64,000 nucleotides of DNA, taken from assembly GCF_900110885.1 (NCBI RefSeq), contig NZ_FOFJ01000021.1:1-64000 (forward strand). Reading direction: 5' to 3'. The stretch's first letter is position 1; the number at the start of each line of letters is the position of its first letter. Below the pieces are notes generated by a model. The model saw only the letters and a program-made list of their open reading frames with translations, made no database searches and was not told the origin of the DNA. Of the stretch, positions 1-64,000 are shown piece after piece. This DNA comes from Azotobacter beijerinckii (lineage in GTDB: Bacteria > Pseudomonadota > Gammaproteobacteria > Pseudomonadales > Pseudomonadaceae). The translations under genes were made by a program, and so were the position numbers.

Positions 1-278
1 TCGGTGCGGCTGACTTTGTCGTACAGCGCCGCCAGCGATACGGGCAAGTTGTCCATCTGGCGCGCGGCGGCATGCAGCGAAGGGCGCAGCCCCAGGGAAA
101 CCAGCGACATCAGCTCGACGACGGTGGAAAACAGCAGCTCCCGGGGATACTGGCGCTGCCGGTTGGTCTCGAACACTTCGTCGACCCAGGCAGCCGGCAT
201 CGCCCGTTCCAACACCAGCCGTGCCATGACGCTGGCCGGTGCCTGCTTCTCGAATCGCGCCAGAATCTCGTCCCACAC
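1..278 (-). CDS. IS4-like transposase, N-terminal part, runs off the left edge
   Basis: The minus strand is open from about 299 to the window edge. It encodes a helical N-terminus (AVWDEILARFEK, then RQYPRELLFSTVVELM, LRPSLHAAARQ and LAALYDKV) typical of the N-terminal region of IS4-family transposases common in Azotobacter and Pseudomonas. The DDE catalytic core would lie outside the window. An in-frame TAA sits at 300-302, so the only start visible is GTG at 278; there is no clear ribosome binding site, so the start could be upstream through a frameshift or the copy could be damaged. The terminal inverted repeat of the IS was not identified. The family call rests on recalled resemblance only. 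Confidence 0.55.
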   Translation of the reverse strand, partial: MWDEILARFEKQAPASVMARLVLERAMPAAWVDEVFETNRQRQYPRELLFSTVVELMSLVSLGLRPSLHAAARQMDNLPVSLAALYDKVSRT

Positions 279-302
279 CGCCTTGCCCTCTTGATGGTTT
301 TA

Positions 303-564
303 GGGAAGGGAGTTTACGTAAAGACCTTGAAAGGGGTGGGCCTAAGGCCAGGAGGAGTAAGGCGGGGCCGAAGGACAGAGCTGGATCGTCGAGACCTGCT
401 CCAGGGCCCGGAGCCTGGTCGAGCAGCGAGGCGGTGCTAGCCATGGCGAGCAATATGCCGAGGGAAGCGAATAGCGCCGCGATCGCTAAACCGAGACGCC
501 AGCGGCTGGCCTGCGCTCTGCTCAAGGCTAGCTGGCGGGAGCCGGATTCGTCTGGCGACTTCAT
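303..564 (-). pseudogene. truncated small membrane protein gene next to the IS
   Basis: An ATG at 564 is preceded by a good GGAGGAA ribosome binding site. It starts a reading frame with a hydrophilic, basic N-terminus of about 25 residues and one hydrophobic stretch (LAIAALFASLGILLAMAS). The frame then runs without a stop into the transposase region in another reading frame, and its sequence after about 60 residues has no protein-like character. The simplest reading is a chromosomal gene whose 3' part was displaced by the insertion sequence. I do not recognise the family. The exact IS junction, between roughly 303 and 400, is not determined. Confidence 0.3.
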
Positions 565-678
565 TCAGGATTCCTCCCACTGAGGCCTCGGTCCAAGGCT
601 GGCTCGGCAACTGCTGGTGCAGTCCGTCGCCGAGTATCAAGCGTCTTTCCTCGGTGTTGTTCCGGCCGATCGGATGGG

Positions 679-1272
679 CTAGATCAGCGCCTTTGCGTCA
701 GGCACCACGGCCGCGAAGTTGTCGGCAAGACTAGCGATCTCGATGCGGTGGACCTGCTCTGCGCTGATGGTCCCACTCGGGCTCGGCAGATCGCGGGTGG
801 CGCAGGCGCTGTCCACCAAGGTGCAACGATAGCCGTAGTCCTTGGTCGCGCGCACGGTGGTGCTGATGCTGGAGTGGGTCATGAAGCCGCATACGATCAG
901 ATCCAGTCGACCGATGGCCTGCAGCCGGTCATGCAGTTCAGTACCGGAGAAGGCATTCGGCAGGCGCTTTTCCACGACGATTTCCCCCGGCAGAGGAGAG
1001 ATTTCCGGAATGAGCTGGCCCCGTGTGCCCTGTGGATCGAGAAAGCCGCCCGGAATGCCGAGGTGCTTTACATGAACCACCGGGGTGCCTGCGGCGCGGG
1101 CGGCAGCCAGCAGGCTGGAGATTTCCATGATCGCAGATTCGATTCTGGGCAGGCGCAAGACGCCACTGCGATACTCTTCCTGCGCATCGATGATGAGCAG
1201 AGTGGCGTTCTTCAGATTGGCCGGCGCGAAGCTGCGGCCGGTGATCTGCATCAGGGTTTGTGGTTGGGGCAT
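679..1272 (-). CDS. isochorismatase-fold hydrolase lacking the usual nucleophilic Cys
   Basis: The 197-residue product has the isochorismatase/cysteine-hydrolase layout: the first catalytic Asp in LLIIDAQEEY (about residue 29), a Lys in VVEKRLPNAF (about 102) and the nucleophile segment CGFMTHSSISTTVRATKDYG. Active hydrolases of this fold usually have THxCV in that last segment; here Ser replaces Cys, so nicotinamidase-type thioester chemistry is doubtful. The start at 1272 was chosen because GGAGGAG lies six bases upstream; a longer N-terminus up to 1332 lacks such a site. The gene stands alone, divergent from prmB. The substrate cannot be predicted. It is probably cytoplasmic, with no signal peptide. 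Confidence 0.8.
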   Translation of the reverse strand: MPQPQTLMQITGRSFAPANLKNATLLIIDAQEEYRSGVLRLPRIESAIMEISSLLAAARAAGTPVVHVKHLGIPGGFLDPQGTRGQLIPEISPLPGEIVVEKRLPNAFSGTELHDRLQAIGRLDLIVCGFMTHSSISTTVRATKDYGYRCTLVDSACATRDLPSPSGTISAEQVHRIEIASLADNFAAVVPDAKALI

Positions 1273-1631
1273 GGTGGCTCCTCCATGGAAAACGGCGCAG
1301 ATTGTCTCCTTCCTGCCGGCAGAAGTGAACAAATATCACCTTAAGTCTAGGAGCATGGGTGTCGTAAGGCGGCAGGATACCGGCTGAGCCCAGGCTGGCA
1401 AGGGCATCGGGGGGCCTTTTTCGGCGGCATAAAGCAGCCACATCGATTCGAAAGGAATCGTCCCCGTATTTTCGCTATCCGGCAGTCAGCCCACCCCTGG
1501 CGGCTCTCATCGTACTCATACTACCCCGTGCCATGTTCGTGCGTTTCGCTGTACCTCTGGCTGGTGGGTTTCTCAGCATGGAGGGCCCCGCTGCCTGTTA
1601 AAATGCCGGCCTTTTGGCTTGGAGGTCTCCC
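1273..1631. other. intergenic region between divergent hydrolase and prmB
   Basis: There is no credible gene here. It must hold the two divergent promoters. A TTAAAAT near 1599 could be a -10 element for prmB but has no good -35 partner. I see no strong repeat. Confidence 0.4.
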
Positions 1632-2552
1632 GTGGTTGTTATCCCGACCCGTCTGCGCACCCTGCGCGATTACATTCGCTGGGCGGTCAGTCGTTTCCAT
1701 GCCGAAGGACTGTATTTCGGCCATGGCACCGACAACGCCTGGGATGAGGCTCGCCAACTGGTGCTGGGCGCCCTGCATCTGCCTTGGGAAATGGCCGACG
1801 GTTACCTGGATTGCCGTCTCGAGGAAGGCGAGTGCGCGCACCTCGGGGCCTTGCTTCGGCGCCGTATCGAGGAGCGTATTCCAGCGGCTTATCTGCTCGG
1901 CGAGGCCTGGTTCTGCAGCTTGCCTTTTTGGGTCGACGAGCGGGTGTTGGTGCCGCGCTCGCCCATTGGCGAGCTGATCGGCCAGCGTTTCGCTCCCTGG
2001 CTGCCCCACGAGCCGGCGCGAATCCTTGATCTCTGCACCGGCTCCGGCTGCATCGGCATCGCCTGTGCCTACGAGTTTCCCGAGGCCGAAGTGGTGCTCG
2101 CCGATCTATCTTTCGAAGCACTCGAAGTGGCCAACCGGAACATCGAGCGGCACGGTCTGGACGAGCGCGTCTATACCGTGCAAGGCGATGGTTTCGCCTG
2201 CCTGCCAGGGCAGCGCTTCGATCTGATCGTCTCCAACCCGCCCTATGTGGATGCCGAGGATTTCGCCGACATGCCGGAGGAGTACCACCATGAGCCGGCC
2301 ATGGGGCTGGCCTGTGGCGAGGACGGTCTGGATCTGGTGCGGCGCATGCTGGCGGAGGCGGCCGACCACCTGACCGAGCGGGGTGTTCTGATCGTCGAGG
2401 TAGGCAACAGTCAGGTGCATGTGGAGGCGCTCTACCCGGAGGTGGACTTCACCTGGCTGGAGTTTGGCCGGGGCGGGCATGGGGTCTTCCTGCTGGCCGC
2501 TGCCCAGTGCCGCGAGCATCGAGAACTGTTCCGCATGCGGCTTTCCGCCTAG
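1632..2552 (+). CDS. prmB: 50S ribosomal protein L3 glutamine methyltransferase PrmB
   Basis: PrmB transfers a methyl group from S-adenosylmethionine to a glutamine side chain of ribosomal protein L3. The 306-residue protein has the helical N-terminal substrate domain ([13 protein letters not shown]), the SAM-binding motif [16 protein letters not shown] (about residue 131) and the diagnostic glutamine-methyltransferase motif NPPY (about 200). Length fits the family. The start is GTG at 1632 because GGAGG lies about seven bases upstream; a TTG at 1614 lacks a site. The neighbour aroC is close downstream, as in Pseudomonas, with only a convergent hydrolase between. Confidence 0.93.
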
Positions 2553-2583
2553 CCTGCTGCGCTTGGGCGCAGCCGGGCGGTGC

Positions 2584-3537
2584 TTACTTCGGTTGCTCGT
2601 CCCGCAGGGCGAAGTCGCCGACCCCTTGGCCCAGGGCACTGGCCAGCGGCAGTTCCGGCTTGTCGTAGGAGGGCAGTTGGCGCTTCGTATCCGCCGGGAC
2701 GATGCGCAGTACATGGTTCATGCCGTCGATCAGCAGCAGCTCGGCATCGGGCTTGGCGGCCTTGAGGGCCTGGGCGTCCTCGATTCCGACCTGGATGTCG
2801 TGGCGCCCTTGGACGATCAGTGCCGGGATGCGCAGGTGGGCGAAGGCCGCCGCCGGGTTCTGGCGGAACAGCGAGATCAGGTAGGGCTGCACGCTGGGGC
2901 GAAACAGCACTACGAGCGGTTCGGGAATCCGCTCGTGGGTGCGCCCCGCCTTGAGTTCCTCGATCAGCGCCGCACTGAAGGCCAGCAGAGGCGGCGGCAG
3001 GCGGCTGCTCAACTGCTCCAGCAGTACTTGGTCGATCGGCCGGCCGCTGCCGGCGATGCTGACCAGCTTAGCGGCGCCGGCCTGCTCGGCGGCCAGGCTG
3101 GCGATCAGCGCGCCCTCGCTGTGACCGATCAGTACCACCCGCGAAAAGCGTGAGTCGGCGCCCAGCTTGCGCCCCCAGGCGGCGGCATCGGCGACATAGC
3201 CTTCCACGCTCAGCATCCGCTCGTCCGGTGCGGCAGCCAGGCTGGCGGCGACGCCGCGCTTGTCGTAGCGCACGCTGGCGATGCCGCGCTGGGCCAGGGT
3301 TTCGGCCAGGCGTTTGAGGCTGTCGTTGCGCCCGGCCGGGTTGTTGCCGTTGCGGTCGGTGGGGCCGGAGCCGGCGATCAGCAGAGCCACCGGTACGGGA
3401 CTGTCGCTTTGCGGCAGCAGCAGCGAGCCGTACAGCACGCCGCTCGGGGTTTCCAGCTCGATGGGGCGGTGCAGGATGGTCCGGGCTTGGACAGTGCCCG
3501 TCGCCAGGATCAGGAGCAGCAGGAATACTCGCAGCAT
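2584..3537 (-). CDS. secreted or periplasmic alpha/beta hydrolase
   Basis: The 317-residue protein starts with a cleavable signal peptide (MLRVFLLLLILATGTVQA). It then has the alpha/beta-hydrolase oxyanion segment LLIAGSGPTDRNGNN, the strand-helix segment VRYDKRGVAAS, the nucleophile elbow GHSEGA (about residue 145), an Asp-containing GRHDIQVG and the catalytic His in GMNHVLR near the C-terminus. This matches the serine hydrolases of the YbbA/dienelactone-hydrolase-like group; the substrate is unknown. Start at 3537 places the signal peptide at the N-terminus; 42 upstream residues in frame have no such character. The gene is convergent with prmB and divergent from aroC. Confidence 0.82.
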   Translation of the reverse strand: MLRVFLLLLILATGTVQARTILHRPIELETPSGVLYGSLLLPQSDSPVPVALLIAGSGPTDRNGNNPAGRNDSLKRLAETLAQRGIASVRYDKRGVAASLAAAPDERMLSVEGYVADAAAWGRKLGADSRFSRVVLIGHSEGALIASLAAEQAGAAKLVSIAGSGRPIDQVLLEQLSSRLPPPLLAFSAALIEELKAGRTHERIPEPLVVLFRPSVQPYLISLFRQNPAAAFAHLRIPALIVQGRHDIQVGIEDAQALKAAKPDAELLLIDGMNHVLRIVPADTKRQLPSYDKPELPLASALGQGVGDFALRDEQPK

Positions 3538-3652
3538 GGTGCTGTGGCCGAGGTGGCGCGCCGTCTGGCGCGGGGGACGGAGGATGAACTGACAGAGCCC
3601 CCTAGGTATACTCGCACACCTTCGATCTGGCTGATTGTTCGCGGAGCCCTGC

Positions 3653-4744
3653 ATGTCCGGCAATACCTACGGCAAGCTGTTCACTGTCACCACCGCCGGC
3701 GAGAGCCACGGCCCGGCCCTGGTCGCCATCGTCGACGGCTGCCCGCCGGGACTCGAATTGTCGGCCGCCGATCTACAGCGCGATCTTGACCGGCGCAAGC
3801 CCGGCACCAGCCGTCACACCACCCAGCGCCAGGAAGACGATGCGGTAGAGATCCTCTCCGGTGTGTTCGAGGGCCGGACCACCGGCTGCCCGATCGGCCT
3901 GTTGATCCGCAACACCGACCAGAAGTCCAAGGACTACTCGGCGATCAAGGACCTGTTCCGCCCGGCCCACGCCGACTACACCTACCACCACAAGTACGGC
4001 ATCCGCGACTATCGCGGTGGCGGCCGCAGCTCGGCGCGCGAAACCGCCATGCGCGTGGCGGCCGGCGCCATCGCCAAGAAGTACCTGGCCACCCTCGGCA
4101 TCCAGGTGCGCGGCTACATGAGCCAGCTCGGTCCGATCGAGATCCCGTTCAAGACCTGGGATAGCGTGGAGGAGAACGCCTTCTTCAGCCCCGATCCGGA
4201 CAAGGTGGCCGAACTCGAGGCCTACATGGACCAGTTGCGCCGCGACGAGGATTCGGTCGGCGCGAAGATCACCGTGGTCGCCGAAGGCGTGCCGCCGGGC
4301 CTCGGCGAGCCGATCTTCGACCGCCTCGATGCCGAGCTGGCCCACGCGCTGATGAGCATCAACGCGGTCAAGGGTGTGGAGATCGGCGCCGGTTTCGCCT
4401 GTATCGCCCAACGCGGAACCGAGCACCGCGACGAACTGACCCCGGACGGTTTCCTCTCCAACAACGCCGGTGGCATCCTCGGCGGCATTTCCTCGGGCCA
4501 GCCGATCGTCGCCCACCTGGCGCTCAAGCCGACCTCCAGCATCACCACCCCCGGCCGCTCCATCGACATCCATGGCAACCCCGTGGAAGTGATCACCAAG
4601 GGCCGCCACGATCCCTGTGTCGGCATCCGCGCCACGCCCATCGCCGAGGCGATGATGGCCATGGTGCTGATGGACCACCTGCTGCGCCACCGTGCGCAGA
4701 ATGCCGGGGTCAGCGTCAACACGCCGGTGCTGCCGCAACTGTGA
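3653..4744 (+). CDS. aroC: chorismate synthase
   Basis: AroC converts 5-enolpyruvylshikimate-3-phosphate to chorismate with reduced FMN, the last step of the common aromatic pathway. The 363-residue product carries the three family signatures: [18 protein letters not shown] near the N-terminus, the central [18 protein letters not shown] (about residue 124) and the C-terminal [17 protein letters not shown]. Start at 3653 gives the canonical [11 protein letters not shown]-terminus. It is followed by a 71-bp palindrome and an MFS gene, so the two may form separate units. Confidence 0.97.
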
Positions 4745-4752
4745 GGCGAACC

Positions 4753-4823
4753 GTAGGTTGGGTCGAGCGCAGCGATAGCCAATGCTCGAGGTCTTGGCTA
4801 TTGCTGCGCTCGACCCAGGCTAC
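4753..4823. repeat. long imperfect palindrome (REP-like) between aroC and MFS gene
   Basis: Two 24-base arms (4759-4782 and 4794-4817) are reverse complements with one mismatch, around an 11-base spacer. Four further base pairs (GTAG/CTAC) extend the stem to 4753 and 4823 after a two-base mismatch. Such arms containing GGTCGAGCGCAGCGA recall the dispersed palindromic repeats of gammaproteobacteria. With no U tract it is not a standard terminator, though it could stabilise aroC mRNA. Confidence 0.75.
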
Positions 4824-4832
4824 TGCCAGATC

Positions 4833-5984
4833 ATGACTCCCGCGTTGCCCTACTGGCGCCTCTCCGGCTTCTATTTCTTCTATTTCGCCCTGCTCGGCGC
4901 GACGGCGCCGTTCTTCTCGCTGTATTTCGACCACTTGGGCTTTTCCGCTGCGCGCATCGGCGAGCTGCTGGCGATTCCCATGCTGATGCGCTGCCTGGCG
5001 CCGAACCTGTGGGGCTGGCTGGGCGATGCGAGCGGCCGGCGGCTGGCCATCGTGCGGCTCGGCGCGCTCTGTACGCTGGGGGCCTTCGCGCTGATCTTCG
5101 TTGGCCAGAGCTACGCCTGGCTGGCGCTGGTGATGGCCCTGCATGCTTTCTTCTGGCATGCCGTGCTGCCGCAGTTCGAGGTGATCACCCTGGCCCACCT
5201 GCGCGAGCAGTCGGCGCGCTACAGCCAGCTGCGCCTGTGGGGCAGCATCGGCTTCATCGTCGCCGTGGTCGGGCTCGGCCAGTTGTTCGAGTGGCTCGGT
5301 CTGGGCATCTTTCCCAGGGTGATCGTCCTGATCATGGGCGGGATCGTTCTCGGCAGCTTCTGGGTTCCCAATGCCCAGCCGGAGACACGGACCGGACAGC
5401 AGGAGCAGGGCGGTTTTATCGCCCAGCTGCGCCGTCCCGGGGTGCCGGCCTTCTATGCCTGCGTGGCGCTGATGCAGCTGAGTCACGGGCCCTATTACAC
5501 CTTTCTCAGCCTCCATCTGGAGGCCCTGGGCTACGGTCGGGGACTGATCGGCCTGCTCTGGGCCCTCGGTGTGCTGGCGGAGATCCTGCTGTTCCTGGCA
5601 ATGGCCGCGCTGCTGCAGCGCTTCTCGCTGCGCCGGCTGCTGCTCGCCAGCTTCCTGTTGGCCGCGCTGCGCTGGCTGCTGCTGGGCAATCTGGCCGATC
5701 ATCTGGCCATCCTGCTGCCCGTCCAGCTGATGCATGCGGCGACCTTCGGCTGCTTCCACGTTGCCGCCATTCATTTTGTGCAGCGCAGCTTCGGTGCCCG
5801 CCAGCAGGGACAGGGTCAGGCCCTGTATGCGACCCTGTCCGGGGTCGGCGGTGCCTTCGGCGCGCTGTATTCCGGCTACAGCTGGACGAGCCTCGGTCCG
5901 GCCTGGACCTTCGCCCTGGCCAGCCTGGCGGCGCTGATCGCTGCCGTCATCGTCGCCACCCGTTTGAGAGAGGAGGGGCCATGA
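4833..5984 (+). CDS. MFS transporter (phenylpropionate-permease-like group)
   Basis: This is a 383-residue inner-membrane protein with about twelve hydrophobic segments and the MFS loop motif GDASGRRLAIVRLG between helices 2 and 3. The sequence FYFFYFALLGATAPFFSLYFDHLG at the start resembles the HcaT/LacY-like MFS subgroup annotated as 3-phenylpropionic acid transporters; the real substrate is unknown. I chose ATG 4833 because the earlier in-frame ATG at 4782 lies inside the palindrome; neither has a strong ribosome binding site. It overlaps mtnB by four bases (ATGA), so it is probably co-transcribed with the methionine-salvage genes. Confidence 0.82.
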   Translation: MTPALPYWRLSGFYFFYFALLGATAPFFSLYFDHLGFSAARIGELLAIPMLMRCLAPNLWGWLGDASGRRLAIVRLGALCTLGAFALIFVGQSYAWLALVMALHAFFWHAVLPQFEVITLAHLREQSARYSQLRLWGSIGFIVAVVGLGQLFEWLGLGIFPRVIVLIMGGIVLGSFWVPNAQPETRTGQQEQGGFIAQLRRPGVPAFYACVALMQLSHGPYYTFLSLHLEALGYGRGLIGLLWALGVLAEILLFLAMAALLQRFSLRRLLLASFLLAALRWLLLGNLADHLAILLPVQLMHAATFGCFHVAAIHFVQRSFGARQQGQGQALYATLSGVGGAFGALYSGYSWTSLGPAWTFALASLAALIAAVIVATRLREEGP

Positions 5985-6601
5985 GCCTGACCCGCGCACA
6001 ACTTGCCCAACAGATCATCGAGGCCGGACGCTTCCTGTACGGCCGGGGCTGGTCGCCGGCCACCAGTAGCAACTACTCGGCGCGGCTGTCGCCCGGCGAG
6101 GCGCTGCTCACCGTTTCCGGCAAGCACAAGGGCCAGCTCGGCGAGGACGACGTACTGGCCACTGACATGGCCGGCAACAGCCTGGAGCCGGGCAAGAAGC
6201 CCTCGGCCGAAACCCTGCTGCACACCCAGCTGTACACCTGGAAAGCGCAGATCGGCGCGGTGTTGCACACCCATTCGGTGAACGCCACCGTGCTCTCCCG
6301 GCTGACCCTGAGCGACTCCCTGGTGTTCGCCGACTACGAGCTGCAGAAGGCCTTCGCCGGCATCACCACCCACGAGTGCCAGGTCTGCGTGCCGGTCTTC
6401 GACAACGATCAGGACATCGCCCGCCTGGCCCGCCGGGTGCAGCCCTGGCTGGACGAGCATCCCGACTGCGTCGGTTACCTGATCCGCGGCCACGGCCTCT
6501 ACACCTGGGGCGCCAGCATGAGCGACGCGCTGCGCCAGGTGGAGGCCTTCGAGTTCCTCTTCGACTGCGAACTGAAAATGCGCGCCCTGCAGCGCGTCTG
6601 A
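5981..6601 (+). CDS. mtnB: methylthioribulose-1-phosphate dehydratase
   Basis: MtnB dehydrates 5-methylthioribulose-1-phosphate in the methionine salvage pathway. The 206-residue protein is of the class II aldolase fold; the zinc-binding HTHSVNATVLS (about residue 95) and RGHGLYTWG (about 170) are visible, as is the SNYSARL substrate-binding segment. The start has GAGGAGG seven bases upstream and overlaps the MFS stop. It is followed at 60 bp by mtnD and then mtnC. Confidence 0.93.
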   Translation: MSLTRAQLAQQIIEAGRFLYGRGWSPATSSNYSARLSPGEALLTVSGKHKGQLGEDDVLATDMAGNSLEPGKKPSAETLLHTQLYTWKAQIGAVLHTHSVNATVLSRLTLSDSLVFADYELQKAFAGITTHECQVCVPVFDNDQDIARLARRVQPWLDEHPDCVGYLIRGHGLYTWGASMSDALRQVEAFEFLFDCELKMRALQRV

Positions 6602-6660
6602 GCCGACTGGCCACTGCCGTGTCCGCCCGGGGCCGGCCCCACGAACAAGGAGATCTGCCC

Positions 6661-7206
6661 ATGAGTTCCCTGAGTGTCTACCGTGACGACCATCCCGCCC
6701 AGCCCTACAAGATCCTCAACCATGGCGAGGACATCGCCGCCACCCTGGCCAAGCTCGGCGTGCGTTTCGAGCGCTGGCAGGCCGAGGCGCCGATCGCCCC
6801 CGGCGCCAGCCAGGAGGAGGTGCTCGCAGCCTACCGCACGCAGGTCGAGCGGCTGCAGGCCGAGGGCGGCTATGTCGCCGTCGACGTGGTCAGCCTGACC
6901 GACAGGCATCCGCAGAAGGACGAGCTGCGCGCCAAGTTCCTCGACGAGCACACCCACGGCGAGGACGAGGTGCGCTTCTTCGTCGCCGGGCGCGGGCTGT
7001 TCTCGCTGCACGTCGGCGACGAGGTGTATGCCGTGCTCTGCGAGCGCAACGACCTGATTTCGGTGCCGGCCGGCACTCGTCACTGGTTCGACATGGGCGA
7101 GCATCCGCACTTCGTCTGCATCCGGTTGTTCAACAACCCGGAAGGCTGGGTTGCCACGTTCACCGGCGATCCCATCGCCCACCGTTTTCCCGAGCTGGAA
7201 GACTGA
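6661..7206 (+). CDS. mtnD: acireductone dioxygenase
   Basis: MtnD oxidises the acireductone of methionine salvage to the keto-acid precursor of methionine (iron form) or an off-pathway product (nickel form). The 181-residue cupin has the metal ligands in [13 protein letters not shown] (two His and one Glu, about residues 97-103) and a further His in [10 protein letters not shown]. An AAGGAG site precedes the ATG. The gene ends one base before mtnC starts, so translation is probably coupled. Confidence 0.94.
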
Positions 7207-7207
7207 T

Positions 7208-7891
7208 ATGCCGAGCAAAGCCATCCTCACCGACATCGAGGGGACCACCAGCGCGGTCAGCTTCGTCTTCGACGTGCTGTTCCCCTATGCCCGCGAGCAC
7301 CTGCCGGCATTCGTCCGCGAGCATGCCGGCGAAGAACAGGTTGCCGCCCAGCTCGCGGCCGTGCGCGCCGAGAGCGGCGAGGCGGACGCCGACCTCGAGC
7401 GGGTCATCGAGATCCTGCTCGGCTGGATCGCCGAGGACCGCAAGGCCACGCCCCTCAAGGCGCTGCAAGGCAGGGTCTGGGAGCGAGGCTACCGTGCCGG
7501 CCAGCTCAAGGGGCATGTCTATCCGGACGCCGTGGCCGCGCTGCAGCGCTGGAAGGCCGAGGGCTATGACCTCTACGTCTATTCCTCCGGCTCGATCCAG
7601 GCGCAGCGACTGATCTTCGGCTGCTCGGAGGCCGGCGACCTGTCGCCGCTGTTCTCCGGCTATTTCGACACCACCAGCGGCCCCAAGCGCGAGGCGGCGT
7701 CCTATGTGCGTATCGCCGAGGCCATCGGCCGGCCGGCGGGGGAGATCCTCTTTCTCTCCGACGTGGTGCAGGAGCTCGACGCCGCCCGTCAGGCCGGGCT
7801 GCGGACCTGTGGCCTGGCCCGTGAGGGCGGCGTGCTGGCCGGGCATCCGACGGTGGCCAGCTTTGCGGCGATCGAGCCGACGGCCTTTTGA
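7208..7891 (+). CDS. mtnC: enolase-phosphatase E1
   Basis: MtnC is a bifunctional HAD-family enzyme that enolises and dephosphorylates 2,3-diketo-5-methylthiopentyl-1-phosphate to give the substrate of MtnD. The 227-residue protein has HAD motif I as [10 protein letters not shown] (residues 6-15), motif II in [11 protein letters not shown] and motif III/IV in [13 protein letters not shown]. It ends a three-gene mtnB-mtnD-mtnC unit. Confidence 0.94.
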
Positions 7892-7961
7892 AACGGCGTT
7901 GAACCATCGCTAAGCCTCGTCATCCTAATTAGATAACTGATCCTGGAAAGGAGTGCATCCG

Positions 7962-8162
7962 ATGGATGTCCTTCGCGGCTTTTTGAGTCTGATTATCCTG
8001 GCGCTGGATATCTGGGCCATCGTCCATGTCGTGCGTAGCCGGACTGACACGACCAAGAAAGTGCTCTGGGTGCTGCTGATTGCCGTTCTGCCGGTCCTCG
8101 GTCTGATCATCTGGGTATTTACGGGGCCGCGCAGTGCCAGCTCCAGTGGAGGGTTGCGCTGA
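7962..8162 (+). CDS. small PLDc_N-domain membrane protein
   Basis: The 66-residue protein has two hydrophobic helices separated by a short basic loop (VRSRTDTTKK) and ends IIWVFTGPR. This is the pattern of the short domain found at the N-terminus of cardiolipin synthases (PLDc_N), here as a stand-alone protein. AAAGGAG at 7945-7951 supports ATG 7962; an in-frame GTG at 7953 sits too close to it. The function of stand-alone copies is not known. It lies between mtnC and speE as a separate unit. Confidence 0.75.
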   Translation: MDVLRGFLSLIILALDIWAIVHVVRSRTDTTKKVLWVLLIAVLPVLGLIIWVFTGPRSASSSGGLR

Positions 8163-8362
8163 GGCAGCGGCAGGCCGCCGGTGCTTCAGCCTTCGGCCCT
8201 TGCCCGGTGGCACCGAGAGAGAGTCCGCCCGAAGACCGCTCTCCGGCGCGGTAAGGTTCCAACTGCCATCCCGGCCAACGTAGAATGCGCCCCCTTGCGC
8301 AGATCCGGCCCGCAGAGCCGGGGCCAGCGTTCCAGTCAGCCAGCTTCAGGGGAAGCCGAGCC

Positions 8363-9223
8363 ATGAGCGACTATCAGGAAACCCTCTACGACGGATACGG
8401 CCAGCGTTTTCGCATGGACAAGCTGCTCCATGAGGTGCGCACCGGCCATCAGCATCTGGTGATCTTCGAGAATTCCCGTATGGGCCGGGTGATGGCCTTG
8501 GACGGGGTGATCCAGACCACCGAGGCCGATGAGTTCATCTACCACGAAATGCTTACCCACGTGCCGATCCTCGCCCACGGCGCGGCGCGCCGCGTGCTGA
8601 TCGTCGGTGGCGGCGACGGCGGTATCCTGCGCGAGGTGTGCCGGCACCGCAGCGTCGAGCACGTCACCATGGTCGAGATCGACGCCACCGTGGTGGAGAT
8701 GTGCCGGGAGTTTCTACCCCACCATTCCAGCGGCGCCTTCGAGGACGCGCGCCTGAGTCTGGTGATCGACGACGGCATGCGTTTCGTCGCCACCACCGAG
8801 GAGAAGTTCGACGTCATCATCTCCGACTCCACCGACCCCATCGGCCCGGGCGAAGCGCTGTTCTCCGAGAACTTCTACCAGGCCTGCCGGCGCTGCCTGA
8901 ACGACGGTGGCATCCTGGTCACCCAGAACGGCACGCCCTTCATGCAGCTTTCCGAGGTGCAGACCACCGCGCAGCGGATGAACGGCCTGTTCGCCGACTG
9001 GCACTTCTACCAGGCCGCGGTGCCAACCTACATCGGCGGCGCCATGACCTTCGCCTGGGGCGCCTGCGATGCAGCCGCGCGCCGGGTGCCCTTGGAGATC
9101 CTGCGCCAGCGCTTCGTCGGCAGCGGCATCGTGACCCGCTACTACAACCCGGAAATCCATCAGGGCGCCTTCGCTCTGCCGCAGTACGTGCTGCAGGCCG
9201 TCGGCAAGCCCGGCAACTGCTGA
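8363..9223 (+). CDS. speE: polyamine aminopropyltransferase (spermidine synthase)
   Basis: SpeE moves the aminopropyl group of decarboxylated SAM to putrescine. The 286-residue protein shows the spermidine-synthase signatures [15 protein letters not shown] (about residue 80), [11 protein letters not shown] and the catalytic segment [21 protein letters not shown] (about 155-170, split here only for reading). Length is normal. Decarboxylated SAM use also generates methylthioadenosine, the source of the methionine-salvage substrate handled by the neighbouring mtnBDC genes, so the clustering is functionally coherent. Confidence 0.92.
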
Positions 9224-9378
9224 GCCCTCCCGTCGAGTCGCCCGGCGGATCTGTCGATCCGCTAGGCCGCCAGCTGGGTATGGGGCTATTCTAGGGAAGC
9301 GGCGGCGGATTCCCGCTGCCGCGTCTTTCCTGAACAGTTGCATATCAACCGATTCATCATTGAGAGGGGGTCGTTTTC

Positions 9379-9723
9379 ATGAGCAACAACACCTTCCCGG
9401 ATGATGTCAGCGGCGTTGTGTTGCGCCGCATGAAGGAGGGCGGATTCGACTTTGCCCGCGTCCACCCCATCGAGTTTTACGCCATCTTCCCCGACGAGGA
9501 GCGGGCCCGCATGGCGGCCAGAAATTTTCGCGGCGAGTCTCTGAGGACGGAGGTGTCTGCCCGCGACGACGGTGCCTGGCACCTGCAGGTGAGCAAAGTG
9601 ATGTATGCCACCTACGCCGGCATCGATAACTTCGAGCATGATCTCGAGTCCGTGGTGCTGCCTCTGGGCGGCGTGCTCGATGGCTGGGGGGTTACCCAGG
9701 AAGCCGCCCATTCCAGTCTTTAG
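9379..9723 (+). CDS. RraB-like ribonuclease E inhibitor family protein
   Basis: The 114-residue acidic protein has the RraB-type core: VLRRMKEGGFDFARVHPIEF, FPDEERARMAA and the C-terminal YAGIDNFEHDLESVV with a conserved GGVLDGWG. Members bind RNase E and alter mRNA decay in E. coli; whether this paralogue does so is inferred. A purine-rich GAGAGGGGG lies upstream of the ATG. It is monocistronic, with an intergenic gap of 155 bp upstream. Confidence 0.75.
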   Translation: MSNNTFPDDVSGVVLRRMKEGGFDFARVHPIEFYAIFPDEERARMAARNFRGESLRTEVSARDDGAWHLQVSKVMYATYAGIDNFEHDLESVVLPLGGVLDGWGVTQEAAHSSL

Positions 9724-9795
9724 GTCCTTCGCGCCGGCCAATCCCTGGCCGGCGTTTCACCCTCGCTCGATTTTCCCCGACTTCGTTCCGCCCGA

Positions 9796-10602
9796 TCAGC
9801 GGGGTTCGGCTTTGCGCCCGGCCATGTGGCGCAGGTAGGCCAGCAGGCGATCCAGTTCATCCTCGGCAAGGACCTCCACGGAAAAGCCCGGCATGCGGCC
9901 CTGTGGCCATTGGCGCAGTCCCTGCGGGTCGCGGATATAGCGGCGCAGGAAGGCTTCCTGGAAGTACTCGGTGGGGTTGTACGGCAGATTCAGATCCGGG
10001 CCGAACTGGGCGTCGCCCTGGCCATTCAGGCGGTGGCAGGCCAGGCAGTGCTTCTGGAACAGCGCGAAGCCGGTCCGGACGGCGGCATCGGCGTCGGCGG
10101 CCGGCAAGAGCGCCGGGAAGCGCTCGGCGAGCGGCGCGAGCCGACGAATCCGGGCGATCTGGAAGGGCCACTGCTCGGGGCCGATGCCGCCTGCCTCGGA
10201 ATCGCTCCATACCAGATAGAAGGGGCCGGCACTGGCCTTGCGTCCGCTCAGCGTCGGCCAGGGGGTGGCCGGGTCCTCGACGGCCAGCCAGGCACGGGCG
10301 CCAGTCTCGCGCAGCAGCGGTGCGGCGGGCAGTTCGGCGACGAAACCGTCCAGCGCCACGGCCTGCAGGTGATCGTCCGGACGCACGCCGTCGAGCAGTG
10401 CGGCCAGCGGCAGCGCGCGATAGGTCATGGCGTGCCGGTAGGCCGGGTCGCCGGAAATCGACAGGCTGCGGACTTGGGGATGGGCGAGCAGCTCGGCGCT
10501 GGACCAGCGGCGCGAAACGCCGGGGAGTTCGAGGATCAGTTCGGCGGCGACCAGCGGCAGGCTGGCGACCAGCAGGAGGGCGAGGGCGGCGAGGCGGCGC
10601 AT
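9796..10602 (-). CDS. periplasmic cytochrome c with N-terminal molybdopterin-oxidoreductase-like domain
   Basis: The 268-residue protein begins with a signal peptide (MRRLAALALLLVASLPLVAA). Residues 20-160 resemble the small sulfite-oxidase/molybdopterin-like fold (MTYRALPLAALLDGV, GPFYLVWSD) but lack an evident cofactor cysteine. The C-terminal 90 residues are a c-type cytochrome with the haem-binding CLACH and a likely Met ligand in GRMPGF. Its partner is unknown; an electron-transfer role in the periplasm is inferred. Start at 10602 was chosen for the signal peptide. Confidence 0.75.
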   Translation of the reverse strand: MRRLAALALLLVASLPLVAAELILELPGVSRRWSSAELLAHPQVRSLSISGDPAYRHAMTYRALPLAALLDGVRPDDHLQAVALDGFVAELPAAPLLRETGARAWLAVEDPATPWPTLSGRKASAGPFYLVWSDSEAGGIGPEQWPFQIARIRRLAPLAERFPALLPAADADAAVRTGFALFQKHCLACHRLNGQGDAQFGPDLNLPYNPTEYFQEAFLRRYIRDPQGLRQWPQGRMPGFSVEVLAEDELDRLLAYLRHMAGRKAEPR

Positions 10603-10701
10603 GGGGCATCCTTGTGGGTGGCGGCAACCGGAAAGTCCGTATTCATTTTGACGAATTTCCAGCGGATCCTCGACCGGATCGGCGCCTGCCGCATTACACC
10701 C

Positions 10702-10730
10702 CAGCCCTCTCCCCGCCGGGGGAGAGGGGG
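10702..10730. repeat. short palindrome upstream of the cytochrome gene, downstream of the CBS gene
   Basis: AGCCCTCTCCC and GGGAGAGGGGCT-like arms face each other around a few bases. This pyrimidine/purine palindrome is of the kind dispersed in Pseudomonas genomes. It lies just beyond the CBS-gene stop and could also end that transcript. Confidence 0.5.
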
Positions 10731-10739
10731 CTTTCGGGC

Positions 10740-11153
10740 TCAGTGGGCCTGGGCCACGCCGTGCAGCACGGTATTGCTGAGCTGGGGATCGTTGCAACTG
10801 GCGAGGTTGCCCAGCGAGACCATGCCGACCAGGCGCTTGGCGCGGTTCATCACCGGCAGGCGGCGCAGGTGGATGTCGGCCATGTTGCTGGCGACGTGCT
10901 GGACGTCCTCGTCGTCGAAGCAGTAGCGCACATTGGGCGTCATCACCCGGCGCACCGGGGTGTCGCCGCCCAGGCCCTTGGCGATGGCGCGGATGGCGAT
11001 GTCGCGGTCGGTGATCATGCCGACCAGACGGTCGCCTTCGTGAACCAGCAGGGCGCCGCTGTCGATCTGCTCCATCAACTGGGCTACGTCGCGGATGCTC
11101 TGTTCGGGGTCGACGATCTGCACATTGCGGGTCATGATTTCTCGGATTTTCAC
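10740..11153 (-). CDS. CBS-domain protein
   Basis: The 137-residue cytoplasmic protein consists of two CBS motifs (about residues 6-60 and 70-125), each with the typical DRDIAIRA or MVSLGNLA helix. Start MKIREIMTRNV is canonical. Tandem CBS pairs bind adenosyl nucleotides and act as energy or ligand sensors; the target is not apparent. It lies between glgX and the cytochrome gene on the same strand. Confidence 0.85.
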   Translation of the reverse strand: MKIREIMTRNVQIVDPEQSIRDVAQLMEQIDSGALLVHEGDRLVGMITDRDIAIRAIAKGLGGDTPVRRVMTPNVRYCFDDEDVQHVASNMADIHLRRLPVMNRAKRLVGMVSLGNLASCNDPQLSNTVLHGVAQAH

Positions 11154-11258
11154 GGCAGTTGCCTCCGTTGTCTTCGATGGGTTGCAGGCAGGCCGGTCGC
11201 TCCGGCTCGTCCAGGTACGTCAGTACCTTCATCCAAGACTAGTCGCGCTGAAGCGCTT

Positions 11259-13454
<2,196 letters not shown>

Positions 13455-13568
13455 GCTGGTTTCTCCGGCGGCGAGGTTCGGGCGTCCGCATGCCGGGGGG
13501 AGGGCGCGCCGCCGTGCCGATGCCTGCGCAGGGGCATGGCTCCTGGCGGGTGGGCGGTGTGTCGTGCA

Positions 13569-13844
13569 TCAGCTACCCGCCGGCCGGCTACGGCTGGCGC
13601 GGGGTTTCTTCTCGACCGGCTTGAGCGGAGTCCCGCCGCTGGTGGTGGAGACGGCGGCGACTGCCCGAGGCTTGCGGGGGGCTGCGGGCTTGCGCGGCCG
13701 GGGAGCCGGTGTCTCGGCGCGGACTTCGGCCTCGGCCAGTTTGCAGGCCATCTGCCAGTGGCGGTCGTGTTGGCCCTCGGGGCAGCCCTCGGACAGCCAG
13801 ATGTGGTAGGCCAGCTCGCGGATACGCTGTTCTTCGACGGTCAT
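13569..13844 (-). CDS. DUF2934 protein
   Basis: The 91-residue protein has the DUF2934 core IRELAYHIWLSEGCPEGQ followed by RHWQMACKLAEAE, then a Pro/Ala/Lys-rich basic tail of about 45 residues. The family often sits in glycogen/trehalose clusters of Pseudomonas; its function is unknown. ATG 13844 has AAGGA about ten bases upstream; ATGs at 13874 and 13880 are alternatives with poorer sites. Confidence 0.7.
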   Translation of the reverse strand: MTVEEQRIRELAYHIWLSEGCPEGQHDRHWQMACKLAEAEVRAETPAPRPRKPAAPRKPRAVAAVSTTSGGTPLKPVEKKPRASRSRPAGS

Positions 13845-14019
13845 TCCCGTTTTTTCCTTCTTGTCGTGGTTCATGGGCATGGAAGAGGCCGACGGGAAAA
13901 CCCGCCAGGGCCTCGTTCGTGGTGCCCGCCGGCGATCTCCTCGCGCGGCCGGGCTTCGCGCAGCACCTGGGCCTGCCACTGGGCGCGCTCGGCATAGGCG
14001 TGCGCCCGTGCGGTCTGTC

Positions 14020-14088
14020 GCGGGGAGAGCCTCGTCGAGGGTGACGTCCGGGTGGAGCTGCAGGTGCAGGGTGGCGCAGGTCGCTCAT
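14020..14088 (-). pseudogene. treY: remnant of treY (maltooligosyl trehalose synthase)
   Basis: Immediately after the malQ stop (TGA directly followed by ATG 14088) is a start with a strong AGGAGGGG site. The first five codons read MSDLR, and after a two-base frameshift the next frame reads ATLHLQLHPDVTLDEA, the expected beginning of TreY. After about 22 codons the similarity ends, and within 180 bp the DUF2934 gene begins. A full treY would be near 2.8 kb, so almost all of it has been deleted. TreY makes the maltooligosyl trehalose on which TreZ acts. Confidence 0.65.
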
Positions 14089-16161
14089 TCAGCCCCTCCT
14101 GCGCGACGCCTCGCGGGCTTCCGCCAGCAGGTGCAGGCGGCGCGCCGCATCCGGCGTCTGCAGCAGTTCGTCGCAGCCGACCGGCCAGCGTCGTCGCCAG
14201 TTCGGGTGGCTGTCGATGGTGCCGGGCAGGTTGGCCTGTTCCTCCAAGCCCAAGGCGTCCTCCACGGGAAGTAGGACCAAGGGCGCCGGCGTGTGGCCGA
14301 GAAAGCTCACGCAGGCGTCGATGATGCCGGCGCTGTCGATGGGCTCCGCCTGCGCCGGCCCGCCGTCGGCGGCGAGGGCTTCGCGTAAGGCGCGGCGTTC
14401 GCGCTGGCGGACTTCCCGTGCGGCCTGGGCACCCAGCGCGTCGCAGAGTTGCAGGCGTTCGCGCCAGTCGATGTCGCGGCCCTGCCACCAGCCGTTCAGG
14501 GTCGGCAGGTCGTGGGTGGTGCTGGTGGCCAGGGTGTGGTCGGGCCAGTGGCGGGGGGGATGGAAATGGCCCTGGTGATCCTGTTCGAAGAGCAGCACGC
14601 GCATGCCGAGGACGCCGCGCTCGGCCAGCGCCGGGCGGAAGCCTTCCGGAACGGTGCCGAGATCTTCGCCGAGAATCACCGCCTTGTGCCGCCAGGACTC
14701 CAGCGCCAGCAGGCGCATCAGGTCTTCCTGGGGGTAGTGCAGGTAGGCGCCGTCGCGTTGCTCGCCGCCCGGCGGGATCACCCACAGGCGTTGAAGCCCC
14801 ATCACGTGGTCGATGCGGATACCGCCGGCGTGGGCCAGATTGGCGCGGAGCATCTCGATGTAGGCGTGGAAGCCGTGCTGGCGCAGGCCCCGGGGCGAGA
14901 ATGCCGACACGCCCCAGCTCTGCCCAGAGCGGTTGAGGGCGTCCGGCGGCGCGCCGACAGTCAGCGTCGGCAGCAGTTCGGCCTGCCGGCTCCAGGCCTG
15001 GCTGCCGCCGCCGTCGGCGCCCACTGCCAGGTCGGCGATCAGGCCGATCGGCATGCCGGCACTGCGCGCCGCGTTCTGGGTACGCTCCAGGCCGCGGGCG
15101 ATAAGCCACTGGGCGAAGGCGTGGAAGGCGATCTCGTCCTCGTATTCGCGGGCGAAGCCGGCCACCGCGGCACTGCCTGGGCATTGCAGGGCCGGGTCCC
15201 ACTGGCGCCAGTCGTATACGCCGCCGTGGTGGACGTGGTAGGCGTGCAGCGCCTCGAAGCGGCAGTGATTCTCCAGGGCCTCGCCGCCGCTTTGGCGGAA
15301 ACTGGCGAAGTCGTGCTCCAGGGGGTTGCCGCCCCGGCGGAACTCGGCATGCAGCGCCCGCAGCAGGCGCAGCTTGACGGCGGCGGCCGCCGGCCAGTCG
15401 ATCAGCTCGAGCTGTTCCAGACGCTGCCATTCGTCGGCCAGTCCGTTGGCTTCGATGGCGGTGCGCACCTCGCGCTCGCCGAGGATGCTGCCGGGCGCGC
15501 TGTGCAGCACGTTGTAGAACAGCCGGCTGGACGGCGAATAGGGGCTGAAACGGTAGGTGTCGGCGCTGAACATGGCGTGCAGCGGGCTGATGGCGATGCC
15601 CGCAGCGCCCTGCCGGGCGGCCTGGCGCGTCAGGGTTTCCAGGGCCTGGGTGTCGCCAATGCCACCGTCGCCTGGGCGGCGCAGGGCATAGAGCTGCACC
15701 GAGAGTCCCCAGAGGCGGGGCGGCGGGCTGGCGCCCAGCTCGGCCACGCCGATGCAGCGCGGCGGGGCGACGGCCAGGGTCAGCCGTCGTTCGCCGATCG
15801 CCAACTGGTGGTAGCCGGGCAGTTCGATCGCCGGCAGGCGCCCCTGCTCGTCGAGCCGTCCGGCGTGATGACGGCCGTCTTCCAGGGTCAGCTCGAAGGC
15901 GCTGCGGGAGGAGAAATGGCCGGACAGATCGAGCTGCTGGTGTTGCTCTAGGGTGAGCAACGGCGGCAGATCGCCCGCCTGCCGGAGGCGGGCAAGGCTG
16001 TCCCCGATCTGGGCGTCGTTGTCGGCCGGCAGTTCCAGTCCGGCCAGTATCCGGCGCAGGACGTCCGCCGGAACCTTCTGTGGCTGCCCGTCGGCGTCGA
16101 TCCAGTGGATCGCCACCCCGGCGGCAGTGGCCAGGGTGTGGAGTCGCTCATCGTTGCTCAT
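14089..16161 (-). CDS. malQ: 4-alpha-glucanotransferase (amylomaltase)
   Basis: MalQ transfers alpha-1,4-glucan segments between maltodextrins. The 690-residue protein is of the GH77 family, bacterial long form: an N-terminal extension of about 140 residues, then SPYSPSSRLFYNVL, the catalytic region around GIRIDHVMGLQRLWVIP (about residue 435), VILGEDLGTVPEGF and the C-terminal TTHDLPTLNGWWQGRD. It overlaps the treZ stop by 14 bases, so the two are co-translated. Confidence 0.94.
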   Translation of the reverse strand: MSNDERLHTLATAAGVAIHWIDADGQPQKVPADVLRRILAGLELPADNDAQIGDSLARLRQAGDLPPLLTLEQHQQLDLSGHFSSRSAFELTLEDGRHHAGRLDEQGRLPAIELPGYHQLAIGERRLTLAVAPPRCIGVAELGASPPPRLWGLSVQLYALRRPGDGGIGDTQALETLTRQAARQGAAGIAISPLHAMFSADTYRFSPYSPSSRLFYNVLHSAPGSILGEREVRTAIEANGLADEWQRLEQLELIDWPAAAAVKLRLLRALHAEFRRGGNPLEHDFASFRQSGGEALENHCRFEALHAYHVHHGGVYDWRQWDPALQCPGSAAVAGFAREYEDEIAFHAFAQWLIARGLERTQNAARSAGMPIGLIADLAVGADGGGSQAWSRQAELLPTLTVGAPPDALNRSGQSWGVSAFSPRGLRQHGFHAYIEMLRANLAHAGGIRIDHVMGLQRLWVIPPGGEQRDGAYLHYPQEDLMRLLALESWRHKAVILGEDLGTVPEGFRPALAERGVLGMRVLLFEQDHQGHFHPPRHWPDHTLATSTTHDLPTLNGWWQGRDIDWRERLQLCDALGAQAAREVRQRERRALREALAADGGPAQAEPIDSAGIIDACVSFLGHTPAPLVLLPVEDALGLEEQANLPGTIDSHPNWRRRWPVGCDELLQTPDAARRLHLLAEAREASRRRG

Positions 16162-17941
16162 CCGGTGCTACCAGGTAGACACGAGCCATCCGGGCGGGGA
16201 GCTTGCCGTGATGCTCGTGGAACTCTTCCATGTCCTGGCTGGCGAACAGCAGCCGGCCGTGGGCGTAGTGATCCGCCAGCGGTACGGCCTGACCGCCGAG
16301 GTTCAGTTCGATGCGCAGGATGCTGCTGTCGCCCAGCCGCCAGTGTGCCGCCACGGCGCCTTCGCCCAGCACGTCGGCGCCCAGTGCCCGGCAGCCCGGC
16401 AGGCGCGGCACGATTTCGCGGCGGCGCAGGCCCAGCAAATGGCGATAGAAGGCGCGCCATTCGCCATGGCGGGGATCGAGGCAGCACTGGAAGTCCGGCT
16501 GCGAGGCGGTGAAGGTGGCTTCGTCGTTGGGGTCGGGAATCCGTTCGCAGAGGGACATGTCCTTGAACGGCTCGAACTCGCAGAATTCCCGGCGCCGGGC
16601 TTCGCGCACCGCCTGGGCCAGTTCCGGACTCTGGTGGCAGGTGAAGTACAGGAAGGGCCGGTGGGTGCCCCACTCCTCGCCCATGAACAGCAGGGGCACC
16701 ATTGGCGAGAGCAGCAGCAGGGTGGTCGCCGCGCGCAGGGCATCGGCGTCGGCAAGACTGACCAGGCGTTCGCCGAAGGCGCGGTGGCCGACCTGGTCGT
16801 GGTTCTGCAGGAACAGCACGAAGGAGGTGGGCGGCAGGTGGGCGCTGGGTTCGCCGCAGTGCTTCTTCTGTCCGTGGCGGGCGAGCTGGCCCTGGAAGAC
16901 GAAGCCTTCGCTCAGGCTGAGGGCGAGCTTTTCCGTGGCGCCTTGGTGATAGTCGACGTAATAGCCCTGCCGCTCGCCGGTGAGCAGGGTGTGCAGGACG
17001 TGGTGGCCATCGTCGTTCCACTGCCCGGCATAGCCTTCGCCGAGCAGGCTGGCCTGGTTCTTCTGGTTTTCCAGCATCAGATGCACGTGGCGGCCGGGCT
17101 CCACGGTCGAGTGCACCCGTTGCGCCAGTTCGGTGAGGAAGGCGCGCTCGGTGATGGTATGCACGGCGTCCAGGCGCAGGCCGTCGAAGCGGTATTCCTG
17201 CAGCCACATCAGCGCGTTCTCGATGAAGAAGTCCCGCACTTCTCGTCGACGCAGGTCGGTGGCGTCGCCCCAGGGGGTCTGCTTGTCCTCGCGGAAGAAG
17301 CTTTTGGCATAGCGGCCGATATGGCTGCCTTCCGGGCCAAAGTGGTTGTAGACCACGTCGAGGAAGACCATCAGGCCGTGGCCGTGGGCGGTGTCGACCA
17401 AGTGCTTGAGGTCGTCGGGCGAGCCGTAGGCGGATTCCGGGGCGAAGGGCAGTGCGCCGTCGTAGCCCCAGTTGCGGGTGCCGGGAAATTCGCCGATCGG
17501 CATCAGTTCGATGGCGGTGACGCCCAGTTCGGCCAGCTCGGCGAGTTGTGCCTCGACACCGTGGAAGCCGCCGAGCAGGCCGGCGTGCAGTTCGTAGATC
17601 ACCGTTTCGTGCCAGGGCCGGCCGCTCCAGGCGGGGTGGCGCCACTGGTAGGCGTTGGGGTCGACCACCATGCTGGGAGCATGGAGGCCGGCGACCTGGG
17701 AGCGTGAGGCCGGGTCCGGCACGCTGATTTCGTCGTCGATCCGGTAACGGTACTGGGTGCCGGCGCCGCAAGGTGCTTCGAGGACGAACCAGCCGCCCTT
17801 TTCCTTGTGCATCGGCAGTCGGGTGTCGCAGAGGATTTCCAGGTCGACGCGCTCGGCATCGGGGGCCCAGAGTGAGAAGCGGGTGTTTCGCTCGTCGAGC
17901 AGATGCGCGCCGAAACGTCCGTTGTAGCTGGGGATTGACAT
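16148..17941 (-). CDS. treZ: malto-oligosyltrehalose trehalohydrolase
   Basis: TreZ releases trehalose from maltooligosyl trehalose. The 597-residue protein has an N-terminal CBM48-like domain (NTRFSLWAPDAERVDLE), a GH13 barrel with VFLDVVYNHFGPEG, FDGLRLDAVHTI (catalytic Asp) and FVLFLQNHDQVGHRA, and the typical MGEEWGTHRPFLYFTCH segment. Its partner treY is reduced to a fragment in this cluster, so the source of its substrate is unclear. Start MSIPSYNGRFG at 17941 follows the glgA stop by 14 bases. Confidence 0.93.
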   Translation of the reverse strand: MSIPSYNGRFGAHLLDERNTRFSLWAPDAERVDLEILCDTRLPMHKEKGGWFVLEAPCGAGTQYRYRIDDEISVPDPASRSQVAGLHAPSMVVDPNAYQWRHPAWSGRPWHETVIYELHAGLLGGFHGVEAQLAELAELGVTAIELMPIGEFPGTRNWGYDGALPFAPESAYGSPDDLKHLVDTAHGHGLMVFLDVVYNHFGPEGSHIGRYAKSFFREDKQTPWGDATDLRRREVRDFFIENALMWLQEYRFDGLRLDAVHTITERAFLTELAQRVHSTVEPGRHVHLMLENQKNQASLLGEGYAGQWNDDGHHVLHTLLTGERQGYYVDYHQGATEKLALSLSEGFVFQGQLARHGQKKHCGEPSAHLPPTSFVLFLQNHDQVGHRAFGERLVSLADADALRAATTLLLLSPMVPLLFMGEEWGTHRPFLYFTCHQSPELAQAVREARRREFCEFEPFKDMSLCERIPDPNDEATFTASQPDFQCCLDPRHGEWRAFYRHLLGLRRREIVPRLPGCRALGADVLGEGAVAAHWRLGDSSILRIELNLGGQAVPLADHYAHGRLLFASQDMEEFHEHHGKLPARMARVYLVAPDEQR

Positions 17942-17955
17942 GGTAGGGTCTCCGT

Positions 17956-19503
17956 TTATGCCTCGCCATGCCGGCTTTCCACTAACAATTGCCGGTAGAG
18001 ATGGAGATAGGGGTCTATGGTCTGCCGCCAGAAGCAAGGCACCGCCATGGCGCGGCAACGCATAGCATGGAAAAGGGACGGCGCGGCGAATACCCGGAAG
18101 GCCCGCAACAGGGCTTCGCGGTAGCTTTCCAGGCTGGCCTCCTCGAAGAGGAAGCCGGTCACGCCGTCCTCGATGGTGTCGGCGAGCCCACCGGTCCTGC
18201 GTGCGATGGGCAGCGAGCCGAAACGCTGGGCGTACAGCTGGCTGAGGCCGCACGGCTCGTAGCGCGAAGGCATCAGCAGGAAGTCGCCGCCGGCGAACAT
18301 GCGGCGCGCGACGGTTTCGTCGAAGCCGATGTTTGCCCCCACATGGCCGGGAAAGCGCTCGGCCAGTTGCCGCATGCTGTCCTCCACCTGCGGCTCGCCG
18401 CGTCCCAGCACGGCCAGTTGTCCGCCGTGCTCGACGAGGCTTTCGGCCAGGGCATGGGTCAGGTCCAGGCCTTTCTGCTGGACCAGCCGGGAAACCACCA
18501 CGAACAGCGGGCCGCCGGAGGGTTCGAGAGCGAACTGGCGACGCACGTGCTCGGCATGCAGGGCCTTGCCCGCCCAGTCGTTGACGCCGAAGTTGCGCAG
18601 CAGGTGCGGATCGGTTTCCGGTTCCCAGCTTTCGTCGATGCCGTTGGGGATGCCGCTCAAGAGGCCGTGGTTGGCCTTTTCCCGGAGGAAACCTTCCAAG
18701 CCGCAGCCGAAATCCGGGGTGGTGATTTCCCGGGCATAGGTGGCGCTCACCGTGGTGATGCGATCGGCGTAGGCGACTCCGGCCTTGAGGAAGGACAGCT
18801 GGCCATGGAATTCCATGCGCTCCATCCGGCAGGCTTCCGCCGGGATGGCCAGTTCCGCGCAGCATTCCGACCGCCACAGGCCCTGGTAGGCGAGGTTGTG
18901 GATGGTGAACACGCTGGGCGTTCCCTGTCCGCGCCAGCGCAGGTAGGCCGGCGCCAGTCCAGCCGGCCAGTCGTGGGCGTGGATCAGGTCGGGGCGCCAG
19001 CTGATGCTGGCGTCGCCGGCGGCGAAGTCGGCGGCGGCGAGGCCCAGGCGGGCGAAGCGGATGTGGTTGTCCGGCCAGTCCTGGTTGCGGTTGTCGCCGT
19101 AGGGGCCGCCGTCGCGCTCGTAGAGTTCGGGGCTGATGAGCACATAGACGATCAGGCCGTCGTCCAGGTCGATGCGGCCGATCCGGCACGGGGGCAGTGC
19201 GGCGTGGCCGGCGAGGGTCCCGACCAGGCGGATGGGGTGGCCGCTCTGCATGACCTGGCGATAGCCGGGCAGCAGCACGCGGACGTCGTGGTGGCCGCGC
19301 AGTGCCCGGGGCAGAGCGGCGGAGACGTCGCCCAGCCCGCCGGTCTTGATCAGATCGGAGAGTTCGGAGGTGACGAAGAGGATCTTCTTCTTGCTGTCGT
19401 TTTCCTGAACGGTACGGATCTGCGGCCCGGGCCGGTTCGTTCCGGCCAGCATGCCTTGATCCAGACGTTCGACGCGCTGGGCCTGCGCAGAGGCATTGCT
19501 CAT
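17956..19503 (-). CDS. glgA: glycogen synthase (ADP-glucose type)
   Basis: GlgA extends alpha-1,4-glucan from ADP-glucose. The 515-residue GT5 enzyme has the substrate-binding KTGGLGDV motif (residues about 55-62), DLIHAHDWPAGL, GIPNGIDESWEP and the C-terminal RYEPCGLSQLYAQRFG with TGGLADT. ATG 19503 is preferred over ATG 19509 because GGAGG stands six bases before it and abuts the other. It is the first gene of a glgA-treZ-malQ unit. Confidence 0.94.
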   Translation of the reverse strand: MSNASAQAQRVERLDQGMLAGTNRPGPQIRTVQENDSKKKILFVTSELSDLIKTGGLGDVSAALPRALRGHHDVRVLLPGYRQVMQSGHPIRLVGTLAGHAALPPCRIGRIDLDDGLIVYVLISPELYERDGGPYGDNRNQDWPDNHIRFARLGLAAADFAAGDASISWRPDLIHAHDWPAGLAPAYLRWRGQGTPSVFTIHNLAYQGLWRSECCAELAIPAEACRMERMEFHGQLSFLKAGVAYADRITTVSATYAREITTPDFGCGLEGFLREKANHGLLSGIPNGIDESWEPETDPHLLRNFGVNDWAGKALHAEHVRRQFALEPSGGPLFVVVSRLVQQKGLDLTHALAESLVEHGGQLAVLGRGEPQVEDSMRQLAERFPGHVGANIGFDETVARRMFAGGDFLLMPSRYEPCGLSQLYAQRFGSLPIARRTGGLADTIEDGVTGFLFEEASLESYREALLRAFRVFAAPSLFHAMRCRAMAVPCFWRQTIDPYLHLYRQLLVESRHGEA

Positions 19504-19869
19504 GGTCATCCTCCAATCAAATCTTCCTTGACGAACCTTTCGGCCCTCTTCCGGATAGAGGTTTCCGAAAGGCCCGCTGAGTCCGGAGCCATCAATGAAT
19601 TATCAGGGGCGGTCATGGCGCCGGCACAGCTCTCCCGGTGCGACGGCCCTCCGTGCAGTTGCGTCTCGGGAGGGGGCGGAGACTTCCGCATGCCCCTCCC
19701 GCATTTCATGGGTTCGTGACTACCTGGCGAGCAGCGGCAGCTCGCCATTCATCAACTCATGAAGTGTGGACGCCAATCGGCAAACGGTCCTCGACCGCTG
19801 GTCGAATGGTTTGGCCCATGAAGGCCGTCAAGGGGGGCGATGCGACGCTGGAGCAGGGCAAGAGTGGGT
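19504..19869. other. intergenic region upstream of glgA
   Basis: There is no credible gene in these 366 bp. It should contain the promoter of the leftward glycogen operon and the 3' region of the small gene that ends at 19870. I could not pick a convincing promoter or terminator. Confidence 0.4.
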
Positions 19870-20100
19870 TCAGAAATGGATTTCCGCCAGTTTGATGCCG
19901 AGCCTCTGCAAGACTTCGATGAGTCTGTCCAACTGGCGGAAGGATTCGACTTCGTCATGCTCGTCGATCAGGAAGAAGCTGCGGCCCGTACTCAGCTGGA
20001 AGAACACGATCCATTCCCCGCTGCGGGCCGGATTGCGGATCACGTGGGTGACGAAGGGCTTGCCTTCGGCCTGCAGGGTTCCGACATCCTGGCGTTTCAT
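19870..20100 (-). CDS. small conserved protein of unknown function
   Basis: The 76-residue protein (MKRQDVGTLQAEGKPFVTHV, then IVFFQLSTGRSFFLIDE and LGIKLAEIHF) resembles a short protein found singly in Pseudomonas, sometimes labelled plasmid replication/partition related, a label I cannot support. GGAGAAACC precedes the ATG. It is divergent from the SulP gene, and an inverted repeat lies in the shared upstream region. Confidence 0.65.
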   Translation of the reverse strand: MKRQDVGTLQAEGKPFVTHVIRNPARSGEWIVFFQLSTGRSFFLIDEHDEVESFRQLDRLIEVLQRLGIKLAEIHF

Positions 20101-20137
20101 GGTTTCTCCGTGCGACTAAGCGTTTGGCGGAGAATTT

Positions 20138-20160
20138 TATCATTACCACTGGATGATAAT
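20138..20160. promoter_or_regulatory. inverted repeat in divergent promoter region
   Basis: TTATCAT and ATGATAA are perfect arms separated by nine bases. The site is AT-rich in a GC-rich setting, between the small gene starting at 20100 and the SulP gene starting at 20190. It could be an operator, and its ATAAT-containing arms could overlap a -10 element. Confidence 0.45.
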
Positions 20161-20189
20161 ATCAAGCACATATTCCAGGAGGGGCAACG

Positions 20190-21848
20190 ATGATCGCAAT
20201 TCGTGAGGCGTGGCGGGCCGGTCTGCTGCGGCGGGAGCATTGGCTCCGCAATCTGGTGGCCGGCGTCATCGTCGGCGTCGTAGCGCTGCCCCTGGCCATG
20301 GCTTTCGGCATCGCTTCCGGGGTGAAGCCGGAGCAAGGCATCTATACCGCTATCGTCGGTGGTCTGCTGGTTTCCCTGTTCGGCGGCAGCCGGCTGCAGA
20401 TCGCCGGTCCGACCGGCGCCTTCATCGTCATCCTCGCCGGGGTGACCGCCGAACACGGGATCAATGGCCTGCAGATCGCGACCCTGATGGCCGGGGGCAT
20501 TCTCCTGCTGCTCGGCGTCAGCCGCCTGGGCTCGGTCATCAAGTACATCCCCGATCCGGTCATCGTCGGTTTCACCGCCGGTATCGGGGTGATCATCTGG
20601 GTCAGCCAGTGGAGGGATTTCTTCGGCCTGCCGGCGGTAACGGGCGGCCATTTCCACGAGAGGCTCTGGCACCTGCTGCAGTCCCTGCCGCAGTTGCACC
20701 TGCCGACCACGCTGCTGGCGCTGCTCAGTCTGGCGCTGGTCGTCCTCGCACCGCGCCTGCGGGTGCTCGGGCGCATTCCCGGGCCGCTGATCGCGATGGT
20801 GGTCGCCACGCTCATCCAGTCGGTCTTCCGCTTCGACGGCGTGGCCACTATCGGCAGCGCCTTCGGCGGGATTCCCCAGGGGCTGCCGCAACTGGGGCTG
20901 CCGGAGATCACCTTGGCGCGGCTCATCGAGCTGATCGGTCCGGCCTTCGCCATCGCCATGCTCGGCGCCATCGAGTCGCTGCTCTCGGCGGTGGTCGCCG
21001 ACGGCATGGGCGGAACCAAGCACGACTCCAACCAGGAGTTGATCGGCCAGGGCATCGCCAACCTGGCCGCGCCGCTGTTCGGCGGTTTCGCCGCGACCGG
21101 GGCGATCGCCCGCACCGCGACCAATATCCGCAACGGCGGCAACAGCCCGTTGGCCGGCATCGTCCATGCGCTCACCCTGGTGCTGATCCTGCTGTTCCTG
21201 GCGCCGCTGGCGGCGAACATTCCGCTGGCCGCGTTGGCCGCCATCCTCTTCGTGGTGGCCTGGAACATGAGCGAGCTGAAGCACTTCAAGCGCATGCTGC
21301 AGCGGGCGCCCCGGGCGGACGTGGGGATTCTGCTGATCACCTTCGGGCTGACGGTATTCAGCGATCTGGTGATCGCAGTGAACATCGGCATGATCCTGGC
21401 CATGCTGCATTTCATGCGCCGCATGGCGTCCTCGGTGGCGGTGCAGCAGCAGCTCGAGCAGGATCTGGAGCCGGAGCTGCTCGGCAATGGCCAGACCCGG
21501 CTGCCCGACGGAGTGCTGGTCTATACCGTCGAGGGGCCGCTGTTTTTCGGCGCAGCGGAAACCTTCGAGCGTGCTCTGGCCAGCACCCACACCGATCCGC
21601 GTTTGCTGGTGGTTCGTCTGAAGCGCGTGCCTTTCATGGATATCACCGGTCTGCAGACGCTGGAGGAGGTCATCCGGCAACTGAACAGGCGCAAGATTCG
21701 GGTCAAGCTCTGCGAGGCGAGCCCGCGGGTGCGGGGCAAGCTGGAAAAGGCGGGGGTGCTGGAGCTGATCGGTGTTCCGAACTACCACGCGAGCTTTGCC
21801 GATGCGCTGTCCGCCTGTATGGAGACGCCGGAGGTCAAGGCTTCCTGA
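20190..21848 (+). CDS. SulP-family anion transporter with STAS domain
   Basis: The 552-residue inner-membrane protein has the SulP transport domain (about residues 20-400, ten or more hydrophobic segments, GGSRLQIAGPTGAFIVIL and the FGGFAATGAIARTATN signature) and a C-terminal STAS domain (about 430-545) with FMDITGLQTLEEVI. Family members carry sulfate, bicarbonate or dicarboxylates; the substrate cannot be read from sequence. Start ATG 20190 has AGGAGGGG upstream. Confidence 0.9.
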   Translation: MIAIREAWRAGLLRREHWLRNLVAGVIVGVVALPLAMAFGIASGVKPEQGIYTAIVGGLLVSLFGGSRLQIAGPTGAFIVILAGVTAEHGINGLQIATLMAGGILLLLGVSRLGSVIKYIPDPVIVGFTAGIGVIIWVSQWRDFFGLPAVTGGHFHERLWHLLQSLPQLHLPTTLLALLSLALVVLAPRLRVLGRIPGPLIAMVVATLIQSVFRFDGVATIGSAFGGIPQGLPQLGLPEITLARLIELIGPAFAIAMLGAIESLLSAVVADGMGGTKHDSNQELIGQGIANLAAPLFGGFAATGAIARTATNIRNGGNSPLAGIVHALTLVLILLFLAPLAANIPLAALAAILFVVAWNMSELKHFKRMLQRAPRADVGILLITFGLTVFSDLVIAVNIGMILAMLHFMRRMASSVAVQQQLEQDLEPELLGNGQTRLPDGVLVYTVEGPLFFGAAETFERALASTHTDPRLLVVRLKRVPFMDITGLQTLEEVIRQLNRRKIRVKLCEASPRVRGKLEKAGVLELIGVPNYHASFADALSACMETPEVKAS

Positions 21849-22050
21849 CGGAGGAGATCCTGCTCTGTGTGGAGTAGCTGACGCCATGGGCTTCCAGATA
21901 GTCGCGGATCAACTGGCGGACGACCTGGGACGGTGTCTGATCCTGGGCGGCACAGAGCTCTTCGAAGGCTTTCTTCTTGACCGGATCGATGAGTACGGTG
22001 AGACGCGCAGTCTTGCTTTCCATGGGGGAACCCGTCGTGATCGTTGCCAT
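21835..22050 (-). CDS. ribbon-helix-helix (CopG-like) protein
   Basis: The 71-residue protein contains a ribbon strand KTARLTVLIDP followed by two helices (KKKAFEELCAAQ and SQVVRQLIRDYLEAHG), the pattern of small RHH DNA-binding proteins. Two starts are possible (MATITTG at 22050 or MESKTAR nine residues later); neither has a clear ribosome binding site. It overlaps the 3' end of the SulP gene by 14 bases on the opposite strand. Its target is unknown. Confidence 0.65.
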   Translation of the reverse strand: MATITTGSPMESKTARLTVLIDPVKKKAFEELCAAQDQTPSQVVRQLIRDYLEAHGVSYSTQSRISSVRKP

Positions 22051-22252
22051 ATATCGTCATATGTTAATCAAATCCTGCATGGTCCAGCTACCGGCCATGC
22101 CTGCAGGCGCTTCCATGTTTTTCTGTATGGCCTTGATTTGTATGGTGTCCGTCATGTGCGCGCATACTTCACTCCGGTAGGATAGCGGCTGTGGCGCCGG
22201 GCTACTCCGGACGCCCGATCGGATTTGCCGCCATTTGTTTTTAAGGACTCCC

Positions 22253-23092
22253 ATGATCAAGAAATGCCTGTTTCCCGCCGCCGGTTACGGCACCCGCTTC
22301 CTGCCCGCCACCAAGGCCATGCCCAAGGAAATGCTGCCGATCGTGAACAAGCCGCTGATCCAGTATGGGGTCGAGGAGGCGCTGGACGCTGGTCTGGCGC
22401 AGATTGCGATGGTCACCGGCCGCGGCAAACGCGCACTCGAGGACCACTTCGACATCAGCTACGAGCTCGAACACCAGATCCGCGATACCGACAAGGAAAA
22501 GTACCTGATCGGCATTCGTCGGCTGATCGACGAGTGCACCTTCTCCTATACCCGCCAGGTCGAGATGAAGGGCCTTGGCCATGCGATTCTCTGCGGCCGT
22601 CCGCTGATCGGCGACGAGCCCTTCGCCGTGGTCCTGGCCGACGACCTCTGCATCAACCTCGATGGCGACGGCGTGCTGACCCAGATGGTCAAGCTGTACA
22701 ACCAGTTCCGCTGCTCGATCGTGGCGATCCAGGAAGTGCCGCCGGAGGAGACCTCCAAGTACGGCGTCATCGCCGGCGAGATGATTCGCGACGATATTTT
22801 CCGGGTCAGCGCCATGGTGGAAAAACCCAAGCCGGAGGATGCGCCCTCGAATCTGGCGATCATCGGCCGCTATATCCTGACGCCGGACATCTTCGACCTG
22901 ATCGAGCAGACCGAGCCCGGCAAGGGCGGCGAGATCCAGATCACCGACGCGCTGATGAAACAGGCCAAGGACGGTTGCGTCATGGCCTACAAATTCAAGG
23001 GCAGGCGTTTCGACTGCGGCGGCGCCGAGGGCTACATCGACGCCACCAACTTCTGCTTCGAGAACCTCTACAAGCTCGGCAAGGCCTACTGA
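22253..23092 (+). CDS. galU: UTP-glucose-1-phosphate uridylyltransferase
   Basis: GalU makes UDP-glucose for polysaccharide and LPS synthesis. The 279-residue protein has the nucleotidyltransferase motif FPAAGYGTRFLPATKAMPKE at the N-terminus, the UTP/metal segment VLADDLCINLDG (about residue 128) and VEKPKPEDAPSNLAIIGRY (about 190). AAGGACTCCC precedes ATG 22253. A hairpin terminator follows 20 bp after the stop. Confidence 0.96.
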   Translation: MIKKCLFPAAGYGTRFLPATKAMPKEMLPIVNKPLIQYGVEEALDAGLAQIAMVTGRGKRALEDHFDISYELEHQIRDTDKEKYLIGIRRLIDECTFSYTRQVEMKGLGHAILCGRPLIGDEPFAVVLADDLCINLDGDGVLTQMVKLYNQFRCSIVAIQEVPPEETSKYGVIAGEMIRDDIFRVSAMVEKPKPEDAPSNLAIIGRYILTPDIFDLIEQTEPGKGGEIQITDALMKQAKDGCVMAYKFKGRRFDCGGAEGYIDATNFCFENLYKLGKAY

Positions 23093-23112
23093 GTTCCGGA
23101 CGCTACGACGAG

Positions 23113-23137
23113 GAAAGCCACCTGCGGGTGGCTTTTC
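23113..23137. terminator. bidirectional hairpin terminator between galU and VOC gene
   Basis: GAAAGCCACC and GGTGGCTTTTC form a stem with a three-base TGC-type loop. It has T runs on the right and A runs on the left, so it can end both galU and the convergent gene at 23141. Confidence 0.85.
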
Positions 23138-23140
23138 CGT

Positions 23141-23563
23141 TCACGGCAGCGGCATCTTTTCCGAGCCTGGCCCCAGCGGCTGGCCAAAGCTGAATTCGAC
23201 ATAGTTGCCGGCGGGGTCGAGCAGACCGCAGTAATAGCCGACCGGATAGGGCTCGTCGCGCGGCGGCCAGATCAGGCAGCCCGCGGCTTGGGCCTCGGCC
23301 GCGATGGCATCGACCTGCGCGCGGCTCTCCAGGGCGAAGCCGAAATGGCTGTAGTCGTCTTCGGCCAGGTTGCGCGGGTGGCCGCCCGGCATCAGCACGA
23401 AGACGAATTCGTGTTCGCGGCCGGGCTCGGCCATCCAGACGATGCGTGCGCCCTTGCCGGCGCGCTCGTGAAACACCTGCATGCCGCAGAAGCGCCGGTA
23501 GAACTCCACGCAGGCCTCGAGATCCGGGACGTGCAGGGCGAGATGGGTGAGCGCGGGACGCAT
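23141..23563 (-). CDS. VOC-family (glyoxalase/bleomycin-resistance fold) protein
   Basis: The 140-residue protein has paired beta-alpha-beta-beta-beta modules: LTHLALHVPDLEACVEFYRR and, in the second half, YSHFGFALESRAQVD with LLDPAGNYVEFSFGQP. Potential metal ligands are His 7, Glu 53, His 77 and Glu in VEFSFG. This set is typical of lactoylglutathione-lyase-like proteins; the substrate is unknown. AAGGAG lies eight bases before ATG 23563. It is divergent from gor, which may fit a role in thiol or aldehyde detoxification (inference). Confidence 0.78.
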   Translation of the reverse strand: MRPALTHLALHVPDLEACVEFYRRFCGMQVFHERAGKGARIVWMAEPGREHEFVFVLMPGGHPRNLAEDDYSHFGFALESRAQVDAIAAEAQAAGCLIWPPRDEPYPVGYYCGLLDPAGNYVEFSFGQPLGPGSEKMPLP

Positions 23564-23650
23564 ACCGGTCTCCTTGTGAATCCTGTAGGCCTCGACCGGC
23601 CATCCGGTCGTATGGGGTATTCTGCCCGTTCGTTGAAGGGAGAACGATGA

Positions 23651-25009
23651 ATGGCCTACGACTTCGATCTGTTTGTCATCGGTGCCGGCTCCGGTGGGGT
23701 GCGGGCGGCGCGTTTCGCCGCCGGTTTCGGCGCCCGCGTGGCCGTGGCCGAGAGCCGCTATCTGGGGGGCACTTGCGTGAACGTCGGCTGCGTGCCGAAG
23801 AAACTCCTGGTCTATGGGGCGCACTACGCCGAGGATTTCGAGCAGGCCCGCGGCTACGGCTGGAGCCTGGGCGAGGCGCGGTTCGACTGGGCCGCCTTGG
23901 TCGCCAACAAGGATCGCGAGATCCGGCGTCTGAACGGCATCTATCGCAAGTTGCTGGTGGACAGCGGAGTCACCCTGCTGGAGGGGCATGCCCGGCTGAC
24001 CGATGCGCACGGTGTGGAGGTAAACGGCCGGCGCTACAGCGCCGAGCATATCCTCGTCGCCACCGGCGGCTGGCCGGTGGTGCCGGACATTCCGGGGCGG
24101 GAGTTCGCCATCACCTCCAACGAGGCTTTCCATTTACCGGCGCGGCCGGAGCGAGTGCTGGTGGTGGGCGGCGGCTATATCGCGGTGGAGTTCGCCTCGA
24201 TCTTCCACGGGGTGGGGGCGAAAACCACCCTGCTGTACCGCCGCGAGCTGTTCCTGCGCGGCTTCGACGGGGCCGTTCGCGAGCATTTGCGCGACGAGAT
24301 GACCAAGAGGGGTATCGATCTGCAGTTCAATGCCGATATCACCCGCATCGATCGCCAGGCCGATGGCAGCCTGCTGGCCACGCTGCAGGACGGCCGCAGA
24401 CTGGAGGCCGACTGCGTCTTCTATGCCACCGGGCGCCGGCCGATGCTGGACGATCTCGGTCTGGAAAATGCCGGAGTCGCGCTGGACGAGCGGGGCTGTA
24501 TCCGGGTCGACGAGTTGTACCGCAGCAACGTGCCCTCCATTCTGGCCATCGGCGATGTCACCGGCAATGTTCAGCTCACGCCGGTGGCCTTGGCCGAAGG
24601 CATGGCGGTCGCTCGCCGGCTGTTCAAGCCGGAACAGTACCGGCCGGTCGACTATCGCCTGATCCCCACGGCGGTGTTCAGCTTGCCGAACATCGGTACC
24701 GTAGGCATGACGGAGGAGCAGGCGCAAGAGGCTGGACACCCGGTGAGGATCTTCGAAAGCCGCTTCCGTCCGATGAAGTTGACCATGACCGACAGCCAGG
24801 AGCGCAGCCTGATGAAGCTGGTGGTGGATGCTGACTCCGATCGGGTGCTGGGCTGCCACATGGTCGGCCCGGAGGCTGGCGAGATCCTCCAGGGGCTTGC
24901 CGTTGCGCTCAAGGCGGGTGCCACCAAGCAGATATTCGACGAGACGTTGGGCATTCACCCGACGGCGGCGGAGGAGTTCGTCACCATGCGGACCCCCTCG
25001 AGCCGCTGA
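23651..25009 (+). CDS. gor: glutathione-disulfide reductase
   Basis: This flavoprotein reduces oxidised glutathione with NADPH. The 452-residue protein has the FAD-binding [11 protein letters not shown], the redox disulfide in [13 protein letters not shown] (about residue 38-50), the second dinucleotide motif [15 protein letters not shown] (about 175) with an Arg pair RRELFLRGF fitting NADPH, the FAD segment [10 protein letters not shown] and the C-terminal catalytic HPTAAEE. These distinguish it from lipoamide dehydrogenase. Only ten bases separate a possible ribosome binding site (AGGGAGAACG) and the ATG. Confidence 0.92.
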
Positions 25010-25059
25010 GGTGCGGGATGCCAAGTTGTTTTGGGGGATAGATAGAGGGGTGTCTTGAT

Positions 25060-25527
25060 TCAGTGATGCCCGTGTCCTTCGGGGGTGGGGGCATCGCGCA
25101 GGACGTTGACTTCGATCGCTATCTTGCCGGCTTTCTCGAACTCCAGGGTCAGAGGAAAGCGTTCGCCGGCCGCCAGCGGACGCTTCAGGTCGAAGAGCAT
25201 GACGTGATTCCCGCCCGGTGCGAATTGCACCTCTGTGCCGGCAGGAATGGCGAGCGAGTCGATTCGCTGCATGCGCATGACCTCGCCCATTCTTATATGG
25301 GTATGCAGTTCGGCTTTTGCGGCATTCGGGGTACCGGCACCGACCAGGCGATCCCCTGTCAGACCGTTGTTCCTCACGGTGAAGTAGACGGCGTTGGCCG
25401 GCGTATTAGGCGGCAATGCCCGGGACCACGGGGCGTCAATCAGCAGTTCGCCCACTTGGTAGTCGGTGGCGAGGACCGTGGTGCAGGAGAAGGCGAGAAG
25501 GGAGGAAAATGCGATGCGAGCGAACAT
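25060..25527 (-). CDS. periplasmic copper chaperone PCu(A)C
   Basis: The 155-residue protein has a signal peptide (MFARIAFSSLLAFSCTTVLA) and the PCu(A)C copper site: HTHIRMGEVMRM, then about twenty residues to NHVMLFDLKRPL, matching the H-x(10)-M-x(21)-H-x-M pattern. The family delivers Cu(I) to the CuA site of cytochrome oxidase or assists its assembly. A His-rich tail (GHGHH) may add metal binding. The ATG at 25527 has GAGGA about ten bases upstream. Confidence 0.88.
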   Translation of the reverse strand: MFARIAFSSLLAFSCTTVLATDYQVGELLIDAPWSRALPPNTPANAVYFTVRNNGLTGDRLVGAGTPNAAKAELHTHIRMGEVMRMQRIDSLAIPAGTEVQFAPGGNHVMLFDLKRPLAAGERFPLTLEFEKAGKIAIEVNVLRDAPTPEGHGHH

Positions 25528-25737
25528 TACAGGCAATCCTCGGACGGGAAGACTTTCGGGAACTTAGCATGAGCACTCCGCGAAGATCATCCGTCGCTTG
25601 TTCCTTTTCACTGTGAGTCACCTAGGGGGATGATAGCTGTAACTTGTCTTGGCGCGCTGGCTGCTCTGAAAGCGAGAAAGTCCTTGCAATTTCATATTGA
25701 TTGCCCAGATATCTCGGAGTCTCCTCAAAACAACTGT

Positions 25738-25766
25738 TTGACACTAGGAAGCGATCCGGTAAGAAT
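25738..25766 (+). promoter_or_regulatory. sigma-70 promoter for tRNA-Ser
   Basis: A perfect -35 TTGACA (25738-25743) is followed after 16 bases by TAAGAA/T as -10. This places a transcript start about 10-15 bases before the tRNA. Confidence 0.7.
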
Positions 25767-25785
25767 TGCCATCTGCACTTATTGC

Positions 25786-25875
25786 GGAGGTGTGGCCGAG
25801 TGGTTTAAGGCAGCGGTCTTGAAAACCGCCGAAGGGGAGACTCTTCCGTGAGTTCGAATCTCACCGCCTCCGCCA
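25786..25875 (+). tRNA. tRNA-Ser(TGA)
   Basis: The 90-base sequence folds as a class II tRNA. The acceptor GGAGGTG pairs with CGCCTCC (one wobble), the anticodon loop CTTGAAA gives anticodon TGA, there is a long variable arm and GTTCGAATC T-loop, and the 3' CCA is encoded. Confidence 0.97.
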
Positions 25876-26005
25876 CCTTTTGGCCGAGTCGACAGATCTG
25901 TCCGGTTGGCATGTGGTTGGCCGTTCTTCCTAACGGTTCGGCCTTGGCCAAACGTTCTCGAGACAGGTCGCTCGCAGGCTGTGCTGACGCGAAACGAGGT
26001 GTCTG

Positions 26006-26650
26006 TTGATTAGGGTGCTTGTGGTCGATGATCACGATCTGGTTCGAGCTGGTATCACCCGGATGCTGGCCGATATCGACGGTCTGCAGGTGGTCGGACA
26101 AGGCAGCTCTGGCGAAGAGGCCCTGAAACGGGCGCGCGAGCTCAAACCCGACGTGATCCTGATGGACGTCAAGATGCCGGGCATCGGTGGGCTTGAGGCA
26201 ACCCGCAAGCTTCAGCGCAGCAGCCCCGACATTAAAGTGATCGCGGTGACCGTCTGCGAGGAAGATCCGTTTCCTACGCGTCTTCTGCAGGCTGGAGCAG
26301 CCGGCTACCTGACCAAGGGAGCGGCTCTCGATGAGATGGTCCAGGCCATCCGTCAGGTCTTCGCCGGGCAGCGTTACATCAGCCCGCAAATTGCCCAGCA
26401 GTTGGCATTGAAGGCTTTCCAGCCTCAGCAGAGTGGCTCTCCATTCGATCTGCTCTCCGAGCGGGAGATCCAGATCGCTCTGATGATCGCCAACTGCGAG
26501 AAGGTGCAGAGCATCTCGGACAAGCTTTGCCTGTCGCCGAAGACCGTGAATACCTATCGCTATCGTATCTTCGAGAAGCTCTCCATCACCAGTGACGTGG
26601 AGTTGGCGCTGCTGGCCGTGCGCCACGGTATGGTTGACGCATCCAGTTGA
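26006..26650 (+). CDS. gacA: response regulator GacA
   Basis: GacA is the cytoplasmic partner of the GacS sensor kinase and activates small regulatory RNAs of the Rsm system. The 214-residue protein has a receiver domain (acid pocket VVDDHD, phospho-acceptor Asp 54 in [10 protein letters not shown], Lys in AAGYLTKGA) and a LuxR-type HTH ([21 protein letters not shown] split around [20 protein letters not shown]). The start is TTG with GAGG upstream, as in other Pseudomonas. It overlaps uvrC by four bases (TTGA), so both are translated together. Confidence 0.96.
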
Positions 26651-28473
26651 TAGGGCAGGCCTTTGACAGCGTAGCTTTTCTGGCTCATTGCAGCAGTCAT
26701 CCGGGTGTCTATCGGATGCTGGATGCAGAGGGGAGGCTGCTCTACATCGGAAAGGCCAAGAGTCTCAAGAAAAGGCTGTCCAGTTATTTTCGCAAGAGCG
26801 GACTGGCGCCGAAGACGGCAGCCTTGGTTGCACGAATAGCCCAGGTCGAGACCACCATCACCGCCAACGAGACCGAAGCGTTGCTGCTGGAGCAGACGCT
26901 GATCAAGGAGTGGCGTCCGCCGTACAACATCTTGCTGCGGGACGACAAATCCTATCCTTATGTGTTCCTGTCCGGTGGCGTGTTCCCGCGGCTCAGTATT
27001 CACCGGGGGGCGAAGAAGCAGAAGGGGCGTTATTTCGGTCCTTATCCCAGTGCCGGCTCCATTCGTGAAAGCTTGGGGCTCCTGCAAAAGGCCTTCCTGG
27101 TCCGCCAGTGCGAAGACAGCTACTTCAGGAGCCGGACCCGTCCCTGTCTGCAGTATCAGATCAAACGCTGCAAGGGGCCTTGCGTCGGCTTGGTCGATCC
27201 GGCCGAGTATGCCGAGGACGTGCGTCATTCGGTGATGTTTCTCGAGGGGCGCAGTAACGCTCTGGCTGAGGAGCTTTTGGCTGGAATGGAGCAGGCTGCC
27301 ATTCGTCTGGATTTCGAGCAGGCTGCCAAGTTGCGTGACCAGGTCGCTCTGCTGCGTCGGGTGCAGGATCAGCAGAGCATGGAGGGTGGCAGCGGCGATG
27401 TGGATGTGTTGGCGGCAGTGGTCAATCCGGGTGGTGCCTGTGTGCATCTGATCAGTGTGCGTGGGGGGCGGGTGCTGGGCAGCAAGAGTTTCTTCCCGCA
27501 AGTGGGTATCGAGGAAGGGGTGGGAGAGGTTCTGGCAGCCTTCCTCGGCCAGTATTATCTGGCCAATTCCGAGCGCGATCTGCCGGGCGAATTGATCGTC
27601 AACGCCATGCATGAGGATTTCTCCGCTCTTGCGTCCGTACTGGGTGAGCAGCGTGGTGGCGAACTGCATATCAGTCATCGGGTACGCGCTACTCGAGCAC
27701 GCTGGCAGCAACTGGCGGTTGCCAACGCAGAGCAGGCGTTATCGGCGCGTCTGGCTCATCGCCAGCACCTGGCGACCCGTTTCGAGGCTCTGGCTGAGGC
27801 GCTCGATCTGGTCGAGCTGCCCCGGCGCATGGAGTGTTTCGATATCAGCCACTCGAGTGGTGAGGCGACTGTCGCTTCTTGCGTGGTTTTTGGGCCCGAG
27901 GGGGCACTGAAGTCGGACTATCGCCGTTACAACATTGAGGGTGTCACCGCCGGCGACGATTATGCCGCCATGCATCAGGCGCTGACCCGGCGCTTCGGAA
28001 AGTTGAGGGAGGGGGAAGGACATCTGCCCGATATCCTTCTGGTGGATGGCGGTAAAGGGCAGTTGGCAATGGCGCGGGAGGTGCTACAAGAGTTTGCTGT
28101 GCCGGAGCTGATCCTGCTCGGTGTGGCCAAGGGTGTCACCCGCAAGCCTGGGCTGGAAACCCTCTATTTGAACGATGCCTCCCACGAGTTCACGCTGCCG
28201 GCCGATTCACCGGCCCTGCATCTGATTCAGCAGATCCGTGACGAGGCGCATCGTTTTGCCATTGCCGGGCATCGGTCGCGACGTGGCAAGGCGCGGCGTA
28301 CCTCCACTTTGGAGGGAGTTGCCGGGGTGGGGGCGAAGCGCAGGCGCGAGTTGCTCAAGTATTTCGGTGGGCTTCAGGAGCTCTCTCGAGCGAGCATCGA
28401 TGAGATAGCCAAGACGCCGGGGATCAGCAAAAAGCTGGCCGAGTCGATTTATGCGGCCTTGCACAGTGAGTAG
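26647..28473 (+). CDS. uvrC: excinuclease ABC subunit C
   Basis: UvrC makes both incisions in nucleotide excision repair. The 608-residue protein has the GIY-YIG nuclease domain ([20 protein letters not shown]), a UVR motif region ([20 protein letters not shown], about residue 218), the RNase H-like C-terminal endonuclease ([32 protein letters not shown]) and a tandem helix-hairpin-helix tail ([28 protein letters not shown]). The TTG start overlaps gacA; this coupling is conserved. Confidence 0.96.
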
Positions 28474-28506
28474 AATGCCACCTTACTCCGTAGCCCAGTC
28501 GTGCCG

Positions 28507-29070
28507 ATGAACATCCCCAACATCCTTACAACTCTGCGCGTTCTGTTGATCCCGGTCTTCATTCTCCTGTTCTATCTGCCGTTCACTTGGAGCTACTTGG
28601 CAGCGAGCGCCGTATTCACGTTTGCTGCGATTACCGACTGGTTCGATGGTTATCTTGCCCGGCGCTTGCAGCAGAGCACGCCCTTCGGCGCCTTTCTCGA
28701 TCCTGTGGCGGACAAGCTGATAGTCGCCGTGGCGCTGGTTCTGCTGGTGGAGGAGCATGCCAATGTCTGGCTGACCCTTCCGGCCATAATCATCATCGGT
28801 CGCGAAATCATGGTGTCGGCCTTGCGCGAATGGATGGCCGAACTGGGCGCTCGGGCCCAGGTTGCGGTCTCGAGTCTAGGCAAGTGGAAGACCGCAGCCC
28901 AAATGGTGGCCCTGGTTTTACTTTTGGCCAATCCGCCGTTGCTGACCTTCTGGGTCGTGCTTGGCTATGTGTTGTTGATTGTTGCGGCTGCACTCACGCT
29001 ATGGTCCATGATGCAGTATCTGTTGGCTGCGTGGCCTCACCTCAGCAGTACGATGATTGAAAAGAAATAA
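28507..29070 (+). CDS. pgsA: CDP-diacylglycerol-glycerol-3-phosphate 3-phosphatidyltransferase
   Basis: PgsA makes phosphatidylglycerol phosphate in the inner membrane. The 187-residue protein has the CDP-alcohol phosphatidyltransferase motif in [20 protein letters not shown] followed by LDPVADK (DG-x2-AR-x8-G-x3-D-x3-D) and four or more hydrophobic helices. ATG 28507 is preferred to GTG 28501 because MNIPNILT is the usual N-terminus. Confidence 0.95.
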
Positions 29071-29087
29071 GTTTTCGAATCAAGGGC

Positions 29088-29115
29088 TTGACGAAAAGTT
29101 CCGAATCTATAGAAT
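29088..29115 (+). promoter_or_regulatory. promoter for the tRNA-Gly/tRNA-Cys unit
   Basis: TTGACG at 29088-29093 and TAGAAT at 29110-29115 are spaced by 16 bases, placing transcription start about ten bases ahead of tRNA-Gly. Confidence 0.7.
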
Positions 29116-29133
29116 GGCGCACGTCACCAAGGT

Positions 29134-29209
<76 letters not shown>

Positions 29210-29250
29210 TTTTTATGTGATGCGCCGTGTTGAGCGGTTCTTCACTTACA

Positions 29251-29324
29251 GGCCGGGTGGCAGAGTGGTCATGCAGCGGATTGCAAATCCGTGTACGCCG
29301 GTTCGATTCCGACCTCGGCCTCCA
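29251..29324 (+). tRNA. tRNA-Cys(GCA)
   Basis: The 74-base tRNA has acceptor GGCCGGG/CTCGGCC, anticodon loop TTGCAAA (GCA), T-loop GTTCGATTC and encoded CCA. In other Pseudomonas a tRNA-Leu normally follows; here a prophage integrase lies 100 bp downstream, so this tRNA or its 3' flank is the probable attachment region. Confidence 0.96.
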
Positions 29325-29328
29325 ATAT

Positions 29329-29365
29329 AAAAGCCCCGTAGATTAATGGTCTACGGGGCTTTTTT
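29329..29365 (+). terminator. rho-independent terminator after tRNA-Cys
   Basis: AAAAGCCCCGTAGA and TCTACGGGGCTTTTTT form a 14-bp stem with a 7-base loop and T tract. A-runs on the other side allow use by the leftward integrase transcript too. Confidence 0.9.
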
Positions 29366-29384
29366 ATGTCTGCCAATAACAGCA

Positions 29385-29421
29385 GTTTCCGCAACTATTC
29401 AGAGCGGTTTCCGCAACTATT
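29385..29421. repeat. 22-bp-spaced direct repeats next to the integrase (possible arm sites)
   Basis: GTTTCCGCAACTATT occurs at 29385-29399 and 29407-29421, exactly 22 bases apart, just downstream of the integrase stop. Paired short direct repeats beside int often are integrase arm-type binding sites. No crossover core could be identified without the right end. Confidence 0.55.
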
Positions 29422-29422
29422 G

Positions 29423-30487
29423 CTATCGGGTGGGATCAACTACCTCACCAACTCGTCGATAAACAGTGTCCGTCAGCTGTTCACTGCTATGGCCAAGCAG
29501 GCGACTGGCAGCGCTCAAATCGTCAATTTCGCTGGCTGCTTTCGGCCGGATGTCTCTGAACTGAAACTGCCGGATGCGCTGATCTAGATCGCCATTTCCG
29601 TTCTCGGCTGCTTCGGTTGCCGCTCTGGCTCTTGCATCATCCCAGCGAACTCTGAGCATCTGGCTGGACACCCGCATTCCGTTCTCGGTAGCGATCAGAA
29701 AGGGCGTCAGGTGGGGTTGGTGGCGCTCGAGCAGGCCATCGATGAACTGGCCAAGGCCGGTCTTCTTGCCATCGATGACGAGTCGGATGCGCAACTTCTT
29801 GGCTGTCTTGCTCTGGCCTACCAGCAGGAAGTCACCGGCAATTGCGCTGCGCTTCATGGCCAGCACGTCTGCAGGGCGTTGGCCGGTCAGGTAAGCCAGA
29901 TCCATCGCATCGCGTAATTCGGGCGCTGCTTTCCCGTATACCGCGTCCCATACGTCCTGGGCGGCATAGTAGTCGCGCGGTTTCTCCTTGTTCCTGCGCA
30001 CGCCAGCTGCTGGGTTCTCCTTCTCGGTAAGCCCCCACTCGCGTGCGATGTTGAAGATGTGCGAGAGCAGGGCAATCTCGCGGTTCGCCCGGGTCTTGGC
30101 TGATCGCTTGTCGCGGTACTGAGCAATGACGTGCGGGGTAATGGCGTCGATTGGGGCATATTCAAACACTGGGCGCAGCTGCTTCAGCTCAGCCAGGTTG
30201 TCGCGCTGCGTCCTAGGCGCCTTGGTGGGGATGATTTCGCGCTCATAGCGGTCAAAAATGGCGCCCATCAGGTTCGCAGCGCGCGGCAAGGGCTTGCAGT
30301 CCAGCTCGGCCCACTTGCGCTTGGCCTCGTCCAGGTCGGTACCAAGAGGGATTTCCATGCGTTTCCCCATGGCATCCACGCCGTTGTAGTAATAGCCCAC
30401 CCACTGCTTTCCATTTTTCATGGTGCGGATGCGCCGGATCATTCGTGGAGGGAGGTCTCGGTTATCGGGGGATTTCGGGCGCATCAA
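29423..30487 (-). CDS. int: prophage tyrosine integrase
   Basis: The 354-residue tyrosine recombinase has a basic N-terminal arm-binding region (residues 10-60), a core-binding SAM-like domain (about 75-165, THPVIAQYRD-type helices) and a catalytic domain with Arg in LTGQRPADVLAMK (about 205), Lys in GQSKTAKKLRIR, FRDIRPKAASE (the usual His-x-x-Arg with Arg in the first position, seen in many phage integrases), LGHSSEQLTDTVYRRVG with His and the nucleophilic Tyr. It reads toward tRNA-Cys and ends 60 bp from the terminator, consistent with insertion there. Its start overlaps the DUF4224 stop (ATGA). Confidence 0.93.
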   Translation of the reverse strand: MMRPKSPDNRDLPPRMIRRIRTMKNGKQWVGYYYNGVDAMGKRMEIPLGTDLDEAKRKWAELDCKPLPRAANLMGAIFDRYEREIIPTKAPRTQRDNLAELKQLRPVFEYAPIDAITPHVIAQYRDKRSAKTRANREIALLSHIFNIAREWGLTEKENPAAGVRRNKEKPRDYYAAQDVWDAVYGKAAPELRDAMDLAYLTGQRPADVLAMKRSAIAGDFLLVGQSKTAKKLRIRLVIDGKKTGLGQFIDGLLERHQPHLTPFLIATENGMRVSSQMLRVRWDDARARAATEAAENGNGDLDQRIRQFQFRDIRPKAASEIDDLSAASRLLGHSSEQLTDTVYRRVGEVVDPTR

Positions 30488-30732
30488 CTCACCTTCGACA
30501 GATCCATCGACCAGGTTTCTTTGGCTGTACCCTTGGTTGGGGTAATACCGGCCATCTTCAGGCGGGCATAGGCTCGCCCGACAACCGGATGCCCGGCGCG
30601 GTTGCGGTGGTATTTCCAGCCGTTCTGGTCCAGCCAGGTGCGTTGCTTGGCCGGCATCTTGTAGCCAGTGATGACTTCCAGCTCATTCCCTACGAGGGTT
30701 TCGCTGGTTGGCATGTCCTCGAGCATGGGCAT
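30484..30732 (-). CDS. DUF4224 protein, possible excision factor
   Basis: The 82-residue protein has the DUF4224 core VITGYKMPAKQRTWLDQNGW followed by AGHPVVGRAYARL. The family is usually encoded immediately upstream of phage integrases, as here with a four-base overlap, and is suspected to act in excision; that is inference. GGAGAAG lies before ATG 30732. Confidence 0.8.
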   Translation of the reverse strand: MPMLEDMPTSETLVGNELEVITGYKMPAKQRTWLDQNGWKYHRNRAGHPVVGRAYARLKMAGITPTKGTAKETWSMDLSKVS

Positions 30733-30783
30733 GACTTCTCCGCGCCGCCCGTGGGCAGCGATGGTTGTGTGGTGTGGTATGGG

Positions 30784-30933
30784 TTACTTGCGCCGCTGGA
30801 ATTCAGTGCAGCGAACGATGACGGTCTGGCCGTCGCGTGCCAGGACCGGCATGGATGCGAAGGGCAGGGCGCTGCAGTCGCGCAGGGCGTGGCAGCAGGT
30901 GGCGCACATGCCGCCCTTTGGTTGGAAGTTCAT
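30784..30933 (-). CDS. 49-residue Cys-rich phage protein
   Basis: A short reading frame begins MNFQPKGGMCATCCHALRDC and ends EFQRRK. Its five Cys residues (C-x2-CC, DC, RC) suggest a metal-binding mini-protein. GGGAGGA lies eight bases upstream and the ATG overlaps the stop of the preceding gene (ATGA), which supports translation. Function unknown. Confidence 0.65.
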   Translation of the reverse strand: MNFQPKGGMCATCCHALRDCSALPFASMPVLARDGQTVIVRCTEFQRRK

Positions 30934-31259
30934 TGCATGTTCCTCCCTATCTCGGCGGCGGCGCGGACGATGGCGCGACGAATCATCGAGTAATGGCAGC
31001 CATTCGGCTCAAGGTGTGCCGTTTCAATCTCCTCGCCGCTTTCCGAGTCGCAGATATCGCATCCGTCCTCGAAGGCCTTGATGGACAGGTTGAGGTCAAC
31101 CGCCAGCCGCAGCGCATCGCCGTCGTCGGTGAGCGGGTTCCAGTGAACCCCAGACTTGCACCCGTCACTCTCGACGCGCAGCGAGATAGGTGCAGAGCGG
31201 TCTACAACACGAAGGCCGGCTGCCTTCGCCGCCAGTTCCAACAGCTCGCGGTCGTTCAT
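30930..31259 (-). CDS. phage protein of unknown function (NinX-like architecture)
   Basis: The 109-residue protein starts MNDRELLELAAKAAGLR, has a WNPLTDDGDALRLAVDLNL segment and a short CDICDSESGEE loop. The combination of DRELLELAAKAAG and WNPL-x-DDGDALRLA occurs in many small early proteins of Pseudomonas and enteric phages. It overlaps both neighbours by four bases. Confidence 0.75.
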   Translation of the reverse strand: MNDRELLELAAKAAGLRVVDRSAPISLRVESDGCKSGVHWNPLTDDGDALRLAVDLNLSIKAFEDGCDICDSESGEEIETAHLEPNGCHYSMIRRAIVRAAAEIGRNMQ

Positions 31260-31816
31260 CGGCTGGCCTCCTTGGCGGTGTCGACGGCCTCAGAAACCTC
31301 ATCTGAAAGGGTTTCCTGGCCAGACCAAGTGTCGGCAATCTCGTCGCCCTCTGGGTTAAAAAGATCAACCCATCCTGCTCCTCGCTCAACACAGATGCGG
31401 ATTTCCCATCCATCTGGCAATTCCACTGCTGCTCGCTGCATTACCCTCTCAAGCTCCGCATCCTTCCGCAGCCGCTCAACCTCGGCGTGCAGTGCCTCGA
31501 CCTCGCGATCCATTGCGCGGCACCGCTGTTCAGGGGTCTGCTTTTCCGGCAGTTCGTGGAAGTACGGGCCGCTCAATCGAATGCCGTTTACCTCCAGCTT
31601 CTTGCAGATCCCCTGCACGGTGATTTTTCCGACCTGCTGGACCTTCAGCAGGTCAAGCACAGACTTCATCGAGAAGTCAGCAACGCCGTTCACGCCGGCC
31701 TGCATTACTGCGTGATACTCGCGGGTGGTCAGGCCAAGGAACGCAAGCTCCTGCTTTCGGCGTGCGTCCCGCGCAGCCCGCTCGGCATATTCGCGGTTTC
31801 GTTCTTCTACGCTCAT
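31256..31816 (-). CDS. phage early protein with coiled coil
   Basis: The 186-residue protein has a basic N-terminus, a middle region with a long predicted helix (CRAMDREVEALHAEVERLRKDAELE split in two) and an acidic C-terminus. I do not recognise the family. It sits in the overlapping early cluster, starting four bases before the end of the upstream gene. Confidence 0.65.
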   Translation of the reverse strand: MSVEERNREYAERAARDARRKQELAFLGLTTREYHAVMQAGVNGVADFSMKSVLDLLKVQQVGKITVQGICKKLEVNGIRLSGPYFHELPEKQTPEQRCRAMDREVEALHAEVERLRKDAELERVMQRAAVELPDGWEIRICVERGAGWVDLFNPEGDEIADTWSGQETLSDEVSEAVDTAKEASR

Positions 31817-33444
31817 GCGTCACTCCCGAGCAGCGATTGCGCTGACTCAATCGCTCGATGCAACGCATCAGATCCTTCAGGCGTATCCCGCAAGGAATCA
31901 GGGACGCGGTAAAAGTTCCTGATGGACTCGCGCAACTTTTCCAGCGACCCCCTCGGAACCATTACCACGTCCTGCTGCTCGGCCTGCTCCTTGATCCGCT
32001 CCAGCTCCACCAGGGCCTCGGTGACGTTCCCGTAGCCCATGTCGCGGGCCTTCTGCCACACCTCGTCATAGAGTTCGGCGCGGTACTTGTCGCTTGTCGT
32101 GCCGGACGGCTGCTCGGCCTGCTCCGGCGCTGCGGTGTCGCCGGGGGCGGCTGGCAGCGGCATCCAGTGCGTAGGCTCCAGGTCATCGAAGAATGACCTA
32201 TGTGTTACCCACCCCTCACCTTGACGAAAGCGGATGCCATCGCATTCTGCCCATGACCATCCATCGGTTGAGCTGTTCCTTTCCCCGATAAAACCACGGT
32301 CCCCGAATTTGATTAACAACACTGGTGTATCCAACTCGGGCAACCGTTCACTTACCGGAACCCACTGGCTCTGCTGCGCTGGCGGGGCTGCGTAGAGCGG
32401 CCCTTGCTGATCGAGCCAGGCCTGCACATCACCGCCCGACCACATCTTGCGGAGCGTGGTGGGGAATCGTAGGGCCACTGGCTGCTGCGCTGACGATGCG
32501 GCCCTGGCCAGCAGACGATCAACAAAAAGATCGAACTCCTCCGCAGTGAACTGATAGCCGTCCCCGTTTTCTGCTGGCCGTCCTTCCTCGAAAGCCATTT
32601 GGTGGATTTCGTCGGGGAGCAGTTCATGTGACGCCAGTTGTTCGACCTGCTGCATTGGCGGGGTCGGAGCGGAACGAGCGATCACACGCTGAGCAAGCGC
32701 CTTAGCATCGTCGGGATTTAGTCCATGGCACTCGATACGAGCACCCCACTCGTCAATTCTGATAGGCCATGTGTAGATGTCGTGATCGCTGTTCCACCAG
32801 CCATCGTCTTCGATCTCCATGCCTTCCTGCGGATGAATCGTCACAAATTCAGCCTCATTCAGCACATCCGCATCGGCCACTTTAGCGAGCCTTGCCAGCG
32901 ACCTGGCCAGCTCATCAGGCGTGAAGCTGTCGAAGTCTCGCACGAGTAAGGTCAGCTTCTTGTCGAAGTAAGCGGCATCGATCCCGTGGCGGTTGCGCAG
33001 CGCTGGCGGCGCTGGCGGGGTCGATGGGGATTCCCATGCACCTGCGGGCAGGGTCGGCGCGGCGGAGAGTGCTCCCGCCCACATGCGTTTCATGGCCTGT
33101 GTACCGCTGTAATTGACGCCGTTGACGGTCATATCGACGCCGCCCGGACCTCCCGCCTGACGCAGGCGGCGCGCTCCGTAGTGGGCAGCCAATGCCGCTT
33201 CGATCATCGCTGGCGTGAGCTTCTTCGGGACCAGCGCCCACCTATCCGGCATGGCCACCGGGTCGCCCCGGCGGGCGTCAGCCTCATGCCCTGCCGCAAG
33301 CTCAGCGGCAGCGTGGCGGGCGTCGCGGTGGCCTGACTTGTAGGCGAGCATCTGGTTGACGTTGGCGTCCCTCGGCGGGGTGCACGGCAGGCGCATGATT
33401 TCGTCGTGCAGGCTCTGCACTGGCGGGGTCGTTTCGTGGGTCAT
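31813..33444 (-). CDS. large phage early protein with DUF551 domain
   Basis: The 543-residue protein is a mosaic. An N-terminal third has LTPAMIEAALAAHYGARRL, followed by a low-complexity linker. A C-terminal segment, WVPVSERLPELDTPVLLIKF to THWMPLPAAP (about 365-435), matches DUF551. A final helical region (LVELERIKEQAEQQDV) is coiled-coil-like. DUF551 proteins are common accessory proteins of tailed phages with no known function. Confidence 0.75.
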   Translation of the reverse strand: MTHETTPPVQSLHDEIMRLPCTPPRDANVNQMLAYKSGHRDARHAAAELAAGHEADARRGDPVAMPDRWALVPKKLTPAMIEAALAAHYGARRLRQAGGPGGVDMTVNGVNYSGTQAMKRMWAGALSAAPTLPAGAWESPSTPPAPPALRNRHGIDAAYFDKKLTLLVRDFDSFTPDELARSLARLAKVADADVLNEAEFVTIHPQEGMEIEDDGWWNSDHDIYTWPIRIDEWGARIECHGLNPDDAKALAQRVIARSAPTPPMQQVEQLASHELLPDEIHQMAFEEGRPAENGDGYQFTAEEFDLFVDRLLARAASSAQQPVALRFPTTLRKMWSGGDVQAWLDQQGPLYAAPPAQQSQWVPVSERLPELDTPVLLIKFGDRGFIGERNSSTDGWSWAECDGIRFRQGEGWVTHRSFFDDLEPTHWMPLPAAPGDTAAPEQAEQPSGTTSDKYRAELYDEVWQKARDMGYGNVTEALVELERIKEQAEQQDVVMVPRGSLEKLRESIRNFYRVPDSLRDTPEGSDALHRAIESAQSLLGSDA

Positions 33445-33465
33445 GGGTTGCTCCTTGGGTATGGA

Positions 33466-34008
33466 TCAGAATGCGAAGCTGAAATTGGCGCCGACTGGCG
33501 GCAGGGAAGGTTCGGGAATCTTGGGAAGTGGTGGCCTGGTGGCGAGATCCGCCGTCGGCAACAGCCAGTCCGGCGTCGAGAGCCCCGGCGGATATCTCGG
33601 TATGGCAGCTTTCCGCAGCGCCTCGCTGTTGTCGTGCGGCTGCCAGCGGGCGATCAGATCCCATACCGAGTCGAAAAATCTGCCATGGGCGATGTAGTAG
33701 CCGCCTCTCAGGTATTCGACGCGGATCAGCGCATCCCGCGGCGGCAGCTCGGATGCAGGTATCCAGCGCTCGGCGGCCGGCTCTGCCTTCGCCGGCTCCG
33801 GTGCGCTCGGCGGGCAAGGCTGCCCGGCATCCAGCGCGTTGAATGCCCGTTGCGCCTCGGCGCCGGTTGCGACGATCCGCCCAGCTACCCGCAGGGCGTC
33901 GAAGTGGCAGCGGCTGCAGGATGAGCACTCCTGATACTCGAGAATGGCGGAATTCTTCGAGCGCTCGGCCCTGGCCGACTTCATCAGTCCTCCGCAACTG
34001 CACTCCAC
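33466..34008 (-). CDS. phage protein with N-terminal zinc-ribbon-like cysteines
   Basis: The 180-residue frame from GTG 34008 begins MECSCGGLMKS, and CSSCSRC follows at about residue 29-35, giving a C-x-C ... C-x2-C-x2-C metal site. A Pro/Ala-rich linker and a RWIPASELPP segment similar to the start of DUF551 follow. An alternative ATG at 33984, coupled to the preceding stop, would drop the first two cysteines, so I prefer 34008. Confidence 0.6.
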   Translation of the reverse strand: MECSCGGLMKSARAERSKNSAILEYQECSSCSRCHFDALRVAGRIVATGAEAQRAFNALDAGQPCPPSAPEPAKAEPAAERWIPASELPPRDALIRVEYLRGGYYIAHGRFFDSVWDLIARWQPHDNSEALRKAAIPRYPPGLSTPDWLLPTADLATRPPLPKIPEPSLPPVGANFSFAF

Positions 34009-34121
34009 GCCATGTCCTCCAGAACCTCTTCAGGCTCATCGTCGTGGTCGTCTCTGCACCGGAAGCATTGGCATTCCTCGGGTAGCAGGTTGTCAGTGCG
34101 GCAGTAGGTGGGTCTGCTCAT
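33984..34121 (-). CDS. 45-residue Cys-containing phage protein
   Basis: The frame MSRPTYCRTDNLLPEECQCF...AWSAVAED has four Cys in its first half and a strongly acidic tail. GAGAGGAACCC stands upstream of ATG 34121. It overlaps the next gene. Function unknown. Confidence 0.55.
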   Translation of the reverse strand: MSRPTYCRTDNLLPEECQCFRCRDDHDDEPEEVLEDMAWSAVAED

Positions 34122-34137
34122 TGAGGGTTCCTCTCTT

Positions 34138-34491
34138 TCAGGCGCGCGACAGCAGTTCCGGCACGACTTCACCCGTCTCGACGAAGTACCAGTCGCTGTC
34201 GGTCAAGTTGTTGATCATGAAGCGAGCGAACTCAGCAGGCGGCATGCGTCGCATGAGGCGCTCGAATTTGGGGGCTGGGCCTCGCCAAGTGGGCTCGGCG
34301 CCGACCAGCCGTGCCGCGGAAAGGTTGTGGTGGCCATCGATCAGCATCCGGTACCGCCGGCCGCGCAGCTCAAGCTCCACCGTTCGGACAACGAACACCT
34401 TGAAGTTCTGTGCTTTGCGCCGGACTGTCTCTGGGTCCAGGTGACGCTGGGAGCTGATGAGGGGAGGGTGGGATTGGTTTTCTGTGGGCAT
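34138..34491 (-). CDS. ParB/Srx-fold-like phage protein
   Basis: The 117-residue protein contains YRMLIDGHHNLSAARLVG (about residue 47-64), which matches the ParB/sulfiredoxin box (DGHHR-x-A-A). It lacks the HTH of partition proteins. AAGGAATCCC precedes ATG 34491. Stand-alone ParB-like domains occur in phages with nuclease or nucleotidase roles; the function here is inferred only. Confidence 0.65.
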   Translation of the reverse strand: MPTENQSHPPLISSQRHLDPETVRRKAQNFKVFVVRTVELELRGRRYRMLIDGHHNLSAARLVGAEPTWRGPAPKFERLMRRMPPAEFARFMINNLTDSDWYFVETGEVVPELLSRA

Positions 34492-34543
34492 AGGGATTCC
34501 TTACCCGCCCGGGGATGGGCAGGCTGTTGGCGATTGGTTCAGG

Positions 34544-34618
34544 TCAGCCTTGGCCTCGCTCGATCACGTAGCCGAGCTGCTGCCAGTGCCAGTTAGGGGG
34601 GGCGGGGCGGGCGATCAT
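34544..34618 (-). CDS. 24-residue mini-protein coupled to the methyltransferase remnant
   Basis: The frame MIARPAPPNWHWQQLGYVIE begins in an ATGA overlap with the stop of the methyltransferase 3' fragment. The overlap is the only evidence for translation. It is similar in style to the tiny genes that follow phage methyltransferases. Confidence 0.3.
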   Translation of the reverse strand: MIARPAPPNWHWQQLGYVIERGQG

Positions 34619-34719
34619 GCCGTCCTCCGCAGATCGTCCAAGCGCTGGGCAATACGCCGGCCGATCCAGCGCACGACTGGGACTGCTTTGCTGTTGCCGA
34701 TGGCCTTGTAGCGTCGGCG
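34615..34719 (-). pseudogene. 3' remnant of a DNA cytosine methyltransferase
   Basis: The reading frame RYKAIGNSKAVPVVRWIG ending in DDLRRTA-stop matches the C-terminus of C5-cytosine methyltransferases of the phage type whose last motif is YKALGNSMAVPVMRWIG. Upstream codons in this frame (to about 34740) are not methyltransferase-like; the frame before it (RALLAKEQRGDFESETF, about 34735-34790) looks like an internal piece of the same family in another phase. So only fragments are left, with an internal deletion. Confidence 0.6.
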
Positions 34720-34910
34720 AGATGCAGAACGTCTCGCTCTCGAAGTCGCCGCGTTGCTCCTTGGCCAGCAGGGCGCGCCCGGCGCCAACCGGCAACCCGG
34801 AAAAGTCCCGATGCTAGACTTAAAAAGGAAGTCGATCCCCCGACTCTTCTGCCGCGGGCCATAAGTCGACTATTCGCCGAGACTTTTCTGCTCTGCAGCG
34901 GGAGGTGAAC

Positions 34911-35465
34911 ATGAACCGGCACTACTACGTCAGCGACGACCTGGATGATCTGGAACGGGTCGAGCAGGAGCTGGAAGCCAGCGGCATCGATACCGAGCAG
35001 ATCCATGTGCTGAGCGAAAAGGATGCCGAACTCGAACGGCGTCGTCTGCACAGCGTGCCCTCAATGATGAAGACCGATGTGGTCAACGCCGGCACGCGGG
35101 GCCTCTACATCGGCCTGGTACTAGCTGTCCTGGTGCTGGTCGGCGCCTACTTCAGCGGCTGGACGAAAACCTCCTTCGGCTGGGTGCCCTTCGTCTTCCT
35201 GGCCCTGGTGCTGTTCGGCTTCAGTATCTGGGAGGGCGGCTTCTTCGGCTTTCAGAAGACCAACAGCTACTTCCGTCCCCTGCAGGACAAGCTGCGTCAA
35301 GGCAAGCATGTGTTCTTCGTGGATGTGGAACCGGCCCAGGAATCGGTGCTGGAGCAGGTCATAAGCCATCACCCGAAGCTGGAGGTTGCCGGAACCGGGA
35401 CAGCCATGCCCCACTGGATCATGAGCGGCGAGAGGAAATGGCACCACTTCAAGAAAAGACTCTGA
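34911..35465 (+). CDS. chromosomal-type inner-membrane protein inserted in the prophage
   Basis: The 184-residue protein has a hydrophilic N-terminal domain (YYVSDDLDDLERVEQELEAS, then TEQIHVLSEKDAE), two hydrophobic helices (YIGLVLAVLVLVGAYFSG and WVPFVFLALVLFGFSIW) and a C-terminal domain (GKHVFFVDVEPAQESVLEQV). It resembles a Pseudomonas/Azotobacter housekeeping membrane protein of unknown function rather than a phage protein. GGGAGGTG precedes ATG 34911. It is oriented against all surrounding genes and flanked by two different methyltransferase remnants. Confidence 0.7.
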   Translation: MNRHYYVSDDLDDLERVEQELEASGIDTEQIHVLSEKDAELERRRLHSVPSMMKTDVVNAGTRGLYIGLVLAVLVLVGAYFSGWTKTSFGWVPFVFLALVLFGFSIWEGGFFGFQKTNSYFRPLQDKLRQGKHVFFVDVEPAQESVLEQVISHHPKLEVAGTGTAMPHWIMSGERKWHHFKKRL

Positions 35466-35469
35466 GCAC

Positions 35470-35722
35470 ATCGGCCAGCAGGCCGACCGGGCGTCCGCCG
35501 GTGGCCTCATGCGGGCAGACCTCGTAGACGTGGGTGGTTCAGGGTGTGCATGCTCACGGCATCGGCATCGGCATCGGCATCGGCATCGTGGTTGATTGCC
35601 ACGTCCACCGGGCGGCCGAGGGCCTGCTCGATGCCGGTGCTGGCACCGCCGCCGCGGGCGAACAGGTCGACGACGATCTTGCCGCTGAAGTTGAGGCCGA
35701 ACTGGGTGTGGAAGGCGGTCAT
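35470..35722 (-). pseudogene. 5' remnant of a second DNA cytosine methyltransferase
   Basis: ATG 35722 starts in an ATGA overlap and reads FSGKIVVDLFARGGGASTGI, the SAM-binding motif I of phage C5-cytosine methyltransferases, then VDVAINHD and SMHTLNHP. A five-fold GGCATC repeat adds DADADADA between these. After LNHP the frame shifts: the continuation VYEVCPHEATGGRPVGLL lies in another frame, and about 35475 the sequence becomes unrelated. The catalytic Pro-Cys motif is missing. It is a dead gene truncated by the segment carrying the membrane protein. Confidence 0.7.
35558..35587. repeat. five tandem GGCATC hexamers
   Basis: Five perfect copies of a hexamer lie inside the methyltransferase remnant and encode alternating Asp-Ala. 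Being a multiple of three the repeat does not itself shift frame. Confidence 0.95.
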
Positions 35723-36054
35723 GCCACGTCCTTCCATGCGGTGGTCGGCGCCTTCTGCTTGGCCTTGCTGGTGGCCGGCTGGTCCACCTTCACCTTTGCG
35801 CGAATCTTGAGGTCGCGGGCTTTTCCGGCCTTGCGCAGTAGCTCGATATACTGCTCGGCAAACTGCGGGGCATCGAACATGTGGCTCAACTGAACGGAGC
35901 GGGTGCCGCTCATTGTTTTCTCGATGCGCCGCTCGACAGCTTCGAGCCATTGCGACTCGGTCAGTTGAACCTTCAAGATGACGGTCGGCGTATTCTTTCT
36001 GGCTTCCTCGCGAGCGTAGTGCTCGGTCATGCCGAAGACGGCAAATGTGCTCAT
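35719..36054 (-). CDS. phage protein of unknown function
   Basis: The 111-residue protein starts MSTFAVFGMTEHYAREEARK with GGAGAAAGCC upstream. It contains TPTVILKVQLTESQWLEAVE and a basic C-terminal half. I do not recognise the family. Its stop overlaps the start of the methyltransferase remnant, so it once was co-translated with it. Confidence 0.65.
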   Translation of the reverse strand: MSTFAVFGMTEHYAREEARKNTPTVILKVQLTESQWLEAVERRIEKTMSGTRSVQLSHMFDAPQFAEQYIELLRKAGKARDLKIRAKVKVDQPATSKAKQKAPTTAWKDVA

Positions 36055-36245
36055 GGCTTTCTCCAGGCAAAGCTCTTCCGCGCCGCAGCATGGGCGTGGC
36101 GGCATAGGGAAATGGGACGTTAAGCGATGAAGTGCGGTATTGCGTCAGGAGCTCTTTCAGCATGTATGCGCAGAGATAGAATCACGGCGCCATCAGTCTG
36201 TAGCTAGGATGGCTATCCGACCGAAACTTGCTTTTGGAGTAAGGG

Positions 36246-36551
36246 ATGCGCACTCCCGCTTTGCTATTTCTCGTTGCGAGCCTCTTTTCTGTCGGCGCTC
36301 TCGCTCGGCAATCAGCTCCTACAGACGATGAGATCGCTCAGATTCTGATCGAGGAATCCATTGCCAGTTATCCTGGCCCTTGTGCCTGCCCATACAACAC
36401 TGCACGGAATGGCAGTAGCTGTGGCCGGCGGAGCGCATACAGCAAGCCCAGAGGGTACTCACCGCTTTGCTATCGCGAGGATGTGTCGGACCAGGAAATT
36501 CAGCAGTATCGTCAGCGAAACAGAATGAATAATAAGCAGCCTGATAATTGA
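36246..36551 (+). CDS. small secreted Cys-rich protein
   Basis: The 101-residue protein has a signal peptide (MRTPALLFLVASLFSVGALA) and a compact motif CACPYNTARNGSSCGRR followed by AYSKPRGYSPLCY. The latter pattern, CPYN-x-R-x-G-x-x-CG-x-RSAYS-x-P-x-G, is found in short exported proteins of accessory elements with unknown function. GGAG lies before the ATG. It is on the plus strand between leftward phage genes and is probably an independently expressed accessory gene. Confidence 0.68.
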   Translation: MRTPALLFLVASLFSVGALARQSAPTDDEIAQILIEESIASYPGPCACPYNTARNGSSCGRRSAYSKPRGYSPLCYREDVSDQEIQQYRQRNRMNNKQPDN

Positions 36552-36770
36552 TCAGGCTGGCGTCTTCCCATGTTCAAGGCGCTTGATTTGCTCGGACAAG
36601 GCATCCAGCAGTAGCTGTTGCCGCTGCTGGCCATCGAGGAACTCTTCAAGCGCTTTGATGACGAGGCTGTTCATGCTGGTGTGCTGTTTCAGGGCGGCAT
36701 CACTGATGCGCTCACGCATACCGTCCGGCAGACGGATGATGAATTTGTCGAGTTGTCGTGAGTCAGCCAC
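36552..36770 (-). CDS. Arc-like ribbon-helix-helix repressor
   Basis: The 72-residue protein has an RHH strand DKFIIRLPDGMRERI and two helices (SDAALKQHTSMNSLVIKALEEF), matching the Arc DNA-binding domain of phage repressors. A short C-terminal helix follows. An inverted repeat upstream (36807-36827) is a possible operator. It is convergent with the secreted-protein gene, the two stops being adjacent. Confidence 0.8.
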   Translation of the reverse strand: MADSRQLDKFIIRLPDGMRERISDAALKQHTSMNSLVIKALEEFLDGQQRQQLLLDALSEQIKRLEHGKTPA

Positions 36771-36806
36771 TGGTAAGCCCTCTGTGGTTTGTGATGATGC
36801 AGTGTG

Positions 36807-36827
36807 ACATTTTCGTGAAGGAAATGT
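36807..36827. promoter_or_regulatory. inverted repeat upstream of the Arc-like gene
   Basis: ACATTT and AAATGT are separated by nine bases, 37 bp before the Arc-like start. Size and place suit an autoregulatory RHH operator; the assignment is inference. Confidence 0.4.
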
Positions 36828-36864
36828 GATTGCACCGTTCGGCAGCAGGAGCGGTGGATGGGGG

Positions 36865-37203
36865 TTACGCTTCGGCTCGGTCTAGCCTATCGGCTTCAGG
36901 GGCGCCTTCGGTGTCGAGGCGCTGCGCCATTCCTTCGGAAATTGATGCTTCGTGACGTGTCACGCGGACCAGCTCGGCAAATCGTGACGGGTCACGCTTG
37001 GCGATCTGGTCAGCGCTGTGGATCAGCAGGGTGATCACCTCGGCCGGCTGCTCGAATCCGCCGATCTGGCAGAGGCGGTCGAGGGCGTCTGCGGTGCCCT
37101 GGTAGAGCTCCAGCTGCATGACTCGGTGGCCGAGACGCTTCAGGCGTTCGGCTTCGCGCTCGCGCTGGGCGCGCTTGCGTTCGGCGGCGGTCTTGGCGGT
37201 CAT
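36865..37203 (-). CDS. phage protein with basic N-terminus and RHH-like core
   Basis: The 112-residue protein begins TAAERKRAQREREAERLKRL, then VMQLELYQGTADALDRLCQI and GFEQPAEVITLLIHSADQIA. This pattern (AERKR-x-QRER followed by a strand and two helices) is shared by small DNA-binding phage and plasmid proteins. It starts in an ATGA overlap with the 53-residue gene upstream. Confidence 0.65.
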   Translation of the reverse strand: MTAKTAAERKRAQREREAERLKRLGHRVMQLELYQGTADALDRLCQIGGFEQPAEVITLLIHSADQIAKRDPSRFAELVRVTRHEASISEGMAQRLDTEGAPEADRLDRAEA

Positions 37204-37361
37204 GGTAGGCAGCGCTCCAGCAGCTTCGCGCCGTGCAGCTTACCGTCCCGCATGACGATGATCTGGCCGCCGGCCACCTGCACGACGATGTGGGGCGCAC
37301 CGCGGGAGGTGGCGAGCTGCTGGGCGTGTTTGATCAGCTCGATGGTGTAGTTCTTGGCCAT
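37200..37361 (-). CDS. 53-residue phage protein
   Basis: The frame MAKNYTIELIKHAQQLATSR continues to KLLERCLP and overlaps the next start by four bases. This small gene is supported by the overlap on one side and a two-base gap on the other. Function unknown. Confidence 0.6.
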   Translation of the reverse strand: MAKNYTIELIKHAQQLATSRGAPHIVVQVAGGQIIVMRDGKLHGAKLLERCLP

Positions 37362-37363
37362 GC

Positions 37364-37636
37364 TTAACCCCTTCTGCCGCCAATGGCGATGCCGGCACGG
37401 GCGGCGATGAGCTCGATCTCCAGCGGCTTGGCCTCGATACCTGCCTCTCTCGCCAGGGACGCCAGGTCGTTGGCGCTGCGCCGGCGGGTGAGGCTATTCA
37501 CGCGGATCAGGGCGATCAGCTGCTTCTCGCGGGCAATTTCGGCCCGGCGGTTCGGCAGGTTGAGGGCGGGTGAATTGCTTCGCTCAGGCGCAAAGCTCCA
37601 CGGCTCTACGCGAATTGGTTCGGTTATGGCGATCAT
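37364..37636 (-). CDS. phage early protein of unknown function
   Basis: The 90-residue basic protein (MIAITEPIRVEPWSFAPERS, later REKQLIALIRVNSLTRRRSA) has a helical middle. I do not recognise it. It overlaps the upstream gene by four bases and belongs to the leftward early chain. Confidence 0.55.
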   Translation of the reverse strand: MIAITEPIRVEPWSFAPERSNSPALNLPNRRAEIAREKQLIALIRVNSLTRRRSANDLASLAREAGIEAKPLEIELIAARAGIAIGGRRG

Positions 37637-37851
37637 GCGGCTACGTCCTCGCGTTGCATGGTGCTCTTCGTGCCCCCGGTCTTGGCGAGCCTGGCCAGCG
37701 CATCGATATGGCGCCGCCAGTCGGCTGCGTTCACGGCGTCGATGCCGATCGAGTTGCCAGCCTGCAGCCAGGCCAAGGCGGCGTGTGGGGTTCTTTCGGG
37801 TATGCGCTTCCGGGCTACCTGCTTGCGCCGGCCCGGATCAATGTCCTGCAT
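37633..37851 (-). CDS. first gene of the leftward early chain, unknown function
   Basis: The 72-residue protein starts MQDIDPGRRKQVARKRIPER with AAGGAG twelve bases upstream. It has ALAWLQAGNSIGIDAVNAADWRRHIDAL, a helix-turn-helix-like arrangement. It is the most upstream gene of the overlapping chain that runs to about 36865, so its promoter should lie at 37852-37935. Confidence 0.55.
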   Translation of the reverse strand: MQDIDPGRRKQVARKRIPERTPHAALAWLQAGNSIGIDAVNAADWRRHIDALARLAKTGGTKSTMQREDVAA

Positions 37852-37935
37852 GGCGGTTCTCCTTTTGTCGTGCACATGGGGAAGCCTCCTCGGGAGAGGT
37901 GGCTTTCCAGTGGGTACGGGATATGGGGGGGGTGT

Positions 37936-38143
37936 GGCCGGTTACGCTGGCCGGGCGGGCACTCTGTCGCCGCTGGCGTGCCTGCCAGTTAGGATGGGGG
38001 GGTGCCCCCTTGGCTTGCAGATTATTCGAACCGACTGCGCGCTTTGCCGAGTGGCCATGGAGCCTGGCGTGGCCATGGAACCCGGCGTGACCACCTTCGC
38101 AATGGCTGGCTAACGCTGACGGCATGCCGATCTGCCGACGGAG
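37936..38143 (+). ncRNA. candidate structured RNA element, copy A
   Basis: Copy A begins with the hairpin GGCCGG-TTACG-CTGGCC (with one G-U pair in the plus-strand RNA), then GGCAC/GTGCC around a 15-base loop (37958-37982), a G/C-run hairpin, GCAG/CTGC around 38017-38038 and the terminal loop ATCTGCCGA (38130-38138). It contains an extra 19-base internal duplication (GTGGCCATGGA) not present in B and C. The G-U pair favours a plus-strand transcript. Confidence 0.45.
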
Positions 38144-38263
38144 TTAATAGCGTAGTCCCAAGACCAAACACACAGCCAAGCGGCTGGTTGAATGCAGAGC
38201 CCTTGCAGGATTTGTCCCTGGCAGGCCCAAAAATGAGTGAAGACGTAGTGAGAGGAGGGGTGT

Positions 38264-38450
38264 GGCCGGTTACGCCGGCCAGACGGGCACTTCGTTGTCG
38301 CTGGCGTGCCTGCCAGTAGAAGAGGGCTGAAATCCCTTGACTTGCAGATTACTCAAACAGGCTGCGCGCCTTGCCGGTACCGTGAGTCCCGGCGCGGCTA
38401 CCTATCAATAGCCGGCTAACGCTGCCTGCATACCGATCTGCCGACGGTAG
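38264..38450 (+). ncRNA. candidate structured RNA element, copy B
   Basis: Copy B has the hairpins GGCCGG-TTACG-CCGGCC, GGCAC/GTGCC (15-base loop), GCAG/CTGC (38344-38365), GCCGG/CCGGC (38373-38393), CGGCTA/TAGCCG (38395-38414) and TACCG-ATCTGCCGA-CGGTA (38431-38449). Loop sizes match those in copy C. The sequence between stems has diverged while the pairing is kept. Confidence 0.5.
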
Positions 38451-38462
38451 CCTCGATTATAT

Positions 38463-38481
38463 GCAAATAATAATCATTATC
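38463..38481. promoter_or_regulatory. Fur-box-like sequence between repeat copies B and C
   Basis: These 19 bases, ending AATAATCATTATC, agree with the classical Fur consensus at 16 of 19 positions by hand alignment. They lie in an AT-rich island unlike their surroundings, 30 bp before copy C. No adjacent gene is available to regulate except the candidate RNA copy. Confidence 0.45.
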
Positions 38482-38509
38482 AATATTTATTGAAGATTGG
38501 ATAGGAAAG

Positions 38510-38696
38510 GGCCGGTTACGCCGGCCAGGCGGTCACTCTGTCGACATCTGCGTGACTACAGACTGATTCCGGTGGTTTGACTTCCGTGTCTTGCAGATTA
38601 CTCAAACCGACTGCGCGCCTTGCTGGGGTCGTGTCCCAGCGTGGCCCCTAGCAGTGGCCAGCTGACGCTGACGGCGTGCCGATCTGCCGACGGCAT
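38510..38696 (+). ncRNA. candidate structured RNA element, copy C
   Basis: Copy C has the same hairpin order: GGCCGG-TTACG-CCGGCC, GTCAC/GTGAC (15-base loop), GCAG/CTGC (38593-38614), GCTGGG/CCCAGC (38622-38640), TGGCC/GGCCA (38642-38660) and TGCCG-ATCTGCCGA-CGGCA (38677-38695). Compared with B, three stems carry paired substitutions that preserve base pairing. Confidence 0.5.
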
Positions 38697-38891
38697 TGAA
38701 ATAATAGCCAGGTGCCGGTATATCGCCAGTCTCGAGTTAAACACAGGATATTGCGTGCTGGGTGATCTTGGGCCTGCTCAGAGGGGGATGCCGAGCAGCA
38801 TTGGTGGAGTGGTCTGGCCGGAGCCAATCCCGGCATAGGCGGGTTTCTTTCCTTCCGCCGCTGGGTAGAAGTCGAGCCTTGGCGGGCGTAT

Positions 38892-39059
38892 TCAGATCAC
38901 TCCCCGATGCCGCCCCTTTGCGGCTACCTCCAGCTTGCGTTGTGCTAGAACCGCGCGCAGTGGGTCTGGAGCTGAGCATCCTTGCCCTCCTTCTGCCTTC
39001 GCCTCCCTAGCTGCCTGCAGGCATTCCCGCAGGTTCTGGCGTGGGGCTTTTTCGTCCAT
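38892..39059 (-). CDS. 55-residue phage protein
   Basis: The frame MDEKAPRQNLRECLQAAREA ends AAKGRHRGVI. A perfect AGGAGG stands six bases before ATG 39059. It overlaps the end of the upstream gene by 53 bases in another frame. Basic, helical, function unknown. Confidence 0.55.
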   Translation of the reverse strand: MDEKAPRQNLRECLQAAREAKAEGGQGCSAPDPLRAVLAQRKLEVAAKGRHRGVI

Positions 39060-39441
39060 GGTGGCCTCCTGATTGGTTGGGCGCCGTGGCACACCTCACG
39101 TTGCCTGTGAGCCGGACATCGTCGGAGTGAAGGCTGTTCGAGCTTGGAATCCTCTCCAGCACGTGCCAGGCATCGCCAGGCTCGACCGTGATCGGGCCGA
39201 TGTGGACGATGCGCCGGCCATCGACGTCGATGACGACTTTGGGGCGCTCCAGGGTCTCGCCGCTGGTGTTGACCGCGGTTGCGGAGATCCAGCTGTCCCG
39301 GGAGGCATCGATGACTTCCAGGTTGTGTAGGGTGGTGTCGGCTGCCTTGGCTTCGTGGGTGACCAGGGTGCCGGCGGCCAGGATCATCAGGGTCGCAGTA
39401 GCAGCTGCCCTGGCAGATTGCAGGGCTTCGGTCATGTTCAT
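39007..39441 (-). CDS. exported phage protein of unknown function
   Basis: The 144-residue protein has a signal peptide (ARAAATATLMILAAGTLVTH then EAKA) and a beta-rich mature part (ATAVNTSGETLERPKVVIDV, GRRIVHIGPITVEPGDAW). AAAGGAAACACCC precedes ATG 39441. An Ig-like or FxLYD-type extracytoplasmic domain is possible but unproven. It may be a lysogenic-conversion gene. Confidence 0.55.
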   Translation of the reverse strand: MNMTEALQSARAAATATLMILAAGTLVTHEAKAADTTLHNLEVIDASRDSWISATAVNTSGETLERPKVVIDVDGRRIVHIGPITVEPGDAWHVLERIPSSNSLHSDDVRLTGNVRCATAPNQSGGHHGRKSPTPEPAGMPAGS

Positions 39442-39830
39442 GGGTGTTTCCTTTGGGTGGTTGGTTTCCGGCAGCGCCCTGGTTGCAAGGCGTTCTCGGA
39501 AGGTGCCGGTTACAGTGTTCGGCACCATGTTGCCAGGTTCCCGAATACTCGGGCCTGCCGGCTGGGGTTGATCTGGCCAAGATTCGCTGCTGGCGACCGT
39601 CTGGGCCTTTTTCAAATGTCGATCCGCTCACCACTCCGCCGAATACCGTACGGAGCAGCTCACTTCTCGGTTCCCACCAAGATCCGAGGTTGATACGGCT
39701 GCGCTCAGGGAGACTCGTGCCTATGAGTGTGCTAACGACCTTTCCCACTTGGTGGTGTGTTGCGTCGAGTTGTGAAAGAGCGGGGCCGGATCAGTGCTCT
39801 GTTCGAGTGCTGCGGCCGTGCTTGAATAAT

Positions 39831-39866
39831 CACAAAGCGTGTTTCATGTGTCAAACACGTTTTGTG
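39831..39866. promoter_or_regulatory. inverted pair of phage repressor operator-like sites
   Basis: CACAAAGCGTGTTT (39831-39844) faces the same motif on the other strand (39853-39866, reading CACAAAACGTGTTT), giving 17-base arms with one mismatch around an 8-base spacer. The half-site CAC-N4-CGTGTTT also occurs twice between the repressor and cro genes at 47552 and 47574, so this is probably a distant operator of the same repressor. Confidence 0.6.
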
Positions 39867-40006
39867 ATTTATTTTGTGCGAAGGCTGCGGCCGGGGATGG
39901 CGCCATGGCTGGGAGGGGAAGGGGCGGGATAGGAGGCGGTAGGAGGGGAGAGGCGGTATTGGCAGAGCAGGAACTGGGTTAGATGCGTTGGGCGTCCTTG
40001 ATTTTT

Positions 40007-40019
40007 ACCCTTTAAGGGT
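40007..40019. promoter_or_regulatory. MqsA-type operator in the mqsRA promoter
   Basis: ACCCTT-T-AAGGGT is a perfect 6-bp palindrome just before mqsR. It lies between a TTGATT -35-like box (39999) and a TTAAAATT -10-like region (about 40019). E. coli MqsA binds a comparable AACCT-N3-AGGTT palindrome, so autoregulation is likely. Confidence 0.65.
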
Positions 40020-40032
40020 TAAAATTGCCTCC

Positions 40033-40344
40033 ATGGAAAAGAAAACTGCTCATTACCCATTGGCTGCCGTCCAGGCCACGATCGACGCCATGGGCGTCCT
40101 GGCCTTTACTGCCACTGCCATTCGTGGCGGTGCCGAGATGGGGCTGACGACGCGCGAGATGCTGGCCGTGCTCGCCGGGCTGACCCGCAGGAGCTTCTAC
40201 AAGTCCATGACCACCTACGCCGATAACACCGTCTGGCAAGATGTCTACCATGCCCCGGTGGATGTTGGGGGGATACGCAAAACGGCCTATATCAAAGTAA
40301 CCCTGCGCGAAAACACGCCAGTGATACAGTTCAAGGAGAAATGA
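40033..40344 (+). CDS. mqsR: MqsR-family toxin (mRNA interferase)
   Basis: The 103-residue protein matches MqsR in length and pattern: TAHYPLAAVQATIDAMGVL, GLTTREMLAVLAGLTRRSFYKSM and the C-terminal AYIKVTLRENTPVIQFKEK. MqsR cleaves mRNA at GC-rich GCU-type sites in E. coli. ATG 40033 directly follows the operator. The antitoxin gene begins one base after its stop region, the usual toxin-first order of this system. Confidence 0.85.
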   Translation: MEKKTAHYPLAAVQATIDAMGVLAFTATAIRGGAEMGLTTREMLAVLAGLTRRSFYKSMTTYADNTVWQDVYHAPVDVGGIRKTAYIKVTLRENTPVIQFKEK

Positions 40345-40345
40345 C

Positions 40346-40765
40346 ATGAGCCACTCTCGTCAGTGTCTGGAGTGCGGCCGCCAAGGCAGCGCTGGCATGC
40401 ACCGCTTTGAAGGCGAAACCCTGCTACTGGACGGCCGCCACACCATCGACAGCATGAGCGGCTGGCGTTGCTCCAGTTGCGGCGTCGAGGAGCTGGATTC
40501 CGACTCCCTCCAGCGATTTGCTGCTGCCAGCGATGCGCTTGTCTTGGCTGAACGCAAAGCGCAGCAGGCCGAGTTGCGCCGCATTCGCCGCAAGCTGAAG
40601 CTCACTCAGAGGCAAGCCGCCGAGTTGACCGGCGGAGGGCACAATGCTTTTTCCCGCTATGAGCGGGGAGAGGCGCAGCCAATGCCTGCGGTAATCAATC
40701 TATTCAGATTGCTGGACAGGCATCCGGAGTTGCTGAAAGAAGTCTCGAAGCCAGCGGCAATGTGA
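40346..40765 (+). CDS. mqsA: MqsA-family antitoxin
   Basis: The 139-residue protein has the MqsA layout: an N-terminal zinc domain with CLECG (residues 7-11) and CSSCG (about 41-45), and a C-terminal HTH (KLKLTQRQAAELTGGGHNAF followed by SRYERGEAQP). The zinc part neutralises MqsR and the HTH binds the operator. AAGGAG precedes the ATG. Confidence 0.88.
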   Translation: MSHSRQCLECGRQGSAGMHRFEGETLLLDGRHTIDSMSGWRCSSCGVEELDSDSLQRFAAASDALVLAERKAQQAELRRIRRKLKLTQRQAAELTGGGHNAFSRYERGEAQPMPAVINLFRLLDRHPELLKEVSKPAAM

Positions 40766-40792
40766 GTGGTTGAATGCGCATGGGGTGAGGCC

Positions 40793-41062
40793 TTGAAGAA
40801 CACGATGGTTATCGACGGCTATAAAGCGGTGATCGAGTACGACCCGGAGATCGAAATGTTCCGGGGCGAGTTCGTCGGCCTCAATGGCGGGGCGGACTTC
40901 TACGCGGCCGACATCGAGGGGCTGAAGCGTGAGGGGGCGACCTCGCTGCGCGTCTTCCTGGAGATGTGCGCCGAGGATGGCGTGGAGCCGCGCAAGGTAT
41001 TTTCCGGCAAGTTCAATGTGCGGGTTCCCCCTGAGCTGCATGCTCATCCGGCCGGCGCCTGA
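40793..41062 (+). CDS. HicB-like protein without HicA partner
   Basis: The 89-residue protein has the HicB partial RNase-H fold: YKAVIEYDPEIEMFRGEFVG, ADFYAADIEGLKREG and SLRVFLEMCAEDGVEPRK. Relatives continue with a C-terminal RHH segment after SGKFN-x-R-x-PP; here the frame ends soon after (ELHAHPAGA), so the DNA-binding tail is missing. There is no HicA toxin gene on either side. The TTG start is chosen for GTGAGG four bases upstream; ATG 40805 is the alternative. Confidence 0.65.
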   Translation: MKNTMVIDGYKAVIEYDPEIEMFRGEFVGLNGGADFYAADIEGLKREGATSLRVFLEMCAEDGVEPRKVFSGKFNVRVPPELHAHPAGA

Positions 41063-41223
41063 TTCGGGATTTCTGGCTGTCGCGACATTGATGGCTGGTC
41101 GTGCAGAAAAGCGCGAGGTGACTTTGAAGGTGTGAGCCTGGTCAAACTTTGAGCGCGTCGCTATGTCGCATCTATATCAGCTGCTACCGTCAGGATGTTG
41201 ATGCGCCAAGGAGGGCGACGCCG

Positions 41224-41493
41224 ATGATGATCAACTCGATACTTTCTCTTGTGCTCGCATGCTGCCTACTGATCTTGGGCGGGTATCTGGCAGTTCTGTC
41301 CTGGCCTAAGCGGCAAGAAGAGCCCGATTTAGATGCTGTCGGCGACGATGGGCTGTTCGATGGCTGGGATGGATTTACCAGCGGCGAGAGGAAGAAGCGC
41401 CTGGCTGTCTATCAGCGCCGAGTGCGTGCTCGGATCGCCGAGCAGGAAAGAGCCTGGCTGCAGGTGCGGTTGAGGGAGTATGCGAAGGGCTGA
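41224..41493 (+). CDS. small membrane-anchored phage protein, paralogue 1
   Basis: The 89-residue protein has one N-terminal membrane helix (SILSLVLACCLLILGGYLAV), an acidic stretch and a basic helix (RKKRLAVYQRRVRARIAEQE). It is paralogous to the protein starting at 42740, and their leaders share CCAAGGAGGGC before the start. Function unknown. Confidence 0.65.
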   Translation: MMINSILSLVLACCLLILGGYLAVLSWPKRQEEPDLDAVGDDGLFDGWDGFTSGERKKRLAVYQRRVRARIAEQERAWLQVRLREYAKG

Positions 41494-41693
41494 AGCGAGA
41501 GCCCCTCGCAGGTAGGCTTGATGGCCGCTCTGGAGCCCTCGATGTGCTGGACCCTAACATTCTCGGCTTCGGCAACCTCCTCAAGGAAGCGCGCCCAATC
41601 GGTTGCCGATTCGTCCGGCAATCGATGGATGGTGACATCCCTGGCCCGCTGCGCTTTCGGTGAGTTGATGATCTTCTGAATTCGGCCCCCCAT
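41412..41693 (-). CDS. DUF1654-like phage protein, 5' end uncertain
   Basis: The core MGGRIQKIINSPKAQRARDV, IHRLPDESATDWARFLEEVA and ENVRVQHIEG resembles DUF1654, a small family of Pseudomonas phages. The frame continues upstream (YEL, PSS) to a TGA near 41747 without any ATG or GTG, and homologues usually start there, so the first 15 or so codons may be lost or use a rare start. No ribosome binding site precedes ATG 41693. The 3' end overlaps the convergent small membrane-protein gene. Confidence 0.5.
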   Translation of the reverse strand: MGGRIQKIINSPKAQRARDVTIHRLPDESATDWARFLEEVAEAENVRVQHIEGSRAAIKPTCEGLSLQPFAYSLNRTCSQALSCSAIRARTRR

Positions 41694-41913
41694 CAGCTCA
41701 TAACTGGATGGCTGGCGGGCTTCGGTTTTCTTGGGCGAGTGGCCGAATCAAGGAAAACGGTTGTGGCGCTCTGCTGGTATGTAAACTTTTCGAGCAGGTC
41801 CGTGGGTGGGTCGATGCTCGGGTGGCTTTTGTGTGTGATGGAGCCCATTTTTGAAGACGTCATGATGATGCGTTAGAGTTCCTCCTTGACCTGTTGCCAA
41901 GGAAGGCTTCCCA

Positions 41914-42054
41914 GTGACCATCGAACTTTTCGCTGTTATTGCAGGTATCGGATGTTCCCTGTTCGTGCTTTGCATCCAAGTGGGGAAAAAGCTTGCGCCT
42001 CGGCGGGAGCCCGGTTCAGACGATTTGGGTGCTGCCGACGACGGCGGGTCGTGA
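41914..42054 (+). CDS. 46-residue membrane mini-protein
   Basis: GTG 41914 follows AAGGAAGG by seven bases and starts TIELFAVIAGIGCSLFVLCI, a single membrane helix, then a basic and acidic tail (KKLAPRREPGSDD). It has the same architecture as the two 85-89-residue paralogues nearby. Too short for most gene callers. Confidence 0.5.
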   Translation: MTIELFAVIAGIGCSLFVLCIQVGKKLAPRREPGSDDLGAADDGGS

Positions 42055-42064
42055 GGGAGCAGTT

Positions 42065-42550
42065 TCATGCACCACTGGGCTGCGAGAATTTACCTGCTGC
42101 CCAGCGCTGTTCAAACTCTTTCCTGAACCGTGTTTCTCGAGCTGTGCAGATGTCAACGCGAGCTTGAGACTCAGGAGCTTCGCAAGCTTGAGTGGGGGCA
42201 TAAAAGCGCTCCCATGCTTCGTTCTTCTGCCGTTCTTGCTCTGCACGTTGGCGCATTGCCTCCTTTTGCTGGGCGACTCGCTCACGCTCAAGCTGGATTT
42301 CCTGAGCTGACATCGGTCGCTGCTGAGGTGCATAACCCTGGTGCAGTACCGGCTGTTGGGCCTGGCGCTGACGCTCCAGCTGCTGTTGCTGAATGCGCTG
42401 CATTGCTTCCTGGGTACGGGCTATCTGCTGCTCACCGAAGTTTTGGATGACCGCAACTCTGGCTTGGTAGCTGATGTAGATGATGGCCAAGGTAGTGACC
42501 AGGCCGAAGAGCCAGGCCTGAGGAGAGAGAGGTTTGCGGCGTCGTGCCAT
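42065..42550 (-). CDS. membrane-anchored Gln-rich coiled-coil protein
   Basis: The 161-residue protein has one membrane helix (AWLFGLVTTLAIIYISYQA) followed by a long Gln/Arg-rich helix (QEAMQRIQQQQLERQRQAQQ) and a C-terminal part with three Cys. GGAGCCTTCC lies before ATG 42550. Orientation in-out with a periplasmic or cytoplasmic coiled coil is not decidable. Function unknown. Confidence 0.6.
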   Translation of the reverse strand: MARRRKPLSPQAWLFGLVTTLAIIYISYQARVAVIQNFGEQQIARTQEAMQRIQQQQLERQRQAQQPVLHQGYAPQQRPMSAQEIQLERERVAQQKEAMRQRAEQERQKNEAWERFYAPTQACEAPESQARVDICTARETRFRKEFEQRWAAGKFSQPSGA

Positions 42551-42739
42551 TGGAAGGCTCCTGAATAGCATGGCCATATGCTATCGCAGGGGCTTGGCCT
42601 GGGGGAAGGAAGGTAGAAGCGGAAGGCCTCGAGCGGGGAGGTGGCACCGAACCAGGCGGCGATTTCAGCGCTCTCCATGCCGCAACCCCGAGCAGCTGCT
42701 ACCTTTGATTAATCGATTCCGCCAAGGAGGGCACCGACG

Positions 42740-42997
42740 ATGATCAACTCAATTCTTTCTTTTCTGCTCGCTGGCGGCCTGCTGACTACGGGTGGCTGTC
42801 TGGCCGCCATGAGTTCGCATGGCCAAGATCTGGATGCTTTAGACGATGATGAGCTGCTTGATGGCTTAGGCGATCTCACCCCCAGGGAGCGGAGGAGGCG
42901 CCTGGCGGTATACCAACGGCGTGTGCGTGATCAGATCGCCGAGGAGCAGGAGATGGCCTGGTTACGGGCGCGGATTAAGGGGTATGTGGGGGACTGA
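42740..42997 (+). CDS. small membrane-anchored phage protein, paralogue 2
   Basis: The 85-residue protein starts MINSILSFLLAGGLLTTGGC, then an acidic stretch (DLDALDDDELLDGLGDL) and RRRRLAVYQRRVRDQIAEEQ. It aligns over its full length with the protein at 41224, indicating a duplication with the DUF1654-like and coiled-coil genes between the copies. AAGGAGG lies 9-10 bases upstream. Confidence 0.65.
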   Translation: MINSILSFLLAGGLLTTGGCLAAMSSHGQDLDALDDDELLDGLGDLTPRERRRRLAVYQRRVRDQIAEEQEMAWLRARIKGYVGD

Positions 42998-43039
42998 AAC
43001 GAAAAGCCCCGCGCGGGGTGGGGCTCAGATGAAGGACCT

Positions 43040-44023
43040 CTAATCTTCGTAGGCTAACGAAAAATCAAGCTCTTGCTGTCCTCCGAATCGCGTAACGAAC
43101 TTTGCTTCGTACTCAGCGCCTGTTTTAGAGGACTCTGCCATTTCAAGGATGCGACCCATGTGCATGCGGAGGGCTCTGGCGCCGATCTCATTCAGAAACT
43201 GGAAAAGCTTTTTCTTCTGCGGATCACGATCTCTCAACGCCCGCAGCAGGTCGAGGATTCGTCCGCTACTTTGTGCTAGCGGGTAGTAGATGTGACGGCG
43301 CGTTAGATGCATGAGCTTCCACGGCTTTCCTCTTGTCGGGACCGGTATCTGATACAGACGATGCCAAGCTAAGTACAACTCATTAGGAAACTCCTGCTCG
43401 TACTTTCTCGCTTCCTCTTGAACAAAGGCCTTGAAGGCCTGAATCACCTCTTCAATCTCGGGCCTGTATCCTGCCAATGCGTAGACCAGCGAGGTTATGC
43501 CGCTCTTTGCCGAGGCGTTTACGACAGCTCTAGCCTGCTTGGCAATTTGATCCTGATTCTTCGCAAGCTTGCCAGCAGCCTCTGCCGCAAGGATTACGTT
43601 GCAAACATCAATCAGGATGTCTGCGCTGTAGCCCCTGATGGTAATTTCCGTCTGTTTAGCACCAGGGTAAACCCATTTAAATTCAATGGGTTGTGCTATT
43701 TTTTCAAGCAGTTCAGCACCAGCGTATGCAGACAGGCTTTTTCGGTTTATCAGCCGTTCAAAGTCGTTTCCACCTGGGTTCTTCAGCCCAAGTGCTGCAG
43801 CGATTCCGCGCTGCGTCATGACGGCAGTTTTTTTAGAATCGTCCAGTACATAACACTCAGCATCAACACCGAAATGCTGGAGAAAGTTTCCTTTGTGAGT
43901 TGCCTTAACTCCCCAGCGAGCCAGCGCTCCCTTGCGTGCTCGCTCAGACAGTTGCTCGGATGTCATTTTCTTGGCTGCGGCAATACCGCCTTTTGCCTTG
44001 CCTTTAGGATTTTCTTCGCTCAT
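43040..44023 (-). CDS. P63C-domain phage protein
   Basis: The 327-residue protein has a Lys-rich start (NPKGKAKGGIAAAKKMTSEQ), then FGVDAECYVLDDSKKTAVMT and, in the C-terminal half, the P63C pattern (FPNELYLAWHRLYQIPVPTR, RHIYYPLAQSSGRILDLLRA). P63C domains occur in phage and plasmid proteins of unknown function. Base composition is visibly more AT-rich than its neighbours, which suggests recent acquisition. ATG 44023 or 44032 may be used; neither has a strong site. TTGCTTGC/GCAAGCA inverted repeats stand in the upstream region (44045-44090). Confidence 0.72.
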   Translation of the reverse strand: MSEENPKGKAKGGIAAAKKMTSEQLSERARKGALARWGVKATHKGNFLQHFGVDAECYVLDDSKKTAVMTQRGIAAALGLKNPGGNDFERLINRKSLSAYAGAELLEKIAQPIEFKWVYPGAKQTEITIRGYSADILIDVCNVILAAEAAGKLAKNQDQIAKQARAVVNASAKSGITSLVYALAGYRPEIEEVIQAFKAFVQEEARKYEQEFPNELYLAWHRLYQIPVPTRGKPWKLMHLTRRHIYYPLAQSSGRILDLLRALRDRDPQKKKLFQFLNEIGARALRMHMGRILEMAESSKTGAEYEAKFVTRFGGQQELDFSLAYED

Positions 44024-44243
44024 CGTAAGCATCCAATAAGTTGGCTTGCTTGCATCGTACGCGGAGAGGATTTTATAAAGCAAGCATAAGCGTGCCATGA
44101 TGCTTGCAAAGGACGCTCCGTCCATGCCTACCCACCGTTGTTCACACCCTGCACCCCGGCCCGGCGGGCAGGCTGCGCCGGCTCTACATCATGACCCAGC
44201 TCGGCGGGCAGGCGGCGTTCAGCACCGGCAAGACGATGGTGCT

Positions 44244-45143
44244 CTACCGGCATAGGCTCTCACACGGCACTCCGTCGTTGTCTGGGTCCAGCCGGCCATT
44301 CCCGCACTCGTTCAGGTGGTGTCGAGCCTCTTCGCAGCTCGCCATCTGCCCGCACGTTTTCTTCGTCGAACAGCTGTAGGCCGAGCTGCTGGTCGCTTGG
44401 GCGGCTGCCTTGATCGGGGCAGCCTTCTGGCTTGTCGCGCCCAGGCACTGAGATAGGTCGACCGGACCCACGTATGGATTGCCCCAGCCCATGACGCAGG
44501 CAGTTTTCTGGTTTCGCCACTGCTCCCACTCGCTGACCGGGTACATTTTTTCCCAGGCCTCATAGGTGCGGCGGTCTTGGCTGGAGAGGCGCAGCTTGTA
44601 CCGATCAGCCATGTAGAGAGTGACGCGAGCTGCAGGGCCTCGGACGTTCTCGGGCGGCATGGCAGTCTTCTGCTTGAAGTCGATCACAATCTGGCACTGG
44701 CCATACTGGCTGGGCTTTTCCGTGAGCATGCCGTAGGCGAAGTTCGAGCGATCGCCGTTCACCTCGCCGACGCTGGGTACCAGGTTGTGCAGGTCAGCCT
44801 CGGCGGCGGCAAACACCGGATCGTTGGCCGTGCAGTTATCGCGCCCGCCTTTCTGCCAGCATTGGCGCTGATTGCCGATCACCCACGCCGGGACGATGTG
44901 CTCCCACTCGACTCGGCCAGCCCGGTTCGCGTCTTTCCGGACCGAGTAGCCGCAGCTCTTCAGGTCGATGCGGTTCCCTTCGTATTTGCAGCCGCAGTAG
45001 AAGTCGACCGGACGCTCGGCGTAGATCTTCCAGGCGATCTCCTTGGCCTCGCGGAAGGTGCGGGGTGCTTCTGTAGGCTGGAGGGCCAAGGCGAGCGGTG
45101 AAACGAGGACGAGCAGCAGGGCTGCGAACAGCTTGGAGCGCAT
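44244..45143 (-). CDS. secreted endonuclease I with C-terminal excalibur domain
   Basis: The 299-residue protein has a signal peptide (MRSKLFAALLLVLVSPLALA), the endonuclease I (EndA/Vvn) beta-beta-alpha metal core in RVEWEHIVPAWVIG (about residue 75-90) with HNLVPSVGEVNGDRSNF (about 118), several paired Cys, and an excalibur-type calcium-binding tail (CEEARHHLNECGNGRLDPDN then DGVPCESLC). Such enzymes degrade extracellular or periplasmic DNA nonspecifically. In a prophage it could act in superinfection defence or DNA scavenging (inference). Confidence 0.85.
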   Translation of the reverse strand: MRSKLFAALLLVLVSPLALALQPTEAPRTFREAKEIAWKIYAERPVDFYCGCKYEGNRIDLKSCGYSVRKDANRAGRVEWEHIVPAWVIGNQRQCWQKGGRDNCTANDPVFAAAEADLHNLVPSVGEVNGDRSNFAYGMLTEKPSQYGQCQIVIDFKQKTAMPPENVRGPAARVTLYMADRYKLRLSSQDRRTYEAWEKMYPVSEWEQWRNQKTACVMGWGNPYVGPVDLSQCLGATSQKAAPIKAAAQATSSSAYSCSTKKTCGQMASCEEARHHLNECGNGRLDPDNDGVPCESLCR

Positions 45144-45212
45144 GTGGATCCTTGCGTTCAGAGTTTTTGGGAAGGCAAAAGTCTTTTGGACTGGCTCTTG
45201 CAGTTGTAGCGC

Positions 45213-46091
45213 TCAGGCGCAGCGGTTGCGCCACCATTCGATGGTTCGCTCGGCCAGTTCCGGTGTTGAACTCGCCTCGATCACCTCAAGGCCCGAAATT
45301 CGAATCCGATCAAGCTGGCGCTGGGTGGCACAGGAGAGCTTGTTGAATTCCCGGTTGGTCAGCCCGCTCTCCTTGTTGGGAACGAGCACGGAGATGGATG
45401 CCGCGCGGTCGCTGTTGCTGCGGATCAGGTTGAGGTCGGCCGAGGCCTGCAGCAGATTGTTCTCTACTACCAGCGGGCTCTTGTACCAACCCGATACGAC
45501 GGTGCCGGCGGCGCTGGCGCTGAGCAGCGGCACGTCCATTTCGATCCTGTGTCCGCTCTTCAGCTTCAGTTCGAAGCGAGAGTCTTGGATGATGCGCGAG
45601 GCCTGCATGTGCATGCGCTCTTTCATCAGGCCAAACACGTTGCCGCGCAGTTTTGGCGTGGACTGGTAGCGGAAGCTGTATTCCCGCGCGCCGGGCCGCG
45701 GCCTGGCCAGCGTGACGACATCGGCGAAGAATTCATCCACCACGCTTTCCGGCGTGGCGCCAGAGGCGTACAGCGGCTGACCCAGGCGGATGGTGCTGCC
45801 CAGCGTGTCCGGCAGATCGGGGCCGATATGGAGAATAGTGGACTCAATGTCCTGCAGCAGACGCGCGAGGTCGTTGTGGTCAAGCCTTGCGTCGAACAAG
45901 CACTTGATGCGGTCGAAGCTGTCCAGCATGCGGACTTCGACCTCCTGGCCGTGGGCGAACAGCACGCCGACGTTGAAGAACTCCCCTGCGTCTTCGTCCA
46001 TGCACAGGCTGATGCTGCGCCACTGGCCGGTTACTGGCTGCTGCGCAGGCTGCTCGCTCAGCTTTGAGCGTATGCGGGCGGCGATGCTCAT
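45213..46091 (-). CDS. DUF3037-like protein
   Basis: The 292-residue protein has an N-terminal segment WRSISLCMDEDAGEFFNVGV and LFAHGQEVEVRML typical of DUF3037, then LDHNDLARLLQDI and a C-terminal beta-rich half. DUF3037 proteins are usually encoded beside HipA-like kinases, as here: its start overlaps the stop of the kinase gene by four bases. Role unknown. Confidence 0.72.
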   Translation of the reverse strand: MSIAARIRSKLSEQPAQQPVTGQWRSISLCMDEDAGEFFNVGVLFAHGQEVEVRMLDSFDRIKCLFDARLDHNDLARLLQDIESTILHIGPDLPDTLGSTIRLGQPLYASGATPESVVDEFFADVVTLARPRPGAREYSFRYQSTPKLRGNVFGLMKERMHMQASRIIQDSRFELKLKSGHRIEMDVPLLSASAAGTVVSGWYKSPLVVENNLLQASADLNLIRSNSDRAASISVLVPNKESGLTNREFNKLSCATQRQLDRIRISGLEVIEASSTPELAERTIEWWRNRCA

Positions 46092-46957
46092 ATGAGAAGA
46101 CCTACTACCTTGTTGTAGTGAGCGGGTTCCAGCCGCGACTCAAGGAAAGCAATCACGTGTGTGACATCCGAAGAGTCGAGGAATTCCTCCAGAACCTGGC
46201 GGGCCGCAGCCTGTCCATCCTTTCGCCAAGTACCGGCCAGGCTATTGTAGGCCATTGCGCGGGCGGCCTTGGTTGGAGTTTTGTTGCTCCAGTGCGGTGT
46301 GCAGGCGTCTACCAGCTCACGGATAACGTTGCTCAGGGGGAGCCCACTGGTGGAAAGCGTAGCCGCTTGCCAGATGGGTAGCCTGAACAGGCGGCCGTGG
46401 TCGATCAGGGTGAGTTTTCCGTCCGCGGACTCTAGAAGATTGCCGAGGTTGCGGTCGCTGTTTTCCGTCCACTCGTCAAAAGTGACGATGGCAGGCGTTT
46501 CGGGGTGAGCAGCCAGGCGCACGGCCAGGCGCTTCAGCTGCAGATCCTTCAGGAAGTCGGGGGCATCATCGATGTGACGCTTGAGGAGGCTGGGATGCTG
46601 CATGTCCTGGCTGAACCAGGCCAGGTAGTCTTGCTGCAGGCCGCCAGGGGTGATGGCGTTCAGGTGTTCGAGAACACTTTCCGGGATCTGCTCGCGCTTG
46701 AGCATGATGATGCCGGCGGCATCCGGCACTGCGTAGTTGGCCGCCTTGGCCAGGGTGTAGCCGAGTGCCTCGCTGAGCACTTCGCGATTCTCGACGACCT
46801 GCTTTCCCAGTTTGACCGTGTCCGGCATCGGTTTGATGTAGCAGCGGAGCGAGGCTTCGCCGACGCTGATCTTGCCGCGGAAGAGGGGGCTGATGCCACG
46901 AGATTGAGGGGAGCGAAGCTCGCCGGTATAGGCGCTACTGCCGAGGACCTGGATCAT
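46088..46957 (-). CDS. HipA-like kinase (HipA_2 type)
   Basis: The 289-residue protein has a kinase-like core: a substrate/nucleotide region around RCYIKPMPDTVKLGKQVVEN, the catalytic segment FDEWTENSDRNLGNLL (about residue 162, Asp and Asn as in HipA D-x3-N-x-DR-x3-N) and a DFG-like LIDHGRLF (about 187). It lacks the N-terminal domain and length (about 440) of classical HipA. It forms an operon with the DUF3037 gene and overlaps the repressor gene by 23 bases, so it is probably expressed from the lysogenic promoter. Confidence 0.75.
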   Translation of the reverse strand: MIQVLGSSAYTGELRSPQSRGISPLFRGKISVGEASLRCYIKPMPDTVKLGKQVVENREVLSEALGYTLAKAANYAVPDAAGIIMLKREQIPESVLEHLNAITPGGLQQDYLAWFSQDMQHPSLLKRHIDDAPDFLKDLQLKRLAVRLAAHPETPAIVTFDEWTENSDRNLGNLLESADGKLTLIDHGRLFRLPIWQAATLSTSGLPLSNVIRELVDACTPHWSNKTPTKAARAMAYNSLAGTWRKDGQAAARQVLEEFLDSSDVTHVIAFLESRLEPAHYNKVVGLLI

Positions 46958-47513
46958 TGTTGCGCAGCTGCTCCCTTAAGCGCCGGTTCCCATTCGGTTC
47001 ATCCCCGCCGGCGCGAGGGGCGCCGAGTGCAGGCATCTGATGTTTTGTGCCACTGCTTTCGAGTCTGGAGGCGATCTGCTCCAGAAGAATCAGGTCCGCT
47101 TCGGTCAGGCGTCCTTCGTTCGCGGCCTTGGCGATTCGTTCCAGCGCCTCTTGAGAGCGCGGGGTGGCCAAGGCTGCGAGTGCCGCAGCGCGCTGTGCGG
47201 GCTCTGCAACCGCCGATTGCCCGGCGCTCGCCGGAGTTCCCGGCGCCGCTTGGGCGATGCGGGCGATCTCGGCGGCCTGGGCGGGTTGGGCGGGTTGGGG
47301 AATTTTGACGTGATCGCCATAGGCGAGCTGGGAAACTGACATGCCAAGCGCTGTGGCAATTTTCTCAAGGTCTGCCAGCGTTGGCTCTCGGGTGTCTTTC
47401 TCGTAGTTCCCAATTCTAGATTGCGATTTCCACCCGCATGCGGTGGCCAGCTCGGCCTGTGATAGGCCGGCAGCTTTGCGGTAATGAGCAATACGTGCGC
47501 CGAGGGTTTTCAT
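46935..47513 (-). CDS. phage repressor, XRE type, no peptidase domain
   Basis: The 192-residue protein has an N-terminal XRE helix-turn-helix (LGARIAHYRKAAGLSQAELA, then SRIGNYEKDTREPT). It is followed by an Ala/Pro/Gln-rich linker and a helical segment (EGRLTEADLILLEQIASRLE). There is no S24 (LexA/CI) catalytic Ser-Lys region, so RecA-triggered self-cleavage is not expected. It is divergent from cro, with three operator-like sites between. Confidence 0.82.
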   Translation of the reverse strand: MKTLGARIAHYRKAAGLSQAELATACGWKSQSRIGNYEKDTREPTLADLEKIATALGMSVSQLAYGDHVKIPQPAQPAQAAEIARIAQAAPGTPASAGQSAVAEPAQRAAALAALATPRSQEALERIAKAANEGRLTEADLILLEQIASRLESSGTKHQMPALGAPRAGGDEPNGNRRLREQLRNNDPGPRQ

Positions 47514-47527
47514 AGCTTTATTTTAAT

Positions 47528-47587
47528 CACGCTCCGTTATTGCCCTGTTCTCACTTATCGTGTTTGCAATAATCACATTTCGTGTTT
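47528..47587. promoter_or_regulatory. repressor/Cro operator region
   Basis: CACTTATCGTGTTT (47552-47565) and CACATTTCGTGTTT (47574-47587) are 22 bases apart. A weaker match, CACGCTCCGTTAT, starts at 47528, 24 bases upstream. The common half-site is CAC-N4-CGTGTTT. A rightward promoter TTGCAA (47564) with TATGCT (47588) overlaps the second and third sites. Confidence 0.7.
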
Positions 47588-47599
47588 TATGCTTCTGCC

Positions 47600-47845
47600 A
47601 TGAGCAGCTGGAGCGCACGAGTGAACCGTGTACGAGAAATCAGAGAAAAGGCTGATATTAGCCAAGCCGACCTTCGCCGCCGTCTTGGTTGGAGCCAAGG
47701 GCGCCTCGCCAATTACGAACTCGGAATCCGAAAGGTTGGCCTGGATGAGGCGCGAAGCATTGTCTGTGCGCTGAACGATCTTGGCGCGAGATGCACTCTC
47801 GATGAGGCATTTCCACCCGCAACCCCAAAGCGCAAAACCCCCTAA
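47600..47845 (+). CDS. Cro-like XRE regulator
   Basis: The 81-residue protein is a single XRE helix-turn-helix (VREIREKADISQADLRRRLG, then GRLANYELGIRKVG). It is divergent from the repressor with shared operators. ATG 47600 has no ribosome binding site, and the predicted promoter would start transcription at about the ATG itself, so the message may be leaderless. Confidence 0.8.
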   Translation: MSSWSARVNRVREIREKADISQADLRRRLGWSQGRLANYELGIRKVGLDEARSIVCALNDLGARCTLDEAFPPATPKRKTP

Positions 47846-47856
47846 CGCCAACTCCC

Positions 47857-48066
47857 TCATCCCTTGAATGCCCCCAGCGACGTTGCCGCCCGATCAAGCG
47901 CTGCGGCGCCGGCCGGCGAGAGCTGGTCGCGCATCAGCTCGGTGAGGCGCTCGAAGGCCGGCCATGTCTGCCGCTGAATGTCCGGGGGGAGGCTGGAGAG
48001 CAGGGCGGCGAGGCAGCAACGGAGGGCGATGACTTCGCCCTGGAGTGTTTGAAGGTCGGTCGGCAT
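47857..48066 (-). CDS. small leftward phage protein of unknown function
   Basis: The 69-residue protein (PTDLQTLQGEVIALRCCLAA, QTWPAFERLTELMRDQLSPA) is helical, with AGGGAGTCCC before ATG 48066. It lies on the opposite strand between cro and the CII-like gene. Function unknown. Confidence 0.55.
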   Translation of the reverse strand: MPTDLQTLQGEVIALRCCLAALLSSLPPDIQRQTWPAFERLTELMRDQLSPAGAAALDRAATSLGAFKG

Positions 48067-48151
48067 GGGACTCCCTGTCGGTCGGTCGAGTGATGACAGG
48101 TTGCCTGGGCCGGGTCCAGGGAGCCACGCGAAACGAGAGGAGCTTTCGCAG

Positions 48152-48583
48152 ATGGAGAGATTCGAGCGTGCGATCCACGACGAGGTGATCGCCGAGGGCG
48201 GCACCGAGCTGGCCCGTCGCATGGGGGCAAACCGCACGCGCCTGCTGGACTGCGCCAACCCGAACCGGGAAGCGCACCGGATGAACATCGAGATGTTTTT
48301 CCAGGTGCTGAGGCACCTGCCGGCGGACGGGTGCCGCCGGATCCTGGCCGTGCTGGTGGAGGAGTTCGGGTACCAACTGGTGGAGAAGGAGCAGCCGCAG
48401 GGGCTGACGATCAACGACGCGCTGCTGCGCCTGCATGCCGACCTGGGCGACGTGGCGCGCCTGGCGGTCGATGCGCAGGCCGATGGCCGGGTGTGCAGCG
48501 CCGAGAAGGCCCAGCTGCTGCGGGAGGCCGACGAGGTGGTGGAGAGCCTGAACGTGTTCAGGGAGTCGGTCCGTAAGGCCTGA
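48152..48583 (+). CDS. CII/CP76-type phage regulatory protein
   Basis: The 143-residue protein has MERFERAIHDEVIAEGGTEL, an HTH-like ELARRMGANRTRLLDCANPN followed by REAHRMNIEMFFQVLRHLPA and a C-terminal helical region. This matches the phage regulatory CII family (Phage_CP76), which activates lysogeny promoters. AGGAG lies nine bases before ATG 48152. A hairpin terminator follows the gene. Confidence 0.78.
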   Translation: MERFERAIHDEVIAEGGTELARRMGANRTRLLDCANPNREAHRMNIEMFFQVLRHLPADGCRRILAVLVEEFGYQLVEKEQPQGLTINDALLRLHADLGDVARLAVDAQADGRVCSAEKAQLLREADEVVESLNVFRESVRKA

Positions 48584-48597
48584 CCCGGAAAGTAAAA

Positions 48598-48619
48598 AGC
48601 CCGGCATGCAGGCCGGGCT
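48598..48619 (+). terminator. hairpin after the CII-like gene
   Basis: AGCCCGGC and GCCGGGCT form an 8-bp stem around a six-base loop. There are A runs upstream but only a weak T tract (CTCTTC), so termination may be partial, as expected before a downstream antirepressor gene. Confidence 0.7.
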
Positions 48620-48658
48620 CTTCAGTGGCGCCGAGGCGCCCAAGGAACGGAAGGAAGT

Positions 48659-49366
48659 ATGAGCCAGATCGAGAAGTTCGGCAATTCGGTAACCATGGCC
48701 AGCTCGGAGATTGCGGAGCTGACCGGGAAACTTCATTCCCACGTCATTCGCGACATTCGCGCGATGCTGGATGCGCTGAAGGATGATCCAGTTCTGGATC
48801 ATGTCCGCGAGGACGTTGATTCGCGCGGCTACACCAAGAATTTCTACCTGAACCGTGAGCTGACAGAGACCCTTGTGACGGGATACAGCGTTCCGCTCCG
48901 ACTCAAGGTCATCCGCAGGCTGCATGAGCTTGAGCAAGTCGTGACATGTCACGCACCTGCAATTCCGCAAACCCTTCCCGAAGCGCTGCGCATGGCCGCC
49001 GATCTCGCTGACCAGAACATCGGCCTGCGCCAGGTGGTCGCCGAGCAGGCGCCGAAGGTGCGCGCCCTGGAGGTGCTGATCGAGACCGCGGGGGCGATCT
49101 GCATCACCGACGCGGCCAAGCAGGTCGGCATGCGGCCCAGCGCGCTGTTCCAGTGGATGCATGAGAACCGCTGGATCTACCGCCGGGCCGGCTCCAGCCG
49201 CTGGCTGGCCTATCAGCCGCGTCTGGAGCAGGGCGTACTGGTGCACAAGCTGACGGAGCTGGGCATCGATGATGACACCGGGCAGCAGAAGGTGGCCGAG
49301 CAGGTGCTGGTGACGCGCAAGGGGCTGGCTCGGCTGGGCGAGAAGCTGGCGGGGAGGGTTGCCTGA
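48659..49366 (+). CDS. Rha-type antirepressor with KilA-C (ANT) domain
   Basis: The 235-residue protein has an N-terminal Rha domain (VTMASSEIAELTGKLHSHVI, NFYLNRELTETLVTGYSVPL) and a C-terminal ANT/KilAC domain (TDAAKQVGMRPSALFQWMHE, WIYRRAGSSRWLAYQPRLEQ). Such proteins counteract phage repressors or interfere with host factors. It overlaps the replication gene by one base (TGATG). Confidence 0.87.
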   Translation: MSQIEKFGNSVTMASSEIAELTGKLHSHVIRDIRAMLDALKDDPVLDHVREDVDSRGYTKNFYLNRELTETLVTGYSVPLRLKVIRRLHELEQVVTCHAPAIPQTLPEALRMAADLADQNIGLRQVVAEQAPKVRALEVLIETAGAICITDAAKQVGMRPSALFQWMHENRWIYRRAGSSRWLAYQPRLEQGVLVHKLTELGIDDDTGQQKVAEQVLVTRKGLARLGEKLAGRVA

Positions 49367-50226
49367 TGGCCGCGCTCCCCTACATGCAGCTTTACGTGGC
49401 GGACTACCTGGCCGACACGGCGCACCTCACCACCCTGGAGCACGGAGCGTACCTGCTCCTGATGTTCAACTACTGGCAGCGCGGCGAATCCTTCAAGGCG
49501 AAGGACGAGCAGTCGTTGAACAAACGCTTGGCGACCGTTGCACGGCTGTCCATCGCTGAATGGGAGGAGGTGCGCGAAACCCTCGAGGATTTCTTCGAGG
49601 TGACGGACACCGAATGGTCTCACCGTCGGATTGATCGTGATCTTGAGGCCGTGAACGCCAAATCCGGCAAGGCGAAGGCGGCTGGCAAAGCATCTGCCAA
49701 GCGCCGGTCGAGCGAACGCTCAACGGACGTTGAACAGACGTTGAGCGTTCATTCAGCGTCCGTTGAACAGACGTTGAACCATACAGATACAGATACAGAT
49801 ACAGAGGTAAAAGCCCCTCTCACTCCCGCGGGCGAGGACGTAGCGCCCGTCGAGCCGGAGCAGGAGCCTGCCCAGGCCGCACGTGCCGAGCCGGCAGCGC
49901 CCGTCACCGGCCTGTTCCCGATGCACCTGGAGTGGGTGCCCGATCAAGTCCAGCTCAAGGCCCGCGCCGCGATGGCGGGTCTGTCGCTGGACCTGTTCGA
50001 CCGCGAAGCCATCGCCGGGTTCGTGATCCACCACGAGGCCAAGGGGCTGGCGAAGACCGAGCGCGAGTGGCTGGCGGCCCTGGTCAACTGGGTCAAGCGC
50101 GACGCGGTGCAGGCCGCTGCCCGGCCGGCCGCGGTGGTGAACTTCCCCGGCAAGGGCCAGCGCCGTGCCAACGGGCCCGACTTCGAGGACGACGGCTGGC
50201 GGACCATGATGGAGTACGACCTGTGA
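49366..50226 (+). CDS. O-like replication initiator (DUF1376 plus DnaT-like domain)
   Basis: The 286-residue protein has an N-terminal DUF1376 domain (YMQLYVADYLADTAHLTTLE, HGAYLLLMFNYW), a low-complexity linker (about residues 105-190) and a C-terminal DnaT-like ssDNA-binding domain (KGLAKTEREWLAALVNWVKR). It is in the position of lambda O, before a P-like gene. The linker-coding DNA contains iterons and an AT-rich hexamer tract, so the replication origin is probably inside this gene as in lambda. Confidence 0.82.
   Translation: MAALPYMQLYVADYLADTAHLTTLEHGAYLLLMFNYWQRGESFKAKDEQSLNKRLATVARLSIAEWEEVRETLEDFFEVTDTEWSHRRIDRDLEAVNAKSGKAKAAGKASAKRRSSERSTDVEQTLSVHSASVEQTLNHTDTDTDTEVKAPLTPAGEDVAPVEPEQEPAQAARAEPAAPVTGLFPMHLEWVPDQVQLKARAAMAGLSLDLFDREAIAGFVIHHEAKGLAKTEREWLAALVNWVKRDAVQAAARPAAVVNFPGKGQRRANGPDFEDDGWRTMMEYDL
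49714..49804. other. probable phage replication origin (iterons) inside the O-like gene
   Basis: CGTTGAACAGACGTTGA is repeated at 49728-49744 and 49761-49777 (33-bp period). GAACGCTCAACG (49714-49725) and CGTTGAGCGTTC (49739-49750) are perfect inverted repeats. Four copies of ATACAG follow (49781-49804). Iterons next to a less GC-rich tract, in the linker between the two domains of the initiator, mirror the lambda origin. Confidence 0.6.
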
Positions 50227-50981
50227 TCCAGATCGGGAACGTGGTCGCGATGACCGGTGAGCGGCTCGCTGCTGGGCGTGCACTCCCGGCCGGGCAGGTT
50301 TCCACCCAGCCGCTCGGCGAGGTCGACGAGCAGACCGCCAAGGTGGTGGACATGGTCTTCCTGCAGCTGCAGGCGATCTTCCCGGCCTGGCGTCAGGCGT
50401 GGCCGGACGACAAGGCGCTGGCGCTGGCCAAGCGCAGCTGGACCAAGGGGCTGCAGGCCTCGGGGATTCGCACGATCGAGCAGGTGCGCTTCGGCATCGA
50501 GCAGTGCCGGCGCAGTGGTTCGGCCTTCGCGCCGAGCATCGGCCAGTTCGTGGCCTGGTGCCTGCCTACCGCCGAGATGATGGGCTTGCCGACCGAGGAA
50601 GCCGCCTGGCGCGAGGCCGTGCAGGCCTGCACGAGCCCGGATGGTTGGCGCTGGAGCCATGAGGCGGTGCGCCTGGCCGTGGCGGCGGTGGGGTTCTGGG
50701 AGCTGCGCCAGGGGGCCGGCGGCGCCGATGCGCTGCGCCGCCGGTTCGGCAATGCTTACGCGCAGTTGCTGGGCCGCCTGGCTCGCGGCGAGACGCTGGC
50801 CGAGCCCATGCAGGCGCTGGAATGGGACGGGGCGCGCACGGCGGCCGAGCGGGCGGACATGGCTGCCGAGCAGGCGCTGCAGGAGCGGCTACGCAAGCAG
50901 GGGCTGGCAGAGGGCGGGCGTGGTGCCCGGGCGGATCTGCTGGCGCAGTTGGGGATCAAGCGAGGAAACCACGATGCATGA
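50223..50981 (+). CDS. P-like phage replication protein
   Basis: The 252-residue protein contains TAKVVDMVFLQLQAIFPAWR, ALAKRSWTKGLQASGIRTIE and QVRFGIEQCRRSGSAFAPSI with GQFVAWC, the signature of the lambda-P-like replication proteins that recruit the host DnaB helicase. The GTG start overlaps the stop of the O-like gene (GTGA); ATG 50250 is an alternative. Confidence 0.85.
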   Translation: MIQIGNVVAMTGERLAAGRALPAGQVSTQPLGEVDEQTAKVVDMVFLQLQAIFPAWRQAWPDDKALALAKRSWTKGLQASGIRTIEQVRFGIEQCRRSGSAFAPSIGQFVAWCLPTAEMMGLPTEEAAWREAVQACTSPDGWRWSHEAVRLAVAAVGFWELRQGAGGADALRRRFGNAYAQLLGRLARGETLAEPMQALEWDGARTAAERADMAAEQALQERLRKQGLAEGGRGARADLLAQLGIKRGNHDA

Positions 50982-51180
50982 CACGGATTTCAAGTTTCAC
51001 GCCCAGCGTCTGGGCTACACGAATTTCACCCGCGAGAACGGTTGCTATTGCCACCAGCCGCTGAACGAGCTGCGGGCCATGTACGACGCGGCGCATCGGG
51101 ATGGCCGGTTGACGGGGAGGGCTGAGGTGGCTCTTGGCAAGGGGGGCGCAGGGCAAGGGAGGGGTAGTGGCGGTCGATGA
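50974..51180 (+). CDS. 68-residue phage protein (Nin-region type)
   Basis: The protein begins MHDTDFKFHAQRLGYTNFTR, has YCHQPLNELRAMYDAAHRDG and a Gly-rich tail. It overlaps the P-like gene by eight bases; GCGAGGAAACC lies upstream. Function unknown. Confidence 0.6.
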   Translation: MHDTDFKFHAQRLGYTNFTRENGCYCHQPLNELRAMYDAAHRDGRLTGRAEVALGKGGAGQGRGSGGR

Positions 51181-51263
51181 GTGAGCAGGAACGGCAGGCC
51201 GTGCTGCGTGAGCTGGCGCGGGACACCTGGGAGCAGTTGCGGAAGTTGGGGGTGGTGGATTGA
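51177..51263 (+). CDS. 28-residue phage peptide
   Basis: The frame MSEQERQAVLRELARDTWEQ ends LGVVD and overlaps both neighbours by four bases (ATGA, TTGA). A fully amphipathic helix and the two overlaps suggest a real translated link in the chain. Confidence 0.45.
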   Translation: MSEQERQAVLRELARDTWEQLRKLGVVD

Positions 51264-52555
51264 GCAGTATGACGCTGACGGTGGCGATGTCGGACGCGGA
51301 GATCCGGCGGCAGGCGGCCCGGCCCGAGGTGGGGCGGCTGCGGGCGGCACAGCATCCGGCGCTGCGCCTGCGATTCCTCGAGGAGCGGTCCCGGGGGAGC
51401 TGGGATGTCCGGGCAGCGGGCGAATGGAGGAAGTTCGCCGGCTGGCCGGAGCTGAACACGAAGGCGGCGCTGGCGGTGCTGCCCGAGGTGCTGGCCCGCC
51501 TGGCGGCAGATCCGGAGGCGGTCGTGGGCCAGGGTGGCTGGTCGACGGTGGGCGAGCTGCTGGAGTGGTATCGGGAGCGGGTGATGCGCGACCGCAAGCT
51601 GTCGGCCAAGCGCAAGGCGTCGGTGAAGTCGGCTATCGACTGCCACCTGCTGCCGCGCCTGTCGAGCCTGCCGCTGGCCGCGCTGAACCGCTCGGCGGTA
51701 GACCAGACACTGATGTGGCCGCTGCAGGAGACGCTGTCGCCGAGCTATGTGCGCCTGATCCTGCGGGTGCTGACGATGGCCTTCAAGCAGGCGCTGCGGC
51801 TTGAGCTGATCGCCGAGGATCCGCTGGCCTCGGTGAAGTTCACGGATTTCGTCCAGGCGCGGATCAAGCCGAAGGCGGCGCGGCTGCATGTGATGGATGC
51901 CGGGCAGCTGCTGGCCACTCTGGCGACGCGCTTCGAGCAGGCCCCGCTCGAGGGGATGCTGGCGGTCATGATGCTGGCCCACGGCACTCGGGTGGGCGAG
52001 ACCCGGCTGGCCCGCTGGCGGCATATCAGCCTGAGCGAGCGGGTCTGGCTGATCCCGGCAGAGAACACCAAGACCAGGACCGAGCATGTGCTGCCGCTGA
52101 CCGAGCAGGCCTGTGTGCTGCTGCGCCGGTACCGGGCCATCCAGGAGGCGAAGGGCGGCGATCCGGTGTGCCTGTTCCCCGGGCGGGACGGCAAGCCGAT
52201 CAGCGACAAGACGGCCAGCGCGATCTTCTCCAGCCTGGGCGGCGGGCAGTGGTCGAGCCATGACCTGCGCAAGATGGCCCGCACTGGCTGGGCCGAGCTC
52301 GGCGTGGATTACCTGATCGGCGAGCTGCTGCTGAACCATGCGATGGGCTTCGCGGCGCAGACCTACATCAACACCAGTGCCGACGACCTGAAGCTGGATG
52401 CGTTGAAGCGCTGGCATGCATGGCTGGATGAACGTGGTTTTTTGGCGATTCACGGCGGTACGGGGGCGGTTTCTTCCGTTTCGAGGTTCGACGCGCAGGC
52501 CGCGCCAGTCGTGGCGCGCAGCGATTTTCGAGAACTCCAAAAAGAGAGGCTGTAA
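51260..52555 (+). CDS. second tyrosine recombinase, inside the replication/Nin region
   Basis: The 431-residue protein has a core-binding domain (TVGELLEWYRERVMRDRKLS) and a complete tyrosine-recombinase catalytic set: Arg in LAHGTRVGETRLARWR, Lys in PAENTKTRTEHVLPL, HDLRK (His-x-x-Arg), LLNHAMG and Tyr in AQTYINTS. It begins with TTG overlapping the preceding stop; ATG 51269 is an alternative. Its place between replication genes and a VRR-NUC nuclease differs from the attachment integrase at 29423, so it may act as a resolvase or an alternative integrase. Its C-terminal 40 residues are variable. Confidence 0.87.
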   Translation: MSSMTLTVAMSDAEIRRQAARPEVGRLRAAQHPALRLRFLEERSRGSWDVRAAGEWRKFAGWPELNTKAALAVLPEVLARLAADPEAVVGQGGWSTVGELLEWYRERVMRDRKLSAKRKASVKSAIDCHLLPRLSSLPLAALNRSAVDQTLMWPLQETLSPSYVRLILRVLTMAFKQALRLELIAEDPLASVKFTDFVQARIKPKAARLHVMDAGQLLATLATRFEQAPLEGMLAVMMLAHGTRVGETRLARWRHISLSERVWLIPAENTKTRTEHVLPLTEQACVLLRRYRAIQEAKGGDPVCLFPGRDGKPISDKTASAIFSSLGGGQWSSHDLRKMARTGWAELGVDYLIGELLLNHAMGFAAQTYINTSADDLKLDALKRWHAWLDERGFLAIHGGTGAVSSVSRFDAQAAPVVARSDFRELQKERL

Positions 52556-52999
52556 ATGGTCGCGACGGCAGTGAAGAGGCGGGTGGCGCCGAGGCGTCGG
52601 CCCTCGGTGGACTACGAGGGGATGGAGCAGGCGGCGCTGTTCAATTGGCTGCGCGTGCGGCATCCGGAGGCCTGGGAGCTGGCCTATCACATCCCCAACG
52701 GTGGGCACCGGGTGAAGGCTGTGGCGGCGAAGCTGAAGGCCCAGGGGGTGAAGGCCGGGGTGAGCGACATCAAGCTGCCGATGGCCCGGGGCGGGTATTT
52801 CGGGCTGTACATCGAGTTCAAGGCCACCCCGCCGCATGACGCGTCGGTGTCGGAATCGCAGCGGACCTTCCTGCAGAAGGTGGAGCGGGAAGGGTACCTG
52901 GCGATGGTATGCCGGGGGCTGGACGAGGCCGTGCAGGCGATCGACGCCTACCTGGCGTGGCCAAAGACGGTGGTGGTGCGTGGGAGTGGTGGCCAGTGA
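52556..52999 (+). CDS. VRR-NUC nuclease
   Basis: The 147-residue protein has the VRR-NUC PD-(D/E)xK fold: EQAALFNWLRVRHPEAWELA, HIPNGGHRVKAVAAKLKAQG, then catalytic KAGVSDIKLPMARGGYFGLY and IEFKATPP. Phage members act as stand-alone Holliday-junction or repair nucleases. ATG directly follows the recombinase stop, suggesting coupled expression. Confidence 0.88.
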   Translation: MVATAVKRRVAPRRRPSVDYEGMEQAALFNWLRVRHPEAWELAYHIPNGGHRVKAVAAKLKAQGVKAGVSDIKLPMARGGYFGLYIEFKATPPHDASVSESQRTFLQKVEREGYLAMVCRGLDEAVQAIDAYLAWPKTVVVRGSGGQ

Positions 53000-53042
53000 A
53001 GGTGCGAGTGCATTTTTCAGAATTCGAAGTGGGGGAAGCAGC

Positions 53043-53606
53043 GTGACCATCTACCGTGACGTATTGAGTGCCGTTGTTCGCTGCCTGGCAGCCGAATGTA
53101 TCGACAACACGGCCAAGCAGGCCTGGCAGAAGCTGTACCAGGCAGGCGATCTATCGTCGGGCAAGGGGAGCGCCCTGGGTGTGCGGGATATGCTCGACGT
53201 GGACTGCATGGTGCACGCCCGCCTGCACAGCCAGTTGCCGCCGCGGCTGTGGCATGCGCTGGTCGCCAAGTACAGCACGCACAAGGCGCGCAAGGTAGAG
53301 GCCATCGGCCATCTGGTGCCGTTGGTGGAGTCGCCGGCACCCCAGCTGTTCCGTTACAAGGCGGTCACGGTCTGGGCGATCCCACAGTTGAAAGGCAAGG
53401 ATGGAAAGCGCTCGACCGACATGATCGTTTTGCCGGCGGGGTTCTACGACATGAATGCCTGGGATCTGGATGCTCGGCCGGAACGTACTCGCAGGCGCTG
53501 GCGGACAGATATCTGCAAGGCCCTGGAGGGTATGGTGAACGAGGCGCTGGTAGAGGCGCAGGAAGTCTTGCAGGCAGAGGGAGTGCTGGTTGAACAGGCT
53601 GCGTGA
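53043..53606 (+). CDS. phage protein in the late-regulator position
   Basis: The 187-residue protein (TIYRDVLSAVVRCLAAECID, GVRDMLDVDCMVHARLHSQL, PPRLWHALVAKYSTHKARKV) is helical with basic patches. It is placed between the replication/nuclease genes and the lysis/packaging genes, where lambdoid phages encode antiterminator Q, but I see no direct Q similarity. GTG start with GGGGGAAGC upstream. It ends before a terminator. Confidence 0.6.
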   Translation: MTIYRDVLSAVVRCLAAECIDNTAKQAWQKLYQAGDLSSGKGSALGVRDMLDVDCMVHARLHSQLPPRLWHALVAKYSTHKARKVEAIGHLVPLVESPAPQLFRYKAVTVWAIPQLKGKDGKRSTDMIVLPAGFYDMNAWDLDARPERTRRRWRTDICKALEGMVNEALVEAQEVLQAEGVLVEQAA

Positions 53607-53692
53607 AGCTGTACGGTGCAGATCATGGAGGCGGAGGCGCTGAAGGTGATGTTGGAGAAGTAGGGGCTGGGTAGCTGCTAGGTTCGGCGCGG

Positions 53693-53720
53693 GCCCCGCC
53701 CCGAGCGGGGCTTTCTGTTT
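53693..53720 (+). terminator. hairpin terminator after the late-regulator-position gene
   Basis: GCCCCGC and GCGGGGC surround a five-base loop and are followed by TTTCTGTTT. Confidence 0.75.
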
Positions 53721-53732
53721 CTGGGGGCGGGG

Positions 53733-54059
53733 TTAGGGATTAGGCTTTGTTTCCTCCGATGGCAGAGGAACAGCCAGCTTTGCATCCAATACTTTTTGAG
53801 TTTCCTGAAGGGCGCTCTGTACCTCATTAAGATATTCAGCGGCTGTAATACTGGTCTGTAGCACGGTGCCAAGCTCGACCAGCAGCGCGTCTCGAGAGGC
53901 CTTGGCTTCGATAATATCCTCGCGGGTGAAGGTTTCTTCTAATCGGACGATGATCTCAGCTATAGCTGATCGATTATTTTCTTTGGCCGCCTCCATGAGT
54001 TTGACTTTTAGCTCTTCTGGAAGGCGGAGATTGTTGAGTTGAGTGTCTGTGTGGCTCAT
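53733..54059 (-). CDS. Arc-like DNA-binding protein, leftward
   Basis: The 108-residue protein has an Arc/RHH domain (QLNNLRLPEELKVKLMEAAK followed by ENNRSAIAEIIVRLEETF) and a C-terminal helical region of 60 residues. It faces the early genes across the terminator. A repressor of the adjacent late promoter is possible but inferred. Confidence 0.78.
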   Translation of the reverse strand: MSHTDTQLNNLRLPEELKVKLMEAAKENNRSAIAEIIVRLEETFTREDIIEAKASRDALLVELGTVLQTSITAAEYLNEVQSALQETQKVLDAKLAVPLPSEETKPNP

Positions 54060-54252
54060 AAGGAAGCCTCGATCTGGATAGCGTTTGCCGGGCTACTCCT
54101 TGGGCTTTGCCGCTTGCTTGTGCAGCAGTTCCTCGTCCTTGGTCTTCCAGTTCAGTATGGCGACATGCCCGAAGAAGTTCGGCTGTTCCGACCTGCGGTC
54201 AGGTTAAAAGTGGCGTAATAGACGGGCCGGGATGGGCTTGGAGGTGATGGCC

Positions 54253-54384
54253 ATGCGTCACCATCTCGAAGTGCTCAGCCGCGCCTGGGCGACATTCAGC
54301 GGCAGTGCGGAACGGCCCTGCAGCATGAGCGCGCTGATGTTGGCTCAGCCTGATCTGGAGTCATCAGCAAGCGAAGCGACTTGA
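54253..54384 (+). CDS. 43-residue phage protein
   Basis: The frame MRHHLEVLSRAWATFSGSAE, ending SSASEAT, has TTGGAGG eight bases upstream. A TTAAAAG...TAATAG-like promoter may precede it (54205-54230). It stands alone between the Arc-like gene and the terminators before the holin. Function unknown. Confidence 0.45.
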   Translation: MRHHLEVLSRAWATFSGSAERPCSMSALMLAQPDLESSASEAT

Positions 54385-54455
54385 CTCGCGTGGCCGGTTG
54401 GCCGAATATTTAGCCATCATGTGGCTATTGCGCGTGCATGATGACGACAGTTTGC

Positions 54456-54490
54456 AACCCCGGTACAGAGCGATCTGGCCGGGGTTTTTT
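54456..54490 (+). terminator. rho-independent terminator
   Basis: AACCCCGG and CCGGGGTT form a stem with a 15-base loop, followed by a six-T run. Confidence 0.85.
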
Positions 54491-54580
54491 CTTTCCGGCG
54501 CACCCAGGCGATGGCGGATGTCACTGCCAGCGATAAGCGAAAAACGGCCGGGCTCTCCACCCTGCGCCAATCCATTCCAG

Positions 54581-54605
54581 GCCCCGCCATCGTGCGGGGC
54601 TTTTT
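54581..54605 (+). terminator. rho-independent terminator
   Basis: GCCCCGC and GCGGGGC form a 7-bp stem with six-base loop followed by TTTTT. Confidence 0.85.
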
Positions 54606-54678
54606 CGTTTCGGCCCCTCGCCCCTTAGCTCCCTGGCAGGACTGCGCTGCGGGCCACCTAACTCCCAAGGAAACACTC

Positions 54679-55008
54679 ATGCCCAACGAGCACCAGACGC
54701 TCGCCGACATGCCGTTCTGGCTGCTCGTGCTGATCTCCATGGCTGGCCTGTCCGGTGAAATGCTCCGTGCCTCCGGTGGCGACCTAACCATGGAACAGAT
54801 CCTTAAGCGAGTGATGCTGCGGTTCGGTGCTTCGGGTCTGCTTGGCATGGCGACGCTGATGCTGGCCATGGCAGCAGGCTCAGGCATACACCTGGCCGGT
54901 GGGCTGGGTATTGTTGTCGCGGTACTGGGCGCTGACGTAGCTGGTGGGCTCTATACCCAGTGGCTCGCCAAGAAGGCCGGCGTCGAGCGGAGGGTGGGGG
55001 GGCAGTGA
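54679..55008 (+). CDS. phage holin
   Basis: The 109-residue protein has three hydrophobic helices (FWLLVLISMAGLSGEML, GASGLLGMATLMLAMAAG, LGIVVAVLGADVAGGLY) and short charged ends, matching class I LydA-like phage holins that permeabilise the inner membrane. AAGGAAACAC precedes ATG 54679. In this phage it stands upstream of terminase; the endolysin is not next to it and is presumably further right. Confidence 0.75.
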   Translation: MPNEHQTLADMPFWLLVLISMAGLSGEMLRASGGDLTMEQILKRVMLRFGASGLLGMATLMLAMAAGSGIHLAGGLGIVVAVLGADVAGGLYTQWLAKKAGVERRVGGQ

Positions 55009-55279
55009 CGGGCGCTGGCCCGGTGCGCCGGGGACCCTGGCCACCCGCCCCCCTACCGCGGGGAAGGCGTCGAGCCGCGCGGTAACGAACAATTTTTCGA
55101 TTTTTCGGATGCTCCACCACAACACCGATGCCTCTCTGCTGGAGGCCGCGTGGCTTCTGGCTTCCAGACGTTTTGATGAGTTGTGCAAGGTGAGCATTTG
55201 CCGAAAGTCAATGTACAAGAGGCGCTCCGCTCGCGAATCGCTGCAGGCCCCGTAGTTGCTGGGCTGAATAGGAGTCTGC

Positions 55280-55789
55280 ATGAGTGTGACCCTTGTACAT
55301 TCGGGGGCGCGCTTGTGGTCCATCAACGCGCTGGCCGAAGAATTCGGCATCGACCGCCGCACAGTGAAGCGTCGCCTCGAGGGCATCCCTCCCGTAGGCG
55401 AAACCAAAGGCCATCCCGCCTGGCGGCTGCGCGATGTCGCCGTCGCGGTGATGGGGCCACAAGTCGCCTTGCCGGAAGATGACCCCGACAAGCTCCCGCC
55501 GGCCGAGCGGCTCACCCACTACCGGGCCGAGCGTGAAAAGGCCAAATGGCTGGCAGAACAACGATTCCAGATCCCTGTTGACGAGGTCGAGGAGGTCGTC
55601 GCCACGGCGTTCAAGTCCCTGGCCTCGGCGCTCGACACCCTTCCGGACGTGCTGGAGCGCGACTGCGCCCTGCGGCCCGAGGAGGTCGAGCGAGTGATCA
55701 GCGTAGTGGATGGCGCCCGAGAGGCTCTGTATCAGCAGCTGCTCGATGTGTGCAGCTTGCTGGACGAGACAGTCTATGAAGACAGCTGA
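55280..55789 (+). CDS. terminase small subunit (Nu1/DUF1441 type)
   Basis: The 169-residue protein has an N-terminal winged-helix-like DNA-binding part (SINALAEEFGIDRRTVKRRL, GETKGHPAWRLRDVAVAVMG) and a long helical C-terminal part (PPAERLTHYRAEREKAKWLA). This is the small-terminase architecture of lambda-type phages, which recognises the packaging site. AGGAG precedes the ATG; the stop overlaps the large subunit by 14 bases. Confidence 0.85.
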   Translation: MSVTLVHSGARLWSINALAEEFGIDRRTVKRRLEGIPPVGETKGHPAWRLRDVAVAVMGPQVALPEDDPDKLPPAERLTHYRAEREKAKWLAEQRFQIPVDEVEEVVATAFKSLASALDTLPDVLERDCALRPEEVERVISVVDGAREALYQQLLDVCSLLDETVYEDS

Positions 55790-57875
55790 CATCGTCCGCA
55801 ACACCGCCGAGATCATCCGGCCGCCTCGCCGCATCCTGGTGAGCGATGCTGCAGAGCAGAACCTGAAATTGAACGAGCCTGGCGGTTACCAGGGAGATTT
55901 TACCCTCGACGTCGCCCCCTACATGCGTGAGCCGATGGACCTGCTGTCCAGCCGGCGCTTCGAAGGCGTGGTATTCGTCGGCCCGGCGCGGTCGCTCAAG
56001 ACCCAGGCCTTGATCGACGGCGGTTTCGCCTACACCGTCACCTGCGACCCGGGCGACGCGCTGATCGTGCAGATGAGCCAGGAGTCCGCGCGGGACTTCT
56101 CGCGCACCCGCATCGACCGCGCCATCCGTTACAGCCCCGAGCTGGCCTCGCGAATCGCCACCGGCCGCGCCGACGACAACGTCTTCGACAAGTTCTTCAA
56201 GAGCGGCATGGTGCTCAAGATCGGCTGGCCAGCCGTCTCCCAGTTGTCGTCGAAGTCGATCCGCTGGGTCTGGTTGACCGACTACGACCGCATGGACGAT
56301 GACATCGACGGCGAGGGCGACGCCTGGTCGCTCGCGCTCAAGCGCACCCAGACCTTCCTATCGCGCGGCATGTGCTGCGCAGAGTCCTCGCCGGGGCGGG
56401 AAATGACCGACCCGGCCTGGCGGCGAAAGACACCGCACGAAGGGCCACCCTGCAAAGGGATTGTCGGCCTGTACAACATGGGCGACCGCCGCCGCTGGTA
56501 CTGGCAGTGCCCGGACTGCAAGGAGTTCAGCGAGCCTGCGCCTGGCATCGGCAGCTTCGCCCTGCCGAGCATGGAGCAGCTCAAGGAGCAGATCCGCACC
56601 GCAGACCTCACCAGGCTGACCCGCGAGTGCGCCTACTTCGCCTGCCCACATTGCGGCAGCCTGATCAGCGAAAAGCACAAGCGCGCGATGAACCGCGCCG
56701 GCCTCTGGCTGATCGAGGGGCAGCAGATCGACCGCGACCGCACCATCAGCGGGGAGCCGCGGCAAAGCAAGGTCGCCAGCTTCTGGCTGGGGGGTATGGC
56801 CGCTGCGTTCCAGGGCTGGGAGTCCATCGTCGGCCGCTACCTGCAGGGCATGCATGCCTACGTCACCACCGGCGACGAGGAAATGCTCAAGACCACCACC
56901 AACCTCGACCAGGGCGCGCCCTACATGCCGCAGCGGGCCGAGTCGGTGCGCTCGCAGGATCTGCTGATCGTCCGCAAGGAGGAGGTGATCAAGTTCCAGG
57001 TGCCTGACGGCGTGCGCTTCATCACCGTCGCGGTGGACGTCCAGGCCGGCGGCAAGCCGCGCTTCGTCGTCCAGGTCGAGGGCTGGGGCGCTCACGGCGA
57101 GAACTGGCTGATCGACCGCTACAACATCCGCACCAGCAAGCGCCTGGACGAAGACGGCCAGCCGCTGCCGGTCGACCCGGCCGCCTACCTCGAAGACTGG
57201 GACCTGCTGGAGGAGGTCATGCAGAAGGCCTACCCGCTGGCCGATGGCAGCGGCCGGGCGATGCTCCCGGTCATGGTTGCCTGCGACTCCGGCGGCAAGG
57301 CCGGCGTGACCGAGCGGGCCTACGACTACTGGCGCAAGCTCAAGCGCGCAGGCCTGCACAAGCGCTTCATGCTCATCAAGGGCGACGGTGCCCCGAATGC
57401 ACCGCGGCTCAAGGAAACCTACCCGGACAGCGACCGCAAGGACCGCAAGGCCAAGGCCCGCGGCGAGATCCCTGTCTGGAGGCTCAACACCAACATGATC
57501 AAGGATGCGGTGGACGCCGATCTGCAGCGTGAAGCACCAGGCCACGGATACCGCCACTTCCCCGAGTGGCTGGGCGACTGGTTCTTCGAGGAAATGACCT
57601 TCGAAGTGCGTACCCCGCAAGGCTGGAAGAAACCCGGGAAGGGCAACAACGAAGCCTTCGACCTTTCAGGCTACAACCGCGCCGCCGCAATCCGCCAGGG
57701 CATGGAAAAAATCGACTGGTCAAGCCCGCCGCCCTGGGCACGCGACTGGAACAACAACCCGAATGTGATCCAGGGCGAGCCCGGCCAGGTGGCGCAACCG
57801 CGTCCGATCGATCCGCCCAAGCCGAAACCCCAACGAACCGCCACCCGCCGGGTGCGCATGCAGGTAACCCGCTGA
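55776..57875 (+). CDS. terminase large subunit (lambda gpA type)
   Basis: The 699-residue protein packages DNA. It has an ATPase domain with a Walker-A-like GPARSLKTQALIDGG (about residue 69), a Walker-B region RWVWLTDYDRMDDD (about 165), two CxxC pairs (CPDC and CPHC) and a nuclease domain (FITVAVDVQAGGKPRFVVQV, ACDSGGKAGVTERAYDY). These are typical of the GpA family, which uses cos or headful packaging. Length fits gpA (about 640-700). Confidence 0.93.
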   Translation: MKTADIVRNTAEIIRPPRRILVSDAAEQNLKLNEPGGYQGDFTLDVAPYMREPMDLLSSRRFEGVVFVGPARSLKTQALIDGGFAYTVTCDPGDALIVQMSQESARDFSRTRIDRAIRYSPELASRIATGRADDNVFDKFFKSGMVLKIGWPAVSQLSSKSIRWVWLTDYDRMDDDIDGEGDAWSLALKRTQTFLSRGMCCAESSPGREMTDPAWRRKTPHEGPPCKGIVGLYNMGDRRRWYWQCPDCKEFSEPAPGIGSFALPSMEQLKEQIRTADLTRLTRECAYFACPHCGSLISEKHKRAMNRAGLWLIEGQQIDRDRTISGEPRQSKVASFWLGGMAAAFQGWESIVGRYLQGMHAYVTTGDEEMLKTTTNLDQGAPYMPQRAESVRSQDLLIVRKEEVIKFQVPDGVRFITVAVDVQAGGKPRFVVQVEGWGAHGENWLIDRYNIRTSKRLDEDGQPLPVDPAAYLEDWDLLEEVMQKAYPLADGSGRAMLPVMVACDSGGKAGVTERAYDYWRKLKRAGLHKRFMLIKGDGAPNAPRLKETYPDSDRKDRKAKARGEIPVWRLNTNMIKDAVDADLQREAPGHGYRHFPEWLGDWFFEEMTFEVRTPQGWKKPGKGNNEAFDLSGYNRAAAIRQGMEKIDWSSPPPWARDWNNNPNVIQGEPGQVAQPRPIDPPKPKPQRTATRRVRMQVTR

Positions 57876-58108
57876 TGGCCTACACCCGCGAACAGCTCCA
57901 GGCCGTCGAGGCCGCCATCGTCGCGCTGGCTGCCGGCGAGCGCGTGGTCGAAGTGCGCTTCGGCCCCAACGACTCCACCCGCTACGCCACCGCCGAGCTG
58001 CCGCAGCTGATCGGCCTGCGCGACCGCATGAAGGCCGAGATCCAGGCCAGCGAAAACAACGGCCGCCGCCTGCGGGGCTACCGACTCAACCACCGCCGGG
58101 GGCTGTGA
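57875..58108 (+). CDS. gpW-like head-tail joining protein
   Basis: The 77-residue protein starts YTREQLQAVEAAIVALAAGE, has RVVEVRF and TAELPQLIGLRDRMKAEI, the pattern of the lambda gpW family that stabilises filled heads. It overlaps terminase by one base and the portal gene by one base. Confidence 0.85.
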   Translation: MAYTREQLQAVEAAIVALAAGERVVEVRFGPNDSTRYATAELPQLIGLRDRMKAEIQASENNGRRLRGYRLNHRRGL

Positions 58109-59556
58109 TGGACTTCGAAACCCTGCAATCCCGCGGCTTCCTGCTCGACGGCGCGCCGCTCCGGCCGCAGGCCAGCTACGATGCCGCCAGCCAGGGCCGG
58201 CGTATGAAGGACTGGGCGCCCGGATCGCCGGGGCCGACCCGGGCGGCCGTCGGCCAGATGTCCACCGTCCGCGCCCGCTCGCGCGATGCCGGCCGCAACA
58301 ACGGCTGGATCGCCAACGGCGTGCGCAACTGGGTCAGCAACGAAGTCGGCGCCGGCATCAAGCCGCGCTCCAAGGCTCCGGATGCCACATTTGCTGCCGA
58401 GGCCAACCGCCTCTGGGACGAGGAGTTCTGCGCCGCTGCCGACTACGACGGCACGCTCGATGCCTACGGCCTCATGGCCCTGGCCGTGCGCTCGCGCAAG
58501 GAGGCCGGCGAGGTCTTCGTGCGCATCCGCCACCTGGGGCTGAACAGCGGTGCCCCGGTGCCCGTGCAGTTCCAGCTGATCGAATCCGAGCAGGTACCGC
58601 ACACCCACAGCATGCAGTACGGCGACCGCGAGATTGTCGCCGGCATCGAGTTCGACGGGAACGGCAAGCGCTCGCAGTACTGGATGTACCGTCGCCACCC
58701 CTGCGATATGTCACCGAACGGCATGGAGCTGGTCCCGGTGCCGGCCAGCGAAGTCATTCACCATTTTGCTCCGCTGCGCCCCGGGCAGGTGCGGGGTATT
58801 GCCGAGACCGTCCAGGCGCTGATCAAGGCCCGCGACTTCGACGAGTACGACGATGCCGAGCTGACCCGCAAGAAGACCCGGGCCAACTACACCGGAGCCA
58901 TCACCCGGCAGAGCTTCGACGACAGCGACTTCCAGTTCGACCCGTTCACCGGAGAGCCGCTGGAGGGCGGCGCCGCGCCGATGGTCAACATCGAGCCCGG
59001 CACCTTCCCGGCCCTGCTGCCAGGCGAGGAGATCAAGCTGTTCGACGCCGACCAGGGCGGTGCCTACGGGGAGTTCATGCGGCAGCAGCTGATGGGCGTG
59101 GCGGCCTCGCTGGGGATTCCCTACGAGCTGTTGTCCGGCGACATGCGCAACGTCAACGACCGCATCCTGCGCGCGCTGCTCAACGAATACCGCCGGCTGA
59201 TCGAGCAGGCGCAGTGGCTCTACACCATCCCGCAACTGTGCCGGCGCATCTGGGAAGCGTTCATCGACGCAGCAGTGCTCGCCGGCCGGCTCAAGGCCCG
59301 CGACTACGCCACCAACCGCAAGGCCTACCTGGCGTGCGACTGGCGACCCCAGGCATGGCGCTACCTGCACCCGGTCCAGGATGCCCAGGGCGAGCTGATG
59401 CTCATCAAGGGCGGGCTCAGCTCGCGCGCTGCCGCTGCTGCCGAGCGCGGCTACGACGTCGAAGACATCGACCGCCAGAACCAGGCCGACACCGAGCGCG
59501 CCCAGGCCATGGGCCTGCAGTACAGCCACGACCCCGTGAAGGTCACCGACGAATAA
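58108..59556 (+). CDS. portal protein (lambda gpB family)
   Basis: The 482-residue protein shows the lambda-type portal pattern: RSRDAGRNNGWIANGVRNWV, FQLIESEQVPHTHSMQYGDR, HFAPLRPGQVRGIAETVQAL and YDDAELTRKKTRANYTGAIT. It forms the DNA entry ring at one capsid vertex. Length is close to the family norm (about 500). Confidence 0.93.
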   Translation: MDFETLQSRGFLLDGAPLRPQASYDAASQGRRMKDWAPGSPGPTRAAVGQMSTVRARSRDAGRNNGWIANGVRNWVSNEVGAGIKPRSKAPDATFAAEANRLWDEEFCAAADYDGTLDAYGLMALAVRSRKEAGEVFVRIRHLGLNSGAPVPVQFQLIESEQVPHTHSMQYGDREIVAGIEFDGNGKRSQYWMYRRHPCDMSPNGMELVPVPASEVIHHFAPLRPGQVRGIAETVQALIKARDFDEYDDAELTRKKTRANYTGAITRQSFDDSDFQFDPFTGEPLEGGAAPMVNIEPGTFPALLPGEEIKLFDADQGGAYGEFMRQQLMGVAASLGIPYELLSGDMRNVNDRILRALLNEYRRLIEQAQWLYTIPQLCRRIWEAFIDAAVLAGRLKARDYATNRKAYLACDWRPQAWRYLHPVQDAQGELMLIKGGLSSRAAAAAERGYDVEDIDRQNQADTERAQAMGLQYSHDPVKVTDE

Positions 59557-59573
59557 TCCAACCGGAGCGCTCC

Positions 59574-60917
59574 ATGCTCAAACCGAACCTGCTGTCCCGG
59601 CTGTTCAGCCGCGGGCAGGGCGGCCCGCTCGTGCCGCAAATCTATTCCCGCGTGGTCAACCGCCCGCTGCTGGTCGAGCCGGCCATGGCCGACGCCCTGA
59701 TCGACGGCTGGATGCGCGGCGGTGTCGAGGCCGGCGCCGGCGCCGGAGGCGAGCCGCGGCAGATCCTCGAGCGGGTCGGCAATGTCGCCGTGCTCGACGT
59801 GTCCGGCCCGCTGATCGCTCGCGCCGTCGAGCCGGTCTGCGGTGTGGCGCCGACCAGCTACGAGGGCCTGATGCTGGCCTTCGACGAGATCGAGGCCGAT
59901 GCCAACATCACCCACGTCGTGCTGCGCCTGGAAACCCCCGGCGGCGAGGCGGCCCAGGTGTTCGACCTGACCGATCGCATGGCCGAGCTGCGCAGCCGCA
60001 AGACCCTGATCGCCATGGTCGACGACTACGCCTACTCCGGCGGCTACGCCATCGCGGCAGCCTGCTCCGAGATCTGGATCACCCGCACCGGCGGAGCCGG
60101 TAGCATCGGCGTGGTCATCGGCCACCGCGAGGTATCCGAGGCCAACGCCAAGGCCGGCATCAAGTGGACCTACGTCCACTCCGGGGCCATGAAGGTCGCC
60201 GGCAACCCCAACGAGCCGCTGAGCGAAGAGGCCCGCACCTTCATGCAGGGCGAGTCGGATCGGCTGTACGACCTGTTCGTCGGCAGCGTGGCCCAGTACC
60301 GGGGCCTGTCTGTCGAGGCGGTGCGTGCCACCGAGGCGGGCATCCTGTTCGGCCAGAACGCCATCGACGCCGGCCTGGCCGACCACCTCGGCACCTTCCG
60401 CGAGCTGATGGCCGAGCTGCAGGGCGGCGCCTATACCCGCAAGGTGCCGCTGCGAGAGGAGTCCATGCCTCTGGAAGAGGAGGAGCTGCCGGACGATATC
60501 GAGATGCCCGAAGCCCCAGAAGAGGGGGATTCCGCCGCGCTTGCAGGCATGCACGATCAATCCGGCCAACTGTCGGCCGAGGCCGGAGCGCTGGACCCTG
60601 TTGTCCTTGCCGAGCGGTGCGCGACGCACGGGCTTGCCGCGCTCACCGCCACCGCCCTCAAGGAGCGCTGGAGCACCTCGCAGCTCGAGGCGGCCGTCGA
60701 GCACGCCCAGGAGATCCGCAACCTCTGCACCGCCGCCGGCATGGCGCAGCTGGCCGCCGACTACATCACGGCCGGCACCGGCGTCGAGGTGGTCCGCAGC
60801 GAGTTGGCCAGCCGCCTGCAGCGCGGACCGCACCTGAGCAACCGCCAGTCGGCGGTCGGCGGCACCCACAGCACTGCGGACGCTTGGCGCCGCACCATGA
60901 AGAAAATCGGAGCCTAA
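59574..60917 (+). CDS. S49-family head maturation protease/scaffold (lambda gpC type)
   Basis: The 447-residue protein has an S49 peptidase domain (about residues 65-270) with the serine in DDYAYSGGYAIAAACSE and the Lys in HSGAMKVAGNPNEPLS. A C-terminal tail (about 295-447), helical and Ala/Glu-rich, would act as scaffold. An internal in-frame ATG at 60463 (SMPLEEEELPDD) begins near the scaffold part, similar to the nested lambda Nu3, and GAGAGGAG precedes it. Confidence 0.9.
   Translation: MLKPNLLSRLFSRGQGGPLVPQIYSRVVNRPLLVEPAMADALIDGWMRGGVEAGAGAGGEPRQILERVGNVAVLDVSGPLIARAVEPVCGVAPTSYEGLMLAFDEIEADANITHVVLRLETPGGEAAQVFDLTDRMAELRSRKTLIAMVDDYAYSGGYAIAAACSEIWITRTGGAGSIGVVIGHREVSEANAKAGIKWTYVHSGAMKVAGNPNEPLSEEARTFMQGESDRLYDLFVGSVAQYRGLSVEAVRATEAGILFGQNAIDAGLADHLGTFRELMAELQGGAYTRKVPLREESMPLEEEELPDDIEMPEAPEEGDSAALAGMHDQSGQLSAEAGALDPVVLAERCATHGLAALTATALKERWSTSQLEAAVEHAQEIRNLCTAAGMAQLAADYITAGTGVEVVRSELASRLQRGPHLSNRQSAVGGTHSTADAWRRTMKKIGA
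60463..60917 (+). CDS. possible nested scaffold protein (Nu3-like internal start)
   Basis: Within the S49 protease gene, ATG 60463 (MPLEEEELPDDIEMPEAPEE) is preceded by GAGAGGAG. This would produce the 150-residue acidic, helical C-terminal tail separately, as lambda Nu3 is produced from within gene C. It is supported by the ribosome binding site and position only. Confidence 0.45.
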
Positions 60918-60920
60918 CCC

Positions 60921-61553
60921 ATGACCATCCTCACCCAAGGCGCCCGCACGGCAGAATTCCTGCTCTCCGAGGCCAACGGCCAGCGCTCCCGCGAGCAGAT
61001 CACCGTCAACGCCATGGCCGGCAAGCTGGCGGCCGGCACCCTGCTGGCCAAGATCACCGCCGCCAATGCCGCCACCCCGAGTGCCGCCGGCGGCAACACT
61101 GGAAACGGCACGCTCGGCACCGTAACGGTCGGCAACGATGCCATCACCGGCACTTATGTCCTGACCATCACCGCCGCGGCGGCCAACGGCGGCGAGTTCA
61201 GCGTGGTCGACCCGAACGGCGATGCAGTCGGCGCCGGCGAGGTCGGCGTGCAGTTCAGCGCGGGCGGGCTGACCTTCACCCTGGCCGACGGCAGCACCGA
61301 TTTCATCGTTGGCGACGCCTTCACCATCGCCGTCAATGCCGGCCTCGGCGAATGGGTCGCCTACGACGACGACGGCACCAACGACGGCCGGCGCGCCGCC
61401 ACCGGCATCCTGTATGCCGCAGTCGATGCCACCGAGGCCGACGCCCAGGCCGCCGTCATCGTGCGCGACGCCGAGGTCGTGGGCGCGAAGCTGACCGGCC
61501 TCGACGCCAACGGCCAGGCCGACCTGCTCGCCCTGGGCATCGTCGTTCGCTAA
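60921..61553 (+). CDS. head decoration protein (gpD-like) with an inserted beta domain
   Basis: The 210-residue protein has gpD-like ends: TEFLLSEANGQRSREQITVN-type N-terminus (residues 10-30) and a C-terminal part (GILYAAVDATEADAQAAVIV, ADLLALGIVVR). Between them, residues about 58-140 form a Gly/Thr-rich beta repeat (GTLGTVTVGNDAITGTYVLT, VVDPNGDAVGAGEVGVQFSA) absent from the 110-residue lambda gpD. It decorates and stabilises the capsid. Confidence 0.85.
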   Translation: MTILTQGARTAEFLLSEANGQRSREQITVNAMAGKLAAGTLLAKITAANAATPSAAGGNTGNGTLGTVTVGNDAITGTYVLTITAAAANGGEFSVVDPNGDAVGAGEVGVQFSAGGLTFTLADGSTDFIVGDAFTIAVNAGLGEWVAYDDDGTNDGRRAATGILYAAVDATEADAQAAVIVRDAEVVGAKLTGLDANGQADLLALGIVVR

Positions 61554-61573
61554 CCCCCCAAAAATTCACTTTC

Positions 61574-61596
61574 GAAACCGCCCCCGTGGCGGTTTC
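61574..61596 (+). terminator. hairpin between decoration and capsid genes
   Basis: GAAACCGCC and GGCGGTTTC are perfect 9-bp arms around CCCGT, followed by TTCGTTT. It may be a partial terminator, or an mRNA-stability element that sets the relative amounts of the two capsid proteins. Confidence 0.65.
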
Positions 61597-61615
61597 TTCG
61601 TTTCCGGAGAACGAC

Positions 61616-62620
61616 ATGGCGACTCTCGATATTTTCAACGGCGACGCCTTCACCGCGATCAGCCTGACCGACGCCATCAACACCCGACCGGAAGGGCAGC
61701 GCGTACCGACGCTGCTGGATTCCCTATTCGAAGTGGAGGGCGTCAACACTACCTCCGTGTTCATCGAGCGCGAGAATGACAGCCTCGCCCTGGTACCGGC
61801 CGGCGAGCGTGGCGCACCCGCCGACGTCACCACCGGTACGCAGCGCGACACCATCCCGTTTAAGACCCTGCACCTGCCGACCCGCTCGACCATCCGTGCC
61901 GATGAGGTGCAGGGCGTCCGTGCCTTCGGCTCCGAGACCGAGCTGGAAACCGTCATGGAGCTGGTCGGCAAGCGCCTGATGAAGATGCGCAACAAGCTGG
62001 AGGCCACCATCCGCTTCCAGCGGGCCGGCGCGATCACCGGCAAGATCTACGATGCAGACGGCCAGCGCCTGCTGCTCGACCTGCACCGACAGTTCGGCAT
62101 CGAGCAGCAAAGCCAGTCCATGGCGCTGGGCAGCGACGCCACCAAGGTGCTCGGCAAGATCGTCGAGGCCAAGCGCAAGGCCGAGGACACCATCGCCGAC
62201 AGTGGCCTCATTACCGGCTGGCTGGCGGTGTGCGGGCGTGGTTTCTGGGATGCCTTCACCGGCCACAAATCCACCACCGACGCTTGGGATCGCTTCCAGG
62301 ACGGCCAGTTCCTGCGCACCGACATGCGCCCGATGGGCTTCCAGTTCGGCGGCGTCGAGTGGCAGGAGTTCTACGGCAAGGTGGGCGGTGTGGAGTTCAT
62401 CGGCAGCAACGACGCCTACCTGATCCCGCGCGGCATCGACGGCCTGCTGGTCACCAAGTACGCCCCGGCGGACTACATGGACACCGTCAACACCATGGGC
62501 CAGGCGTTCTATGCCAGCCAGGAGCCATTGCCACACAACAAGGGCATCGACCTGGAGGCGCAGTCCAACCCGCTGAGCATCTGCACCCGCCCGCGGGCGA
62601 TCATCAAGCTGACTGCCTGA
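61616..62620 (+). CDS. major capsid protein (E family)
   Basis: The 334-residue protein matches the lambda gpE family: NGDAFTAISLTDAINTRPEG, LFEVEGVNTTSVFIERENDS, IPFKTLHLPTRSTIRADEVQ and near the end AQSNPLSICTRPRAIIKL. It builds the icosahedral shell. Length 334 is typical. GGAGAACGAC stands before the ATG. Confidence 0.94.
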   Translation: MATLDIFNGDAFTAISLTDAINTRPEGQRVPTLLDSLFEVEGVNTTSVFIERENDSLALVPAGERGAPADVTTGTQRDTIPFKTLHLPTRSTIRADEVQGVRAFGSETELETVMELVGKRLMKMRNKLEATIRFQRAGAITGKIYDADGQRLLLDLHRQFGIEQQSQSMALGSDATKVLGKIVEAKRKAEDTIADSGLITGWLAVCGRGFWDAFTGHKSTTDAWDRFQDGQFLRTDMRPMGFQFGGVEWQEFYGKVGGVEFIGSNDAYLIPRGIDGLLVTKYAPADYMDTVNTMGQAFYASQEPLPHNKGIDLEAQSNPLSICTRPRAIIKLTA

Positions 62621-62934
62621 TGAACCGCCAGCAGCTCAAGGCGCGTGCCGCCCGCGACATCTTTCGGCGGCATCGGGAGGACTCGCTGGGCAGCTACCAG
62701 GACATGAGCAGCGGATTGCTCGATGGCCTGGAGTTGGTGCTGGCCCGCGACGTCGAGCGCGTCGGCGAGGACGGTGTGCTGCTGGTCGACCAGGTGCAGA
62801 TCAGCGTCCGGGCCGAGCAACTGCCCAAGGTCCGCCGCGACGGGATGTTCACCCTGGACGGCAAAAGCTGGCTGGTCACCGTGCCAGTGCGCAACGACGG
62901 CGTGATCGTCACCGCCGCAGTGCGGCCGGCATGA
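62620..62934 (+). CDS. head-tail joining protein
   Basis: The 104-residue protein (ARAARDIFRRHREDSLGSYQ, ERVGEDGVLLVDQVQISVRA) lies between capsid and Z-like genes. This is the lambda FI/FII position, and it has a short beta-rich second half like FII-type attachment proteins. The assignment is by position more than similarity. It overlaps both neighbours by one to four bases. Confidence 0.6.
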   Translation: MNRQQLKARAARDIFRRHREDSLGSYQDMSSGLLDGLELVLARDVERVGEDGVLLVDQVQISVRAEQLPKVRRDGMFTLDGKSWLVTVPVRNDGVIVTAAVRPA

Positions 62935-63542
62935 GCGTCCGGGTCGGATTCAGGGGCGGTCGGGAAGCGCTGAAGCGCCTGGAAGCCGTCGACGAGAAGG
63001 CCAAGCGCGCCGTGCTCATGGCCACCAACGACACCGGCGAAACCCTGCGTGCCCAGATCCTCCGGGAGATGGGGGCAGCGGTGAACATCAAGCGCAACAC
63101 CCTGCGCGAGCGGGTGATCCTGACCCGGGCGGCGAGCTGGAGTGGCCAGGTGCGCATCTGGGCGCGGCGCAAGGGGCTGGTGCTGAGCCATTTTCCGCAC
63201 CGGCAGTTGTACCGGAAGCAGAAGAAGGGCAAGCGCCGTCGTGCCGGTGTACAGGTCAACGTCTCCGGCAGGACTCGCATTCTCCCGGGCGCGTTCATCG
63301 TCGAATCGGCGGGCTCCGGATCGACCAATGGCCTGATCTTCATTCGCACCGGCAAGCGCTCCAAGGCCGAGCGCCTCGGCATGGCCGCCGATGGCGGCGA
63401 CCTGTCGCGCACGAAGATCCAGGCGCTCTACGGCCCGTCGCCCTCGCAGATCCTCAACAGCAAGCTCCCCGACTACCAGGCGGCAGGCCAGCGCATCCTG
63501 CGCGAAGAAATCGTCCGCCAGCTCAAGAGGACCAAGTTGTGA
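62931..63542 (+). CDS. minor tail protein Z family
   Basis: The 203-residue basic protein has the Z-type pattern: VDEKAKRAVLMATNDTGETL, RAQILREMGAAVNIKRNTLR, a Lys/Arg-rich loop (YRKQKKGKRRRAGVQV) and SQILNSKLPDYQAAGQRILR. In lambda gpZ sits at the head-proximal tail end. It overlaps the U-like gene by four bases (GTGA). Confidence 0.82.
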   Translation: MSVRVGFRGGREALKRLEAVDEKAKRAVLMATNDTGETLRAQILREMGAAVNIKRNTLRERVILTRAASWSGQVRIWARRKGLVLSHFPHRQLYRKQKKGKRRRAGVQVNVSGRTRILPGAFIVESAGSGSTNGLIFIRTGKRSKAERLGMAADGGDLSRTKIQALYGPSPSQILNSKLPDYQAAGQRILREEIVRQLKRTKL

Positions 63543-63991
63543 ACCCGCTGAATCTGGCCGATCAGGCCCTGCTCGACCGCCTGCGCACCATCACGCCGGA
63601 AAACGGCTACCTGACCGACATCGGCAATCGCGTGCATGCCGGCTACCTCGGCGCGCTGCTCGAAGCCGATGAGGTCGAGTACCCGCTGATCGTCGTCCAG
63701 CCGGACGAGTGTCCCGCGCCGAACCAGCGCGGGCCTAGCTGGCTGGTCGGCCTCGGCCGCAAGGTGGTCGGCGCCGCCGATCCTGCCGGCGGTCTCGAAG
63801 CGCTGAATAACGTCTATTGCGACCTGCTGCGCTGCCTGGTCACGCCGAAAAGCACTCCCACCTCCTGGGGCCAGCCGGGACTGCACAGCGTCACCTTCAA
63901 GGAAATGCAGCAGTTCCTGGCCGACCACGAAGTCCCCAAGGGAACGGTAGTCATCTCGTTACACCTGCACACCTTCATCACTGGCCTCTGA
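63539..63991 (+). CDS. tail terminator protein (gpU-like)
   Basis: The 150-residue protein (LADQALLDRLRTITPENGYL, EVEYPLIVVQPDECPAPNQR, GTVVISLHLHTFITGL) follows Z as U does in lambda and has the alternating strand/helix pattern of tail terminators that cap the tail tube. GTG start inside the preceding stop. It ends nine bases before the window edge. Confidence 0.72.
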   Translation: MNPLNLADQALLDRLRTITPENGYLTDIGNRVHAGYLGALLEADEVEYPLIVVQPDECPAPNQRGPSWLVGLGRKVVGAADPAGGLEALNNVYCDLLRCLVTPKSTPTSWGQPGLHSVTFKEMQQFLADHEVPKGTVVISLHLHTFITGL

Positions 63992-64000
63992 CCCGGAGAA

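Follow-up and report, generated by a model that had tools for sequence, protein, structure and literature searches.

Candidate family of phage-associated, pseudoknotted RNAs found as arrays of sibling copies in Azotobacter

Introduction

What is the gene-free segment that interrupts the small genes of a prophage in Azotobacter beijerinckii, and why is it built from repeats? The window, by which we mean the whole stretch of DNA analysed (64,000 nucleotides; positions 1 to 64,000 of contig NZ_FOFJ01000021.1), had been described in an earlier note as holding three tandem copies of a candidate structured RNA, read on the plus strand and belonging to no known RNA family. We know of few large structured phage RNAs, and many of those lack an assigned function. 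The RNA examined here has a pseudoknot backed by covariation, probably a fixed start site, more distant homologues for comparison, and natural arrays in which the promoter differs from member to member; it is therefore open to immediate study in nitrogen-fixing soil bacteria that can be cultured. An iron-type promoter on a prophage RNA, together with conserved chromosomal copies, would also make the transfer of regulatory RNA between phage and host testable. We read the element as an undescribed phage-associated RNA family that in Azotobacter has expanded to arrays of siblings with their own promoters.

Results

Three copies in a prophage array

The segment contains three diverged copies of one structured element, which lie in register between 37936 and 38693 with pairwise identities of 73-77%, confirming the tandem arrangement claimed previously. 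All three are assigned to the minus strand and to type I (see below): copy C (38510-38693), which is first in the direction of transcription, copy B (38264-38447) and copy A (37936-38141). Their cmsearch scores were 188.7, 193.1 and 169.2 bits, respectively, with model R1, which was built from an alignment (A2) that contains these same copies. Copy A is 22 nt longer than copy B owing to an insertion in the P8 arm, and the spacing between copies is 122 nt (A-B) and 62 nt (B-C). The segment is gene-free, as had been stated, in that no credible ORF covers it.

The small minus-strand genes that flank the array belong to an element with an integrase (29423-30487; PHROG integrase) adjoining a tRNA-Cys gene, and a predicted viral contig (L003) carries all three copies with 100% identity. 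Behind the last copy (copy A), a hairpin, GGAAAGCCACCTC/GAGGAGGCTTCC, was judged by eye at 37880-37908 (minus strand), followed by the first small downstream ORF on the RNA strand (37633-37851, minus), which has no PHROG match. Hairpins resembling the one at 37880-37908, also by eye, trail the last copy in several other prophage and chromosomal arrays. Separately, a pair of small plus-strand genes lies near the array (39988-40762), the second of which has PHROG transcription-regulator matches and by reading resembles an MqsA-type antitoxin.

A long-range domain and an H-type pseudoknot

In the loci that we collected, nhmmer gave 55 distinct matches, some of them from near-identical strains. 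Three alignments were used. A1 holds 44 of the 55 and omits two matches of L002, L008:1437, all seven of L047, and L048:323; A2 holds 39, additionally omitting L001:3303, L007:1564, L022:1501, L032:1747, L048:575 and L048:904 while including L047:4188; and A3 consists of 57 model matches (54 distinct rows) from 29 sources of our choosing, distant relatives included. The fold was derived from RNAalifold on 44 copies and by inspection. Folding of single sequences was uninformative (z of -1.45 for the plus and -1.38 for the minus strand).

The fold and its pseudoknot are established by computation, as are the promoter positions and the distribution given below. Read on the minus strand, the helices follow in the order P5 (long range), P6, P7, hairpins P8 and P9, pseudoknot P3/P2 and terminal hairpin P1. 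P5, P6 and P7 close a long-range domain that encloses P8 and P9 and contains a conserved internal loop, CGGYAUG / GUUCGAGUA. In copy B, the 5' strand of P5 (38436-38441, minus) pairs with its 3' strand (38344-38349, minus), and among copies this helix varies as GCAGAT/ATCTGC, GCGGAT/ATCCGC, GCGAAT/ATTCGC and GCCGTT/AACGGC. The pseudoknot is of the H type, with a P3 of 6 bp, a 1-nt loop, a P2 of 5 bp and a 9-nt loop GGCGACAGA; in copy B it occupies 38286-38317 (minus), where P3, CTGGC/GCCAG (up to 6 bp), crosses P2, GGCAC/GTGCC. In plus-strand writing, P3 appears among copies as CTGGC/GCCAG, GTCTG/CAGAC, GGCTG/CAGCC, GGGTG/CACCC and GAAGG/CCTTC, and P2 varies too. By eye we also weighed a pairing between the 5' end of the RNA and the pseudoknot loop, which we did not retain.

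The 3'-terminal hairpin P1 (copy B, 38264-38280, minus; GGCCGG-CGTAA-CCGGCC) is followed by a pyrimidine-rich tail: the 15 nt after P1 are 80% pyrimidine, against 51% in the background. Its loop, CGTAA on the RNA strand, is present in 44 of the 45 copies with the P1 end, in types I and III. There are three subtypes, to which the conserved loops are largely common: type I, that of the window copies; type II, with a stem 2 of TCTGC/GCAGA and a first hairpin GGCCG/CGGCC with a different loop; and type III, with, for example, a stem 2 of GTCGC/GCGAC.

In A2, 93.0% of 1581 cells are paired, ranging by helix from 99.5% (P2), 98.7% (P5), 98.3% (P7) and 96.1% (P3) through 91.8% (P1) and 90.0% (P8) to 87.1% (P6) and 83.1% (P9). 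Changes on both sides occur in 23 of 41 pairs, and 140 cells have changed on both sides, compared with 43.2 in shuffles (0 of 500 reaching the observed count) and at most 18 in slid controls. We also applied a phylogeny-aware null, in which the inferred substitutions of each branch are moved to random columns (our own script on the R-scape principle, 200 simulations). Under this null, 12 of the 41 proposed pairs were significant at E ≤ 0.05 in A3 (three each in P2 and P3, two each in P6 and P8, one each in P5 and P9), and four in A2, which was unfitted (three in P3 and one in P2); P1 and P7 had no significantly covarying pair in either alignment. When all column pairs were tested, four were significant in A3, all in P2 (one) or P3 (three), and two in A2, both within P3 or P2. 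The near-misses in A2 comprised two offset pairs within P3 (E of 0.08) and a P2 pair (E of 0.16); the fifth rank, at E of 0.145, went to columns 134-188, which do not pair in the structure. P2 is the cleaner evidence from A3, because A3 was fitted to a model that contained P3 without P2.

Stem 2 of the earlier description is one half of an H-type pseudoknot, and both of the crossing helices hold significantly covarying pairs. That description was right in part. Its stem 2 (P2 here) keeps pairing while its sequence changes, as GGCAC/GTGCC and GTCAC/GTGAC in the window and in the type II and type III forms of relatives, and its later stem, GCCGG/CCGGC versus GCTGG/CCAGC, corresponds to P8; P3 and the long-range helix had been missed. 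The last stem proposed there, TACCG/CGGTA versus TGCCG/CGGCA, lacks support across the family: of 46 copies, 28 form one of its two outer pairs and 14 the other, the outer bases on its 3' side precede the inferred start, and its ATCTGC is engaged at long range with GCAGAT. Selection on RNA structure, which had been offered as the simplest explanation, is upheld by covariation in excess of shuffles, slid controls and the phylogeny-aware null.

Promoters and strand

The RNA is most likely encoded on the minus strand, as judged from promoter offset, pseudoknot loop geometry, a sixth P3 pair and the direction of upstream genes. Of the 55 distinct matches, 51 reach the 5' end of the RNA, and 46 of these have distinct upstream sequence. 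A -10-like box (TANNNT) ends 6-9 nt before the conserved CCGTCGG in 33 of the 46, and exactly 7 nt before it in 25, compared with a mean of 3.5 and a maximum of 9 in shuffles and with 0 of 45 in the opposite flank. Copy B has the best promoter of the region, TTGATA-16-TATAAT (38456-38483, minus; 11 of 12 consensus matches). Only one other promoter-like site was found in 37500-39200, also on the minus strand (9 of 12 matches) and inside copy A, against a mean of 0.3 sites in shuffles. For copies A and C, sequence and the offset test point to the -10-like boxes TACGCT (38149-38154, minus) and TATTAT (38701-38706, minus), each 7 nt before the RNA.

A minus-strand reading gives the pseudoknot loops of 1 and 9 nt. 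This is the usual arrangement of H-type pseudoknots, and the reversed direction would put the short loop across the shallow groove. The possible sixth pair of P3 is U.G in 22 of 39 copies and C-G in 15; a plus-strand reading would turn the 22 into C.A. Among the 11 distant loci that we read, 10 have a nearest upstream gene that runs in the direction of the RNA; the closest call upstream in L102 lies on the opposite strand. Promoter position, the geometry of the pseudoknot and the direction of genes around the relatives make it most likely that the earlier note, with the plus strand, read the wrong one. The G-U pair that it saw in stem 1 of copy A does exist on the plus strand; the minus strand gives A.C there, which is a small point against our reading. 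Wobble pairs do not settle the strand: counted as plus/minus, those of P2 (0/3), P3 (8/10) and P6 (7/12) lean minus and those of P1 lean plus (4 G.T, 2 A.C), and the raw tallies of P5 and P7 lean plus almost entirely through pairs dropped later.

Promoters differ among the siblings of one array. The promoter spacer of copy B contains a Fur-box-like site, GATAATGATTATT (38469-38481, minus), with one mismatch of 12 to GATAATNATTATC, which we take to be the Fur consensus. By sequence match (two mismatches or fewer), putative sites of this kind occur in the promoters of 9 of the 46 distinct copies, compared with a mean of 0.4 and a maximum of 2 in shuffles, and three of the nine are single copies beside an ABC-F gene in three species (L051, L054, L059). 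Further inverted repeats, for example CAGCCGCTTGGCTG and CTCCCC-GGGGAG, were seen by eye near -40 in other promoters.

The 3' end of the RNA is uncertain, because few tails are terminator-like and such sites are not in excess: a terminator-like T count is reached after P1 in 6 of 45 tails, leaving 39 without it, and the region has two terminator-like sites, not above shuffles (mean 1.1).

Distribution in Azotobacter

Homologues exist beyond the window locus, in prophages and at conserved chromosomal loci. All four Azotobacter genomes examined carry the RNA, in 9, 4, 16 and 5 copies (34 in total; E ≤ 1e-4), with the largest arrays comprising seven copies (L001). It occurs in the early regions of prophages (the window, L001, L046, L050 and L056-L058; L053 shares genes with this group) and at two conserved chromosomal sites. 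One of these, present in three species, lies between tRNA-Val and thrS, with the RNA divergent from thrS (L052, L055, L060; thrS by reading); the other, in four species, lies upstream of an ABC-type, ABC-F-like ATPase gene (L049, L051, L054, L059; Pfam for L054). A further locus, L061, was assigned to none of these classes.

In G002, an IS66-like insertion (by reading; L057:9399-11708) splits an RNA array, with copies on either side. Near a full copy in L046, a second, partial match (6995-7031; 22 bits) to the 3' part of the model is perhaps a remnant.

Distant relatives

Model R1 found full-length relatives in at least 7 genomes of four other genera (E ≤ 1e-7; 398 Pseudomonadaceae genomes), and a denser scan of a single genus (71 candidates per genome) added two more members, G227 and G184. 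Counts from the genome scans are lower bounds, the scans of family, order and class having scored 6-7 candidates per genome. In the scan of the family, 33 genomes matched R1, 22 of them only at E of 3e-5 to 0.1; we inspected four of those 22 (L077-L080) and could neither accept nor firmly exclude any of them. Beyond the family, a match in another family of the order (G965; 34.8 bits) represents at least 1 of 21 genomes of that family, and one in a more distant family (G718; 24.4 bits) was accepted by eye; other weak matches at the level of order and class were not accepted. L086, the most distant relative (24.4 bits), owes its acceptance, by eye only, to P5 and the pseudoknot being kept. Here (L086:918-1723) the RNA lies between tRNA-Met and tRNA-His, the match ending at 1646 and tRNA-His starting at 1647. 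Several candidates were rejected as chance matches: L045, inside coding sequence by reading; L101 and L110, within genes on the other strand; and L087 and L096.

The distant copies are single and have phage-type neighbours (by reading, genes of repressor-, RecT- and exonuclease-like kinds; by Pfam, a PD-(D/E)XK nuclease in L070), with LuxR-type genes near the RNA in L073, L076 and L100. The RNAs of G147 and G084 were found with the same scores on predicted viral contigs (L082, L084). In these relatives the RNA is without an evident promoter of its own and sits between the genes of a mostly co-directional operon; immediately behind the RNA of L108, an ORF call is on the opposite strand. It lies 8-18 nt after an ORF in L073, L074, L075 and L108, and 11 nt after csrA in L070.

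Discussion

A standalone RNA or a leader

We infer, as the leading mechanism and with about even confidence, a standalone structured RNA that acts in trans. Each copy would be a small RNA gene on the minus strand with its own sigma-70-type promoter, and the predicted transcript would start at the conserved CCGTCGG and end at or soon after the GC hairpin P1 and its pyrimidine-rich tail. The resulting RNA of about 185-190 nt is expected to fold into the long-range closed domain and the H-type pseudoknot, and may act by binding a protein of the host gene-expression machinery. We propose such binding because constancy sits in the loops and the folded core while the stems drift; constant loops in a drifting scaffold suggest binding of a protein or ligand rather than antisense pairing. 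In Azotobacter, the phage gene would have been multiplied into sibling arrays with control sites that differ from promoter to promoter and include a Fur-like one; the dose of RNA would thereby follow conditions such as iron supply. This mechanism is favoured by the fixed start, the terminal hairpin, the separate promoters and the chromosomal copies that have no co-directional gene close by. In six of seven loci at the two conserved chromosomal sites, 334-2751 nt separate the RNA from the next co-directional ORF, which at the thrS site lies beyond the opposite-strand tRNA-Val; in the seventh (L052), an ORF call at +136 overlaps that tRNA-Val. Two unsettled loci have ORFs at +240 (L061) and +76 (L053).

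It is also possible, although we doubt it on balance, that the RNA is a cis-acting leader of the phage early (recombination) operon, which would modify RNA polymerase (put-like processive antitermination) or sense a ligand or protein; the Azotobacter arrays would then be stacked promoter-plus-leader units feeding one operon. This alternative draws on the tight fit of the RNA between ORFs in distant phages, where an ORF follows it by 9 nt (L100, LuxR-type), 24 nt (L073, LuxR-type) or 44 nt (L076, csrA) and the match in L100 ends directly before a ribosome-binding site. It also draws on the scarcity of T-runs after P1 and on the conservation of the core in a riboswitch-like manner. In the Azotobacter prophages an ORF follows the array within about 60-95 nt, and the tight spacing there and in the distant relatives fits a leader equally well. 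However, downstream genes vary, including LuxR-type genes, csrA, unrelated small ORFs and, in L086, tRNA-His, so that there is no fixed regulated gene. The six chromosomal loci without a co-directional ORF within 334 nt, and the separate, differently built promoters of array copies, also argue against it.

The standalone RNA can be extended to a broader proposal, which we put forward tentatively and regard as rather doubtful in its full form. The RNA would represent a pseudoknotted, phage-encoded class that is so far undescribed, occurs in temperate phages from at least two families of Pseudomonadales and binds conserved host machinery for transcription or translation. In Azotobacter it would have been retained at fixed positions in the chromosome and amplified to arrays with as many as seven siblings controlled by different switches, iron among them.

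Less probable explanations

It is improbable that the element acts as DNA, that is, as a site of recombination, replication or packaging or as a mobile repeat, with hairpins that are important in the single-stranded form. The presence of several tandem copies in mobile elements, in numbers that vary between relatives, would be consistent with this, but the promoter position is fixed relative to the block, the pseudoknot has one polarity and the copies are mostly co-directional with genes.

A decoy was among the roles suggested earlier, and the form of it that we considered is an RsmZ-like sponge, in which the RNA would titrate a CsrA-like protein encoded nearby. Same-strand csrA-like genes do lie within 3 kb of the RNA in 7 of 11 distant loci, at 24-237 nt by match ends in L070, L071, L072, L074 and L076, at 0.7 kb in L108 and at 3 kb in L100 (Pfam CsrA for L072, L074, L076 and L100). 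Against this, none of the 16 Azotobacter contexts searched contains a csrA-like gene, no RsmY/RsmZ-type Rfam model matched the window, 37800-38800 or the eight distant loci searched, and ANGGA is absent from 4 of 7 distant rows. We consider a CsrA sponge very unlikely, because GGA, of which RsmY/RsmZ-type sponges expose several, is rarer than expected: 1.3 occurrences per Azotobacter copy (range 0-3), versus 3.6 in shuffles. A decayed protein gene can be dismissed almost outright: ORFs cross the segment on paper, but no frame is open in more than 14 of 39 copies, distances between invariant blocks occur in all three frames, and changes follow base pairs.

Relation to known RNAs

The assertion that no known family is involved agrees with our searches, in which no Rfam 15 model reached its gathering threshold for the element. 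Across the whole window, Rfam 15 gave three tRNAs only; in 37800-38800 at E ≤ 1 it gave one match to an miRNA model, far below its threshold; and in eight loci of distant relatives at E ≤ 0.05 it gave tRNAs only. The PrrF model matched neither the window nor 37800-38800. Neither the window copies nor the L070 RNA gave a distant-mode blastn match among 50,697 phage records and 72,556 plasmid records, nor did the L073 RNA match the phage records, and no description of this RNA was found in the titles and abstract openings covered by our literature searches. The general kind is known, both as phage-associated structured RNAs and as arrays of sibling small RNAs; the family and its promoter-per-copy arrays appear to be undescribed in the literature and databases searched.

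Sibling small RNAs include PrrF1/PrrF2 of P. aeruginosa and ArrF of A. vinelandii. For A. vinelandii, RsmZ1-7 are also named in PMC7366521. The likeness lies in several related RNA genes, some adjacent, and in a Fur-like site at some promoters; the prophage RNA differs in being without an Rfam match, 185-190 nt long, pseudoknotted, GGA-poor and prophage-borne, with siblings that differ in promoter class. The put RNA of HK022 is a structured phage RNA in an early operon. It resembles the present RNA in being co-directional with early genes, a placement that fits the prophage loci but not the six chromosomal loci noted above; the Azotobacter RNA far exceeds it in size, has both a pseudoknot and a long-range domain, and in chromosomes also has copies that lie apart from genes. 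With riboswitch-like leaders, the RNA shares a conserved folded core and, in L100, a position beside a ribosome-binding site, whereas it has no constant downstream gene and forms tandem arrays with their own promoters. Phage tRNA clusters can carry stable RNAs without an assigned function, such as RNA C and D of T4, to which the RNA between tRNA-Met and tRNA-His in L086, the one such locus seen, is likened by position alone. Type III antitoxins of the ToxI kind are short tandem pseudoknot repeats before a ToxN-like gene. In the window, no PHROG matches the gene that follows the array, and the repeated unit is about 187 nt long, with its own promoter.
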